From the NCBI GenBank assembly GCA_019749805.1, contig JAIEPH010000062.1, positions 45,911-109,910 on the forward strand: a stretch of DNA of 64,000 bases, given 5' to 3'. A model generated the notes under the pieces. The model was not told where the DNA came from. It ran no database searches and saw nothing but the letters and a program-made list of their open reading frames with translations. Position 1 is the first letter of the stretch; every line of letters begins with the position of its first letter. Of this stretch, positions 1 to 64,000 are shown in pieces. The stretch is from Mycobacteriaceae bacterium. GTDB taxonomy: Bacteria; Actinomycetota; Actinomycetes; Mycobacteriales; Mycobacteriaceae. Made by a program: the position numbers and the translations under genes.

Positions 1-87
1 GCTGGAGAGTTCCTCGCGCATCTGATTCTTCACATCGCGCCAGCGGCCGTCGAGCGCGTTGCGTAGATGTTCCGCAGTGGGGGTCAT
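1..87 (-). CDS. N-terminal fragment of an acyl-CoA dehydrogenase-like protein (cut by window start)
   Basis: Reverse translation from ATG at 87 gives MTPTAEHLRNALDGRWRDVKNQMREELSS, open to the window edge and resembling mycobacterial FadE/acyl-CoA oxidase N-termini. Confidence 0.4.
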   Translation of the reverse strand, partial: MTPTAEHLRNALDGRWRDVKNQMREELSS

Positions 88-182
88 AACTCGACCGTAG
101 CCTTTTGACGGCCCGCCGAAACTGTGATGTGGAAAACCTAGGCAAGCCTTGCTGGACCAGCCGAAACAGGTGGCGTTGAATC

Positions 183-902
183 GTGCGCATGACTGCACCG
201 ACCGGCGTGCCGCACACGTCCACGCACCGGCACGCCGATGTGACCGGGGGATGGCTGCGCGCCGCGACCTTCGGGGCGATGGACGGCCTGGTCAGCAACA
301 CCGCCCTCATTGCCGGTGTTGCCGCCGCGGCCAGTGCGCACACCGTCGTGATCAGCGGTGTGGCCGGGCTGTTGGCCGGCGCGTTCTCGATGGCGCTGGG
401 CGAGTACACCTCGGTGACTACGGCCAACGAGCAGATCGAGGCCGAGGTCCTGGTGGAACGGCGGGCCTTTCGCAAGCATCCGCAGGCCGAAAAAGCGGAG
501 CTGGTGTCGATGTTGATAGATATGGGGATGACCCGCGAAACCGCTAACAAGGCCACCGAGGAAGTCCACCGCGACGAGAGCCGCGCGCTGAACTTCCACC
601 TCGTCCAGGAACTCGGCGTCGACCCGCGTGAGAAGCCGTCGCCGTGGGTGGCGGCCGGCTCGTCGTTCGTCATGTTCGCGATCGGTGCGATCATTCCGCT
701 GATTCCGTACCTGCTTGGAATCGAATCGCTGTGGCCAGGCCTGCTGTGCGGCGGAATCGGGCTGCTCGTCGCGGGTGGCCTCGCCGCCAGTTTCACCAAG
801 AGGCCGCTGTGGTTTGGGTCGTTGCGGCAGCTCGCATTCGGCGCCGTCGCCATCGCCGCCACCTACGCAGTGGGAAGCCTCGTCGGTACAGTCATCGCGT
901 GA
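183..902 (+). CDS. VIT1/CCC1-family Fe2+/Mn2+ transporter
   Basis: Multi-TM protein with the VIT family pattern (GWLRAATFGAMDGLVSNTALIAGVAAA, GEYTSVTTANEQIEAE); start may be ATG at 189. Confidence 0.85.
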   Translation: MRMTAPTGVPHTSTHRHADVTGGWLRAATFGAMDGLVSNTALIAGVAAAASAHTVVISGVAGLLAGAFSMALGEYTSVTTANEQIEAEVLVERRAFRKHPQAEKAELVSMLIDMGMTRETANKATEEVHRDESRALNFHLVQELGVDPREKPSPWVAAGSSFVMFAIGAIIPLIPYLLGIESLWPGLLCGGIGLLVAGGLAASFTKRPLWFGSLRQLAFGAVAIAATYAVGSLVGTVIA

Positions 903-2011
903 TCAAGCTGCGGTACAGCCTGTTGGCGACCGCCTTGTTGCTTTCCGCCTGCAGTCCCGCATCTGTGTCGTCGACCGGCTTGGAGTACCTCGGGCAGGTC
1001 AATTTCCCGACCGGCTACGTATTCGACGACACGACGGTCGGGGGACTCTCGGCGATCACCTACGACCCCGGCCGCCAGGTGTATTACATCATCAGCGACG
1101 ACCGCTCGGCGAAGAACCCGGCAAGGTTCTACACCGTCCGAATCACCTTGAGCGACAATAGACTGATCGGTATCGAGTGGCGCGAAAACACCTCGCTGCT
1201 GGACCGGTCCGGCGCACCATTTCCGCCGCTGTCGCCTGACGCCACGCCTCCGGTGATACCTCCGGATCCCGAAGGCATCGCCTTCGACGAACGCCGCCAA
1301 CAGCTGTACTGGTCCAGCGAGGGCGAGCGAATCGTCAAGGATCCCAATCGGCCGCTGCTGCTGGATCCGTGGGTCCGTGTCGCCGGGCTCGATGGCGCGT
1401 TCCGCGGTCAATACGACCTGCCGCCCGTGTTGTCGATGTCGCAGCACGACACGGGCCCCCGCACCAACAACGGTCTCGAGGGACTGACGTTGACGCCGAG
1501 CGGCAAGTATCTGTTCGCGGGAATGGAAGACCCAGGTTTCAACGACGGCGCCCCGCCGACCGCCGACACAGGTGCCCTCACCCGCGTCACCCGATTCGAC
1601 GTCTCGACGGGCACTGCCACCGCGCAGTACGCCTACCCGCTGGACCCGATCAGCGCGCCGAACGGCGGCGCGAACGGGCTGTCGGATCTCGTCGCACTCG
1701 ACGACGACAACTTCCTGGTGATCGAACGCTCGCACGGCACCCACAATGTCGCGCGCATCTATCGGGCCAGCACCGCCAACGCCGACAACATCCTGGACAC
1801 GCCGTCACTCGCGGACGCGCCGCCGAGCGCGATGACCAAGAGTCTGGTGGCCGATCTGTCGACGATTGCCCAGGTGCAGAACCTGGACAACGTCGAGGGA
1901 ATTACGTTGGGTCCCAGGCTTTCGGACGGCAGGCAGGTCATCGTGCTCGTCGCTGACGACAATTTCTCGGACGACCAGATGACGCAGTTCTACGCGTTCG
2001 CGATGGAGTGA
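899..2011 (+). CDS. esterase-like activity of phytase family lipoprotein
   Basis: GTG at 899 overlaps the previous stop (GTGA); signal peptide with lipobox LLSAC; phytase-like esterase pattern (GGLSAITYDPGRQVYYIISDDR, PDPEGIAFD, NGLEGLTL). Confidence 0.75.
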   Translation: MIKLRYSLLATALLLSACSPASVSSTGLEYLGQVNFPTGYVFDDTTVGGLSAITYDPGRQVYYIISDDRSAKNPARFYTVRITLSDNRLIGIEWRENTSLLDRSGAPFPPLSPDATPPVIPPDPEGIAFDERRQQLYWSSEGERIVKDPNRPLLLDPWVRVAGLDGAFRGQYDLPPVLSMSQHDTGPRTNNGLEGLTLTPSGKYLFAGMEDPGFNDGAPPTADTGALTRVTRFDVSTGTATAQYAYPLDPISAPNGGANGLSDLVALDDDNFLVIERSHGTHNVARIYRASTANADNILDTPSLADAPPSAMTKSLVADLSTIAQVQNLDNVEGITLGPRLSDGRQVIVLVADDNFSDDQMTQFYAFAME

Positions 2012-2065
2012 ATTCGGCGCGCTGACGCACCGTCACGGGCTGTTGGCGCGCCCGATTCGCAAGGG

Positions 2066-3271
2066 TCAGGTGTCGCTGCCGACGGTGATCGCGGTCGCCT
2101 CGTCGACGTCGTCGAGTTCCTCTTCGTCATCGATACCGATGAGGTGCGAACGGCTGAGCGCCAGGACACCCGCTGCCAGCAACACCGCCGCCGCGCCGAC
2201 CCAGTACGGGGCGTGGACGTTGACCCGTTCACCGAGCACACCGGCGAGCCACGGCGCCAATGCAGCACCGGAGAACCGGACGAAGCTGTAAGCCGCTGAG
2301 GCGACGCCTCTTTCGACCGGCGCAGCCTTCATCACAGTCTCGGTGATCAACGTGTTGTTGATACCGATGAACAATCCCGCCACCACCACACATGTCGCCA
2401 GCACGGTCTTGTTCTCGGTGGCGACGGCCATCGCCGCCAGAGTCGCGGTCATGGCCAAGAGATTCACGAGCAGCGTCGGCACGGTCCCGAAGCGCCGCTG
2501 CAGCCGCGGCGCGACGACCACCGACGTGAACGCCAGCGCGACCCCCCAACCGAAGAAGACCAGACCGATCTCGTGCGCGCTCATGTCGAGCGGAAACGGC
2601 GTGAAGGCCAGCAGCGTGAAGAAGCCGAAGTTGTACAGCAGCGCGGTGATTGCGACGCCGAGCAGACCGCGGTGGCGCAGCGCGCGGAACGGGTCGGCCA
2701 ACGTCGTCGCACGTCCGGCGGGGGGTGTCGACGGCAGCAAAAGTGCCGTGACGACGACGGCGAACGCCATCAGGGCCGACACCCCGAAGAACGGTCCGCG
2801 CCACGAGATCGATCCGAGCACTCCGCCGACCAGCGGGCCGACTGCGATGCCGACACCCAGCGCCGCCTCGTACAGGATGATCGCCTGCGCCACGGAGCCG
2901 CGCGCGGAATTGACGATCGTCGCCAACGCCGTCGCGATGAACAGCGCGTTGCCCAGGCCCCAAAGTGCCCGCCAGCCAACGATTTCGGTGACAGTATCTG
3001 ACATGCCCGCCAGGCCCGCACCAGCGATGATCACGACGAGGCCGAGTAGCAGTGTGCGTTTCGGGCCGATTCGGCTCGCCAGCACGCCGGTGATGAGCAT
3101 GGCGACGCCCATCACCGCCATATAGCTGGTGAACAACAACGACACCTGCGACGGCGACGCGTTCAGGTTGTCGGCGATCGGCTTGAGAATCGGGTCGACC
3201 AGGCCGATACCCATGAACGCGACGACGGACGCGAAGGCAACTGCCCAAACAGCTTTGGGTTGACGCCACAT
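2066..3271 (-). CDS. MFS transporter
   Basis: 401 aa, about 12 hydrophobic segments, MFS N-terminal motif ITGVLASRIGPKRTLLLGL. Confidence 0.9.
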   Translation of the reverse strand: MWRQPKAVWAVAFASVVAFMGIGLVDPILKPIADNLNASPSQVSLLFTSYMAVMGVAMLITGVLASRIGPKRTLLLGLVVIIAGAGLAGMSDTVTEIVGWRALWGLGNALFIATALATIVNSARGSVAQAIILYEAALGVGIAVGPLVGGVLGSISWRGPFFGVSALMAFAVVVTALLLPSTPPAGRATTLADPFRALRHRGLLGVAITALLYNFGFFTLLAFTPFPLDMSAHEIGLVFFGWGVALAFTSVVVAPRLQRRFGTVPTLLVNLLAMTATLAAMAVATENKTVLATCVVVAGLFIGINNTLITETVMKAAPVERGVASAAYSFVRFSGAALAPWLAGVLGERVNVHAPYWVGAAAVLLAAGVLALSRSHLIGIDDEEELDDVDEATAITVGSDT

Positions 3272-3298
3272 AGGGGCGAATGCTCCTTTTCGTATCGA

Positions 3299-3736
3299 CT
3301 ATTTGGCGGCGGTGGGTGAGGCTGCGTCCGCGAGAAGTCCTCGCAACACACGAACTGCCTCACTGAGCGCCTGCCGATCCGACGCGTCCAGACGCTCCAG
3401 GTACGGCTCGATGGCGGCCTCGCGGTCCGCGCGCACCTGCCTCAGCGTCTCGACTCCCTTGGACGTGATCTGGACCAGCACGGCCCGCGCATCGTCGGGG
3501 TCTACGGTGCGTGACACATAACCTCGGTCTTCGAGCCTGCGCACCTGGGTGGTCATCGTCGGCTGCGAGCAGTGATCCAGCACCGCGAGATCCGATATCC
3601 GGGTCGGCCCCTTGTCTTCGATCGTCGACAGCAGCCGCGCCTGCGCGAAGGGCAGGGGTAGCCGGGCGCGCTGCGTGGCCAGTCGGTTGATCCGGGCGAC
3701 CACATGCAGCAGGTCGGCGCCGAGGGTCTGAGTCAT
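3299..3736 (-). CDS. MarR family transcriptional regulator
   Basis: [20 protein letters not shown]...[49 protein letters not shown], a typical MarR winged helix; start trimmed to ATG at 3736. Confidence 0.9.
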
Positions 3737-3742
3737 GATCCC

Positions 3743-3764
3743 ACTATTACATAGTCTTACTATG
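3743..3764. promoter_or_regulatory. candidate MarR operator with three alternating half-sites
   Basis: ACTAT-tac-ATAGT-ctt-ACTAT(G); CATAGT-ctt-ACTATG (3750-3764) is a perfect inverted repeat just upstream of the marR start. Confidence 0.6.
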
Positions 3765-3845
3765 CAGTTCAAACGGACGGCAGACCGATTGCTGGTCGCA
3801 GCAAGGCGCCGACCATTCTTAGAAACCGCCTGGCAGAATCGTGCA

Positions 3846-5894
3846 ATGGCCGTGACCGGGGATTCGGGGGTGACTCGCCGTTCCGGCGCGCTGAGCCCGG
3901 GTGAATTGGCTCAGGCGTCGGTGATCGCGGCGCTGTCCGCCGCCACGGCGATCATTGCCGTCGTCGTTCCATTCGCTGCGGGCCTGTCGTTGCTCGGCAC
4001 CGTCCCGATGGGCTTGCTGGCCTACCGTTATCGGCTGCGCGTGCTGCTCACCGCGACTGTGGCGGGTGCGATCATTGCGTTCCTGATCGCCGGCATGGGC
4101 GGCTTCATGACCGTCGTCAACTGCGCCTACATCGGTGGACTGACCGGCATCGTCAAGCGCCGCGGGCGTGGTACGACGACGGTCTTTCTCAGTTCACTGG
4201 TCGCCGGGGCGCTTTTCGGTGTGTTCGTCGTGACGGCGCTGGCGATCCTGACGCGGCTGCGCCACCTGATCTTCGAATCGGTGACCGCAAACATCAACGG
4301 AGTGGCCGCGATCATCGCGCGGATTCCCGAGATGGAGGGCCTGGCCGAGCAGCTCAAACGCGACTTCGCCACCGCGCTGGACTATTGGCCGTTGCTGTTC
4401 TTCGCATCCTCGGTGTGGTCCATCGTCTTTGTCACACTCATCGGGTGGTGGGCGCTGTCGCGGGTGATGTCGCGACTGGTCGCCATCCCCGACGTGCACA
4501 AGCTCGATTCCTCGGCCGACAGCGGAACCATCGCCCCTGTGCCGACGCAGTTGCTTGACGTCCGCTTCCGTTATCCGAACGCCGACCACGACGCGCTCGG
4601 TCCGGTATCGCTGAACGTCGAACCCGGTGAGCACCTCGCGATCACCGGCGCGAACGGTTCGGGCAAGACGACGTTGATGCTGATGCTGGCCGGCCGCGAA
4701 CCGACGTCGGGCACCATCGACCGGCCCGGCGGCGTCGGGCTCGGCCGGCTCGGCGGTACAGCGGTGATCATGCAGCACCCCGAGAGTCAGGTGCTCGGTA
4801 CCCGGGTCGCCGACGACGTGGTGTGGGGTCTGCCTCCGGGGACGACCACGGACATCCCCACGCTGCTCGGCGAGGTCGGGCTGGACGGGCTCGCCGAGCG
4901 CGACACGGGCGGTCTGTCGGGCGGTGAGCTGCAGCGGCTCGCGGTCGCAGCCGCGCTGGCCCGTGAACCGTCGCTGCTGATCGCCGACGAGGTGACGAGC
5001 ATGGTCGACCAGGAGGGGCGGGGCGCGCTGATGTCGGTGCTGTCCGGGCTGACGAAGCACCACGACATGTCGCTGGTGCACATCACCCACTACAACGACG
5101 AGGCGGATGCCGCGGACCGCGCCGTCAATCTGACCGGCAACGGTGGCGCCGCCGACAACACGGACATGGTGGAAACCGCGTCGGCGCCGGCGGCCACCGT
5201 CACCGGCGACCACCACGCCGACAAGCCGGTGCTCGAACTCCGTGGGGTCAATCACGAATACGGCAGCGGAACGCCGTGGGCTGCAATGGCGCTGCGGGAC
5301 ATCACCTTCACCGTCAACGAGGGCGACGGGTTGCTGATTCACGGACTCAACGGATCCGGGAAGTCGACGTTGGCATGGATCATGGCGGGACTCACCGTCC
5401 CGACCAGCGGCAGCTGCCTGCTCGACGGTGTGCCGGTGTCCGATCAGGTTGGCGCCGTTGCCATCTCCTTCCAGGCGGCCCGCCTGCAGCTGATGCGCGG
5501 CCGGGTGGATCTCGAGATCGCATCTGCAGCCGGGTTCTCGCCGCGTGACCGCAAGCGGGTGAGCGAGGCGCTGGCCACCGTCGGCCTGGACAAGGCACTG
5601 GCGAAGCGGCGCATCGACCAACTGAGCGGCGGCCAGATGCGCCGCGTGGTGCTGGCCGGACTGCTGGCGCGCCAGCCCCGCGCGCTCATCCTCGACGAGC
5701 CTCTCGCCGGGCTGGATGCGGCGAGTCAGCGTGGGCTGCTACGGCTCCTGAGTGAGCTGCGACGCCACTTCGGGCTGACCATCGTCATCATCTCCCACGA
5801 CTTCTCGGGCCTCGAGGAAGTGTGCCCACGCACGCTGCATCTGCACAACGGGGTGCTGGCGGCGACACCGACGGTGGCGGGAGACAGATCGTGA
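3846..5894 (+). CDS. ECF-type transporter: membrane S-like domain fused to two ABC ATPase domains
   Basis: About 230 aa hydrophobic N-terminus, then two ATPase domains ([13 protein letters not shown] / [15 protein letters not shown] / LLIADE and [14 protein letters not shown] / [15 protein letters not shown] / LILDEP); resembles Rv2326c of M. tuberculosis. Confidence 0.9.
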
Positions 5895-6739
5895 CGGCAC
5901 CGACCGCGAACAAGCGGCAACGCAGGCCGGTGGTGCTGCTGCGCCCCGTGCCGGGTAACAGCGCCATCCATCGGCTGTGGGCCGGAACGAAACTGCTCAT
6001 GGTGGCGGCCATCGGAATCCTGATGACCTTCTATCCGGGGTGGGTTCCGATCGGTGCGGTTGCCGTGCTGGTGCTCATCGCCGCGCGAATCGCGCGGATA
6101 CCCCGCGGCGTGCTGCCGTCCATTCCGGGCTGGCTCTGGATTCTGTTGTTCTTCGGCGGTCTCACAGCGACTTTCGCCGGTGGCAGTCCCGTGATCGACG
6201 TCGGTTCGGTCGAGGTCGGGCTCGGCGGGCTGTTCAACTTCCTGCGGATCACGGCGCTGTCGATCGTTCTGCTCGGGCTGGGCGCCATGGTGTCGTGGAC
6301 GACCAACGTCGCCGAAATCGCCCCCGCCGTAGCCAAATTGGGCCGGCCGCTGAAGGCGCTGCGCATACCGGTCGATGAGTGGGCGGTGGCGCTGGCGTTG
6401 GCGTTGCGCGCATTTCCGATGCTGATCGACGAGTTCCGCGTTTTGTATGCGGCGCGCAGGCTGCGACCGAAAGAGCAAGCGGCCACCAGGCGAGGGCGCT
6501 TCCGTGCCGGGATGCTCGAGCTTGTCGACCTGCTCGCGGCGGCAGTCACCGTTGCACTGCGGCGGGCTGACGAGATGGGCGACGCGATCACCGCCCGCGG
6601 CGGCGTCGGGCAGATCTCGGCATCGCCGTCGGGTCCGAAGGCGATCGACTGGTGGGCGTTGCTGATCGTCGGCCTGATGTGCGCGACGGCGCTCGCGCTG
6701 GAGTTGACGATTCTGGGCACCAGCGCCGTCACGAGGTGA
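5891..6739 (+). CDS. ECF transporter transmembrane component EcfT
   Basis: GTG overlaps previous stop; CbiQ/EcfT pattern ([42 protein letters not shown]). Confidence 0.85.
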
Positions 6740-6764
6740 GACCGGCCGCTATTACGGTGGTGGC

Positions 6765-8282
6765 GTGACAGCGCAACGCCGAGTCGACCCCGACTTCCTC
6801 GAGCTGCCGCGCCATGAGCTGGCCGATGCGGCGCTATCTGCGGCGAAGGCCGCCGGAGCCAGTTACGCCGACCTGCGCATACACGCGATCACGACGGACC
6901 ACATCCAGCTGCGCGACGGTGAGCTGGAGGCGGCCGTGGTCAATCGCGAGATCGGGCTGGCGGTGCGGGTGATCGTCGACGGCACGTGGGGCTTCGCCTC
7001 GCACGCCGAGCTGCATCCCGGTACGGCCGCCGAGACCGCGCGCAGGGCCGTTCACGTCGCGGCGACGCTGAAGCCGTTGAACGCGGAACGCATCGAACTG
7101 GCACCCGAGCCGGTGTACTCGGATGTCAGCTGGGTCTCCGACTACCGAATCGACCCGTTCGCCGTCTCCGCGGCGGACAAGATCGCGGTGCTCGGCGAGT
7201 ACTCCGGCCGGCTGATGGCCGCCGACGGTGTGGATCACGTGTCGGCAGGGCTCCATGCCATGAAGGAGCAGACCTTCTACGCCGATACGTTCGGCTCGTC
7301 GATCACTCAGCAGCGGGTGCGGCTGATGCCGACGCTGGACGCCGTCACGGTGGACGCGGCGGCCGGGTCGTTCGAGACGATGCGCACACTGGTGCCGCCG
7401 ATGGCGCGGGGTTGGGAGGTCGTCGCGGGCGATGACGTGTGGAACTGGACCGACGAGCTGGCGCAGCTACCGTCCCTGCTGGCCGAAAAGGCCAAAGCGC
7501 CCAGCGTTTCGGCGGGGCCGACGGATCTGGTGATCGACCCGACCAATCTGTGGTTGACGATCCACGAGTCCATCGGGCACGCCACCGAATACGACCGCGC
7601 GATCGGCTATGAGTCCGCGTACGCCGGCACGTCCTTCGCCACCCCCGACAAGCTGGGCACCATGCGCTACGGGTCGACGGTGATGAATGTCACCGCCGAT
7701 CGCACCGTCGAATACGGTTTGGCCAGTGTCGGTTACGACGACGACGGGGTGGCCGCGCAGAGCTGGGATCTGGTGCGCGACGGCATCTTCGTCGGCTATC
7801 AACTGGACCGGGTGTTCGCGCCCCGGCTCGGTGTCGCACGCTCGAACGGCTGCTCGTACGCCGACTCGCCGCATCACGTGCCGATTCAGCGGATGGCCAA
7901 TGTGTCGCTGCAGCCCGGTACCGATGAGCTGAGCACCGACGATCTCATCGCCCGCGTGCAGGACGGCATCTACATCGTCGGCGACAAGTCGTGGTCGATC
8001 GACATGCAGCGCTACAACTTTCAGTTCACCGGACAGCGGTTCTTCCGGATTCGCGACGGCCGCCTCGACGGTCAGCTGCGCGACGTCGCGTACCAGGCGA
8101 CCACGACTGACTTCTGGGGATCGATGGAAGCCGTCGGCGGTCCGTCGACGTGGCGACTCGGCGGCGCGTTCAACTGCGGCAAGGCCCAGCCCGGCCAGGT
8201 GGCGGCCGTCAGCCACGGCTGTCCGTCGGCGCTGTTCCGCGGGGTGAACGTGCTCAATACGCGCGACGAGTCGGGGCGGTAG
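6765..8282 (+). CDS. tldD: TldD family metalloprotease
   Basis: HExxxH motif in TIHESIGHATEYDRA; TldD architecture. Confidence 0.9.
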   Translation: MTAQRRVDPDFLELPRHELADAALSAAKAAGASYADLRIHAITTDHIQLRDGELEAAVVNREIGLAVRVIVDGTWGFASHAELHPGTAAETARRAVHVAATLKPLNAERIELAPEPVYSDVSWVSDYRIDPFAVSAADKIAVLGEYSGRLMAADGVDHVSAGLHAMKEQTFYADTFGSSITQQRVRLMPTLDAVTVDAAAGSFETMRTLVPPMARGWEVVAGDDVWNWTDELAQLPSLLAEKAKAPSVSAGPTDLVIDPTNLWLTIHESIGHATEYDRAIGYESAYAGTSFATPDKLGTMRYGSTVMNVTADRTVEYGLASVGYDDDGVAAQSWDLVRDGIFVGYQLDRVFAPRLGVARSNGCSYADSPHHVPIQRMANVSLQPGTDELSTDDLIARVQDGIYIVGDKSWSIDMQRYNFQFTGQRFFRIRDGRLDGQLRDVAYQATTTDFWGSMEAVGGPSTWRLGGAFNCGKAQPGQVAAVSHGCPSALFRGVNVLNTRDESGR

Positions 8283-8285
8283 TCG

Positions 8286-9662
8286 GTGATCGGAGCACAG
8301 CAGGTGGTCGAGCGTGCGCTGGCCGAGGCCGACCGACTGGCCAGGGCCGACGAGACCATCGTCTTGGTGACCGACCGCGCGGACGCCTCATTGCGGTGGG
8401 CGGGTAATTCGATGACCACCAACGGTGAATCGGTGAGCCGCAGCACCGCAGTGATATCGATCGTGCGCCAAGGAAAGACGGCGCGCGTTGGGTCGGTGCG
8501 ATCCAGTGACGTGGACCCGTCGTCGATTTCCGGTCTGGTGGCGGCATCGCAGGAGGCTGCGCTCTCGGCGCTCGAGGCTCCAGATGCCGCGCCACCGTTG
8601 CCCGCCAGCGATGCATCCGATGATTGGGACGACCCGGTGGCGGGCACGAGCGTGGAGGCCTTCCTCGGCGTCGCGGGCAGCCTCGCGGCGCGGGGATTCA
8701 GTGGGGCGGATCAGTTGTACGGGTTCGCCCGGCACGACGTCGAGACGACGTTCTTGGCCACCTCGACCGGGTTGCGGCGGCGCCATACCCAGCCGACTGG
8801 CTCGGTGGAGATCAACGGCAAGCGTGACGACGCCAGCGCGTGGGTGGGTTTCAGCACACCCGACTTCGATGATGTGCCAACGGATTCGATGCTCGAGCGG
8901 CTGTCCACGCGGCTGAGCTGGGCGCAACGCAGCGTCGAACTGCCGGCCGGGCGGTACGAGACGATCATGCCGCCGTCGGCGGTGGCGGACATGATGATCT
9001 ACCTGTGGTGGACGATGGACGGCCGCGGCGCCGAGGAGGGCCGGACGGCACTGTCGGCTCCCGGTGGTGGGACGCGGGTGGGGGAGAAGCTCACCGACCT
9101 TCCGCTGACGCTGTACTCCGATCCATCCGCCGACGGGTTGGCGTGCACACCGTTCGTCACGGCGTCGGCGTCGTCGGAGCGCGCGTCGGTGTTCGACAAC
9201 GGGATGGACATCGGACGGGTGGACTGGATCTGCGACGGCACGATCAGCACGCTGGCGTATCCGCGAGCGTCGGCCGCGGAGTTCGGCGCGCCGGTCGCAG
9301 TGCCCGCGGACAACCTGCTGATGACCGGTGGGACCGCCAGCCTGGCGGACATGATCGCGAGCACCGAGCGCGGCCTGCTGCTGACGACGCTGTGGTACAT
9401 CCGCGAGGTCGACCCGGCGGTGCTGCTGCTGACGGGTCTGACCCGCGACGGCGTGTACCTCGTGGAAGACGGTGAGGTGACGGCCGCCGTCAACAATTTC
9501 CGGTTCAACGAGAGCCCGCTGGACCTGCTGCGGCGGGCCACCGAGGCCGGCGCCACGGACCGTACGCTGCCCAGGGAATGGGGCGACTGGGTGACGCGGG
9601 TGACGATGCCGTCGCTGCGGATCCCCGACTTCCACATGTCCTCGGTGAGCCAGGCGCAATAA
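8286..9662 (+). CDS. TldE/PmbA family protein, partner of TldD
   Basis: PmbA-like sequence directly downstream of tldD, lacking the HExxxH motif. Confidence 0.85.
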   Translation: MIGAQQVVERALAEADRLARADETIVLVTDRADASLRWAGNSMTTNGESVSRSTAVISIVRQGKTARVGSVRSSDVDPSSISGLVAASQEAALSALEAPDAAPPLPASDASDDWDDPVAGTSVEAFLGVAGSLAARGFSGADQLYGFARHDVETTFLATSTGLRRRHTQPTGSVEINGKRDDASAWVGFSTPDFDDVPTDSMLERLSTRLSWAQRSVELPAGRYETIMPPSAVADMMIYLWWTMDGRGAEEGRTALSAPGGGTRVGEKLTDLPLTLYSDPSADGLACTPFVTASASSERASVFDNGMDIGRVDWICDGTISTLAYPRASAAEFGAPVAVPADNLLMTGGTASLADMIASTERGLLLTTLWYIREVDPAVLLLTGLTRDGVYLVEDGEVTAAVNNFRFNESPLDLLRRATEAGATDRTLPREWGDWVTRVTMPSLRIPDFHMSSVSQAQ

Positions 9663-9669
9663 TCCTTGG

Positions 9670-10515
9670 GTGAGCGACGAGAATCTGGCCGATCGGATCG
9701 GCGGTCTGGTGGCGATGTCGTCGGGGGACGGGCGTCTGGACACCCTGATGCGGCTGACGTGCGGCAGGGCATTGGGTTTGTATCCACTGCCGATGGAGGT
9801 CGATCTGGTCGATGGGGCGGCCGAGCACGAGCCGATGGTGTGCGCGTTCACCGAGCAGTTCGCCGTCGACGTGACGGGCATCGGTGACAACCAGCGCAAG
9901 CAGCTGGCGGCGGCCCTGGGCGACAACGTGTTTCGAACCGTGGTGATGATCTTCGTCGCCGATTTCGTCCCGAGGGTGTGGGCGGCGTTCGAAGCGCTAG
10001 GGCTGCGCAGGCACGGCAACGGCGGCACCGTCGAGTGGGACCACGACTCCGATCCGACCGACGCCCTGCTCAACGGGTTCCTGCCCGCGGTGGCACGGCT
10101 GCGGGGGCTGGACCCGGTGACGACGGAGGTCGTGCGGCTGCGGGGTGCGACGCAGCACAACTGCCGACTGTGCAAGTCGCGCCGGGAGACCAACGCGCTG
10201 GACGCCGGCGGATCCGAGGATTTGTACGGCGACATCGCGCAGTACGAGTCGTCGGAGAAGTTGACCGAGGCGCACAAGGCGGCGTTGCGGTTCGTCGACG
10301 CGATGATCTGGTCACCGTCACAGATCAGCCCCGACCTCGCCGCGGAGGTTCGCCGGCACTTCTCGAAGGATCAGGCGTTCGAGTTGACACTGGACATCAT
10401 GCGCAACGCCGCCAACAAGATCATGGTGTCGCTGGGGGTGGATGCCCCGCTCGTGACGGACGGCACCGAACTGTTCTCCGTCGATGCCGACGGGCAGACG
10501 GTCTCGGCTCAGTAG
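9670..10515 (+). CDS. carboxymuconolactone decarboxylase / AhpD-like protein
   Basis: AhpD-type CxxC in RGATQHNCRLCKSRRETNAL and helical CMD-like context. Confidence 0.7.
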   Translation: MSDENLADRIGGLVAMSSGDGRLDTLMRLTCGRALGLYPLPMEVDLVDGAAEHEPMVCAFTEQFAVDVTGIGDNQRKQLAAALGDNVFRTVVMIFVADFVPRVWAAFEALGLRRHGNGGTVEWDHDSDPTDALLNGFLPAVARLRGLDPVTTEVVRLRGATQHNCRLCKSRRETNALDAGGSEDLYGDIAQYESSEKLTEAHKAALRFVDAMIWSPSQISPDLAAEVRRHFSKDQAFELTLDIMRNAANKIMVSLGVDAPLVTDGTELFSVDADGQTVSAQ

Positions 10516-10666
10516 TCGTGGAAGACGACGTTGTCCTCGATCGCGTGCAGGACGTGCGGGCAGCCAGCTCCAGGGCCTCGTCGACGTGGTCGCGGGGCAC
10601 CGGTCGGTCGCGCTGGAACATGCGAATCGAGCGGCGGTCGGTGACGGCCGTTTCGACGTCGCACAT
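10514..10666 (-). pseudogene. truncated nitroreductase N-terminus
   Basis: SD-like AGGAGGAG then ATG at 10666, MCDVETAVTDRRSIRMFQRDRPVPRDHVDEALELAAR (nitroreductase N-terminus), then coding sense is lost. Confidence 0.6.
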
Positions 10667-10735
10667 GGTGCTCCTCCTGCCGCGGCGGGGGCAGGTGGAG
10701 CGTATGCGACCATTGGTGCCGCGAAACTGTGAGCA

Positions 10736-10809
10736 GGGGCGGTAGCTCAGTTGGTTAGAGCCGCGGACTCATAATCCGTTGGTCGCGGGTTCGAGCCCCG
10801 CCCGCCCCA
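10736..10809 (+). tRNA. tRNA with CAT anticodon (tRNA-Met; Ile2 not excluded)
   Basis: Acceptor GGGGCGG pairs with CCGCCCC; D-stem GCTC/GAGC; anticodon arm GCGGA-CTCATAA-TCCGT; T-arm GCGGG-TTCGAGC-CCCGC. Confidence 0.95.
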
Positions 10810-10853
10810 CAGCGAATTTTGTGCGATGTCGGTTGAACCTTGACGCTCGCTTG

Positions 10854-10922
10854 ATGAGGGAGTTGAGCGTGGCCGAGCAGAGGTATCAGGCCGTGTGGGC
10901 GGTGATCGGCGTCCATCACTGA
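10854..10922 (+). pseudogene. N-terminal stub of an IS481-family transposase
   Basis: ATG AGG GAG TTG AGC GTG GCC GAG CAG... encodes MRELSVAEQRYQAVWAVIGVHH*, resembling the start of mycobacterial IS481-type transposases, then stop. Confidence 0.6.
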
Positions 10923-10991
10923 CCAAAGTCGTGCTCACCTGACGGTCCGGGCGCACAATGGAGGTGTACGTCTGAAACCTGGGGAGCCGCG

Positions 10992-11459
10992 ATGAGCGAG
11001 CAACTGTACGACTATTTCGGTGCGATCTTCCAGCGGTACTTCAGACCCGCCCTCGATGCGTATCCGCGAACGGGTGGAGCACTCGTCGAAAGCTTGTTCA
11101 CGCTGACTGATGACGTCCCGGATCGATTGGCACAGAGCCGGCGTGTCGCAATCGCATGGGGCACAGCAGAGAGCCCGGACGCCAGGTTTACCTCGGAACT
11201 CTTCGTGATCACCCAACACGGGTTGATGTATGCCGCCGGGTTCAACGAGTCGCGCCGGGCGCTGTATTACTTGGCCACGCCGCCCGCATTGTTCGATCCG
11301 TTCGTCGATCAGGTTGACACCGCCGAACTGCCGGAGGGCGCGATAGTCGCGGTGGACAGTCGGTTCGGCCGCGATCTCGCATCAGCGCATCCCATGGACG
11401 CCGCGCTTCGCCGGATACTCGATGACCACCTGGCGCTCCGGGTGGATCTGCCCGCGTAG
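10992..11459 (+). CDS. hypothetical protein (155 aa)
   Basis: ORF with good codon usage, ATG after a GGGGAG-like RBS; no family recognised. Confidence 0.6.
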   Translation: MSEQLYDYFGAIFQRYFRPALDAYPRTGGALVESLFTLTDDVPDRLAQSRRVAIAWGTAESPDARFTSELFVITQHGLMYAAGFNESRRALYYLATPPALFDPFVDQVDTAELPEGAIVAVDSRFGRDLASAHPMDAALRRILDDHLALRVDLPA

Positions 11460-11599
11460 CTATTTCTTCGCGGCGGCCGGTTGTGTCCGGTGGCGTTTTG
11501 GTCCGCTGGGCACCTTGCCGCACCCTGCCCAGCGGAGGACGATGTAACCCGACGGCAGCGCCGTCGTGACGCTGCCCCGTCATCACGAGGAGGCAGATT

Positions 11600-12220
11600 A
11601 TGTACGCGAGAACGACCACCCTTCGATCAAACAGAGATTCCATCGACGCGGGTATCGCCAATGTCCGCGACCATGCGATGTCCGAGCTGCAGGGCATCGA
11701 CGGCTATGTCGGTCTTTCGTTGTTGGTCGACCGGACATCGGGGCGCTGCATCGCCACCACCGCCTGGGAGACCGAGGAGGCGATGCGCGCCAGCGACGAC
11801 GCGGCACGGGAGATTCGTCAACGCGCCGCGGAGGCGTTCGGCGGCGAACCGGACGTCGCCGAATGGGAGATCGCGGTCCTACACCGTGATCATCAGTCCC
11901 GTGAGGGCGCCTGCGTCCGCGCCACCTGGGTCAAGGTGGAGCCCGACCAGATCGAGCGGGGCATCGACATCTTCAAGATGGGTGTGCTGCCCGCACTGGA
12001 CGAACACGAAGGGCTCTGCAGCGCAAGCCTGTTGGTCGACCGTGCGACGGGGCGCGGAGTGTCTTCGGTGGCCTACGACAGCTCCGAAGCACTACAGCAC
12101 AACATGGGCAAGATCGAGGAACTGAGGTCCGCGAGCGCCCGGGAAGCCTCCGCAGAGATCCTCGACGAGTGCAACTTCGAGTTGGCGATCGCCCACCTGC
12201 ACGTTCCCGAGATGGCCTGA
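11600..12220 (+). CDS. hypothetical protein with two repeated dimeric alpha/beta-barrel-like halves
   Basis: RBS GAGGAGG upstream; internal repeat GYVGLSLLVDRTSGRCIATTAWETEEAMRAS / GLCSASLLVDRATGRGVSSVAYDSSEALQHN. Confidence 0.75.
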   Translation: MYARTTTLRSNRDSIDAGIANVRDHAMSELQGIDGYVGLSLLVDRTSGRCIATTAWETEEAMRASDDAAREIRQRAAEAFGGEPDVAEWEIAVLHRDHQSREGACVRATWVKVEPDQIERGIDIFKMGVLPALDEHEGLCSASLLVDRATGRGVSSVAYDSSEALQHNMGKIEELRSASAREASAEILDECNFELAIAHLHVPEMA

Positions 12221-12367
12221 CGACCGACTGCCGCCTATCAGCGTTGCGAGGTCCGACAGCGATCCGAACGTTCTCCGGCTCATTGGGCCTGAGCCCATGA
12301 TTCGATTCTGCTACCGGAATTGAATGGCTAACGACGGCTCTGGGCGCGACAGTCGACCGGTCGTGCG

Positions 12368-12583
12368 TCAGGCGGCAATCACCTGTGGCGCGGGCAGGTA
12401 GGACGCCGACCAGGCGGTGAAGTCGCCTCTGCACTCGCGGGGAGCGCCGATCCGCACGTTGGCAACGGCTTCTCCGGCCCGGCGGGCAAGGATGTGAATC
12501 TCGGCGGTGATGAAATTGTTGATGTGCACGGGATGCATGTGGACCGGTACCGCGACCTCGACGGCCTTCCAGTGACCATTCAT
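12368..12583 (-). CDS. small hypothetical protein (71 aa)
   Basis: ATG at 12583 preceded by GAGAGGA; protein-like composition. Confidence 0.45.
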   Translation of the reverse strand: MNGHWKAVEVAVPVHMHPVHINNFITAEIHILARRAGEAVANVRIGAPRECRGDFTAWSASYLPAPQVIAA

Positions 12584-12820
12584 GACGATGTCCTCTCGCC
12601 TCGGTGAGCGGCGATCGGATTACCGTGACGACGCTGCTCGTGCTTTTCGGCGGCTCTGCAATGCGGGAACCGTTAAGAGCAGTGTTGGTCGCTGATCTTG
12701 GAGGTTTCTAAAGCGCCGAAAACGTCGACTAACTAGTACGCCGCGATGAATCGGGCCTAGGCCGCCCTTCCAGTGTTGGATGCGGCTGGACACGACGATC
12801 TTGCGGTAGATCGTCCGAAT

Positions 12821-12884
12821 GTAGGCCTTGGGTCAGAGCCGCGGGCTCATAATCCATTGGTCGCGGGTTCGAGCCTGGGCAGTG
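12821..12884 (+). pseudogene. degenerate tRNA(CAT) copy
   Basis: 12835-12875 matches tRNA 10757-10797 at 39/41 positions; no pairing 3' acceptor strand. Confidence 0.8.
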
Positions 12885-13298
12885 AACTGAGTGCAGGTCC
12901 TGCGCGGCCGGCAAGTCGCACGCGGTTACTCGACGCTCGAAGTGTCCGACCGCGCTCTTGTCGATGCGCGCCCGATCCGAATCCGAGTGCTGCGTCTGTG
13001 CACACAGCGTTTCGACGGCGGCCAGCCTGGTGCTGGCTGCTTAACACCACAGTTGCACCAGCGGCCGTCTAACAGGGGATAGCGGACCGACTCGAAGTCC
13101 ATTGGACGCAACCTGTCCCATCCCGTGCTGCCTTCAAGGCTAGCGTTTAGTAGGCGAAAACCACAGGGTGGTGAAGCCCCGTTTTCACAGGATTTCGGCA
13201 AGGTCTGAAGGTCAGTCAAGCTGCGAACTTCGGTTGAGCGACCAGGCGTGGGCGGTTACCGCCGGGACGGCTCGTCGTGATCCAAACCCGCCCGGCGT

Positions 13299-14459
13299 TC
13301 ACGGGGTGTTTCGCGCCGCGAAGTGCCGTAGGCGCGCCTCCATCGCCGCCGCGCGTTCGTCCTCGGTGACGCGCCGCGAAGAATCGAAATAGTCGTCGAT
13401 CTCACCGATGTTGATCACCTTGAGAGTGGGAGCTGTGGGTTGCTCGGCGGTGCTCGCCCGCCATGTCACGACGCCGCTCCGATAGCCCCGCGCGTCCAGC
13501 CAATTCCGTACGCCGAAGTCGTGAGCAGACAGCAGGATTCGCACTCGTCCCTCATCGACCAGGGACTGACCCAGATTGAGACTCGTCTGACGCGTCTCGA
13601 TGTCGATCATCTCGCTCCACGCGTTGGTCAGGCAGATGCCCACATAGGGAGCGCCGGGCGGCACCTCGTAGTCGATGACTGCGACCTCGTCGTCGTGCAG
13701 TTCCCAGGCGATCGGGACGAACCACGCACCGGCCATCGCCGACGGCGGCTGCATCGGCGGAATGACGAAGTTCTTCGGCAGTGCGCCGAAGACCCGGGCA
13801 GGAATGTCCTTGACCCACATCGTGAACAGGTCCCGAGACGCCGCGAGGTGCGCCTCGAAGGCGGAGACCGACTGCTCAACCGACGCCGGACCTGCCGGCG
13901 TACCTGGATTCATGCATTCTATGCCGATCGTGCCCTTTTCCTGCGCGTCCCAATCTCCGAACGTCTGATAGCAGCAGAACGAATCCGCACCGGCGGGAAG
14001 CTCGAACCAATTGCCGTCGCCCATCTTCTGTCGACTGAAGTAGATCTCGAACGAGCCGTCCGGCTTGACGACCAAGTCGTCGGCCAACGCCTTGACCGCT
14101 TGCGCCTGGTCGTTTTTGCCCGCGTAGACCCCGAACGTCGTCTGGGCGACAGTGCCGAGCTTTCCGTACACGCGGTAGTCGTGGGCGTCGTCGATGCGCG
14201 CCGACAGGTAGAGCGTGTCCGGGTTGGAATGACCCCAGTTCCACGGTGAGTACTGTGCGTTGATCAACATCGGACGCGCCGGATCGCTGCGCAACTGAAG
14301 ACCCATGTACTGAATGTGGCCAATCATGTGCGGAAGCAACGCGGCGGCCGCGCCCTCGTCGAGATCACCCTGCGCGAGCGCAAGGTCCAGTAGCTCGTCA
14401 TGCAGGCTCCGGAATCGCCCCCAGGCCAAGCGGATCGCGCTACTGGTTTGGTCGCTCAC
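13299..14459 (-). CDS. DUF1214 domain-containing protein
   Basis: DUF1254/1214-like sequence (SPWNWGHSNPDTLYLSARIDDAHDYRVYGKLG, WLDARGYRSGVVTWR). Confidence 0.65.
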   Translation of the reverse strand: MSDQTSSAIRLAWGRFRSLHDELLDLALAQGDLDEGAAAALLPHMIGHIQYMGLQLRSDPARPMLINAQYSPWNWGHSNPDTLYLSARIDDAHDYRVYGKLGTVAQTTFGVYAGKNDQAQAVKALADDLVVKPDGSFEIYFSRQKMGDGNWFELPAGADSFCCYQTFGDWDAQEKGTIGIECMNPGTPAGPASVEQSVSAFEAHLAASRDLFTMWVKDIPARVFGALPKNFVIPPMQPPSAMAGAWFVPIAWELHDDEVAVIDYEVPPGAPYVGICLTNAWSEMIDIETRQTSLNLGQSLVDEGRVRILLSAHDFGVRNWLDARGYRSGVVTWRASTAEQPTAPTLKVINIGEIDDYFDSSRRVTEDERAAAMEARLRHFAARNTP

Positions 14460-15675
14460 GGGTGTCCTCGATTCCGTAGAAGTTGCGGTAGTACTGCAGC
14501 TCCGGCCACAGCTCGTCGATGTCCAGGCCGTAGTCGGCGGCGTCGTAGACGTTGGGCTTGCGGGCGGCCCGGCCCCGCTTCTCCATGAACCGGACCATCT
14601 TCTGCCGGTTCGGTTCGGTGAGCTCGATACCGAAGTGCGCGTAGATCTCCGCGACGCAGGTCATCGGCTCACGCACCATCCGGTCCATCGGGAAATCGAT
14701 GAACTGGGCCGACTTCTCCGCGAACTGCGCACGCAACTCGACGTTGCGCTTGAGCATCTTGGCGGTGCGCCAGCGCATGTATCGACCGTGGTCGTGCCAG
14801 TCGATGTCGTCGGCGGCCATCGCGAAGACCGTGCCAGTGAGCTTGCAACTCGACGCGACAACCTCCGTCGGCTCGCGGTAGGTCGTGACCAGCCGGGCGT
14901 CGGGAAACACGCCGAGGATCTTGTCGATGTTGTCCATGTGCGGCGGAGTCTTCAGCAGCCAGCTCTCCGCGGGACGCAGGCCGCCGCTCTGCATGTACTG
15001 CAGCAGGAGCCGTTGCTCCTCGTAGACCCACGTCCGGTCCTGCTCAGTCAGCCACCGGTCGTAGGTCTGACAGTTGAACATCACGTGGAAGGTCTCGCTG
15101 TGGAATGCGTAGGCGTGCAGCAGTGCGCACTCCTGGGCCTCCCAGGCGCCCATCGGGTGTGCGGCATCGAGATCGGGAGCCAGCGAAAGGCTCCGGTCGA
15201 TCAGCTTCTGACTGCGCTTGATTCGCGGATCGCTCTGCATCGTCGCGGGATTCAGCGGCGGGTGCAGTTCGTCGCACTCCCAGGTGAGGGGATAGCGGAA
15301 GCGGTCGTCCTGGCTCAGTAGGTGATGGGTGATCGTTGTGCCGGTCCGCGGCGCGCCCACGAGGAAGATCGGCTTCTCGATCTTCTCGTCGCGAATCTCG
15401 GGGTGGGTGCGCAGATGTTCGGTGAGCAGCAGTCGTTGGCGGAGCAGGTTGGAGATGTGCGACGTGGCGATGAACCGACCGACCCCGTTCAATCGGTCCT
15501 CGGTCTCGAGGGCGTCGATGAGCCGGTCGAGTCCTTCCTCGAATCGTGGGTCGCCAAAGTCGGTCAGGCCGTTGGCTTGTCGGCTTGCTTTCGCCATGAG
15601 GGCGGGCTTGCTCAGCGTCATCGGGTGCACGCCGATCCGGCGGGCGGCGCGATAAGCCAGATTCAACGCCCGCAT
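14440..15675 (-). CDS. sulfotransferase family protein
   Basis: PAPS-binding-type motif PIFLVGAPRTGTTITHHLL; sulfotransferase_3-like layout. Confidence 0.85.
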   Translation of the reverse strand: MRALNLAYRAARRIGVHPMTLSKPALMAKASRQANGLTDFGDPRFEEGLDRLIDALETEDRLNGVGRFIATSHISNLLRQRLLLTEHLRTHPEIRDEKIEKPIFLVGAPRTGTTITHHLLSQDDRFRYPLTWECDELHPPLNPATMQSDPRIKRSQKLIDRSLSLAPDLDAAHPMGAWEAQECALLHAYAFHSETFHVMFNCQTYDRWLTEQDRTWVYEEQRLLLQYMQSGGLRPAESWLLKTPPHMDNIDKILGVFPDARLVTTYREPTEVVASSCKLTGTVFAMAADDIDWHDHGRYMRWRTAKMLKRNVELRAQFAEKSAQFIDFPMDRMVREPMTCVAEIYAHFGIELTEPNRQKMVRFMEKRGRAARKPNVYDAADYGLDIDELWPELQYYRNFYGIEDTRERPNQ

Positions 15676-15783
15676 TGGCAGGGGTCTCGGCGGTGCGTCG
15701 ATGGCGATGGTGGATCACTCCTCTGCGGCGTAGGCGTCGTTGCACGACGCCCGAGGATGCCCTTTGTCTTGTAGCCGGATTAA

Positions 15784-15804
15784 CATTACGATCTGAACGT
15801 AATG
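15784..15804. promoter_or_regulatory. candidate TetR operator overlapping its start codon
   Basis: Perfect inverted repeat CATTACG-N7-CGTAATG; last 3 nt are the ATG of the regulator. Confidence 0.6.
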
Positions 15805-16413
15805 CGGTCAATCAATCGGTCCAACCAGGATGAACCCGGCGAGACGCGCACCAAAGGCCGGCCGCGCGACACACGCATCGACGACGCGGTGTTGCGCGCG
15901 ACAGTCGAACTGTTGGAGGAGATCGGCTACACGCGATTGACCATCCCCGTGGTGGCGGCCCGCGCCGGTGCGACACCGCCCGCGGTCTACCGCCGGTGGC
16001 CGACGAAGATCGAACTCGTCTACGAGGCCGTGTTCCCGACCCCGCCGACCACCGAATTGCCCCTGACGGGCGGTATCGACGATGCGGTGCGCACGTTGGT
16101 CCGAGCGGCGGTCGCATTGTTCAGCGCGCCCGCAGTACACACCGCCTGGTCGGGGCTCATGGCCGAGTTGCCCTCTGAGCCAGGTCTATCGGCGCGGCTG
16201 CTCGGCAAGCAACAGGACAGCACCTATCTGCGGTTGCAGCGTTTCCTCGACGAGGCGGCGTCGGAAGGGCGTGCCGCGCCGGGGGTCGACGCGCGCGTGC
16301 TCGTCGACATGATCGGTGGCACCGTCTTGATGGCGCTGGCCAACGAACGGGACATCGACGACGCCTGGATTGCGCAGACCTCGGACCTGATCGTCAGGGG
16401 GCTGGCGCGTTGA
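15802..16413 (+). CDS. TetR family transcriptional regulator
   Basis: GRPRDTRIDDAVLRATVELLEEIGYTRLTIPVVAARAGATPPAVYRRWPTK HTH. Confidence 0.9.
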   Translation: MRSINRSNQDEPGETRTKGRPRDTRIDDAVLRATVELLEEIGYTRLTIPVVAARAGATPPAVYRRWPTKIELVYEAVFPTPPTTELPLTGGIDDAVRTLVRAAVALFSAPAVHTAWSGLMAELPSEPGLSARLLGKQQDSTYLRLQRFLDEAASEGRAAPGVDARVLVDMIGGTVLMALANERDIDDAWIAQTSDLIVRGLAR

Positions 16414-16436
16414 CAATGGCGGCCGGGTGCGTCTGG

Positions 16437-17399
16437 CTACTGCGGATGGTCGGCCAGGTAGACCTGGACCGGGATCGGCGTCGTCGAGACGTAGCCGATC
16501 GGCAGCAGGACGTCACCGGCGGTCGTGCGGTAGTAGACATCCCACCGGTAGTAGCCGGCGAACGCGGCGGGGTCGGCCGCCAGGACCTCGGCGTAGTCGT
16601 GGACTGCACGCACGTATCGATCCGAGTTGTTGTACCGGAAGATCGCGTTGTCGGGATTGCCGGCGAAGTTGTTGGCGGCCAGGTAGCGACCCGCCGCCAT
16701 GATGCTGTCCCGCAGTGAGTGGATGTCGCCGCCGTCACCGTAGGCCTCGAACGTGGACGGCAGGAACTGCATAGGGCCCTGTGCGCCGGCAGTGCTGGTG
16801 CCTTCGATGCTGCCGAAGCGGGTCTCGATGAGATGTATCGAAGCCAGGTAGTTCCAGGGGACGCCGGTGGCCGCCTCGGCTTCGCGATAGTGAGCCATCA
16901 ACGCGTCCGCCGGAGCCGGTGCGACGATCCGCCACGCGGGAACGGTGTCCTTCACCTCGGTCATCGGATACAGCTGACGCCGAGCGTCGACGTTGCGGTC
17001 ATACGTCGCGGCGAGCTCCGGCGGAATCCGAGGACGGATGATCGGATCCCAGTCGGGGGTGCGTCCGATCGTCCGATAGGCGGCCTGCTGACGGCGGGCG
17101 GCCGACGTGAGCGCCGGTTCCGGCGTCGACGGGTTACGCAGCGTCCGCTCGTCGGCCACCAGATCGTCGGCCAGCTGCGCCGGATCGGACGAGATCTTCG
17201 GTTGCGCCCCAGCGGGCGCCGCTGGCGGACCCGGCGGCGTCGGCTGGTCCATCGTCTGCACGGGGACGGTGGTGGGTGCGGACGTCGGGGCAGGTGACGG
17301 CTCCGGTGGAGCGCTCTGCGTGCAGCCGGCGAGTACGCACACCGCGGCCGCCGCCGCGGCCGCACAGCTGAGCAACGTCCGTAGCTGTTGTCCGCTCAC
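16437..17399 (-). CDS. lytic transglycosylase (SLT-type) lipoprotein
   Basis: Lipobox VLAGC; SLT motif LIETRFGSIEGTSTAGAQGPMQFLPSTFEAYGDGGDI. Confidence 0.85.
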   Translation of the reverse strand: MSGQQLRTLLSCAAAAAAAVCVLAGCTQSAPPEPSPAPTSAPTTVPVQTMDQPTPPGPPAAPAGAQPKISSDPAQLADDLVADERTLRNPSTPEPALTSAARRQQAAYRTIGRTPDWDPIIRPRIPPELAATYDRNVDARRQLYPMTEVKDTVPAWRIVAPAPADALMAHYREAEAATGVPWNYLASIHLIETRFGSIEGTSTAGAQGPMQFLPSTFEAYGDGGDIHSLRDSIMAAGRYLAANNFAGNPDNAIFRYNNSDRYVRAVHDYAEVLAADPAAFAGYYRWDVYYRTTAGDVLLPIGYVSTTPIPVQVYLADHPQ

Positions 17400-17520
17400 C
17401 GCCCGAGTCTGTCAGGAATCGATGTCGACCGTGTCGGCTGCGTGGATGTCGTATCGGCGGTGCCGCCGATCGTCTTGGTTGTAGGAATGAAGTGCATCCC
17501 GACAACGAGGGGAGTCAGCG

Positions 17521-17871
17521 GTGAAATATGTGCTGCTGTTCGTCGAGACCGAAGAATTCGCCAACGACATGGTGGCGTTGGGCGCCACCGAGCGTGAGCG
17601 AGCGCACGCTCGCGTCAACGAGTGGTTCGCCACCCACGCGGACAAGCTGCGTGGTGGCAGCAGACTCAAGTCACCCGAGACCGCCACGACCGTGCGACTC
17701 GATCGCGGCGAACCGGTGATCGTCGACGGGCCATTCGTCGAGGGCAAAGAGGTCGTCAGCGGCTATCTCGAGATCGAGGTCGCGAACCTGGACGAGGCGC
17801 TGCGCGTGGTCAAGACGTGGCCGGGGTGCCCGGTTGTCGAGATCCGTCCCATCGAATTCGAGGCCGTGTGA
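17521..17871 (+). CDS. YCII/DGPF-family protein
   Basis: MKYVLLFVETEEFANDM...VIVDGPFVEGKEVVSGYLEIEVANLDEALRVVKTWPG. Confidence 0.85.
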   Translation: MKYVLLFVETEEFANDMVALGATERERAHARVNEWFATHADKLRGGSRLKSPETATTVRLDRGEPVIVDGPFVEGKEVVSGYLEIEVANLDEALRVVKTWPGCPVVEIRPIEFEAV

Positions 17872-19068
17872 GTGAGTGAGGCGGTCTCGGCCAGGTTGGC
17901 CGGTGTGGTGCGAGAACATGCGGGCCGGCTGGCCGCGTCGCTGATGCACGTGACTGGCGACTTCGCCGCCGCCGAAGATCTGGTGCAGGACGCCGTGCTT
18001 GCGGCACTGCGACACTGGCCGGTCGACGGGATTCCTGAGCGTCCCGATGCCTGGCTGTTCACCGTTGCGCGGCGCCGGGGCCTCGACTCGCTCCGGCGCG
18101 ATGCCAACTACCTGGGAAAGCTGGCGCAGCTGGAGTGGCCGGCCCAGCCGCAGCCCGACGAGCGGCTGCGGCTGATCTTCACCTGCTGTCACCCGGCACT
18201 TCCGCAGGAGGCGCAGATCGCCCTCACCCTACGTGTCGTCTGCGGTATGACCACGGCCCAGATCGCGCGTGCGTTCCTGGTACCGGAAACGACGATGGCA
18301 CAACGGATTACGCGCGCCAAGCGAAAGATCACGGAGGCGGGGATCCCGTACCGAATCCCGGTCGGCGACGAGTTGGCGGCGCGCCTGGCGGGCGTCCTCG
18401 CGGTGATCTATCTGCTGTTCAACGAGGGCTATTTGGGCACCGCCGAGCAGGTGCATTCGCGTAGCCTCGTTGACGATGCGGAGTGGCTGGCGGCGCTGCT
18501 TCACACTCTAATGCCCGCCGAGCCCGAGGTGGCGGGTCTGCTGGCGCTGATCCGGCTGCACCGTGCACGTATGGCGGCGCGATTCGACGTCGACGGTCAC
18601 CTTGTCCTGTTGCCACAGCAGGACCGATCGTTGTGGGACGGTGCTGCGATTGCACAGGCGAGCCGAATATTGACCCGCGCCGCCCAACGGCAGCGTCCCG
18701 GCCCCTATCAACTGCAGGCCGCGATCATCGCCTGCCATGCCGAAGCCGAATCGTGGGAGCACACCGACTGGGAGCAGATCCTGCTTCTGTACGACATGCT
18801 GCTTCACCTCGCCCCGTCGCCGGTGACGCGGCTGCACCGCAGCATCGCGCTCCGCTTTCTCTCGGGAGCAGAAGCGGCGATGACTGAACTCGACACGCTC
18901 GCAGGAGAACTCGACCGCTTTCACCTCTACCACGCGACCCGCGCCGACCTGCTGCGCGAACTCGGCCGGTTCGAAGAGTCCAGGGATTCTGATCGTCGCG
19001 CTCTCGCGCTGACGGCTAACCCCGCCGAACAAGAACTGCTCCAGCGCCGCATCGCGTGGACCCACTGA
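17872..19068 (+). CDS. RNA polymerase sigma factor, ECF42-like with long C-terminal extension
   Basis: Sigma2/sigma4 regions (AAEDLVQDAVLAALRHWP, QIALTLRVVCGMTTAQIARAFLVPETTMAQRITRAKRKI) plus about 200 aa helical C-terminus; adjacent to YCII. Confidence 0.9.
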   Translation: MSEAVSARLAGVVREHAGRLAASLMHVTGDFAAAEDLVQDAVLAALRHWPVDGIPERPDAWLFTVARRRGLDSLRRDANYLGKLAQLEWPAQPQPDERLRLIFTCCHPALPQEAQIALTLRVVCGMTTAQIARAFLVPETTMAQRITRAKRKITEAGIPYRIPVGDELAARLAGVLAVIYLLFNEGYLGTAEQVHSRSLVDDAEWLAALLHTLMPAEPEVAGLLALIRLHRARMAARFDVDGHLVLLPQQDRSLWDGAAIAQASRILTRAAQRQRPGPYQLQAAIIACHAEAESWEHTDWEQILLLYDMLLHLAPSPVTRLHRSIALRFLSGAEAAMTELDTLAGELDRFHLYHATRADLLRELGRFEESRDSDRRALALTANPAEQELLQRRIAWTH

Positions 19069-19084
19069 AAAGGAGACAGAGACG

Positions 19085-19405
19085 ATGACCGACATCTCGC
19101 GACTGCACCACGCGCTCGTCGATCGCGTCCTCGGCAGCGGCGGGACGGCGCCGCTCCCGATGCGCCGCGCGGCGTTCGAGGCCGCAGGCCTGGGCGAGCC
19201 GTTGCAGTCGCTGGTCGACAAGGTGGCTCGCTACGCCGACCGAGTCAGCGACGACGACTTCGACGCCGCCCGCGCCCACGGGCTGAGCGAAGACCAAGTT
19301 TTCGAGATCGTCGTGTGCGCCGCGATTGGCCAGGCGGACCGCCAATACACCCGCGCGCTCGCGGCGTTGGCTGCCGCCACCGGCGAAACCGGCGGCTCCC
19401 GATGA
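19085..19405 (+). CDS. CMD/AhpD-like small protein
   Basis: 106 aa helical protein preceded by GGAGACAGAGACG; ATGA overlap with next gene. Confidence 0.5.
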   Translation: MTDISRLHHALVDRVLGSGGTAPLPMRRAAFEAAGLGEPLQSLVDKVARYADRVSDDDFDAARAHGLSEDQVFEIVVCAAIGQADRQYTRALAALAAATGETGGSR

Positions 19406-19977
19406 GGCTCGAAATCCTCGACCGTGGCCACCGCCTGCCAACGAAAGCCCTGCTCGCCATCATCCGAGTGGTCAGTGGTCATCCCGTGGTCGACGCCGTC
19501 AAGCTGGCGTTCTACCGTCCCGATTTCTACGGTGCCGGGGCCCTCACCCACGAGGCGATGCGCGGTCCGTCGGACTGGTCGGTCGGCGACCGGGAACTGA
19601 TGGCGGCTGTGGTCGCCAAGGGCGTGGATAGTCCGTTCTGCGTCGCCGCGCATTCGGCTACGTCCACCCTGTGGTTCGGCGATGCCACGAAAGTCGCTGC
19701 CACCCTTGCGGATCTGGAGACCGCGCCAATCGAGCAGCCGCTGCGGGCCACGCTTCGCATGCTTACCAAGCTCGCCGCCGGGCAGACGGTCGATGTAGAC
19801 GATATGCGGACTGTGCTGGACGCCGGCGTCACCAGGGCGCAGATCGAAGACGCATTGGCCGTCGGACTGGTTTTTGGAATCACCGCCCGACTGGCCAATG
19901 CGTTCGATTTCGATATGGCGACGCCGGCCGCGATGGATGCCGGCGCCGAACACCTCCTGCGGCGCGGATATCGATAA
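19402..19977 (+). CDS. AhpD-like / carboxymuconolactone decarboxylase family protein
   Basis: ELMAAVVAKGVDSPFCVAAHSATSTLWFGDA; start ATG overlaps upstream stop. Confidence 0.7.
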   Translation: MRLEILDRGHRLPTKALLAIIRVVSGHPVVDAVKLAFYRPDFYGAGALTHEAMRGPSDWSVGDRELMAAVVAKGVDSPFCVAAHSATSTLWFGDATKVAATLADLETAPIEQPLRATLRMLTKLAAGQTVDVDDMRTVLDAGVTRAQIEDALAVGLVFGITARLANAFDFDMATPAAMDAGAEHLLRRGYR

Positions 19978-20000
19978 GCGCCGCCCCTACGCCTCCTGCG

Positions 20001-20156
20001 CTAGAACCAGACTTTGCGCCCGCCGACCGGGCGACCCACTGCACCGAGGATCCACAGGACGACACCAACCACCACGAGGATTCCGCCGATGGTGTAAAGG
20101 ATCGACAGGCTGGTGAAATAGCCGATCAACAACAGGATGATGCCGAGGATGATCAT
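20001..20156 (-). CDS. small membrane protein, DUF6131-like (51 aa)
   Basis: MIILGIILLLIGYFTSLSILYTIGGILVVVGVVLWILGAVGRPVGGRKVWF*; absent from the supplied ORF list. Confidence 0.75.
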   Translation of the reverse strand: MIILGIILLLIGYFTSLSILYTIGGILVVVGVVLWILGAVGRPVGGRKVWF

Positions 20157-20343
20157 GGTCACGCTCTTCTCTTGTATGTATTGCGTTGGAACTAACGCAC
20201 ATGTGATTTACCCGATCCGTCAATTTCAAACCTCCGGCCTTGCCGGCACGTGTGCGCTTTCGGTAGGCGCGATCGGTGCGGCGTAGCGTCTGGTGGACAA
20301 CTACTGATGTCAGCGGCACGGGATAGATGTCGAGGGGATTTGA

Positions 20344-21624
20344 ATGGCCTGGGATTTCAGCACCGAACCGGAGTTTCAACGCAAGCTCGACTGGGTGAAG
20401 GAATTCTGCGAGGAGAAGGTCGAGCCGCTCGACCACATCTTCCCGCACGCCGTGCGTTTGCCTGACCCCGCGATAAAAGCCTATGTGCGCGAACTGCAAC
20501 AGGAGGTCAAGGATCAGGGCCTCTGGGCGATCTTCCTCGACGAGGAGCTCGGCGGCCCAGGCTTCGGCCAGCTGAAGCTCGGTTTGCTCAACGAGGTGAT
20601 CGGTCGCTACGCCGGAGCCCCACACATGTTCGGTGCCTCGGCGCCGGACACCGGCAACATGGAGATGCTCGCCGCCTACGGGACCGACGAGCAGAAGGAG
20701 CGGTGGCTCAAACCGCTGCTCAATCAGGACATCTTCTCGGCCTACTCGATGACCGAACCGCAGGGCGGCAGCGACCCCAACCTCTTCAAAACGACCGCCA
20801 TCCGTTTCGGCGACGAATGGGTCATCAATGGCGAGAAGTGGTTCACGTCAGCCGGCCGCGTGGCCGACATCCTCTTCGTGATGTGCACCAACGGCATGTT
20901 CGTCGTTCCCCGTGACACGCCGGGCGTGGAGATCATGCCCGAGCCGCGCAACCACAACCACATCATCTACCGCGATGTCCGTGTGCCGCTGGATCATCTT
21001 CTCGGTCCCGAGGATGGTGCAAAGACGTTGGCGCAGAGGCGTCTTGGCGGCGGCCGCATCCACCACGCCATGCGCACCATCGCACAGTGCAACCTCGCCT
21101 TCGACATGATGTGCGAGCGGGCGCTGTCGCGTGAGTCGCACGGCAAGCTCATATCCGACCACCAAATGGTGCAGGAGAAGATCGCCGAGTCCTACGCGAT
21201 GATCAAGATGCTGCGCCTCTTCGTCCTGGAGACGGCGTGGAAGATCGACAACACTTCTACCCAGGAGGCGCGCACCGAGATCGCCGCCATCAAGTTCACG
21301 ATGGCCAAGGTGCTGCGCGAGGTGTCGTTCAACGCGCTGCACATTCTCGGATCGCTGGGCACCACCGACCTCACCCCGATCCAGGCCATGTATGCGGCCG
21401 CACCCACGATGGGCATCGCCGACGGCGTCGACGAGGTGCACAAGGCGACCGTCGCCCGCCGGGTGCTGGGCGGCTACACCCGCCACGAAGGCAACTTCCC
21501 GACCGAGTTCCTGCCCTACAAGCGGGAAGAGGCACGCAAGAAGATGCAGCCGCTGCTCGACGCGCGTCCCGAGTTGGCCGCCGCGGCCGAGGCCTACGCG
21601 AAGTATTTGGGACGCCGCCGCTGA
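20344..21624 (+). CDS. acyl-CoA dehydrogenase
   Basis: AYSMTEPQGGSDPNLFKTTA, DGVDEVHKATVARRVLGGY. Confidence 0.9.
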   Translation: MAWDFSTEPEFQRKLDWVKEFCEEKVEPLDHIFPHAVRLPDPAIKAYVRELQQEVKDQGLWAIFLDEELGGPGFGQLKLGLLNEVIGRYAGAPHMFGASAPDTGNMEMLAAYGTDEQKERWLKPLLNQDIFSAYSMTEPQGGSDPNLFKTTAIRFGDEWVINGEKWFTSAGRVADILFVMCTNGMFVVPRDTPGVEIMPEPRNHNHIIYRDVRVPLDHLLGPEDGAKTLAQRRLGGGRIHHAMRTIAQCNLAFDMMCERALSRESHGKLISDHQMVQEKIAESYAMIKMLRLFVLETAWKIDNTSTQEARTEIAAIKFTMAKVLREVSFNALHILGSLGTTDLTPIQAMYAAAPTMGIADGVDEVHKATVARRVLGGYTRHEGNFPTEFLPYKREEARKKMQPLLDARPELAAAAEAYAKYLGRRR

Positions 21625-21962
21625 CGGCCTACCCGCCGGTTCTGACGTTGACCGGTAATCGCGCCGCTCCCAACTGGTTCAGCGATCCATCGGCGTTCAT
21701 TTACACAGCTCCACCTCGAATTCGACGGGTGCTGCGCCGGGGGTGGCGGTGCCCGACGGTATACCGCTGATCGAGACGTCGATCTGCACGGCCTCTGACA
21801 CCGCGTCGTACCGTTCGACGACGGGCACGGGCCTGTCCACCGGGTTGACGGCGCAGTCACCTGACGTCGCGGTCGGTGTGCTCGTGGTGGTCGGCGACAG
21901 CGCTTCGGCGCCGCGTACGCACGAGCCATTGATAGATCATCGGGAAACCGTAGGGTGAAGTC

Positions 21963-22154
21963 ATGCGGATCGCCATCATCGTGCTGGGGTTGCTCGTCGC
22001 ATTCTTCGGGGTCGTGTTCACCTTGCAGGGCTTCGGCGTCATCGTCAGCGACAGCCCCATGACCAATACCACCACCTGGTCGGTCCTCGGGCCGATCATC
22101 GCGATCGTCGGCATCGCCCTGGCCGTCTTCGCCGCGCGCCGCCGCCGTCCCTAG
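21963..22154 (+). CDS. small two-TM membrane protein (63 aa)
   Basis: ATG after GGGTGAAG-like RBS; two hydrophobic segments and RRRRP tail. Confidence 0.65.
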   Translation: MRIAIIVLGLLVAFFGVVFTLQGFGVIVSDSPMTNTTTWSVLGPIIAIVGIALAVFAARRRRP

Positions 22155-22346
22155 GGTCGGTGCGTTGACACGAGGGTCGACACGGCACCGAAAACCCATC
22201 TCATTTCGATGCCCCGGGTCTACACCGTCCGCCGCCTCGGTCGGTGTGTAACACCTGAGTCGGACTAGCGATGAACCTTCTGAGATCAGCGCAGCGACCG
22301 CTCCTGGTCCAGGCAAATCGTCGGGGGATTGAAGGAGTCGATAAAC

Positions 22347-23981
22347 GTGGGTGCACCCCTCGAATTTTGCTCGAAGCGAGGCGTCGTCGCTGTTCTGGCG
22401 ACTGGCGTCGTTATTTCACTGACCGCGCTGACCGGGGGAATGGCCCCAGCGATCGCCCAGCCCGGTGACGACAGCGGGGTGACCACCACCGTGGTCGCTC
22501 CCGAGCCTGAGGTTTCGGCGCCCGAGCCCGTCGAGGCGGCCCCGCAGGCCCCCGTCGAGGCGCCGGCGCCGGTGGTGCCGCAGGCACCGCAGACTCAGGC
22601 ACCGCAGACTCAGGCGCCCGCCGAGGTCGAGTCGACGCCCGAGCCGCAGGCCCCGGTGACCACAGTGCCGCCGGTGACAACTGTCGCGCCGGCCGAGCCG
22701 AGCGAGGCTGACGTGACGACGGCCTCGCAGGCTCCTATCACGCCTGCGCCGGGCACCGCGACGCCCGAGACATCGGCCGAGGCCACTACCGCGGCCGAGT
22801 CGCCCGAGTCCTCAACCGCGGCCACCACCGCCACCAGCCCGAGCGAGGCGGCGGAGTCGTCTGCGTCGACCTCCACCCCGTCGTCGGAGGCAGCCGAGTC
22901 GAGCACAGAGACCAGCGGAACGACCTCGCCCAGCGAGACCTCGGCGAGTGAGTCGGCCGAGACGACTGCGTCCGAGGCGAGTAGCGACGAGTCCGAGACC
23001 CCCACGGTCTCCATCGAGCAGACCGCCAAGGAGATCGAGACCATCGAGCCGCAGACGCTCGAGGCCCCCGAGGAGGATGTCCAGCTCGCCAGCAAGGCCG
23101 CGCCCGTCGACGAGAAAATCCCCGCCCCGGCGCAGGAGCAGGAGCTCGCATCGTTCTCGAGCGAGATCTCGACGAGCCTGAAGCTCCCCGGCCTCGAGGT
23201 GAACACCAGCGCGACGACGAACTTCGCCGTCGATCCGCCAGTCGAGCTGATCAGCCCGGTGCGTCAGTGGCGCCCGGACTGGGTGCAGTACGACGAGTAC
23301 TACCGGCCGATCATCCTGAACCCGTATCGGAACCCGGTGCGCATCGTCTACATGTACGAGATGACGCCGCGGATCATGATCGTCCCGCCGCTGGGCAGGA
23401 TGGTCTTCGAGGCCGCCCAGTACGCGGCGTACAGCTTCACCGCCGCGCTGCTGGCCCCGGTCATCGCGGCCGCCAACGTCGCGCAAGCCGTGTCCAACAT
23501 CGCGGTCGGTAGCTTCTTCGGCGGTGGCTATTACCCGGGTGTCGGGATGCCTCCGCCACCGCCCCCGCCGCCGGTGATGCGCTACGACAATGTGCCGGTG
23601 TTCGTGAACTACTCGAACGCACGGTATGAGCCGTTCCGGGTCAACCGCATCGTCGATGTGGGCGACGATCCGCAGTTCGGTGAGCGCAAGGTGCTGCTCG
23701 ACGGTGTCACTCCCGCGTGGGGTGTCTGGAACCAGTCACCAACCGGTGAACGGCAATTCGAGGTGCACCGCACCCAGCAGTTCCCCGGTCTCGAGGCGCC
23801 CGCCGAAGGCCCGCTGCCGGGTGACTACCGCCTGCGACTGGCGTCCGACGACACCTCGACGGGAGGCCTGTCCGGCCGGGACATCTTCCTGATGGTGTCG
23901 GCCGGCGTCATCGGGACGCTGGGCTTCGGCGCGATCGGGTTGGCGTGGTTCCTCGGCCGCCGAAGGAACCAGGGCATCTGA
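22347..23981 (+). CDS. exported Ala/Pro/Thr/Ser-rich membrane-anchored protein
   Basis: GTG with GGAG RBS; signal-like N-terminus, long low-complexity P/E/T/S/A tract, C-terminal TM followed by GRRRNQGI. Confidence 0.75.
   Translation: MGAPLEFCSKRGVVAVLATGVVISLTALTGGMAPAIAQPGDDSGVTTTVVAPEPEVSAPEPVEAAPQAPVEAPAPVVPQAPQTQAPQTQAPAEVESTPEPQAPVTTVPPVTTVAPAEPSEADVTTASQAPITPAPGTATPETSAEATTAAESPESSTAATTATSPSEAAESSASTSTPSSEAAESSTETSGTTSPSETSASESAETTASEASSDESETPTVSIEQTAKEIETIEPQTLEAPEEDVQLASKAAPVDEKIPAPAQEQELASFSSEISTSLKLPGLEVNTSATTNFAVDPPVELISPVRQWRPDWVQYDEYYRPIILNPYRNPVRIVYMYEMTPRIMIVPPLGRMVFEAAQYAAYSFTAALLAPVIAAANVAQAVSNIAVGSFFGGGYYPGVGMPPPPPPPPVMRYDNVPVFVNYSNARYEPFRVNRIVDVGDDPQFGERKVLLDGVTPAWGVWNQSPTGERQFEVHRTQQFPGLEAPAEGPLPGDYRLRLASDDTSTGGLSGRDIFLMVSAGVIGTLGFGAIGLAWFLGRRRNQGI
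22584..22613 (+). repeat. perfect 2 x 15-bp tandem repeat in the low-complexity tract
   Basis: GCACCGCAGACTCAG repeated twice, encoding APQTQ-APQTQ. Confidence 0.8.
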
Positions 23982-23997
23982 TCCGAGTTCGACTGCG

Positions 23998-24026
23998 AAA
24001 AGGCGCCGGTTCAGCCGGCGCCTTTT
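23998..24026. terminator. bidirectional intrinsic terminator
   Basis: AAAAGGCGCCGG-TTCAG-CCGGCGCCTTTT, perfect 12-bp stem at a convergent junction. Confidence 0.85.
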
Positions 24027-24751
24027 CCGTTGTCGATCCGGTACACCGCACCGTGGATGGCGGCGGCGTCGTCGCTGGCGAGGAACGCGATCGCCTTCGC
24101 GACGTCGGAAGGTTCCATGAACCCGCGCGGGGACGCGATGCGCATGATCAGATCCCAATCGGCGTTCTCGGGGGCGGTGAACTCCGTCGCCTGCGGGGTC
24201 GGCATGCCGCCCGGGCAGAGCGCGTTGACCCGGATGTTCGATTTGGTGTACTCGACGGCCAGCGCACGGGTCAGCCCGACCAGTCCGTGCTTGGCCGCGC
24301 AGTAGCCGGCGGAGTAGACCTCGCCCTCCACGCCGGCGATGGACGTGACGTTGACGATGTTGCCGCCGGTCTCCAACAGGTGGGGAAGCGCGGCGCGGCA
24401 GAGATAGAACGGCCCGTTCAGATTCACCGCGAGATCAAGGTCCCACTCCTCGTCGGTCATCGTCGTCGTGTGCCGCATCTGGTGGAAGCCCGCGACATTC
24501 ACCAGCACGTCGAGTCGGCCGAACTCCTCGACGGTCTGCGCCACGGCCCCCCGACAGGCTTCCGGCGACGAGATGTCGACCGACGCATACTTGCCGCCGG
24601 GCACCGTCTCGAACACCGTCGCCATCTCGTCGGCCCGGCGGGCGATGCCGAAGACTTTCGCACCCCGCTCCGCGAAAACCTGCGCCACGACGGCACCCAA
24701 TCCTGACGAGACGCCGGTGATCAATGCGACCTTGTCGCTGAGCTGAGTCAT
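24011..24751 (-). CDS. SDR family oxidoreductase
   Basis: TGVSSGLG cofactor motif, YCAAKHG active site. Confidence 0.9.
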   Translation of the reverse strand: MTQLSDKVALITGVSSGLGAVVAQVFAERGAKVFGIARRADEMATVFETVPGGKYASVDISSPEACRGAVAQTVEEFGRLDVLVNVAGFHQMRHTTTMTDEEWDLDLAVNLNGPFYLCRAALPHLLETGGNIVNVTSIAGVEGEVYSAGYCAAKHGLVGLTRALAVEYTKSNIRVNALCPGGMPTPQATEFTAPENADWDLIMRIASPRGFMEPSDVAKAIAFLASDDAAAIHGAVYRIDNGKGAG

Positions 24752-24774
24752 GGCGACACCTTAGGCATAGCCGG

Positions 24775-26382
24775 TCAGGTCCAGGCCCGGGGTCGCTCCG
24801 GAGGCACCGCGGCAAGTAGCTTTCGGGTGTAGTCGTGTTCGGGCGCGCTGAACAACTCGGCGGCGGAACGGTACTCGACGGCCTCACCGCCTCGCATCAC
24901 CAGGACGTCGTGGCTGACCTGCTGTACGACGGCGAGGTCGTGGGCGATGAACAGGTACGTCAATCCCAAATCGCGTTGCAGCTGCGCAAGCAGATCCAGT
25001 ACCCGCGACTGCACCGAAACATCCAGCGACGCAGTCGCTTCGTCGAGGACGAGCAGCTCGGGTTCGCCGGCCAAAGCCCGCGCGATGCTGACCCGCTGGC
25101 GTTCACCGCCGGACAGCTCGTGCGGATACCGGGACGCGAACGACGTTGGTAGCCTGACGAGTTCGAGTAGCTCGTCGACACGTGCCCGGCGCGCCCTCTT
25201 GCCCTTTACCACGCGGTGCACCCACAGTGGTTCCTCGATCGCCGTGCCGACCCGGGTGCGGGGATTCAATGTCGCGAACGGGTCCTGGAACACCAGACTG
25301 ATCCGCCTGCGCAGTGCCTTCTCAGCGGAGCCCCGCACACCGAATATGTCGGCGTCGCCCAGTTTCGCTGTGCCCGCATCGGGTTTGACGAGGCCGGTGA
25401 GCGTGGCGGCCACCGTCGATTTACCCGAACCCGATTCACCGACGAGGCCGAGTGTCGTGCCGCGGCGGAGCTGAAACGTCAGATCCTTCACCGCATGGAC
25501 GACCGACGATCCGGCCGGCGTGCGCACGTCGAAACGCACATCGAGACCCTCGACATCGAGCAACATGTCGGAATCGGCAGGGGGCGGTGGGGGACCGTCG
25601 GCGCCGACGACGGGGCGGGCCTGCAACAGTTCGCGCGTATACGGATGCTGGGGGCGATCGAATACATCGAGGACGGTTGCCTGCTCCACGGCGTGGCCGT
25701 CCTGCAACACGGTGACCTCGTCCGCGATCTGGCCGATCACGCCGAGGTCGTGGCTGATCCACACCACGGCGGTGCCGAAGTCGCGCTGCAGATCCCGCAC
25801 CAGGTCGATGATCTGCGCCTGCGTCGTCACGTCCAGCGCGGTGGTCGGTTCGTCGGCGACCAACAGTTCCGGGTCGCACGCCATGGCGATGGCGACCATC
25901 ACGCGCTGCCTCTGTCCGCCGGACAGCTGATGCGGATAGGCGTGCAGACGCGTCTCGGGGTCGGGCAGTCCGACCGCCTCCAGCAGTTCGAGGGCCCGCC
26001 CGCGAGCCTGCCTGCGCGTCATACGACGATGTGTCTCAAGGGATTCGGTGATTTGTCGTTCGACGGTCAGCAGGGGATTGAGCGACGTGCCCGGATCCTG
26101 GAAGACGAAGCCGATGCGGCCGCCGTGCACGCTGCGCAACAGCCGGTCAGATGCACCGACGAGTTGGACGTCGCCGGCCAGAGTGCTTGTACCGGACACC
26201 GATGCGCCAGGCGCGTCCAGCAGTCCGGTCGCCGCGAGCACCGACATCGTCTTGCCCGATCCGGACTCGCCGACGATGCCCAGCGTCTGCTCGGGCGCCA
26301 CGTCGAATGAGATGCCGTGCACGATCTCGCGTTTGCCGATGCGCACCCGTAGATCGCGCACGCTCAGGGTCGGATCGCTCAC
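24775..26382 (-). CDS. oligopeptide/dipeptide ABC transporter, fused double ATPase (OppD/F-like)
   Basis: Two Walker A (GESGSGKTMS, GESGSGKSTV) and two LSGGxRQRV signatures. Confidence 0.9.
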   Translation of the reverse strand: MSDPTLSVRDLRVRIGKREIVHGISFDVAPEQTLGIVGESGSGKTMSVLAATGLLDAPGASVSGTSTLAGDVQLVGASDRLLRSVHGGRIGFVFQDPGTSLNPLLTVERQITESLETHRRMTRRQARGRALELLEAVGLPDPETRLHAYPHQLSGGQRQRVMVAIAMACDPELLVADEPTTALDVTTQAQIIDLVRDLQRDFGTAVVWISHDLGVIGQIADEVTVLQDGHAVEQATVLDVFDRPQHPYTRELLQARPVVGADGPPPPPADSDMLLDVEGLDVRFDVRTPAGSSVVHAVKDLTFQLRRGTTLGLVGESGSGKSTVAATLTGLVKPDAGTAKLGDADIFGVRGSAEKALRRRISLVFQDPFATLNPRTRVGTAIEEPLWVHRVVKGKRARRARVDELLELVRLPTSFASRYPHELSGGERQRVSIARALAGEPELLVLDEATASLDVSVQSRVLDLLAQLQRDLGLTYLFIAHDLAVVQQVSHDVLVMRGGEAVEYRSAAELFSAPEHDYTRKLLAAVPPERPRAWT

Positions 26383-27254
26383 TGGTTCCTCCGCGCCTCG
26401 ATCATGGTGCGCTGCCTGGGATCGAGCACGTCACGCAGACCATCGCCCAGCAGGTTGAACGCGAGCACCGTCACGAAGATCGCGGCGCCGGGGACCACCG
26501 CCATCCACCACGCCATGGTGACGAACCCCTGCGAGTCGAAGATCATCCGACCCAGCGACGGCTGCGGCGGCTGAATGCCGAGACCCAAGAACGAGAGTGC
26601 CGCCTCCGCCAGGATCGCGAACGCCAGCGACAGCGACGTCTGCACCACCAGCGGTCCGGCGATGTTCGGCACGATGTGCCTGCCGAGAATGTAGAGGTGA
26701 CCGGTGCCCATGCTGCGGGACACCGAAACATACGGCTCCACACGAACACTCAGCGTGCTGGCCCGCGCGACGCGGGCGAAGATCGGCGTGTAGACAATGC
26801 CGATCGCGAGGATCGTGGTCGTCATACCGGGGCCCAGAATCGCGACCACCGCTAGCGCCAGCAGCAGGACGGGGAACGCGAACATGACGTCGACGACGCG
26901 CATGAAGATCGTGTCCAGCCAGCCGCCGCGGTAACCGGACACGACGCCGATCGTCACGCCGACGACGACAGCGAACGCCACGCTGATCACCGCAACCCGT
27001 AGCGACGCCTGTGTCGCGACGAGCACGCGGGAGAACACGTCGCGGCCCAGTTCGTCGGTGCCGAACCAGTGCGCGCCGCTGGGATCCTGTAAAGCGTCAG
27101 GCACGTTGACATCGTTGACGCCAAAGGGCGCAATCCAATTCGCACTGAGGGCCACGACGGCGATGACGCTGAGGATCGCCCCGCTGACGACGGTGACGGG
27201 GTTGCCCAGCAGCAGGCGCCACGAGGACGCCCGCGTATCGGTATCGGCGGTCAT
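26379..27254 (-). CDS. ABC transporter permease (OppC/DppC-like)
   Basis: HWFGTDELGRDVFSRV; ATGA coupling to downstream ATPase; start trimmed to 27254. Confidence 0.9.
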   Translation of the reverse strand: MTADTDTRASSWRLLLGNPVTVVSGAILSVIAVVALSANWIAPFGVNDVNVPDALQDPSGAHWFGTDELGRDVFSRVLVATQASLRVAVISVAFAVVVGVTIGVVSGYRGGWLDTIFMRVVDVMFAFPVLLLALAVVAILGPGMTTTILAIGIVYTPIFARVARASTLSVRVEPYVSVSRSMGTGHLYILGRHIVPNIAGPLVVQTSLSLAFAILAEAALSFLGLGIQPPQPSLGRMIFDSQGFVTMAWWMAVVPGAAIFVTVLAFNLLGDGLRDVLDPRQRTMIEARRNQ

Positions 27255-28215
27255 GACAGCCGGATCCTCGGGTCGACCACCGCGTACAGCGCATCGACGA
27301 TCAGGTTGATGAGCAGGAACAGCGCGGCGATGAGCAACACCGCGCCTTGAATCACGGGATAGTCGCGAGTCGCCACCGAGTTGTACACGAGGCGGCCAAG
27401 GCCGGGCCACGCAAACACCACCTCGACGACGATGACCCCGCCGAGGATCGTCGCGAGCTGGATGCCGGTGATCGTCAGCACCGGGATGAGCGCGTTCCGC
27501 ACGGTGTGCCGAAACGTCACGACCCGCGGCGACAGACCCTTCGACCGCGCGGTGCGGACGTATCCCATCGACGCGACCTCCAGCACCGCCGACCGCACAT
27601 ACCGGGTCATGATCGCCCCAGCTACGAGCCCCACCGTCAGCGCGGGCAACACGATGTGGCGCAGCCAGCCACCCGGATTGTCCAGCAGCGGTTGGTATCC
27701 CGACGTCGGAAACCAGCCGAGCGTCGTCGCGAACAGCGCGATCAGCAGGATGCCCATCCAGAAGTCCGGCACCGACACTCCGAACTGGCTGGCGACCCGG
27801 ATGATCGCGTCGCTGACGCGACCCTCGTGCAGCGCCGACCAGATGCCCGCCGGCAGCGCGATCAGCAGTGCGATGACGATGCCGACCACCGCCAGCGATA
27901 CCGTCGCGGGCAGTCGCTCCAACAGGATCACCGTCACCGGATCACCGTTGCGGAAGCTCACGCCGAGGTCTCCGGTCAGTGCCGAACCGACGTAGCCGAA
28001 GAATTGTTCGACGATGGACTTGTCGAGACCGCTCGCCGACCGTAACGCTTCGTACGCCTGCGGGCTGTAGCGCGTGCCCAACGCGATGCGCACCGGGTCT
28101 CCCGGTACGAGGTGCACCAACGCGAAGACGACGATCAGCACGCCGAGCAGGACGACCGCCGAGTAGGCGAGCCGGCGCGCGAGGAAGCGCGCGATCGGAT
28201 GAGTCACGAGGCGGG

Positions 28216-28219
<4 letters not shown>
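27251..28219 (-). CDS. ABC transporter permease (OppB/DppB-like)
   Basis: HLVPGDPVRIALG, RTARSKGLSPRVVTFRHTVRNALIPVLT. Confidence 0.9.
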
Positions 28220-29748
<1,529 letters not shown>

Positions 29749-29880
29749 CACCCCGAACGCATCTACCCGCTCGGTGAGGGGCTTGAAACGCCGGGCGCGG
29801 TGAAAGGGGTGACGGACCAGGCTGCGCACTGGAATACTGCACGGGATTCAAGGTCTGTTGCCGGGTGAAGGGGTGCCATC

Positions 29881-30417
29881 GTGAGGTTCGTCAAGGGGCT
29901 TGTCGTGGCCCTCCTCGGGATTGCCACCGCCCTCGGGGTCGTTGCACCGGCTCAGGCGCAGGGCCCGGCCGCCAGGGCGCCGGGTACCCCGGAAGGCGTT
30001 TACGACGTCAACATCGACGGGCAGGCGCAAAGCACTTGGGAGATCTGGCCGATCTGCGTGCCGACGGTGGGTGACCTGCGTGATCCGCTGCTGTTGCCGG
30101 TCGCGTGCACGTTGAAGGTGGGGCCGTCCAACCTTGCGGGCCGTGATGCGCGCATGGTCGACGGTATGTGGCAATTCGTCTACAACGACGCCAAGCGCAC
30201 CTGTCCCGACGGCAGCACAGCACCGCAACAGATGATCTTCCGATTCGACGGGTATTCGTTGACCGGCCAGATGAAGGTGCTGCACGGCGATGAGTGCGGC
30301 GACTCGCCCGCGATGGTCGTTGCGCCGCTGACTCTGAAGTTCAACCGGCCGCTGTCGATCCCCGTCACCCAGTACCCCCTGCAGTGTGAGCCGGGCGGCT
30401 TGCGCCGCTGTTTCTGA
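29881..30417 (+). CDS. secreted hypothetical protein (178 aa)
   Basis: Signal peptide MRFVKGLVVALLGIATALGVVAPAQAQ; conserved-looking Cys residues. Confidence 0.7.
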   Translation: MRFVKGLVVALLGIATALGVVAPAQAQGPAARAPGTPEGVYDVNIDGQAQSTWEIWPICVPTVGDLRDPLLLPVACTLKVGPSNLAGRDARMVDGMWQFVYNDAKRTCPDGSTAPQQMIFRFDGYSLTGQMKVLHGDECGDSPAMVVAPLTLKFNRPLSIPVTQYPLQCEPGGLRRCF

Positions 30418-31552
30418 GTTGCCTGGCGACTCCTCGATCGGCCGGCAGGCGGGTCGCGGTCTCGGCCCACGCACGCGCCCGGCAGTTCCGCTGCTCAATG
30501 GGAAGGTCGTCGACCTGACCGGTCCCGGCCTGACCGAGCGCTGGGGCGTCACATGTGCCGATCTCGGGGCATCGATCGTCGCGCCGAACGGAAAGCTGGT
30601 GTCCGTCTTCGGCGACACCTTCTCGGGTCGCAAGGTCGGTGAGGGGGACTGGCGCTCACCCGTCGTGCTGATCGGCACCGGCGACGCCGACCACGAAATC
30701 GTCTACGAGCGTGCCGGCGGAGCCGACCCCGACTACGCCCGACAGCTGTGGCACTACATCCACGACGACGCGTCCACCGGGTGGACCCGCGGGGGCGTCA
30801 GCACCGTTATCCCCTCAGATCTGCTTCGTGTCGACGACTCGATCTATCTGCACGCCATCGTCAACCGCGGCTTCGGCAACGTCGCATGGACGGAGATCTG
30901 GCGTTCCGACGACAGCGGTGTCTCGTGGGCGCACATGGGGCGCCAGGCGACGTTCCCGGCCGCGCGACACGGCGGCCATGCGCAGTGCTGGTCGTGGGAC
31001 TTCGACCCCGAGGATGGCTGGGTTTACGTGGTGGCCACGGGTTTTCAGCGTGACAAGGGCATCATCCTGATGCGCGTGCGGCCCTCGAGCATCGGTGACC
31101 GAACGCGCTATGCGAGTTGGGGTTTCGCAGGCGGACGTTGGAGGTGGGGTGAGGTGGCCACGCCGATCACCCCGGTCGGTGAGAAGTGGGGAGAGTTGAC
31201 TTTCCGCCGGGTGGCACGGGGCAAGTGGATTCTCGGCGGGTTTCTCGCGTCGAAATATGCGTTGGGCTACCGGGTCGTCGAATCGCCGGTGGCCAACCTG
31301 CATACGACGCCGTTGCAGGCGCCGGTTCTCGGCTCGACGTGGCATGGCGAGAACCACGTCAAGAATCAGGTTGCGCAGCTGTATGGCGGTTACGTGCTGC
31401 CCGGATCTCGATTCGACATCGAAGGCGGTGTGGGACTGGTTGTCTCGCAGTGGAACACCGCCGACGGGTGGCCGTACCGCGCGATGCAGTTCAAGGCAGG
31501 GCTGCGGGATACGACGAAGACGTCAGTTCCGTCGGACCCCGTCAATATGTAG
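30386..31552 (+). CDS. DUF4185 domain-containing protein
   Basis: SIVAPNGKLVSVFGDTFSGRKVGEGDWRSPVVL...; start uncertain (GTG 30386 or TTG near 30419). Confidence 0.7.
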   Translation: MSRAACAAVSELPGDSSIGRQAGRGLGPRTRPAVPLLNGKVVDLTGPGLTERWGVTCADLGASIVAPNGKLVSVFGDTFSGRKVGEGDWRSPVVLIGTGDADHEIVYERAGGADPDYARQLWHYIHDDASTGWTRGGVSTVIPSDLLRVDDSIYLHAIVNRGFGNVAWTEIWRSDDSGVSWAHMGRQATFPAARHGGHAQCWSWDFDPEDGWVYVVATGFQRDKGIILMRVRPSSIGDRTRYASWGFAGGRWRWGEVATPITPVGEKWGELTFRRVARGKWILGGFLASKYALGYRVVESPVANLHTTPLQAPVLGSTWHGENHVKNQVAQLYGGYVLPGSRFDIEGGVGLVVSQWNTADGWPYRAMQFKAGLRDTTKTSVPSDPVNM

Positions 31553-31599
31553 CGGCCGCGACGTTAAGTCCCGGGCTCTGATGGGTATGCAGGACGGCG

Positions 31600-32415
31600 A
31601 TGCCGTCCGCTCCCCCTGAACGAACGCACAATCGGCGACTGGAACGCTGGGAGCAGCGTGTCGAGTGGCCATTGGCCGGGATCGCGGCCCTGTTCCTGGT
31701 GTCGTACTCGGTTCAGGTGCTGGCTCGCCCGCCCGAGCATGTCGATCGTGTGCTGGAGACGGTGAACGCCACCCTGTACCTGGCGTTCGTCGTCGATTAT
31801 GTGGTGCGCTTGAGCCTGGCGCGCCGGCGTGGGCGGTGGTTCATCGGCCACCTGGCCGACCTGGCGATCGTGGTGCTTCCGTTCCTGCGCCCATTGCGGC
31901 TGTTGCGATTGGTCGTGCTGTTCAAAGTTCTGCAGCGAGCGGCCGGGGACGCCATCCGCGGCCGCGTCATCGTCTATACGGCCTGCAGCGCGGTGCTGCT
32001 GATCTACGTCGCGTCGCTAGCGGTGCTTGATGCCGAAAGAGTGGACGCGCGCTCCGACATCACCTCGTTCGGCCGCGCGGTGTGGTGGGCGATCACGACC
32101 GTGACCACGGTCGGCTACGGCGATCTTTCGCCCGTCACCGTCACGGGCAGGGTCATCGCTGCACTGCTGATGATCGGCGGCATCAGCCTGGTCGGTGTTG
32201 TCACCGCGACGCTGGCGTCGTGGATCGTGCAGCGGGTCGCCGAAGAAGACGAGGCCAATCAGGCGGCTACCTCAGCGCAGATCGACGAGCTGCGGGCGGA
32301 GATCAAACGGCTCGCGGATACCGTCCACAACAACGGGACCGACAAGCGTCGCGGCCCCGCCCACAGTGATTACCCCGGTCGGGTGGGCGGTACGCGGGAG
32401 GATGCTAGACGGTGA
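31600..32415 (+). CDS. voltage-gated-like potassium channel
   Basis: Selectivity filter TTVTTVGYGDLSPVT and preceding TM segments. Confidence 0.9.
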   Translation: MPSAPPERTHNRRLERWEQRVEWPLAGIAALFLVSYSVQVLARPPEHVDRVLETVNATLYLAFVVDYVVRLSLARRRGRWFIGHLADLAIVVLPFLRPLRLLRLVVLFKVLQRAAGDAIRGRVIVYTACSAVLLIYVASLAVLDAERVDARSDITSFGRAVWWAITTVTTVGYGDLSPVTVTGRVIAALLMIGGISLVGVVTATLASWIVQRVAEEDEANQAATSAQIDELRAEIKRLADTVHNNGTDKRRGPAHSDYPGRVGGTREDARR

Positions 32416-32894
32416 ACCCGCCGTCGACGTTCCAGTGCGCTCCGGTGATGTATCCGGTGCCGGGACCCGCCAGGTAGGCGACGACGCCGGCGATGTCACT
32501 GGGCTGACCGTAACGCCCGCCGGCCATGACTTTCTTTGCCATTTCGGCGAATTCGCCTTCGGCGGGGTTCATGTCGGTGTCGATGGGACCGGGCTGGACG
32601 TTGTTGACGGTGATCCCGCGCGGGCCCAGGTCACGAGCCAGGCCGCGGGTCAGGCCCGCGACGGCTGCCTTCGTCATCGCGTACACCGAGATGCGCGAGT
32701 GCGGCCTGGATGGCCACGACCGTCGCTCCGTCGGCGGCGACTTCGGCGGCGAGCTTCTCGGCTTCGGCTTTGGAGGCGCCGTAGGTGAATGCGACCGCGG
32801 CGCCGTCGGCAGTCAGCCGTCGCACGATCTCCGCCCCGATTCCCCGTGACGCCCCGGTGACCAGTGCCCGTCGTCCCGCCAATGGTGAAGTCAT
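32405..32894 (-). pseudogene. internally deleted and frameshifted SDR oxidoreductase
   Basis: N-terminal half (RALVTGASRGIGAEIVRRL...ATVVAIQA) and C-terminal half (SVYAMTKAAVAGLTRGLARDLGPRGITVNNVQPGPIDTDMNP) in different frames; middle missing. Confidence 0.85.
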
Positions 32895-32993
32895 GGCGTG
32901 GATAATGCCGCAGAAGCGGTAAACATTCGCGCGACGCCGGTCAACCCACGGCTAGGGTCATGGCGGGGGCCCATTGAAAGGTGTGGTTGGCGC

Positions 32994-34082
32994 GTGACTG
33001 TTCACTCTCAGAAGAAGCGGATCGTCGTCTTCGGCACCGGCTTCGTCGGCCAGATGGTGATCCCCGAGGTCGTCAAGCACCCGTTGTTCGAGTTGGTCGG
33101 CGTCGGCGTGAGCAACCCCGACAAAGTCGGCCGCGACGTCGGAGAGGTCTGCGGTCTCGGTACGACCCTGGGAATCACTGCCACCGACGACATCGACGCG
33201 CTGATCGCGCTCAAACCCGACGCCCTGGTGCACTACGGACCCACCGCCGCGCACGCCGAGGAGAACATCAACCTCATCACCCGGTTCCTACGGGCGGGGA
33301 TCGACGTCTGCTCGACAGCGATGACCCCGTGGGTGTGGCCGACCATGCACCTCAACCCGCCCAACTGGATCGAACCCATCACCGCGGCCTGTGAGCTGGG
33401 CGAGGCGTCCTGTTTAACCACGGGCATCGATCCCGGCTTCGCCAACGATCTGTTCCCCATGACGCTGATGGGGCTGTGCTCCGAGGTCCGGACGGTCCGT
33501 GCTTCCGAACTGCTCGACTACACCAACTACACCGGCGACTACGAGCGTGAGATGGGAATCGGCAGGCCCCCCGAGAAGAAGGCCATGCTCGAAACCTCGG
33601 ACATCCTCGTCTTCGCCTGGGGTGGAACCGTGCCCATGATCGCGCACGCGGCGGGCATCATGCTCGACGAGATCACCACGACCTACGACAAGTGGGTGAC
33701 CCCCAACGAACGCAAGTCCGCCAAGGGCGTCATCCCCGCGGGGAACGTCGCGGCGGTGCGGTTCACGATAAACGGCCTCTACCAGGGCGAGACCCGCATT
33801 CAGCTCGAACACGTCAACCGGATCGGCGATGACGCCGCACCCGACTGGCCGACCGGCAACCAGAACGACGTCTACCGGGTCGATATCGAGGGCACGCCGA
33901 GCATCTTCCAGGAGACCGCATTCAGGTTCACCGACGGCTCCGGGCGCGATGCCGCGGCCGCCGGCTGCCTCGCCACCGGTCTGCGCGCGCTCAACGCGGT
34001 GCCCGCCGTCAACGACCTGTCCCCTGGCTGGGTCACCGCACTCGATCTACCACTGATTCCAGGGATGGGGACCATCCGCTGA
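32994..34082 (+). CDS. dihydrodipicolinate reductase N-terminal-like / NAD(P)-dependent amine dehydrogenase-family protein
   Basis: KRIVVFGTGFVGQMVIPEVVKHPLFELVGVGVSNPDKVGRDVGEV. Confidence 0.75.
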   Translation: MTVHSQKKRIVVFGTGFVGQMVIPEVVKHPLFELVGVGVSNPDKVGRDVGEVCGLGTTLGITATDDIDALIALKPDALVHYGPTAAHAEENINLITRFLRAGIDVCSTAMTPWVWPTMHLNPPNWIEPITAACELGEASCLTTGIDPGFANDLFPMTLMGLCSEVRTVRASELLDYTNYTGDYEREMGIGRPPEKKAMLETSDILVFAWGGTVPMIAHAAGIMLDEITTTYDKWVTPNERKSAKGVIPAGNVAAVRFTINGLYQGETRIQLEHVNRIGDDAAPDWPTGNQNDVYRVDIEGTPSIFQETAFRFTDGSGRDAAAAGCLATGLRALNAVPAVNDLSPGWVTALDLPLIPGMGTIR

Positions 34083-34148
34083 GTAACACTTTGGCCGCCC
34101 GATCAGATGGACATCTCCGGACAACGTTGAAGATCGAGACGGGAAGAG

Positions 34149-35906
34149 ATGTCTGACGGGCTAGGGCTCTCAGTAGGGGCCACCCGCCTGGCCGCCGTGG
34201 TGGTGGGCCGGGCGGCGCTGTCGCGCACCTCGGTCCTGACCCGCTTTGGGCACCGGCCGCCCGAGGTCGGGGTGCCCAGCGAGAACCCCAACCTCAACGA
34301 ACGCGGGTTGATCCTCACCGACTTCGTCGACCGTGTCGGTGACCCGGTTGGGATCGTCGCGGCCGACGGTTCCACCCACCTCGCCGACGCTGTGCTCGCC
34401 GACGCGCTGCGTGCCCTGCTGCTCACCTTGACGGGCGGCCGGCCACCGGTCGACCCGGTCGCGGTCACCTATCCCGCACACTGGCGTCCGGCGGCCGTCG
34501 AAAGCCTGCGCAACGCGCTGGCCGCAGTGCCGGAACTCGGCGAGCCCAACCCCGCACCGCTGGTGTCCGACGCCACCGCCGCGGTGAGAGCGCTGCAGGA
34601 CGACCCGGGTGTGCCGACGCGCGGCGTCATCGCGCTGTGCGACTTCGGCGGCACCGGGACGAGCGTCACGCTGCTCGACGCCGACGCGGGCTACGCGCCG
34701 CTGGCTCCCACCGTTCGCCACACCGATCTCTCCGGCGATCTCGTGGACCAGGCCTTGCTCACCCACGTGATCAACGATCTGTCGGCGGCGGGAAACATCG
34801 ACCTGTCGGGTACATCGGCGATCGGCTCGCTCACGCGTCTGCGGGCCGAGTGCCGCAACGCCAAGGAGCGGCTGTCCACCGCCAGCGTCACCTCGTTGAT
34901 GGCCGACGTCCCAGGGCACCGTGGCGAGGTGCGGCTGACGCGCAACGAACTCGACGACGCGATCCGTCATCCGGTCGCCGACTTCACGGGTGTGCTGCAG
35001 GAAACGTTGGAGCGCAACGGCGTTCGCGAGCTGGCCGCGGTTGCCACCGTCGGCGGAGGAGCGCGAATCCCGATCATCACAACGGCGTTGTCCGACCGCT
35101 TCCGGGTACCGGTCATCACCAACGGTCAACCCGAGCTGACCGCGGCCATTGGTGGCGGCCTGACGGCCGTGCGCGGAACCGTCGACGACGACCAGACAGC
35201 CATGGCCGCTGCCGCCGCTGCGGCGGCGCCCGCCACGCAGGTGGCGCCCGAAGTGGTTCCGGCGGCCGACGAGATGGCTCCGTCGGGCCAGTTCGGGGCA
35301 CTGGCATGGTCGGACGCCAAGGACGTTCCCGACGTGGCGCCGACCGGTCACTACGAGTACGACTCGCCTGCCGACCCCGACGACGTCCGGCCGCAGATCC
35401 AGTTCCAGCCGGACCCGCATGACGACGAGCGCTCCGCGAAGGCGCTGCCCTGGTACCGCCGGCCCGAGGTGGCGCTGGGGGCAGGCGTGCTCGTGGTGCT
35501 GGTCGCACTGGCCGCGGCCCTCATCTTCGTGATGCGCGGCGGCGAATCCCCGCCGGAGACGGCGTCGACCACGGCCCCCTCACAGCCTCCGGCCACGAGC
35601 GTGGCACCGCCTCCACCGTCGGACACGCAGGCCCCGCAACCCGAGACCGCCCCGCAGCAGGCGCCGTCGCCGGTGACCGAGACGGTGACCGCGTCCCCGG
35701 CCGAACCGCCCCCGACCACTCCGCCGCCGCCGGAGACGACGACGCCGCCTCCTCCGCCGACCAGCGAAGCGCCACCGCCCACGACGACTCAGCCGCCGGC
35801 AAGCACGCCACCGCCGCCGCCGGCCGTCCCGACGCTGCCCTACGAGACGATTCCCGGTCTGCCGTTCGTTCCGAACCCGATCCAACCCCCGCAACCGGCG
35901 CCTTAG
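34149..35906 (+). CDS. Hsp70-like actin-fold ATPase with TM segment and Pro/Thr-rich tail
   Basis: DnaK-like N-domain (LSVGATRLAAVVVG, ALCDFGGTGTSVTLLDADAGY, VATVGGGARIPIITTAL), TM PEVALGAGVLVVLVALAAALIFVM, then PPPPPTSEAPPPTTTQPP tail. Confidence 0.85.
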   Translation: MSDGLGLSVGATRLAAVVVGRAALSRTSVLTRFGHRPPEVGVPSENPNLNERGLILTDFVDRVGDPVGIVAADGSTHLADAVLADALRALLLTLTGGRPPVDPVAVTYPAHWRPAAVESLRNALAAVPELGEPNPAPLVSDATAAVRALQDDPGVPTRGVIALCDFGGTGTSVTLLDADAGYAPLAPTVRHTDLSGDLVDQALLTHVINDLSAAGNIDLSGTSAIGSLTRLRAECRNAKERLSTASVTSLMADVPGHRGEVRLTRNELDDAIRHPVADFTGVLQETLERNGVRELAAVATVGGGARIPIITTALSDRFRVPVITNGQPELTAAIGGGLTAVRGTVDDDQTAMAAAAAAAAPATQVAPEVVPAADEMAPSGQFGALAWSDAKDVPDVAPTGHYEYDSPADPDDVRPQIQFQPDPHDDERSAKALPWYRRPEVALGAGVLVVLVALAAALIFVMRGGESPPETASTTAPSQPPATSVAPPPPSDTQAPQPETAPQQAPSPVTETVTASPAEPPPTTPPPPETTTPPPPPTSEAPPPTTTQPPASTPPPPPAVPTLPYETIPGLPFVPNPIQPPQPAP

Positions 35907-35933
35907 CCTCGGCAGCGGTCCTAGGCTGACGCC

Positions 35934-37736
35934 ATGACTGTCTCAGCCCCCGGTCGTCCCCTGCCCGATGGGCGTGGGCCCACCGCTCCTGCCCGCCGGA
36001 CCGATGGCCTGCTTTTCGACCCCAACACGTACGACCCACCGCAGTTCGATGCCGAAACGCGGCGGTTGTTGCGTGCAACCATCGACTGGTTCGAAGGTCA
36101 GGGCAAGCAGCGCCTACTCGATGACGATCTGGCCGCGCAATGGCCGGCCGACTTCGTCGACTTCGTCAAGCGCGAGAAACTGTTCGCGACGTTCCTCACC
36201 CCGTCGGAATTCGCCGCGGGCAACCCGGACAAGCGCTGGGATGCCGCGCGCAACGCCGCCCTCTCCGAGATCCTCGGGTTCTACGGGCTGACGTACTGGT
36301 ACACCGAACAGGTCACCATTCTCGGCCTGGGCCCCATCTGGCAGAGCGAGAACAAGGACGCCAAGCTGAGGGCAGCCGACGACCTCGACGCCGGCGAGGT
36401 GATGGCCTTCGGGTTGTCCGAACGCTCCCGCGGCGCCGACGTCTACAACACCGACATGGTGCTGACGCCGGCCAGCGAGGAGGATCGCGCCAACGGCATC
36501 CTGTACCGGGCGACGGGGGAGAAGTACTACATCGGCAACGGCAACGTCGCCAGCATGGTGTCGGTCTTCGGACGGCGCGGCGACGTCGAGGGCCAAGACG
36601 CGTACATGTGGTTCGTCGCCGACAGTCAGCACGACGACTACCACCTGATTGACAACGTTGTGCACATGCAGATCTATGTCAGCACCTTTCGGTTGGACAA
36701 CTATCCGGTGCGCGAGGAGGACATTCTGCACACCGGCGTGGAAGCCTTTGCCGCGGCACTGAATACGGTCAACGTCGGCAAGTTCAACCTGTGCTCGTGC
36801 TCCATCGGCATGTCGGAGCACGCCTTCTATGAGGCGATCACCCACGCGCAGAACCGCATTTTATACGGCAACCCGGTCACCGAATTCACCCACGTACGAA
36901 CCAACTTCGTCGACGCTTACTCGCGGCTGATCGCGATGAAACTGTTCAGCCAGCGCTCGGTCGACTACTTCCGCGCCGCGAGCCTCGACGACCGCCGGTA
37001 CCTGCTGTTCAACCCCATGACCAAAGCCAAGGTCACCATGGAGGGCGAAACCGTGCTGCGGGCATTGCACGACGTGATCGCGGCAAAGGGATACGAGAAG
37101 AACACGATGTTCCGCGAGGTCGCACAGTTCATCGGCACCCTGCCGCGGCTGGAGGGCACCGTGCACGTGAACGTCGGCCTGGTGCTCAAGTTCATGCCGA
37201 ACTACATGCTGAATCCCAGGGAATATCCGCCGATCCCGATGCGCAACGACGCTGCGGACGACACATTCTTCTGGAACCAGGGGCCGACGCGGGGTGCTGG
37301 CAAGGTGCAGTTCGCCGATTGGACTCGGGTGTACGAGGAACATGCCGGCATTGCGAACGTCGCGGTGTTCTACGACCAGGCCAAGGGATTCCGGGAGTTT
37401 CTCCTGACCGCCGCGCCCGACGCCGACCAGCAGCAGGATCTCGACTTCCTGCTCAACGTCGGGCACCTGTTCTCATTGATCGTGTACGGGCAGCTGATTC
37501 TGGAGCAGGCCGCGTTGACCGGCCTGGACGCCGACATGCTCGACCAGATCTTCGACTTCCAGATCCGCGACTTCAATATGTATGCCGTTGCGCTGCACGG
37601 TAAGCCGACCGCGACGACGGCCCAGCAGGACTGGGCGCTGAGCGCGATCCGCAAGCCCGTCCCCGACGCGGAACGGTTTCTTCGGGTCTGGGAACGGGTC
37701 AAGGCCTACGACGGCGCCTACGAGATGGCGCCCTAG
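35934..37736 (+). CDS. acyl-CoA dehydrogenase/oxidase-like protein (600 aa)
   Basis: AFGLSERSRGADVYNTDMVL, EKYYIGNGNVASMVSVFGRRG. Confidence 0.8.
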   Translation: MTVSAPGRPLPDGRGPTAPARRTDGLLFDPNTYDPPQFDAETRRLLRATIDWFEGQGKQRLLDDDLAAQWPADFVDFVKREKLFATFLTPSEFAAGNPDKRWDAARNAALSEILGFYGLTYWYTEQVTILGLGPIWQSENKDAKLRAADDLDAGEVMAFGLSERSRGADVYNTDMVLTPASEEDRANGILYRATGEKYYIGNGNVASMVSVFGRRGDVEGQDAYMWFVADSQHDDYHLIDNVVHMQIYVSTFRLDNYPVREEDILHTGVEAFAAALNTVNVGKFNLCSCSIGMSEHAFYEAITHAQNRILYGNPVTEFTHVRTNFVDAYSRLIAMKLFSQRSVDYFRAASLDDRRYLLFNPMTKAKVTMEGETVLRALHDVIAAKGYEKNTMFREVAQFIGTLPRLEGTVHVNVGLVLKFMPNYMLNPREYPPIPMRNDAADDTFFWNQGPTRGAGKVQFADWTRVYEEHAGIANVAVFYDQAKGFREFLLTAAPDADQQQDLDFLLNVGHLFSLIVYGQLILEQAALTGLDADMLDQIFDFQIRDFNMYAVALHGKPTATTAQQDWALSAIRKPVPDAERFLRVWERVKAYDGAYEMAP

Positions 37737-38032
37737 CGGCGGCGCGCCCCCGTCACCGCCGACCGCGGTAGGCGGCCCGCGCGAGAATGGCCGACGAGTC
37801 GGTCGCCGTCGACGGTGACGTCGAAATCGAGGTTCAGCCGCATCGGCTTGCGCACCGACTGGCTCCACGTGATCCGTTGTCCGTCAACCACGATGCCCTG
37901 TAGCGCAACCGTCTCGTCCCTGCCGGTCGCCGAACCGGTGAGGGCGCCGTCGTGTTCGGTGAAGGTGTAGCGCACAGCGAGCGAGCCGATCGGTGTCTTG
38001 ATCGTGACATCCCAGTCGCCGGCAATGCTCAT
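37733..38032 (-). CDS. hypothetical protein (99 aa)
   Basis: MSIAGDWDVTIKTPIGSLAVRYTFTEHDGALTGSATGRDETVAL; start overlaps upstream stop. Confidence 0.7.
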   Translation of the reverse strand: MSIAGDWDVTIKTPIGSLAVRYTFTEHDGALTGSATGRDETVALQGIVVDGQRITWSQSVRKPMRLNLDFDVTVDGDRLVGHSRAGRLPRSAVTGARRR

Positions 38033-38658
38033 GCTGTCCACACCGTCCCTCGTCGTTCGTAGGCGAACAAGTCCTCGACTGCGAGGGCGACCGTCGCTCC
38101 GTAGGTGCGGTCGAGCAGATGGAGTGCGAGGTCCAAACCGGAGGTGACGGCTCCGGATGTCACGAGGTCGCCGTCGTCGACGACCCGGGCGTTCACCGTG
38201 GTCACGCCGGTAGCCTCGAGCAGGTCCATGCCGAGGTGGTGGGTGACCGCGTTGCGGCCCTCCAGCAGACCCGCCATCGCCAGTGCGAGTGACCCACCGC
38301 AGACGGTGGCGACGGTGACGTCGGGATTCTCCATGGCCTTGCGCAGTAGGGGGATCGCCGCCGATTCGGCAAACCGCGCGAGCAGCACGGGAATGGTGTC
38401 GATCTCGTCGGGGTCACCCTCGATCGGCCCGGATGCCCCGGGCACGACGATGAGCCCGGGCTTCGACGGGTCGAGCTGCGCGGTGGCGTGCAAGACCGTT
38501 CCCAGGGTCCCACTGAGCACCTCCCTGGGCCCCTCGGCCGACACCAGCTCAACCGTGAGTTCGCCTCCGGCGAACTCACTCCCGGCGGCGAGCACTTCGA
38601 ACGGTGCGATGGCGTCGAGCGGATCGAACCCGTCGAACAGCACGATCTGTGCGTACAC
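38029..38658 (-). CDS. DJ-1/PfpI family protein
   Basis: VYAQIVLFDGFDPLDAIAPFEVL...VATVCGGSLALAMAGLLEGRNAVTHH; start estimated at GTG 38658. Confidence 0.85.
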   Translation of the reverse strand: MYAQIVLFDGFDPLDAIAPFEVLAAGSEFAGGELTVELVSAEGPREVLSGTLGTVLHATAQLDPSKPGLIVVPGASGPIEGDPDEIDTIPVLLARFAESAAIPLLRKAMENPDVTVATVCGGSLALAMAGLLEGRNAVTHHLGMDLLEATGVTTVNARVVDDGDLVTSGAVTSGLDLALHLLDRTYGATVALAVEDLFAYERRGTVWTA

Positions 38659-38749
38659 ACCGTGATCGTCGATCCATCTCCGCCGGGTCGCCAGTGGCCA
38701 GATCGCCACACATCGCCAAGATATTGCCATGCCCAGTTATGGTGCCGGT

Positions 38750-39727
38750 ATGCATGTCGTCGCTGTGCTGGCGCTGCCAGACACCATCGCGTTCGATCTG
38801 GCAACGCCGGTCGAGGCTTTCGGCCGGGTCCAGTTGCCCTCTGGCGCACCGGGATACCGCGTCGTGGTGTGCGGGTCACAACCGGAGGTCACCGCCGGGC
38901 CGTTCCGCATCGCCACCGACCACGGCCTCGAAGCGCTGGCCGATGCCGACACCATCGTCGTCCCCGGACGTAACGACCCCACCGTCGATACCTCCCGGGA
39001 GGTGCTGTCGGCCCTGACCGCCGCCCATGCCCGCGGCGTGCGGATCGCATCGATCTGCTCAGGTGCCATCACGCTGGCCGCCACCGGATTGCTGGACGGT
39101 AAATGCGCGACGACTCATTGGATCGCCACCGAGTACTTTCGCGCGCGCTTTCCCGCCGTCGACCTCGATCCCGATGTCCTCTACGTCGACGAGGGCCAGG
39201 TGCTGACATCGGCGGGCGCATCGGCCGGTTTGGACCTGTGCCTGCACATGATCGCTCGCGACTACGGAGCCACGGTGGCGGCCGACGCGGCCCGACTCGC
39301 TGTGGCACCCCTGCATCGCAGCGGGGGACAGGCGCAGTTCATTCTCCGAAACCAGGCCGCTGTCAAACACATTGCCGAGCGCACCGAACTCGACGACGTG
39401 CTCGCGTGGATCGAACAGGAAGCACACCGCGACGTGACGTTGCACGACATCGCCGCCCGCGCCGCGGTGAGCGTGCGAACCCTGAACCGGCGATTCCAGT
39501 CCGAGACGGGTCAGACGCCGATGCAATGGCTGACGGGAGTGCGGGTCCGCCATGCCCAACAGCTGCTCGAAAGCACGGCATACGGTGTCGAAAGGATCGG
39601 CCGTGAGGTCGGCTTCACCTCCCCGGCCAATTTTCGCGAGCAGTTCCGGCGGCTGACTGGAGTAGCACCCCTGAACTACCGCAACACCTTTCGTGAGCGG
39701 ATGGCTACTTCTTCGATTGTCGCTTGA
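38750..39727 (+). CDS. GlxA-type AraC family regulator (DJ-1/PfpI plus HTH)
   Basis: IASICSGAITLAATGLLDGKCATTHW plus AraC HTH DIAARAAVSVRTLNRRFQSETGQTPMQWL. Confidence 0.9.
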   Translation: MHVVAVLALPDTIAFDLATPVEAFGRVQLPSGAPGYRVVVCGSQPEVTAGPFRIATDHGLEALADADTIVVPGRNDPTVDTSREVLSALTAAHARGVRIASICSGAITLAATGLLDGKCATTHWIATEYFRARFPAVDLDPDVLYVDEGQVLTSAGASAGLDLCLHMIARDYGATVAADAARLAVAPLHRSGGQAQFILRNQAAVKHIAERTELDDVLAWIEQEAHRDVTLHDIAARAAVSVRTLNRRFQSETGQTPMQWLTGVRVRHAQQLLESTAYGVERIGREVGFTSPANFREQFRRLTGVAPLNYRNTFRERMATSSIVA

Positions 39728-40793
39728 CTAGCACCACATGCGCCATCGGAATCTGCGTCTGCTCCGGCGATGCCGCCAGCCGACTGACCACCCCGGCCTC
39801 GAGCCGATCGAAGAACTCCGTCTTGCGTGGGTCGGCGTGGCCTCCTTCGAGCGCGCTTGCGAACGTGGGGAACGCCGCGGCTCGGCAGAAGGCCCCCCAC
39901 TGAGCACCGAAAGCCTGGGCATCCTTGTCGATTTGGTACTGCTTGAAGAAGCGGTCTTCGGCGTCGAACAGGTCGAGTTGCTCGATCTCGAGATTCTCGA
40001 ATCGCCCGGAGGGCGCGAAGCACGCGCGGAAGTCGGCAGCGTTGCGTCCGGCGATCGGCAGTACCATCCGATGTCTCTCGTCCTCGGTGATCAGTCCGGC
40101 CGCGGTGAGTTCGACCACCGCGTCGTACATGCTGTCGAGAAGCGGGTGGTACCCGAAGTCGCCGGACTCATCGATACCCGGCGTCATCACCACTATCCGT
40201 CCGCCAGGCGCCAGCTCTCTGCCACGGAACGCGACGAACTCGTGCCAGTCGTGCGCGGCCTGACGCGCATACTCGGCTTTGACGCGCTCGTCGCTGCTGT
40301 AGGCGACGTGGATGTGGTCGGGGACCGGCGCGGGCACGCGGCTGAGCCATTGGATCGCCCACGAACTCCAGCCCAGGTTGACGCTGTTGGACGGGAGGAT
40401 CTGCGCGTAAAACGAGCGACCCACGGCTGAGGCGAATGTCGCCGCATCTTTTCGCAGGTAACTGTCCGGGTCGTCACTGAGTGTCTTGAACAATGCCGTG
40501 AAGTCGTTGTCCGGCAGGTCGGTGTGGACGACCAGGATCGAATGGTCGTGTCGGGTTCGCTTGCGCAGCACAGCGATAGCCGCACACATGGGCAGAAGAG
40601 AGTTGTGGCCGTTGGCTGCGCCGTAGTCGGCGACGACGATCGGCCCTGGTTGCCTGGGCAGCGGTACCGCGTCGGCCGCCTTCTCGAATATCGCCATCGC
40701 TGCAGGCAGCCCGGCGGCCTGAAGCCGGGAACTGGCCGTGTAGGACCCGCTTTCCATCGGTTCAGGCCGCACGACGATGCTTGACTCAGGCAT
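39705..40793 (-). CDS. SAM-dependent carboxyl methyltransferase-like protein (SABATH-type)
   Basis: SGSYTASSRLQAAGLPAAMAIFEKAA...VVADYGAANGHNSLLPM and PSNSVNLGWSSWAIQWLSR resemble Methyltransf_7. Confidence 0.65.
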   Translation of the reverse strand: MPESSIVVRPEPMESGSYTASSRLQAAGLPAAMAIFEKAADAVPLPRQPGPIVVADYGAANGHNSLLPMCAAIAVLRKRTRHDHSILVVHTDLPDNDFTALFKTLSDDPDSYLRKDAATFASAVGRSFYAQILPSNSVNLGWSSWAIQWLSRVPAPVPDHIHVAYSSDERVKAEYARQAAHDWHEFVAFRGRELAPGGRIVVMTPGIDESGDFGYHPLLDSMYDAVVELTAAGLITEDERHRMVLPIAGRNAADFRACFAPSGRFENLEIEQLDLFDAEDRFFKQYQIDKDAQAFGAQWGAFCRAAAFPTFASALEGGHADPRKTEFFDRLEAGVVSRLAASPEQTQIPMAHVVLVKRQSKK

Positions 40794-40853
40794 CGCGACC
40801 TCCGGGACGAGTGGGCAACGGGCAGCTGGAGCGTACCCACGACCGTAGTCCCC

Positions 40854-41801
40854 TTACGCGGGATAGGTCACCGAAGTCAGTCGCTCCGAGATCTCCCACA
40901 ACCTGCGTCCGTCGGCCTCGTCACTGGCGCGGGGAAGGATCTTGGCGTCGGTGACGCCGCCGCCGGCCAGTTCGAGGATGCCCCGTGGTCCGTAGAACGC
41001 GCCACCCTGCGCCTCGGGCGCGGTAGCGCCATACAGGCTGGGCAGAATTCCCTCGTCGATCTCCTGCCACATGAACGGCATCGCGGACCGGCTGACGCGG
41101 TAGAAGCGTTCCAGCAGCGTCGGGTTGGCCTGACCGTGTGAGGGGCCGCTCAGCTGGAGGTTGGTCTTGCACAAGCCGGGATGCGACGCGTTCGACATGA
41201 TGTTCCACCCGCCGTGGCGACTCCTGCGGTCCAACTCGATCGCGAACATCAGGTTCGCGGACTTGGATTGCGCGTACGCCTGGGTGGCGTTGTATCGCTT
41301 CTCCCACTGCAGATCGTCGAACCGGATGCCGCCGAAGCGCGCTGCGGAACTGCTCAACGAGTGCACGCGAGGGCTGTCGGCGGCACGCAGCAGCGGCAGC
41401 AGATGGCCGGTGAGCGCGAAGTGGCCCAAATGGTTACAGCCGAACTGCAATTCGAATCCGTCGGCGGTGGTTTCCCGCTGTGGTGGCTGCATGATGCCGG
41501 CATTGTTGATCAGGAGGTCGATCGGTCGCCCCTCGGCGTTCAGTTCGTCGCCGAGCGCCTTGACGCTGGCCAGCGAGGACAGGTCGAGCGACTTGATGGA
41601 CAGCTTGGCGTCGGGGACCGTCGCGCGGATCTGCTCGATCGCTGCCTCGCCCTTCGCGCGGTTGCGGATCGCCATGACGACGTCGGCGCCCGCGGCGGCC
41701 AGCCGGGTCGCGAGGCCAAGCCCCAGTCCGGAGTTGGCGCCGGTGACGACCGCGAGCTTGCCGGACTGATCGGGAACCGTCACTGTGCGCACACGGACCA
41801 T
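40854..41801 (-). CDS. SDR family oxidoreductase, retinol dehydrogenase-like
   Basis: [48 protein letters not shown]. Confidence 0.9.
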
Positions 41802-41841
41802 GGTTTCTCCTCTGCGTCGGATGGATAATCGAACAGTAACG

Positions 41842-41881
41842 GACCATCGGTCTGATAACAAGAGCCCGATGGTCTGATAAC
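41842..41881. promoter_or_regulatory. candidate TetR operator in divergent SDR/TetR region
   Basis: GACCATCGG-N15-CCGATGGTC inverted repeat plus direct repeat GGTCTGATAAC spaced 22 bp. Confidence 0.6.
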
Positions 41882-41892
41882 GTTGTCGTTTT

Positions 41893-42564
41893 GTGACGTC
41901 CTTTCAGCGCGCTCGCCGACCGGAGCAGATGGCGGCCCGCCGGATGGCGATCATGAACGTCGCGCGCGACATGCTTGCCGAGAAGACCGTCGGCGATATC
42001 AGCTTGCGGGAACTCTCGGATCGGGTGGGACTGGCCAAGTCGAACGTACTGAGATATTTCGACAGCCGCGAGGCGATCTTCCTCGAGGTGCTCGACGAGG
42101 AATTCACGATGTGGCTCGGCGACATCGAGGATCGGCTGGGGCGCCCACGTACCAGAAAATCGGGCTACGCCAACGAGATCCGGGTTGCGACCGTCGTCGC
42201 GGATTCGGTGATGGCGCGCCCGCTGCTCGGCGAGCTTCTCGGGTCGATGGCCTCGGTGCTGGAACGCAACATCTCGCATCGCTTCGCCCGTGACTTCAAG
42301 GCGCGCGCGATGGGGCGGATCGCGGCGTTGGCGGCCCTCGTGCATCGCCATCTGCCCTGGCTTCCTGAAGAGTTCACCGCGTTCTTCGCCGAGGGATCGC
42401 TGATGTTGACAGCGGGCGCGTATCCGTTCTCGGTGCCCACCGAACCAGTGCGCGCCGCCATCGCAGAGATCGGACTTCCCGATCCAGGTCAGCGGTTCAG
42501 CGAGGGGCTGCGATTGGGTCTGCAGACATGGCTGATCGGCGGGGCGGCACAGACCGAGGCGTGA
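41893..42564 (+). CDS. TetR family transcriptional regulator
   Basis: [32 protein letters not shown]. Confidence 0.9.
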
Positions 42565-42600
42565 CAGACATACGGCCGAAGTCGTGACACACTTTCGGCC

Positions 42601-43332
42601 ATGAAGCGCGCGCCGCGGATCGCGATCGTGGTTTCTGTTCTCACATTGGTCGTGTCGGTTCTGGGCTTCGTCGCGACGCTCGTACTGAACACCTTCGTCC
42701 TCGACGAGTACGACGCCTACGGGGAACTGCCGATCCCCGGGTCGACCAACCTGGAGCTTCCCGCGGGCGAGATGACCGTGAGTTTCCATACGGTGACGAC
42801 AGGCGGGCCGACGAGCGGATTTCCGATCCCCGACCTGAGTTTCGGTATCACCCCGACCGAGGGACGCCCGGAACCGACGGTCACCGAAAACGTCGGCGGG
42901 ACAACGTCGGTCAACAGCGACGTACGAGTGCGAATCTGGACAGTGCAGATTCTGCAAGCAGGGACCTACGAGGTCGAGGCAAACGGATCCGTCGACGGTT
43001 ACATCGCACCGAGGCTGGCATTCGGACATGACGCCTCCCGCGGTTGGCTGCTGTTCGTGTTCGGCGGCCTTTTCGGCCTCGGACTGCTGGAGCTCGTCGT
43101 CTCGTTGCTGTGGTCGTCGCGTGCGGCCAAGAAGGCGCGACTTCTGCAACCTCATGAGCGGTCGGCCGATACGCCGACGTGGAGCACCGGATCCGCCCCC
43201 GCGGCCAGTACGCCCACCGATCAGGGTGTGCGGCTCGAACAGATCCGCCACCTCGCCGCGCTGAGGGATTCCGGGGCGCTGACCGAGGACGAGTACGCGG
43301 CCGAGAAGCGCCGCATCCTCAACGGGGACTGA
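42601..43332 (+). CDS. membrane protein with C-terminal SHOCT domain
   Basis: Two TM segments; C-terminus LEQIRHLAALRDSGALTEDEYAAEKRRIL. Confidence 0.85.
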   Translation: MKRAPRIAIVVSVLTLVVSVLGFVATLVLNTFVLDEYDAYGELPIPGSTNLELPAGEMTVSFHTVTTGGPTSGFPIPDLSFGITPTEGRPEPTVTENVGGTTSVNSDVRVRIWTVQILQAGTYEVEANGSVDGYIAPRLAFGHDASRGWLLFVFGGLFGLGLLELVVSLLWSSRAAKKARLLQPHERSADTPTWSTGSAPAASTPTDQGVRLEQIRHLAALRDSGALTEDEYAAEKRRILNGD

Positions 43333-43348
43333 CCGCCGCGGGGACTAC

Positions 43349-43975
43349 TCAGCTGTCGCGCTTGACCCAGTCGTCGTAATTCACGAGCTCGTCACCGATG
43401 GTGGTGGTGTCGCCGTGTCCGGTGTAGACGACGGTGTCGTCGGGCAGCTTTCCGAGCCGGCCCGAGATCGACGAGAGGATCGTGGGGAAGTCCGAGTACG
43501 ACCGTCCGGTGGCCCCCGGGCCGCCCTGGAACAGGGTGTCGCCGCTGAAAACCGCGTTCAATGCGGGCGCATGCCAACACACCGAGCCCGGCGAGTGTCC
43601 AGGAGTGTGCAGAGCGTGCAGCTCGATGCCAGCGACAGCGAGCGTCTCGCCATCGCTGACGGTACGGAAATCCCTCTCAGGGTGAGTCATTCGCCACAGC
43701 ACGTCGTCGGCCGGATGCAGAAGCACCGGCGCGTCGAGCGCATCCGACAGCTCAGGGGCAACGGTGATGTGGTCGTTGTGCCCGTGGGTGCACACGACTG
43801 CCACCACGTTGCGGCCGCCGACGGCCATGACGATCGGCCCGGCGTCGTGGGCGGCGTCGAAGACGATGACGTCGTTGTCGTCGCCGACCAGCCAGATGTT
43901 GTTGTCGACTTCCCAGGACCCGCCGTCGAGTTCGAAGGTGCCGTGGGTGACGACGCGGGAGATGTTGTCGCTCAC
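43349..43975 (-). CDS. MBL-fold metallo-hydrolase
   Basis: [39 protein letters not shown]. Confidence 0.9.
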
Positions 43976-45057
43976 AGGATCACCACCGAGCGCAAAACCT
44001 CGCCGCCGTGCATGCGATGGAATGCCGACTCGATATCTTCTAAACCGATGCGTTCGGAGACGAACTTCTCCAACGGCAACCTGCCTTGCAGGTAGAGGCT
44101 GATCAACGTGGGGAAGTCACGCTCGGGCAGGCAGTCGCCATACCACGACGACTTCAGTGAACCGCCGCGGGAGAAGAAGTCGATCAGCGGCATCTCCAAC
44201 GTCATGTCCGGAGTCGGAACACCTACCAGCACAACGGTTCCGGCCAGATCGCGGGCATAGAACGCCTGCTTCCACGTTTCGGGCCGACCGACCGCGTCGA
44301 TCACCACGTCCGCGCCGAAGCCGTCGGTCAAATCCTGAATCGTCGCCACCGGGTCGAGCTCTTTGGCGTTGATGGTGTGCGTGGCCCCGAACCCGCGCGC
44401 CCAGTCCAGCTTCTTGTTGTCGGTGTCCACCGCGATGATCCGGCGCGCCCCGACCAAGGCGGCGCCCGCGATCGCGGCATCACCGACACCGCCGCAGCCG
44501 ATAACGGCCACGGTGTCGTCACGGTTGACCGCGCCGGTGTTGATCGCCGCGCCGATACCGGCCATCACCCCGCACCCCAACAGGCCCGCTACCGCGGGAT
44601 CGGCGGCCGGATCAACCTTCGTGCACTGGCCCTCGTGCACCAACGTCTTGTCGGCGAAGGCGCCGATGCCCAGCGCGGGCGTCAAGGGGGTGCCGTCGGT
44701 CAAGGTCATCGGCTGCTCGGCGTTGAATGTGTCAAAGCACAAATGTGGGCGACCGCGCTTGCATGCCCGGCACTGTCCACACACCGCACGCCAGTTCAGG
44801 ATCACGAAGTCGCCGGGCTCCACATTCGTCACGCCAGCGCCGACCGACTCCACCGTGCCCGCCGCCTCATGACCCAGCAGGAAGGGGAACTCGTCGTTGA
44901 TCCCGCCCTCGCGGTACGTCAGGTCGGTGTGGCACACGCCGCAAGCGATGATGTCGACCACCATCTCACCGGCACCCGGATCGGGGATGACCACCTCTAC
45001 CACCTCGACCGGCTCACCCTTCTTACGCGAAATCACGCCACGCACCGTCTGAGTCAT
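43972..45057 (-). CDS. mscR: S-(hydroxymethyl)mycothiol dehydrogenase / zinc alcohol dehydrogenase
   Basis: [45 protein letters not shown] partner directly downstream as in the Rv2259/Rv2260 pair. Confidence 0.85.
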
Positions 45058-45143
45058 GGGGATAACATAACGTTCTCAATTAATTCATGCCCGAAGGGCC
45101 ATTTGAACTTCTCCTGCCGGATATACCGTTGTACTTCACTGAC

Positions 45144-46757
45144 ATGGATATCGGCATAGGCACTCACGGCGACCTGCTGCTGACTGCGCGCACCGCGCAC
45201 GTCCGCCGAGACTGGCATGCCTCCTACTCGGCATTCTCGCGGGCAGGCGAGGACACGCCGCTGGGTACCGACGACCTCGACGCGCTGGCCACGGCGGCCT
45301 GGCAGCTGGGCCGCGGCAAGGAGTCCTTGCGCATCGCCGAACGTGTCTTCGGACAGTTGTCGCGCACCGACCCGCCGTCGGCGGCGATGAAAGCCGTCGA
45401 ACTCGCCCTGGCGTGGTTCACCCGCGGGGACTTGGTCATCGCGCAGGGCTGGATGAACCGGGCACGCCGACTGCTCGACGGCGCTCCCGAAGGGCCTACC
45501 GACGGCTATCTGGCATATCTCGAGGCGCTGGTGGTGATGAGCGACGCCGATGCGCTCGCCGCACGGGTGCAGAGGCTACGAGAAGTCTCTGCGCGGCTCG
45601 ACATGCCCGCGCTCAACGCACTGTGCCGGGTCGCCGAGGCGCTGACCGCGATCAGCGAGGCCCGGTTGGCCGATGCGTACGGGCTGATCGACGAGGCGAT
45701 GTTGCCGATCCTTGCAGACCAGGTGCCCCTCGATTGGGCGGGCGACATCTACTGCGTCGTCCTCACCCAATGTCACCGGCTGGCCGACCTGCCGCGAATG
45801 AGGGCGTGGACCCAATCAATGGAGCGCTGGTGCAACGACTTTGCGGCGTCGTCGAACTACGGCGGGGTCTGTGATGTGCATCGGTTGCAGCTGTCGGCTG
45901 CCACCGAGGACTACCGCCGGCTCGAGGACAGGCTTGCCGAGACCAGCCGGGCGCTGGAGGAGGTCAACACCTGGGCCGCCGGTGAGGGGTACTTCCAACT
46001 GGGGGAGGTGCGGCGGCTGCGCGGCGATGCCGATGGTGCGTTCGCGGCCTTTGCGCACGCCCGGGCCCTTGGTGTGGAGCCGCAACCCGGTGAGGCGTTG
46101 CTGCGTTGCCGGGTGGGTGACCGCGAGACCGCGTGGACCGATTTGCGGCTGGCGCTTGCCGGCGCCGACCGGCCGGGCCGCATGCGATTGTTGCGCGCGT
46201 CGGTCGAAATCGCGCTGGCACGTGGCAGCCTCGACGAAGGCGAAAGATACTGCGCCGAACTCGAATCCGGCGCCGAAGCGTTCGCCACCCCTGGCTTCCG
46301 GGCGTGGGCGGCACACGCCCGCGGCGCGCTGCTGACACAGCAGGGGCAGCACGCGAGCGCACTGGGCTTGCTCGAAGCGGCGCTGCGCGAGTATCGAACT
46401 CAGCAATCTCGGTACGAAACCGCGCAGATCTACGAGTGGATGGCCGTCGCGCACAAGGGCCTCGGCGACGAGCGGCTGGCCGCCGCGGACTCGGCGACCG
46501 CCGAGAGCATCTACGCCCAGCTGGGAGTCGAGTCGGCCCAGATCTGCGTCACCGCCACACCCCGGGGTCTGACCAAACGCGAAATCGAGATCCTGCAACG
46601 AATCGCCGGGGGCGCGACCAACAGACGGGTTGCCGAGCAGATCTGCATCAGTGAGAAGACGGTCGGCCGTCATCTGGCAAACATCTACGCCAAACTCGAC
46701 GTCTCGTCGCGCACGGCCGCGGTGGCGTGGGCATACGACAACGACATCCTGCAATGA
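45144..46757 (+). CDS. LuxR-type regulator with TPR-like N-terminal region
   Basis: C-terminal Lux[50 protein letters not shown]; start at 45087 also possible. Confidence 0.85.
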
Positions 46758-46875
46758 GCATCTGCATCGAATGCACCACAACGACGTCCGAAACGTGCAG
46801 GGTTTGGCCGATGCGGACGGTGCGCGCCAGGCGTTTACTTCAAATGATCACCGCTCGACTACCTCAAGGAGCACG

Positions 46876-47955
46876 ATGACCACCATCGAAGAACAGCAAT
46901 TCACCGACACCACAGAAGAATTCGCCGACCGTATCGCCGGTGCCATCGACAGCGCCAGCCTGGCGATACTGCTGTCGATCGGGCACCAGACCAAACTGTT
47001 CGACACGCTGGCCGAACTTCCACCGGCCACCAGCGCGCAGATCGCCGACGCCGCCGGGCTCAACGAACGCTATGTGCGGGAATGGCTGGGCGGGGTGGTG
47101 TCCGGCCGCGTCGTCGAATTCAACCCGGCCACGCAGACCTATACCCTTCCGCGGCACCGCGCGGCCGTGCTGACGCGGGCGGCGGGTCCGGACAATCTGG
47201 CCCGCGTCGCGCAGTTCATACCGATGCTCGGTGAGGTGGAACAGCAGGTTGTCGATTGCTTCCACAACGGCGGTGGTTTGTCCTACAGCGACTACCCTCG
47301 CTTTCACAAGCTGATGGCCGAGGAGAGCGGTGAGGTGTTCGACGCCGCACTCGTGGAGGTCATCCTGCCGATGGCCGACGGCCTGCCCGAGCGGCTGCGC
47401 GCCGGCGCCGACGTGGCCGACATCGGCTGTGGCAGTGGTCACGCGATCAATGTCATGGCACAGGCGTTTCCGGCAAGTCGCTTCACCGGGATCGACTTCT
47501 CCGACGAAGGCCTCGCTGTCGGCCGAGCCGAAGCCCAACGGCTGAGCCTGCCCAACGCGACGTTCGCCGCCATGGACGTGGCCGCGCTCGATATGAGCGA
47601 AACCTATGACGTCATCACAGTTTTCGACGCGATTCACGACCAGGCCCACCCCGCGCGGGTGCTCCAGAACATCTATTCCGCGCTGCGGCCAGGCGGCCTG
47701 TTGTTGATGGTCGACATCAAGGCGTCGACTCAGTTGGAGGACAATGTCGGCGTGCCGTTGGCGACATACCTCTACACGGTGTCGACGATGCACTGCATGA
47801 GCGTGTCGTTGGGTCTGGGCGGAGATGGGCTGGGCACCTGTTGGGGCCGGCAACTGGCGACCTCGATGCTCGCCGATGCCGGCTTCGGGGACGTCACGGT
47901 CCGCGAGATCGAATCCGACGCGTTCAACTACTACTACATCGCGCGCAAATCATGA
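46876..47955 (+). CDS. class I SAM-dependent methyltransferase (Rv2258c-like)
   Basis: [30 protein letters not shown]-terminal winged-helix-like region. Confidence 0.85.
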
Positions 47956-48893
47956 CCCGGCGCGGCAGTCTTCCTCAGCTGGGCGGCGGCTTGTTCGTGA
48001 CCGACGGTGGACTCGAGACCGAACTCGTCTTCCATGACGGCATCGACCTGCCTGCCTTCGCGGCGTTCCCGTTGCTCGACAGTCCGGACACCCGGGACCG
48101 GCTGCGGCGGTACTACGACGGGTACCTGGCGATCGCGCGCAGGCATGACGCCGGTTTCGTCGTCGAAACACCAACGTGGCGTGCCAATCCCGACTGGGCC
48201 TCACAGCTCGGATACTCGCCCGAGCGCCTCGACGCGGTGAACCGTTCGGCGGTGGAGCTCGCCGAGGAGGTCCGTGCGGCCGCGACGGCCGAGGGTCTCA
48301 CCGCGGTGGTGAGCGGCTGCGTGGGCCCGCGCGGCGACGGCTATGACCCGCGCGACGCGATGACGGCCGAGGATGCCGAGCGGTATCACGCGGTCCAGAT
48401 CGCGACGTTCGCCGATACGACCGCCGATCAGGTCACCGCGATCACGATGACCAACGTCGCAGAGGGGATCGGTGTGGTGCGCGCCGCTGCCGCGGTGGGC
48501 ATTCCCGCAGCGGTCTCGTTCACCGTCGAGACCGATGGCCGGCTGCCGACGGGTCAGCCGTTGCACGAGGCGATCGAGCAGGTTGATGCCGAAACAGACG
48601 GCGGTGCAGCGTATTTCATGGTCAACTGCGCGCATCCGACGCATTTCGCGGATGCGCTGGGCCGCGACGGGGCGTGGCGGTCGCGGCTCGTCGGTCTGCG
48701 CGCGAACGCGTCATCGAAGAGCCACGCTGAACTCGACGAGTCCACCGAGCTCGACGAAGGCGACCCCGACGACCTCGGGGCGCGGCACGCCGCCCTGCGG
48801 GATCGCTTACCTGCGGTGACGGTGCTCGGCGGGTGCTGCGGCACCGACGCGCGCCATGTGGCGGCCATCTGTGAGGCGTGGAGCGCCCAATAG
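47952..48893 (+). CDS. mmuM: homocysteine S-methyltransferase
   Basis: [52 protein letters not shown]. Confidence 0.85.
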
Positions 48894-48902
48894 GCTGCTG
48901 AT

Positions 48903-49727
48903 GTGGCAGCGCTTGATGCGATCGAAGAGTGGCCGGTCCCGACCGCCGCAGCAGCGGTGGTCGGACCGTCCGGAATCCTGGCCCAGCACGGCGACGTCCG
49001 GCAGCGCTTCAAGTTGGCATCGGTGACCAAGCCGCTGGTGGCCCGGGCCGCGCAGATCGCGGTCGAGGAGGGTGCCGTCGACTTCGACACCGAAGCCGGC
49101 CCGCCCGGCTCCACGGTGCGTCACCTGCTGGCCCACACGTCCGGGTACTCGATGCACTCAGCGGATCTGATGGCCGAGCCCGGCAAACGCCGGGTGTACT
49201 CGAACTACGGATTCGGGGTGCTCGCCGAGACGATCCAACGGGCGGCGGGCATCGAGTTCGGGCAGTACCTGACCGAGGCGGTATGCGAGCCGCTCGGGCT
49301 GTCGGATACGACGCTGGCGGGCGGTGCCGAGGCGGCCGGATTCGGCGCCACCTCGACCGTCACCGACCTCGTCGCCTTCGCCGGCGACCTGCTGCGCCCC
49401 GCGATCGTGTCCGAACAGATGCACACCGAGGCCACCCTGGTGCAGTTTCCCGGCGTGTCGGGGGTGCTGCCCGGTTTCGGGACGCAGCGTCCCAACGACT
49501 GGGGGCTGGGCTTCGAGATCAGGGACGACAAGTCGCCGCACTGGACAGGTTCGGCGAACTCGGACGCCACCTACGGGCATTTCGGCCAGTCAGGGACGTT
49601 TTTATGGGTGGACCCGCAGGTTGACCTGGCGCTCGTGGTGCTCACGGACCGCGATTTCGGCGACTGGGCCTATTCGCGCTGGCCCGCGCTGTCTGATGCC
49701 ATCCTGAGAGAATTCGGCGCAGACTAG
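48903..49727 (+). CDS. beta-lactamase-like serine hydrolase
   Basis: FKLASVTKPLVARAAQI (SxTK-type), VYSNYGFGVLAETI. Confidence 0.85.
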   Translation: MAALDAIEEWPVPTAAAAVVGPSGILAQHGDVRQRFKLASVTKPLVARAAQIAVEEGAVDFDTEAGPPGSTVRHLLAHTSGYSMHSADLMAEPGKRRVYSNYGFGVLAETIQRAAGIEFGQYLTEAVCEPLGLSDTTLAGGAEAAGFGATSTVTDLVAFAGDLLRPAIVSEQMHTEATLVQFPGVSGVLPGFGTQRPNDWGLGFEIRDDKSPHWTGSANSDATYGHFGQSGTFLWVDPQVDLALVVLTDRDFGDWAYSRWPALSDAILREFGAD

Positions 49728-49843
49728 CGCAACAGGCGCCTCACAGGGCACAATAGACACGCACGACACATACATTTGCGAATACTTCGGAACCGCCAGG
49801 TCGCTTGGGGAAGACGTCCCTCGTGGAGCCGAAGGAGCAGCAA

Positions 49844-50356
49844 ATGCGTGCAGCGAACCAATTCGCCGACGCGGCGACTGGCGTGGTGTACATCCATGCT
49901 TCTCCCGCGGCGGTAGCCCCTCATGTCGAGTGGGCGCTGTCGTCGACTCTTTCGGCGAGAGCAAACCTGAAGTGGACGCCCCAGCCGGCCATGCCCGGGC
50001 AGCTGCGCGCCGTCACCAACTGGATCGGGCCGGTGGGCACGGGGGCGGCCCTGGCGAACGCACTGCGGTCCTGGTCGGTGTTGCGCTTCGAAGTCACCGA
50101 GGACCCCAGCGCGGGCGTCGACGGTCATCGCTGGTGCCACACCCCGCAATTGGGCATGTGGAGCGGCGCGATGAGCGCCAACGGCGACGTGATGGTCGGC
50201 GAGATGCGGCTGCGGACGTTGATGCAATCGGGGGCCGACATGCTGGCCGCCGAACTCGATTCGGTGCTCGGCACCGCATGGGACGAGGCGCTCGAGCCCT
50301 ACCGTGACGGCGGCGACGCCGCCGAGGTCAGCTGGCTGACCCGAGGAGTCGGCTAG
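49844..50356 (+). CDS. DUF3145 family protein
   Basis: VVYIHASPAAVAPHVEWALSSTLSARANLKWTPQPAMPGQLRA. Confidence 0.75.
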   Translation: MRAANQFADAATGVVYIHASPAAVAPHVEWALSSTLSARANLKWTPQPAMPGQLRAVTNWIGPVGTGAALANALRSWSVLRFEVTEDPSAGVDGHRWCHTPQLGMWSGAMSANGDVMVGEMRLRTLMQSGADMLAAELDSVLGTAWDEALEPYRDGGDAAEVSWLTRGVG

Positions 50357-50469
50357 CCGCGTGTGCTCGGAGTTCGGCGCGCTGAGAAAATTCACCGGCA
50401 AATTTCGCAGTAGTTGCACCTTCGACTTCGCGATCGCTGAGACTGTCGTCATCTCCCCAGGAGGCGACA

Positions 50470-50766
50470 ATGTTCACGATCCGCATAATCACCGCAGCGG
50501 CCTTCGCCACCGGTGCGCTTCTCACCACGGCAACCGCATCGGCATCACCGGCGACCGACGCGCTGTTCGGCGCCCTGGACGGGCTCGGGTTGCCGATATC
50601 GGGACCGGCCGTCGTCACGGCGGGCAATCTGGCCTGCGATTCCTCTACCAGCGGCCTGGCCCGCGATCTGATCGCATCGCGGATCTCCAGCGAGTTCGGC
50701 CTGGACCCCGGTCAGGCGAACCAGTTCGTCGGGATCAGCCTCGCGGTCTACTGCCCGCTGCGATAA
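50470..50766 (+). CDS. secreted DUF732-like protein
   Basis: Signal peptide; LACDSSTSGLARDLIASRISSEFGLDPGQANQFVGISLAVYCP. Confidence 0.7.
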   Translation: MFTIRIITAAAFATGALLTTATASASPATDALFGALDGLGLPISGPAVVTAGNLACDSSTSGLARDLIASRISSEFGLDPGQANQFVGISLAVYCPLR

Positions 50767-50769
50767 TCG

Positions 50770-51669
50770 CTACGAGGCCGGCGTCAGGATCTTCAGCGCC
50801 CCCGGCACCGCCGACACCTCGACGGGAAGCGGACAGGCGTACTCACCATCGGCGTAGGCGTTGATGCCCGGCGAGTCGACGGTGATGGTGCGGGCACGCT
50901 CGGTGCGGACCTCGTCGAGGTCGACGTGCGTGCCCTTGAATACGGTGGGGAACAGTCGGATCAGCTTCGTGCGCGACGCCGATGACACCATCGTGACGTC
51001 CAGCAGTCCGTCGGTGGGGTCGGCCTTCGGACAGATCCGCATGCCGCCGCCGTAGCTCTTGGTGTTGCCGAAGGCGGCCAACGTCAATTCGGTGTCCAGT
51101 TCGCGCCCGTCGAACGTCAGGCTGAACGGCAGCAGCCGCAATTTGGACAACTCGGCGACCATCGCGACGTGGTAGCGCATGCGGCCGTGCGGCCACTTCA
51201 TCCGGTTGGTTCTGTCGGTCACCAGCGAGTCGAAGCCGGCGGCCATCACGGTGCCGAACCACTTCTGGGCGCCGTCGATGCTCCTGATGCGACCCAGGTC
51301 GACGGTCTTGGCCACGCCGTCGACGATGACGTCGGCTGCGGCTTCGGGATCCTTTGCCGGAATGCCGAATTCACGGGCATGGTCGTTGCCAGTGCCAGAC
51401 GGGATGATGCCCAGCGGGATGTCGGTCTGCGCAAGCACCTGCAGGGCAAGCGAGACGATGCCGTCGCCGCCGACGACGACCAGCGCATCCATCCCGCGTT
51501 CGAGTGCACCCTCGACGAGTCGTCTCGCGTGCTCGGCATCGGTACCCGCGATGGCGACGACGTCGATGCCGCGCCGGTGCAACCGCGCGACGGCGCGTTC
51601 GGCGGCGTGCGGGGCACTGCCGTGCCCCGATGCCGGATTCGTCAGCATCGTGACGCGGTTGAAGGTCAT
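50770..51669 (-). CDS. diacylglycerol/lipid kinase
   Basis: TMLTNPASGHG, VVVGGDGIVSLALQVL, GIIPSGTGNDHAREFGIP. Confidence 0.9.
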   Translation of the reverse strand: MTFNRVTMLTNPASGHGSAPHAAERAVARLHRRGIDVVAIAGTDAEHARRLVEGALERGMDALVVVGGDGIVSLALQVLAQTDIPLGIIPSGTGNDHAREFGIPAKDPEAAADVIVDGVAKTVDLGRIRSIDGAQKWFGTVMAAGFDSLVTDRTNRMKWPHGRMRYHVAMVAELSKLRLLPFSLTFDGRELDTELTLAAFGNTKSYGGGMRICPKADPTDGLLDVTMVSSASRTKLIRLFPTVFKGTHVDLDEVRTERARTITVDSPGINAYADGEYACPLPVEVSAVPGALKILTPAS

Positions 51670-53291
51670 GACGGAATCAGCTTGCCGGGGTTGAGGATTC
51701 CCGCCGGATCGAGGGTTGCCTTGACGGCCCGCAACACCTCGACGCCGAGATCGCCGATCTCGTCGCGCATCCACGGGCGGTGATCGGCGCCGACGGCGTG
51801 GTGGTGGGTGATGGTGGCGCCGGTGCGCATCATCGCCTCCGACGCCGCCGTTTTCGCCCTGTGCCACTGCTCGATCGGATTGCCGCGCTGGCCGGCGACG
51901 ACCGTGAAGTACAACGAGGCTCCGGTCGGATACACATGCGAAATGTGGCACAGCACCAGTGCCGGCGTCCCGGATTCGCCGAGAGACTTCGTCAGCGCCT
52001 CGGTGACCGCCGCCTTGAGCGCGGGCACGTTCGACCAATTGGTCGCGGTCTCCAGCGTCTCGCACAAGGCGCCGGCCGACAGCAACGAGTCGCGAAGGTA
52101 GGGCGCGTTGAACCGGCCGTGCTCCCAGGCGCGGGCCGGGGCCTCGCCGAGCGACGTGCCACCTGCGGCCTGCATCACCGCGCGTGTTTCGGCATGGCGA
52201 CTCTCGACGTGTGCCGCGGTGCCCTCGAACGCGGTGATCGCCAGGCAACCGCCGGTGATCTGTTCTTCGCCGATGCTCTCGGTGGTGGCCAGGTTCACTC
52301 CGGTTTCGGCCTCGTCGGATAATCGGATGACCGTCGGCCCGGCGCCGGTCTGCACGACGGCGCGCAAGGCGTCGGCGCCCGTCGTGAAGTCCGGGAACGA
52401 CCACGCCTCGTAGGTCGTCGCCGCGGGCACCGGGTGCACCTTGACCCGCACGCGGGTGATGATCCCGAACACGCCCTCCGAACCGATCATCAACTGGCGC
52501 AGGTCAGGACCGGCGGCCGACTCGGGGGCACGGCCGAGGTCGAGCACGCCCGCCGGGGTCACCGTGCGCAGTCCGCGCACCATGTCGTTGAATCGCCCGT
52601 AACCCGCCGAATCCTGGCCCGACGAGCGGGTGGCGGCGAACCCGCCGATGGTCGCGTACTGGAAACTCTGCGGAAAGTGGCCGAGGGAGAAGCCGCGTTC
52701 GCCGAGCAGGCGTTCGGCCTCGGGCCCGGTCAGCCCGGCGCCGAGTTCGGCTTCGCCGGAAACCTCGTCGAGCGAATGTAGTTCGGTGAGGCGGCGCAGA
52801 TCCAGCGAGATGACCGCGCTGAAATCGCCGCGGATCGGGTCGAGGCCGCCGACCACACTCGTTCCGCCGCCGAACGGGACGATCGCGATTCCGTGCTCGG
52901 AGCAGTACCGCAGGATCGCGGCGATCTCCTCGTCACGCTGGGGCAACAGCACGGCGTCGGGTGCGTCCTGCACGCCGGAGTCCTTGCGACGCAAGAGGTC
53001 CAGGGTCGACTTGCCGCCGGCGCGAAGGAGTCGGCCGCGGTTGTCGACACGGCAGTGGTCGGCTCCGACGATGCCGGCCAGCCCGTCACGGTCGGCGTCG
53101 GACAGCGCGGACGGGCGAAGGGTGACGTCCTCGGCCTCGAGATCGGGCGTAGCGGCACCGTCGACGCCCAGCGCCTGCTTCAGCAGCGCCTTTATCCCGT
53201 CGGACAGCGGTTTGGCCGCAGCGGGATCGCCCCAGGCGTTCCACTTCATCGGGGGCAGCAGAGCGGTCTGTTGGTCATCCGGACGCGTCAT
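51666..53291 (-). CDS. FAD-binding oxidoreductase (alkyl-DHAP synthase/glycolate oxidase-like)
   Basis: IAIVPFGGGTSVVGGLDP, GFAATRSSGQDSAGYGRFNDMVRGL; ATGA overlap with the kinase. Confidence 0.9.
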   Translation of the reverse strand: MTRPDDQQTALLPPMKWNAWGDPAAAKPLSDGIKALLKQALGVDGAATPDLEAEDVTLRPSALSDADRDGLAGIVGADHCRVDNRGRLLRAGGKSTLDLLRRKDSGVQDAPDAVLLPQRDEEIAAILRYCSEHGIAIVPFGGGTSVVGGLDPIRGDFSAVISLDLRRLTELHSLDEVSGEAELGAGLTGPEAERLLGERGFSLGHFPQSFQYATIGGFAATRSSGQDSAGYGRFNDMVRGLRTVTPAGVLDLGRAPESAAGPDLRQLMIGSEGVFGIITRVRVKVHPVPAATTYEAWSFPDFTTGADALRAVVQTGAGPTVIRLSDEAETGVNLATTESIGEEQITGGCLAITAFEGTAAHVESRHAETRAVMQAAGGTSLGEAPARAWEHGRFNAPYLRDSLLSAGALCETLETATNWSNVPALKAAVTEALTKSLGESGTPALVLCHISHVYPTGASLYFTVVAGQRGNPIEQWHRAKTAASEAMMRTGATITHHHAVGADHRPWMRDEIGDLGVEVLRAVKATLDPAGILNPGKLIPS

Positions 53292-53296
53292 GCGTT

Positions 53297-53315
53297 ACAG
53301 TATTACATATGCTGT
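53297..53315. promoter_or_regulatory. candidate TetR operator overlapping its start codon
   Basis: Imperfect palindrome ACAGTATTACATATGCTGT including ATG at 53309. Confidence 0.5.
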
Positions 53316-53890
53316 CAATCAGTAACGATTCGCCGCAGACGATCGGAGACCGGATCCTCACTGCGGCGGCCGAGTGCGTGCTGGCCTTCGGGGTGGACCG
53401 AGTGACGCTGGCCGAAATCGCGCGCCGCGCCGGTGTCAGCAGGCCCACGGTCTATCGGCGCTGGCCCGACACGCGATCGGTGCTGGCGGCGCTGCTGACG
53501 TCGCGGGTCATCGGCGTGCTCGACGCCGTGCCGAGCCGACAGGTCGGCCGCGGACCACTGGTCGAGCGCATCGTGACGGTTGCCGAACTGCTGCGTCGCG
53601 ACGACGTCGTGATGTCGGTGCTGCGCAGCGCCCCCGATCTGGCGATGATCTACATCGCCGAGCGGTTGGGCACCAGCCAGCAGGTCCTGCTCGATGCCGT
53701 CGCCGCCGATATCAAGCTCGCGCAGGAAGAGGGCAGCGTGCGTCCCGGCGATCCCCGTCAACTCGGGGCGATGTGCCTGCTGATCACCCAGTCGGCGATC
53801 CAGTCCGGCCAGATTGTCGCGCCGATCCTCGATCCCGACGCCCTCGCCACCGAGCTCGCCCACTCACTGAACGGATACCTGAAACCGTGA
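53309..53890 (+). CDS. TetR family transcriptional regulator
   Basis: VTLAEIARRAGVSRPTVYRRWPDTRSVLAAL. Confidence 0.9.
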   Translation: MLSISNDSPQTIGDRILTAAAECVLAFGVDRVTLAEIARRAGVSRPTVYRRWPDTRSVLAALLTSRVIGVLDAVPSRQVGRGPLVERIVTVAELLRRDDVVMSVLRSAPDLAMIYIAERLGTSQQVLLDAVAADIKLAQEEGSVRPGDPRQLGAMCLLITQSAIQSGQIVAPILDPDALATELAHSLNGYLKP

Positions 53891-55425
53891 CCACCTCAAC
53901 GGCACTCAACGAGGCACGCCGCACCTCAGAACTCGCGGCACTGGCCGACGGCGGCACGATCGACGTCGTTGTGATCGGCGGAGGCATCACCGGTGTCGGT
54001 ATCGCGCTGGACGCCGCGACGCGAGGGTTGAGCGTCGCACTGGTCGAGAAGCACGACCTGGCGTTCGGCACCAGCCGGTGGAGCAGCAAGCTGGTCCACG
54101 GCGGGCTGCGGTATCTGGCGACCGGCAATGTCGGCATCGCGCGACGCAGTGCGGTCGAACGCGGAATCCTGATGACGCGCAACGCCCCTCACCTCGTCAA
54201 GGCCATGCCGCAGCTGGTCCCGCTGCTGCCGTCGATGAATACTGCGTCGCGCGCACTCGTACGGTTCGGTTTCGTGGCCGGCGACGGGCTGCGCAAGCTC
54301 GCGGGCACACCGTCGTCGACGCTGCCGCGGTCGCGGAGGATCGACACGAGCCGGGCCGTCGAACTCGCGCCGACGGTGCGTCGCGACGGCCTCGATGGCG
54401 CCCTGCTCGCCTATGACGGGCAGCTGATCGATGACGCACGCCTGGTCACCGCGGTGGCGCGCACGGCCGCCCAGCACGGTGCCACGATCCTCACGCGCGT
54501 CGCGGCGTCCAATGCGACAGGCACCTCGGTGACGTTGACCGATCAGCGGTCCGGGGAGTCGTTTCAGGTGTCGGCCCGGGCGGTCATCAACGCCACCGGT
54601 GTCTGGGCGGGGGAGGTGGACACCTCGGTTCGCGTGCGTCCCAGTCGCGGAACGCATCTCGTATTCGATGCCAAGACGTTCGGAAATCCCGTTGCCGCCC
54701 TGACGATCCCGGTACCCGGCGAGATCAACCGCTTCGTGTTCGCGATGCCCGAACAGTTGGGTCGCGTGTACCTGGGGCTCACCGACGAAGATGCGCCCGG
54801 TCCGATACCCGACGTGCCGCAGCCCACGGCCGAGGAGACCAAGTTCCTGTTGGACACGGTCAACACCGCATTGGATGTCGCGCTCAGCGCCGGTGACGTG
54901 ATCGGTGCATACGCCGGTCTGCGGCCGTTGATCGACGTCGGCCAGGGACGGACGGCCGACGTATCGCGCGAGCACCGAATCGTCGAATCGCCGTCCGGTG
55001 TGCTCAGTGTCATCGGTGGCAAACTGACCGAATACCGTTACATGGCAGAAGATGTGCTGGATCGGGCGGTCGCAGTGCGAGGGCTGACGGCCTCCGGTTG
55101 CCGTACCCGAAACCTGCCCCTGGTGGGTGCGCCGTCGAATCCCGTTGCCACTCTGCGCTCGCCTGCCGAACTGCCCGGCTCGTTGGTCGCGCGCTACGGT
55201 GCGGAAGCGCCGAATGTGATCGCCGCCGCGAGCTGCGACCGGCCCACGGAGCCGGTGGCCGACGGGATCGACGTCATTCGCGCGGAATTCGAATACGCCG
55301 TGACACATGAGGGCGCGCTGACCGCCGACGACATCCTGGACCGTCGCACTCGCATCGGGTTGGTCGCAGCCGATCGCGACCGGGCTGTGGATGTGGCCGA
55401 GGAATTCGTGAATTCGGCGCGCTGA
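53887..55425 (+). CDS. glpD: glycerol-3-phosphate dehydrogenase
   Basis: DVVVIGGGITGVGIALDAATRGLSVALVEKHDLAFGTSRWSSKLVHGGLRYL; GTGA overlap with TetR gene. Confidence 0.9.
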   Translation: MTTSTALNEARRTSELAALADGGTIDVVVIGGGITGVGIALDAATRGLSVALVEKHDLAFGTSRWSSKLVHGGLRYLATGNVGIARRSAVERGILMTRNAPHLVKAMPQLVPLLPSMNTASRALVRFGFVAGDGLRKLAGTPSSTLPRSRRIDTSRAVELAPTVRRDGLDGALLAYDGQLIDDARLVTAVARTAAQHGATILTRVAASNATGTSVTLTDQRSGESFQVSARAVINATGVWAGEVDTSVRVRPSRGTHLVFDAKTFGNPVAALTIPVPGEINRFVFAMPEQLGRVYLGLTDEDAPGPIPDVPQPTAEETKFLLDTVNTALDVALSAGDVIGAYAGLRPLIDVGQGRTADVSREHRIVESPSGVLSVIGGKLTEYRYMAEDVLDRAVAVRGLTASGCRTRNLPLVGAPSNPVATLRSPAELPGSLVARYGAEAPNVIAAASCDRPTEPVADGIDVIRAEFEYAVTHEGALTADDILDRRTRIGLVAADRDRAVDVAEEFVNSAR

Positions 55426-55460
55426 TCAACCACCGCGGTGCGTATGCGCGCCGAATTCAC
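55408..55460. terminator. long hairpin at convergent glpD/accD6 junction
   Basis: GTGAATTCGGCGCGC (55408-55422) and GCGCGCCGAATTCAC (55446-55460), perfect 15-bp arms. Confidence 0.65.
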
Positions 55461-55463
55461 CCG

Positions 55464-56888
55464 TTACAGCGGGATGTTCTTGTGGCGACCGCGACGCGCG
55501 GGTGCCTCGGCCAGTGCCTGCGTCAGCCTGCTGCGAGTGTGCGACGGATCGATCTTCTCGTCGACCACGCCGATCTCGATGGCCGAATCCACGCCACCGG
55601 CGATCCGCTCATGCTCGGCGGCTAGCTCCTCGTGCAGCGCCTCGCGCTCGTCATCCGAGGCTGCGGCCAGCTTCTTCTTGTGCAGGATGCCGACCGCGGC
55701 CTTGGCGCCCATCACCGCGACTTCGGCGTCGGGCCAAGCGAACACCTTGGTGGCGTTCAGCGACCGCGAGTTCATCGCGATGTAGGCACCGCCGTAGATC
55801 TTGCGGGTGACCAGCGTGACACGCGGCACCGAGGACTCGCCGAACGCGTGCAGCAGCTTCGCGCCGCGACGCACGACGCCGCCCCACTCCTGGTCCACAC
55901 CGGGCAGGTAGCCGGGCACGTCGACGATCACGACGAGCGGGATGCCGAAGGCGTCGCACAGGCGCACGAAGCGTGCTGACTTCTCGGCACTTTCGGAATT
56001 CAGGCAGCCACCGAGCCGCAGCGGGTTGTTGGCGATCACACCAACCGTGCGCCCGGCCAACCGGCCCAGGCCCACGACAATGGACGGTGCCCACTTGCCC
56101 TGGAACTCCTCGAACGGCACCCCCTCGTCCAGCAGGGCCTCGACGAGCGGATGCACGTCATAGGCTCGGCGTGCGGACTCCGGCAGCAGCGCGTGCAGGT
56201 CGCTGTCGCCCGCCTCGGCCTTGGCGCGGTCGAAATGGCCCTGCTGGCAGAACAATCCGACCAGGCGACGGCCACGCTCATAAGCGTCGACCTCGTCGTC
56301 GGCGACGATGTGGCACACGCCGGACTTCTTGTGGTGGGCATCGGGCCCGCCGAGCGACACCATGTCGACGTCCTCACCGGTGACGCTGCGGACCACATCG
56401 GGACCGGTGACGAAAACCTTGCTGTCCGGCGCCATCACGATGACGTCAGTCAGTGCCGGGCCGTACGCTGCGCCGCCGGCAGCGAAGCCGACCACCACCG
56501 AGATCTGCGGGATGTACCCGGAGGCGCGGATCATGGCCTCGAAGACCAAACCGACTGCGTGCAGCGCCTTTACGCCTTCCGCCAAACGTGCGCCGCCCGA
56601 ATGCCAGATCCCGACAATCGGGCTCTGTTCCTCGATGGCGGTGTCGTACGCGTTGACGATGTGTGCACAACCCTCCACACCCATGGCACCGCCCATGACG
56701 GTGCCGTCGGTGCAGAACGCGATCGTGCGCACGCCGTTGACGGTCCCGGCCGCGGCCAGCACGCCGGAGCGGTCCCGCTCGTGCAGCAACTCGACAGTGT
56801 TGTCGTCGAAGAACGTGCTCAGGCGCAACAACGGATCGCGTGGATCGAGCGATTCGCCTACGGCCTCTGGGGCCATGATGGTCATCAA
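55464..56888 (-). CDS. accD6: acyl-CoA carboxylase beta subunit AccD6
   Basis: Carboxyltransferase domain protein directly after kasB. Confidence 0.9.
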   Translation of the reverse strand: MMTIMAPEAVGESLDPRDPLLRLSTFFDDNTVELLHERDRSGVLAAAGTVNGVRTIAFCTDGTVMGGAMGVEGCAHIVNAYDTAIEEQSPIVGIWHSGGARLAEGVKALHAVGLVFEAMIRASGYIPQISVVVGFAAGGAAYGPALTDVIVMAPDSKVFVTGPDVVRSVTGEDVDMVSLGGPDAHHKKSGVCHIVADDEVDAYERGRRLVGLFCQQGHFDRAKAEAGDSDLHALLPESARRAYDVHPLVEALLDEGVPFEEFQGKWAPSIVVGLGRLAGRTVGVIANNPLRLGGCLNSESAEKSARFVRLCDAFGIPLVVIVDVPGYLPGVDQEWGGVVRRGAKLLHAFGESSVPRVTLVTRKIYGGAYIAMNSRSLNATKVFAWPDAEVAVMGAKAAVGILHKKKLAAASDDEREALHEELAAEHERIAGGVDSAIEIGVVDEKIDPSHTRSRLTQALAEAPARRGRHKNIPL

Positions 56889-56921
56889 TCCTCCTGTAGC
56901 GCCGAGGTTTTCGGCGGGACG

Positions 56922-58175
56922 TCAGTACTTGCCGAACGCGAGCGCGACGTTGTGCCCACCGAATCCGAACGAGTTGTTGATCGCGTATTGATAGTTGCCG
57001 GGTCGCGGCGAGCCGGCGACCACATCGAGGTCGATCTCCGGATCGAGGTTCTTCAGGTTGAGCGTCGGCGGGATGACGCCGTTCTTCAACGCCAACACGG
57101 TGAGGATGGACTCGACGGCGCCGACTGCGCCGACCGAATGGCCCAGCGCCCCTTTCGGGGCGTAGACCGCGGCCCTGTGAGTGCCCAGGGCATTGTGTAT
57201 GGCCTTGCCTTCGGCCACGTCACCCACGCTGGTGCCGGTGGCGTGCGCGTTGACGTGGTCGATGTCCACTGGGGACAGGCCCGCGAGCTGGATAGCCCGC
57301 GTCATCGCGTGGCCGGCCTGCTCACCGTTGGGATCGGGCGCCACGATGTGGAACCCGTCGGACGTGATGCTCGCGCCCATCAGCCGTGCGTGGATGGTGG
57401 CACCGCGAGCCTTGGCGTGTTCCTCTGTCTCGATCACCATCAACCCGGCGCCCTCACCGAAGACGAAACCGTTGCGGTCCTTGTCAAATGGGCGACAAGC
57501 TCCGGCGGGATCGTCGTTGGTGGTGGACAACACGATGCGCATCTGCGCGAAGCCGGCAATCGGCACCGCTTCGATCTTCGTTTCGACGCCACCACAGATC
57601 GCCACGTCGGCTTCGCCGAGCACGATCTGTCGCCACGCCTGCGCAATGCCTTCAGAACCCGAGGCGCAGGCCGAGATCGGCGTGCTGACCCCGGCTTTGG
57701 CCTTGCGCTCGAGCCCGACTGCGGCGGCGGCCGCGTTGGGCATGTACATCTGGACGGCAAGCGGTGACACCGCCCGAAGACCCTTCGAGCGCAGCGCTTC
57801 GTAGGCGTAGAGCAATTCCTCGGTCGAGCCCATGCCGGTGCCGATCGACACCATCAGTCGCCGCGGATCGACGTCCGGTGACCCGGCGTGATCCCACGCC
57901 CGTCTGCTCAGCACCGTGGACATCCGCTGCAGGTACGACAGCCGACGCAGTTCGACCCGCCCCAACTCCTCTTCGAAGTCCTCCAGCAGATGTCCACCGA
58001 TACGGACCGGCAGGTTGTACTGCTCGACGAACGGATCGTCGAGCAGCCGAATGCCGCTTTGCCCATCCAGCAATCGTTGCCAGGTGGTGCCCGCGTCGGT
58101 CGCCAAAGCGGTCGTCATCGCAAAGCCGGTGACGACTACGTTGGGGAAGCCATTCCCCGTAGCCAACGCTGCCAT
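56922..58175 (-). CDS. kasB: beta-ketoacyl-ACP synthase KasB
   Basis: KAS motifs ([39 protein letters not shown]); position after kasA. Confidence 0.9.
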
Positions 58176-58202
58176 TACTGCTCTGGGAGTTCCTTCCTAA
58201 AC

Positions 58203-59453
58203 TCAGTAACGCCCAAACGCCAGGGCCACATTGTGGCCGCCGAAGCCGAACGAGTTGTTGATGGCGTACTGGTATTCGCCATATCGTGGCTCGCCCGCGA
58301 CGACATCGAGATCGATCTCGGGATCTGGGGTCTCGTAATTCAGTGTCGGTGGGATCACGCCATCGCGCAGCGCGAGCACCGTCAGGATCGACTCCAGGGC
58401 ACCGACCGCTCCGATGGAGTGGCCGAGCGCCGACTTCGGTGCGTAGACCGCCGCATGCTCCACCCCGGCAACGCGGATGGCGTTGGCCTCGGCGATATCG
58501 CCGATCGGAGTGGCCGTGGCGTGGGCGTTGACGTGCTGGATGTCTTTGGGAGACAACCCAGCCTGCTCCATCGCACGCTTCATCGCGTGACCGGCTCGCT
58601 CACCGTTCGGATCCGGCGCCACCATGTGATACGCGTCCGACGAGATGCCCGCACCCATCAACCGGGCCAGCGGCTTGGCGCCGCGCGCCTTGGCGTGCTC
58701 TTCGGTCTCGATGACCATGAGCGCGCCGGCCTCACCGAAGACGAACCCGTCGCGGTTCTTGTCGAACGGCCTGGAGGCGCCCGCCGGATCGTCGTTGTTG
58801 GTCGACATCGCGCGCATCATCGAGAACGCCGCGATCGGCAGCGCCTCGATACCGCCTTCGACGCCACCACATACGGCGATGTCGGCGTCACCCATGACGA
58901 TCTGGCGCCATGCGTGGGCGATGCCCTCTGAACCCGACGAGCAGGCCGAGACCGGGGTGATGACCCCGGCGCGGGCGCCCAATTCCAGGCCGATGACGGC
59001 AGCAGCGCCGTTGGGCATGATCATCTGAACAGCCAGCGGGGACACCTTGCGGGGCCCGCCCTCGTTCATCGCGTCATACGTCTCGACGATCTTCTCGCCG
59101 CCACCCAGACCGGTGCCGACCACGACCGAGAAACGATCCGGGTCGACCTCGGGCTTGCCCGCGGACTCCCACAGCTGGTTGCCCAGGTACTTGGCCATGC
59201 GCTGGACGTACGACATCCGCCGCAGTTCCAGCCGTGTCATCAGCGGGTCAAGGGGCTCCTTGAGGTGCCCGCCGATGCGCACGGGCAGATCCCACTTGGT
59301 GACGAACTCGTCCTCGAGTACGTGGATGCCGCTCTCGCCTGCTAGCAGGCCCTTCCACGTGCTCTCGATGTCCGGTGCGATGGACGTCGTCGCAGTGACA
59401 GCGGTGACCACAACACTGGGGAAACCGCCGTTAGCAGTGGAAGGTTTGGTCAC
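58203..59453 (-). CDS. kasA: beta-ketoacyl-ACP synthase KasA
   Basis: [39 protein letters not shown]; follows acpM. Confidence 0.9.
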
Positions 59454-59749
59454 TTGTTGTCCGACATCTGTGCGCGGATGGCGGCAGCAGCCTCGGGGTT
59501 CTCTTCCTCGAGCTTCTGGATGTAGGCAACGACGTCGCCGACGGTGCGCAGGCCCGCGAGGTCCTCGTCGGGGATCTTCACGCCGTACTTGTCCTCGGTC
59601 TGCACGGCGATCTCAACCATCGACAGCGAGTCGATGTCCAGGTCGTCGACGAAGGACTTCTCCGGGGTGACCTCGGAGGGCTCGATACCGGTGACCTCTT
59701 CGATGATCTCGGCGATGCCGGCGATGATTTCGTCCTGGGTGGTTGCCAC
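59450..59749 (-). CDS. acpM: meromycolate acyl carrier protein AcpM
   Basis: ACP motif [29 protein letters not shown] with the extended C-terminus. Confidence 0.95.
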
Positions 59750-59831
59750 GGTGGCTCCTTCTAATTTGTTGTTACTGCCAACTGGTGTTGGTATGTGGTT
59801 GTTGCTTCCGACGGACCGGAAGCATTCCCTT

Positions 59832-60749
59832 TCAGAGCTCGGCGAGCCCGTCCAGGTCAGCGGGGGACTTGACGGCGTGCGTCGGTACCCCCCGAAGTTC
59901 GCGCTTGGCGATCCCCGCCAAGGCCCCGGCAGGCGGGAACTCGACGATCGCCGTCACAGGGCCTTCTGGTGTCTGACGCAGATACTCGGTGCATAGATCC
60001 CAACGCACCGGCTTGGTCATCTGATCGACCAACTTGGCCATCGCGTCCGCGGCCGAGGCAACTGCTTGACCATCGGCGTTCGACAAGAGCGTCGTTGTCG
60101 GCTCGGATGTTGTTACACCCTCGGCGGCGGCCGCGTACCCCTCGGCGGCGGTCGCCATGAAGTGTGTGTGGAACGCGCCTGCGGTCGCGAGCTTGCGCAC
60201 CCGCGCCTTCTCCGGCGGATCCTCGGCGAGCTTGTCCAGGGCCGCGATGCTGCCCGCGGCCACGATCTGACCGGCGGCGTTGCGGTTGGCGGGCACCAGA
60301 TCGAGCGCCTCGAGACGAGCCAGCACCTCGGCCTCGTCACCGCCGAGCACCGCTGCCATCCCGGTGGGCTCGAGTGCACAGGCCTTGGCCATCTCGGCGC
60401 CGCGGGTCGCGGCCAGCTTGACTGCGTCGTCCGCGGAGATCACGCCAGCGATCGCGTATGCCGCGATCTCACCGACCGAGTGGCCGGCGACGACGGTCTG
60501 CTTACCGTCCAGGACGCCACGCCGGGTCAGTTCCTCGTGGGCGAGCAGGGTGGCGGCCACGACCAGCGGCTGCGTGACGGCGGTATCGGTGATTTCCTCA
60601 GCGGTGGCGGTAGTTCCCAGCGTCGCGAGGTCCAGGCCGCTGATCGCCGACCACCCGGCGAGGCGGTCAGCGGCACCCGGCAGCTCGAGCCATGGGGCGA
60701 GCATGCCGGGAGTTTGAGAGCCCTGTCCGGGCGCAAGCAACGCAAGCAC
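59832..60749 (-). CDS. fabD: malonyl-CoA:ACP transacylase FabD
   Basis: LLAPGQGSQTPGML, VVAGHSVGEIAAYAIAG. Confidence 0.95.
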   Translation of the reverse strand: MLALLAPGQGSQTPGMLAPWLELPGAADRLAGWSAISGLDLATLGTTATAEEITDTAVTQPLVVAATLLAHEELTRRGVLDGKQTVVAGHSVGEIAAYAIAGVISADDAVKLAATRGAEMAKACALEPTGMAAVLGGDEAEVLARLEALDLVPANRNAAGQIVAAGSIAALDKLAEDPPEKARVRKLATAGAFHTHFMATAAEGYAAAAEGVTTSEPTTTLLSNADGQAVASAADAMAKLVDQMTKPVRWDLCTEYLRQTPEGPVTAIVEFPPAGALAGIAKRELRGVPTHAVKSPADLDGLAEL

Positions 60750-60814
60750 TCTCTAAGAGAACACTGTGAAACCTCATTTGCGCGGTGTAAGAGATTATGA
60801 ACCTCGTCTTAAGT

Positions 60815-60835
60815 TTTTGTAGGTACTCCACAAAA
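60815..60835. promoter_or_regulatory. candidate MabR operator of the FAS-II operon
   Basis: TTTTGT-N9-ACAAAA between mabR and fabD. Confidence 0.7.
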
Positions 60836-60897
60836 GCGCATGTGATGCGACACCATCGATACCGGTCCGCGACCTTATTAGTACCCGTGATCTTGAC

Positions 60898-62163
60898 CTA
60901 GGCCGACGGAGTGACCTCCGTCACCTGGCTAGGGGCAGTGTTTCGCGTGCTGGCTAGGTGCGTTTGCCGACTCAGTCGGCCCAGGCTGGACGCTACCCGC
61001 AGGACATAGGCGTCCCGCGGGACCGTTGGATCGCGCCCGGTGAAGTCCGCGATCCGTTTGAGCCGGTAGCGCACGGTATTTGGATGAACGAACAATTTGC
61101 GCGCGCATGCCTCGATGGCGCCGCCCGAGTCCAGATAAGCGTCGAGGGTCTCGCCCAGTGCCGGACCCGCGTCTGCCAGGGGCCGCATGACCTCAGCTTC
61201 CAGCGCGGCGACCGCGGAGATGTCGCCGAGCAGTGCGCGTTCGGGCAGTAGCTCGCGGGCGGCGACCGGTCGCGGTGCGCCGGTCCAGCCGGCGACGGCG
61301 TTCATGCCGGCGATCGCCTCGGTCGCGCTGCGATGCGCGGCCGCCAACGTGGTGGCGGTCGGGCCGATCACCACGGGGCCGTCGGCGAAGACCTTCATCA
61401 GGTCGGTGAGAAAGCGGTCGGTCGCGGACAGTCCGCCCGACACGATCGCGACCAGCCAGGTGCCATGCACGTCAGACAGCGCGGCCCGGCCGTGACGGCC
61501 GGCGACATCGTGCACGTCGTCTCCGGCGAGGTCGTTCCGGTCCGGATGTGGCAGACCGACGATCACGGTGGCCGGCGCGGTCGCGTCCCAGTTCAACGCC
61601 GCGGCCTGCGACTGCAACTCCGGTCCGGTGTCCCCGCGTACGACCGCGTCGATGACATTGGCCTCCATCCGGGTGTCCCACGCGCCGCGCGCTTCGGCCT
61701 GGTCGGCGTAGGCGGTGGCGGCGGCGAACGCGAGATCCCGGCTGTAGCGCAGGATTCCGGCCGTCAGCGCGGTCAACTGCTCGTCGGAGCGGGCCAGCAG
61801 CGGCACCACCTCCTCGCAGTACTCCATGGTGACGCGAACCATCTCGACCGACTGCCGTAGCGCGATCTTGCGCCGAAGATCCTGCGGGACGACCTCGAAC
61901 GCCTGGGCGGTGTAGCTGACATTGCTCTGCGGATTGCGCATCCACTCGACGAAGTTGACCACCGCGGCCTGCACGACCAATTGCACGCTGGCCCGCTGCG
62001 AGGCCTCGAGTTCGGCGAAGAACGGCAGCCGTTGCTCGAGGGCGCGCACAGCCTCGGTGGCCAGCCGGCCCGAGTACTGCTTGAGCCGCCGCAGCACCAC
62101 GTCCGGCACTGTTTCGAGCACCTCGACCGTGGACTTCGGCGGAACGTACCGATTGTCGGCCAT
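60898..62163 (-). CDS. mabR: PucR/CdaR-type regulator MabR
   Basis: C-terminal HTH YLDSGGAIEACARKLFVHPNTVRYRLKRIADFTGRDPTVPRDAYVLRVA; upstream of fabD. Confidence 0.85.
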   Translation of the reverse strand: MADNRYVPPKSTVEVLETVPDVVLRRLKQYSGRLATEAVRALEQRLPFFAELEASQRASVQLVVQAAVVNFVEWMRNPQSNVSYTAQAFEVVPQDLRRKIALRQSVEMVRVTMEYCEEVVPLLARSDEQLTALTAGILRYSRDLAFAAATAYADQAEARGAWDTRMEANVIDAVVRGDTGPELQSQAAALNWDATAPATVIVGLPHPDRNDLAGDDVHDVAGRHGRAALSDVHGTWLVAIVSGGLSATDRFLTDLMKVFADGPVVIGPTATTLAAAHRSATEAIAGMNAVAGWTGAPRPVAARELLPERALLGDISAVAALEAEVMRPLADAGPALGETLDAYLDSGGAIEACARKLFVHPNTVRYRLKRIADFTGRDPTVPRDAYVLRVASSLGRLSRQTHLASTRNTAPSQVTEVTPSA

Positions 62164-62212
62164 TAATAAAGGCTACGCCACGATTCTGGAGGAATCCTCC
62201 AAGAAAGGCGGC

Positions 62213-64000
62213 CTAAGCCACTCCGGGATCCGACGTCTGTTCGGGCGCGGCCAAGACATCGTCGATCTGGTACTTGTTCGCCGCGTCGACGGCGACCGAC
62301 TGATCGAGGTTGCCGTCCCGCGCCAGCCCCTCGAGCACCGCGACCGCAATCGACTCGGCATCGGTGTTGTAGTAGCGCCGAGCCGCCGGTCGGGTGTCGG
62401 AGAAGCCGAAGCCGTCGGTGCCCAGCGTGACGTAGGTGCCGGGCACCCACGGCCGGATCTGCTCGGGAACCGCGCGCATCCAGTCCGACACCGCGATGAC
62501 CGGCCCGACCGCGTCGGCCAGGGCCGTCGTGACGAACGGCGTGCCGGCTTCCCGGTCCGGGTGGCGCAGCCGCTGCTTCTCGATCGCCACGCCGTCGCGA
62601 TTGAGCTCATTCCAACTCGTCACCGACCACACATCGGCGGCGACGTCCCATTCGTCGGCCAACAGCTGCGCGGCGCGCAAAGCTTCGGGCATTGCGACAC
62701 CGGACGCCAGGATCTGAGCGGTGTGCGACCTCTTCTCCGGCGCGGGGCGGTACCGGTAGATACCGCGCAGCAGCGCATCGACGTCGATCCCCTCCGGTTC
62801 GGCCGGCTGCACATACGGCTCGTTGTAGATCGTGATGTAGAAGTACACGTTCTCCGGGTCCTCGCCGTACATCCGCGCAAGGCCGCTCTCCACGATGTAG
62901 GCGATTTCGTAGGCGAACGCCGGGTCGTAGGCCACCACTGCCGGATTGGACGACGCCAGCAGCAAGGAATGCCCGTCGGCGTGCTGCAGGCCCTCGCCGA
63001 CCAGCGTGGTGCGGCCCGCGGTGGCGCCGAGCACGAACCCGCGCGCCATCTGGTCGGCGGCGGCCCAGAAACTGTCGCCGGTGCGCTGGAAGCCGAACAT
63101 CGAATAGAAGATGTACAGCGGGATCATCGGCTCGTTGTGCGTCGCGTACGAGGTTCCCACCGCGGTGAACGACGCCGTCGAACCCGCCTCGTTGATGCCC
63201 TCGTGCAGGATCTGGCCGATTTCACTTTCCTTGTACGCCAACATCAATTCGGCGTCCACGGCCGTGTACAGCTGCCCGTTGCGGTTGTAGATCTTCAGGC
63301 TCGGGAACCACGAGTCCATGCCGAAGGTGCGTGCCTCGTCGGGAATGATGGGAACGATGCGCTTCCCGATCTCCTTGTCGCGCAACAGTTCCTTGAACGT
63401 CCGCACGGTCGCCATGGTGGTGGCGACCTCCTGGTTGCCCGAGCCCTTCTTCAGCGCCTTGTAGGTGTCGCGCGGAGGAAGGGGCAGGACCTTGGCGTGG
63501 GTGCGTCGCTCGGGCAGGAAGCCGCCCAATGCCCGCCGCCGCTCCAGCATGTAGCGGATCTCGGGCGCCTCCGGGCCGGGGTGGTAGTACGGCGGGAGGT
63601 AGGGATTCTCTTCGAGCTGTTCGTCGCTGACCGGAATGCGTTGTGCGTCACGGAAATACTTGAGGTCGGCCAGCGCGAGCTTCTTCATTTGGTGTGTGGC
63701 GTTGCGGCCCTGGAAGTGCGCGCCCAGCGAGTAACCCTTGATGGTCTTGGCCAGGATGACGGTCGGCTGGCCCTTGTGATCCATCGCTGCGCGATAGGCG
63801 GCGTACACCTTGCGGTAGTCGTGGCCGCCGCGCTTGAGGTTCCAGATCTCGGCGTCCGACATCTTCTCGACGAGCTGCTTGGTGCGCGGGTCGCGGCCGA
63901 AGAAGTGGTCGCGAACGTAGGCGCCGTCGTTGGCCTTGTAGGTCTGGTAGTCACCGTCGGGCGTGGTGTTCATCAGGTTCACCAGCGCGCCGTCGCGGTC
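62213..64000 (-). CDS. aceE: pyruvate dehydrogenase E1 component AceE (5' end outside window)
   Basis: Homodimeric PDH E1 sequence ([71 protein letters not shown]), open through the window end. Confidence 0.9.

Follow-up and report, generated by a model that had tools for sequence, protein, structure and literature searches.

Mobile elements that integrate into tRNA genes leave a repeat that reaches the 3' end of the tRNA, and the former 3' flank of the tRNA lies beyond that repeat. In mycobacteria, the prophages phiMmar10 and phiMAB_1 are integrated in tRNA-Met (PMC3986857), and we found comparable elements in relatives at the tRNA(CAT) gene of the window, i.e. the 64,000-nucleotide stretch of contig JAIEPH010000062.1 (C107) analysed here, whose numbering is used throughout. 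G126 hosts a 38-kb element whose tyrosine integrase gene (PF00589, E = 1.2e-19) lies immediately 3' of the tRNA and whose 39-bp attR corresponds to 10772-10810. About 32 kb are inserted in G368 (attR = 10754-10810) and 0.85 kb in G342 (attR = 10757-10810), while G117 harbours a 5.1-kb island (L042 5969-11142) with a perfect 54-bp att duplicate (attR = 10757-10810), among whose ORFs of at least 90 aa none resembled an integrase by eye. Three IMG/VR prophages (L123, L125 and L131) encode an integrase closely related to that of G126 (phmmer E ~1e-169), located 50-60 bp 3' of the 41-nt match in the same tRNA. The background statement of the first-pass annotation, that integrases commonly use tRNA 3' segments as att sites, holds for this gene: tRNA(CAT) is an integration hotspot in the genus. 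Phage matches of the tRNA 3' half were largely phage-encoded tRNAs and therefore do not identify an attP.

The intact tRNA of the window (10736-10810, plus strand) has the anticodon CAT and was called tRNA-Met by ARAGORN (Rfam: 10736-10809, 72.5 bits); it is identical to the tRNA of G082, G342, G117 and G368 (75/75). Its variable loop, TTGGTCGC, is one that we take to be typical of the E. coli Ile2 (lysidine) tRNA, and judged by its sequence the gene may encode a tRNA-Ile2 instead of a tRNA-Met. This is the resident gene, found where it usually lies, 3' of a gene for a 281-aa protein. It is directly followed by a feature overlooked in the first-pass annotation, the remnant of the head of an IS481-type transposase (10829-10909, plus strand); the full-length transposase in G368 is of the IS481 type. 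This sequence is the usual 3' flank of tRNA(CAT) within the genus, being found 3' of the tRNA or of attR in M. tusciae, G147, G082, G117, G368, G151 and G231. Since it stands directly 3' of the tRNA, as in empty sites, the tRNA site of the window is empty. Another empty state is represented by G082, in which a single tRNA is followed by the IS481-type head and then by a 71-aa ORF.

A partial copy of the tRNA lies 2 kb downstream, in the same orientation. The match of 12835-12875 to 10757-10797 at 39 of 41 positions, from which this study started, was confirmed and can be extended to 12831-12875 against 10753-10797 (plus strand, 42/45). With an E-value of 8.7e-13 over the whole 6.48-Mb genome, it is not a chance match. 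Both differences within the 41 nucleotides (A to G and G to A) are located in the anticodon stem, as had been described. The copy retains the complete anticodon loop and the larger part of the T arm, lacks the acceptor strand and the 5' half, and was recognised neither by ARAGORN nor by a sensitive Rfam scan of 12700-13100 (E up to 1); it is not a working tRNA, in line with the earlier view, and no function is expected of it. Its right edge corresponds to position 10797, which is 13 nt before the tRNA 3' end, whereas the duplicates of G117, G342, G368, G231 and G126 all reach 10810. A pattern search of 397 genomes of the genus, in which a non-T base was demanded before AGAGCC so that duplicates with a T there (e.g., that of G368) were left uncounted, did not find the copy elsewhere: the single other match outside a tRNA was the attR of G117, and the remaining matches were tRNA alleles. 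Among the genomes searched, the event that gave rise to the copy is specific to the window genome. Alleles of the tRNA with a C-G or a T-A pair in the anticodon stem were compared as donors, and because the copy has three mismatches to each of them, this comparison cannot name the donor tRNA; the GGTC alleles of G055, G106 and G177 differ from the copy at two positions.

The setting of the copy became apparent from the comparison with three close relatives, namely G147 (L041), G126 (L068-L070) and Mycolicibacterium tusciae DSM 44338 (L112), which share the upstream flank at 95-96% identity. The copy directly abuts, at 12830/12831, the remnant of a gene for a LuxR-type response regulator (12761-12830, minus strand), which had also been overlooked and of which about 41 frameshifted C-terminal codons are left (tblastn of the 222-aa G147 protein retrieved residues 181-221 only). 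The intact 222-aa LuxR of G147 contains a GerE domain (PF00196, E = 1.7e-16). G147 aligns collinearly with 10829-12830 of the window (89%), continues with intact luxR, Transgly_assoc and STAS genes, and homology to the window returns at 12985. The same three genes are intact in M. tusciae and G126, where homology returns at 12966, and M. tusciae has 1437 bp in place of 12831-12965 of the window; the right flank in which homology to all three relatives is resumed extends over 12960-13201. In the window, luxR codons 1-180, Transgly_assoc and STAS (1.44 kb) are swapped for about 130 bp, consisting of the tRNA piece and about 84 bp of other DNA, and at the left join the CTTG of luxR meets the TTGG of the tRNA with a 3-bp overlap (TTG). 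None of the three relatives has the copy at the luxR position, and all of them have the two genes at 10992-12220 of the window (hereafter cargo). The copy is therefore younger than the cargo and lies at a deletion/replacement junction.

We consider the copy to be probably, though with clear room for doubt, debris at this junction, captured when the deletion was sealed. A break in the window lineage would have removed the 5' 180 codons of luxR together with Transgly_assoc and STAS (1.44 kb in M. tusciae), and the ends would then have been joined via a filler of about 130 bp, made up of the 45-bp tRNA fragment, with its TTG overlap at the luxR end, and the adjacent ~84 bp. Mycobacteria possess Ku/LigD end joining, and we infer that an illegitimate event of end joining sealed the gap. 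The fragment could have been supplied by the tRNA 2 kb upstream or by the att site of a tRNA-targeting element; the latter origin is plausible because the tRNA is a hotspot. The right part of the replacement (12876-12959) had only its self match in its own genome, only matches of 20-60 bp at chance level in 41 relatives, and nothing beyond the tRNA piece in phages and plasmids; a search with one viral-contig junction pattern gave no match either. That these ~84 bp are matchless is consistent with a patchwork filler, and the whole filler of about 130 bp may be of mobile-element origin. The window resembles filler-capturing deletion/insertion junctions in its loss of 1.44 kb, the short overlap at one join and a patchwork insert of more than one source. 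It differs from filler-DNA junctions in that end joining is here a putative mechanism and one piece of the filler matched nothing searched. The position of the left edge of the copy (10753-10757) speaks against debris, as it is close to the left edges of the att duplicates in G368 (10754), G117 and G342 (10757) and G231 (10759).

This shared left edge, within the same few bases, favours a rival account that we regard as unlikely, although it deserves serious attention, in which the copy is the trimmed att core (attR or attP) of a former tRNA-targeting prophage or island that was lost, together with the last 13 nt of the tRNA, along with the 5' part of luxR. The hotspot itself, proven by G126, G368, G117, G342 and the three IMG/VR prophages, argues in the same direction. 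However, all att duplicates seen in relatives run to 10810, and the copy adjoins luxR to its left and unmatched DNA to its right, neither of them element DNA or the 3' flank of the tRNA. Moreover, no integrase was found on C107 among the PF00589 matches listed, and nothing closely related to the G126 integrase is encoded in the window genome (best match 29% identity).

The copy does not bound a mobile island: the observation made in the first-pass annotation is real, its interpretation as an island is not. According to that interpretation, a decayed 2.1-kb island stretches from the tRNA to the copy, holding two hypothetical genes and one small ORF, an inventory that agrees with the 155-aa protein, the 206-aa protein and the 71-aa minus-strand ORF described below. 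Absence of the cargo from the corresponding position of G082, G278 and G342, and its slightly lower G+C content (63.0% vs. 66.3%), would fit an island. Nevertheless, we judge it very improbable, since G147, with the same gene order, M. tusciae and G126 all have the cargo without such a copy, G147 contradicting it outright, so that the cargo is not missing wherever the copy is missing. As for the proposed search for an empty site, G082 does provide a single tRNA and no cargo, but those three relatives keep the cargo and lack the copy. Furthermore, the usual 3' flank directly follows the tRNA, not the copy, the gene cut by the copy is luxR and not part of the cargo, none of the main ORFs of 10810-12880 encodes an integrase, and the lack of an integrase among the PF00589 matches listed for C107 weighs here as well. 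Of the alternative first-pass wording, one side of an older integration, what survives is the weak sense that the scrap may derive from the att site of some element, while the tRNA and the copy bracket no island. Like phiMmar10, phiMAB_1 and the elements of G126, G368, G117 and G342, the window involves the same tRNA type or gene and a duplicate of the tRNA 3' portion in the same orientation. In the genuine elements of relatives, however, the duplicate extends as far as the tRNA 3' end, standing at the far side of the inserted DNA; in the window it falls 13 nt short, luxR is cut, and the tRNA retains its usual 3' flank.

The cargo itself begins with a gene for a 155-aa protein (10992-11459, plus strand) that ends, at its C-terminus, in a piece of glucose-6-phosphate dehydrogenase (PF00479, E = 5.9e-7). 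Its residues 88-152 match NF009492 (E = 4.4e-12, far below the cut-off), and the C-terminal 65 residues align with positions 106-170 of glucose-6-phosphate dehydrogenase, with DSRFG at the position where this enzyme usually has the motif EKPFG. Because many Mycobacterium genomes contain DNA that matches its coding sequence at ~70-91% (loci L051-L067), the ORF looks like a retained gene, not like debris. It is followed by a gene for a 206-aa protein with an ABM (antibiotic biosynthesis monooxygenase) domain (11600-12220, plus strand; PF03992, E = 2.4e-5, above the cut-off). The 71-aa ORF ("S"; 12368-12583, minus strand) is a conserved right-hand neighbour of the tRNA hotspot, present at the locus in M. 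tusciae, G126, G147, G342, G082 and G278; a GTDB scan with this ORF retrieved M. tusciae only. The order of the cargo genes (10953-12239) in the window and G147 is opposite to that in M. tusciae (L112) and G126 (L070), with the same orientation.

Two further explanations concern the copy alone. It could be what is left of a decayed tandem tRNA array or of another tRNA gene, such as one that tRNA-dependent lysogeny leaves behind (PMC10865867). G151 offers some precedent, as it holds two intact copies of the tRNA (L043 7308-7382 and L044 12841-12916) separated by 35.5 kb, with tldD/pmbA between them. We nonetheless find a remnant of this kind hard to credit: only one tRNA was called by ARAGORN at the locus in G147, G126, G082, G278 and G342, M. 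tusciae likewise has one match, and in the window the intact tRNA is the resident one 3' of the 281-aa gene, the copy beginning abruptly within luxR. Alternatively, unrelated contigs might have been fused through the tRNA repeat during assembly, the genome being a draft of 125 contigs. An artefact of that sort is extremely improbable, as the copy has three mismatches to the tRNA over its 45 bases, is located mid-contig (C107, 58741 of 109910), and is adjoined by 84 bp without other occurrence in the assembly.

Seen as debris of a sealed deletion, the copy is a commonplace scar in the genome, close to a tRNA at which mobile DNA often lands. A partial tRNA repeat can pass for the end of an island, and here it was the close relatives that dated the copy after the cargo and placed it at an unrelated deletion. 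The documentation of a busy tRNA(CAT) hotspot in Mycobacterium is also of practical use in island annotation. If the 45-bp fragment were a spare landing site for tRNA-targeting integrases, elements could insert there and leave the tRNA gene untouched; the chance that it acts in this way seems to us next to negligible.

Several other variations were noticed around this tRNA. In G231, a 52-bp duplicate of the tRNA 3' part (L115 9806-9857) lies about 550 kb away from the tRNA gene, with the IS481-type head behind it. G106 shows the reverse of the usual 3' duplicates, in that the tRNA 5' part (10738-10779) is copied at L045 7639-7680, which is 2.3 kb upstream of its intact tRNA. The window itself is a mosaic in this region: upstream of ~10508 it tracks M. 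tusciae and G147 (~96%), while 10515-10810, including the tRNA, tracks G082 and G342 and is mostly missing from M. tusciae, G147 and G126, whose tRNA allele differs from that of the window.
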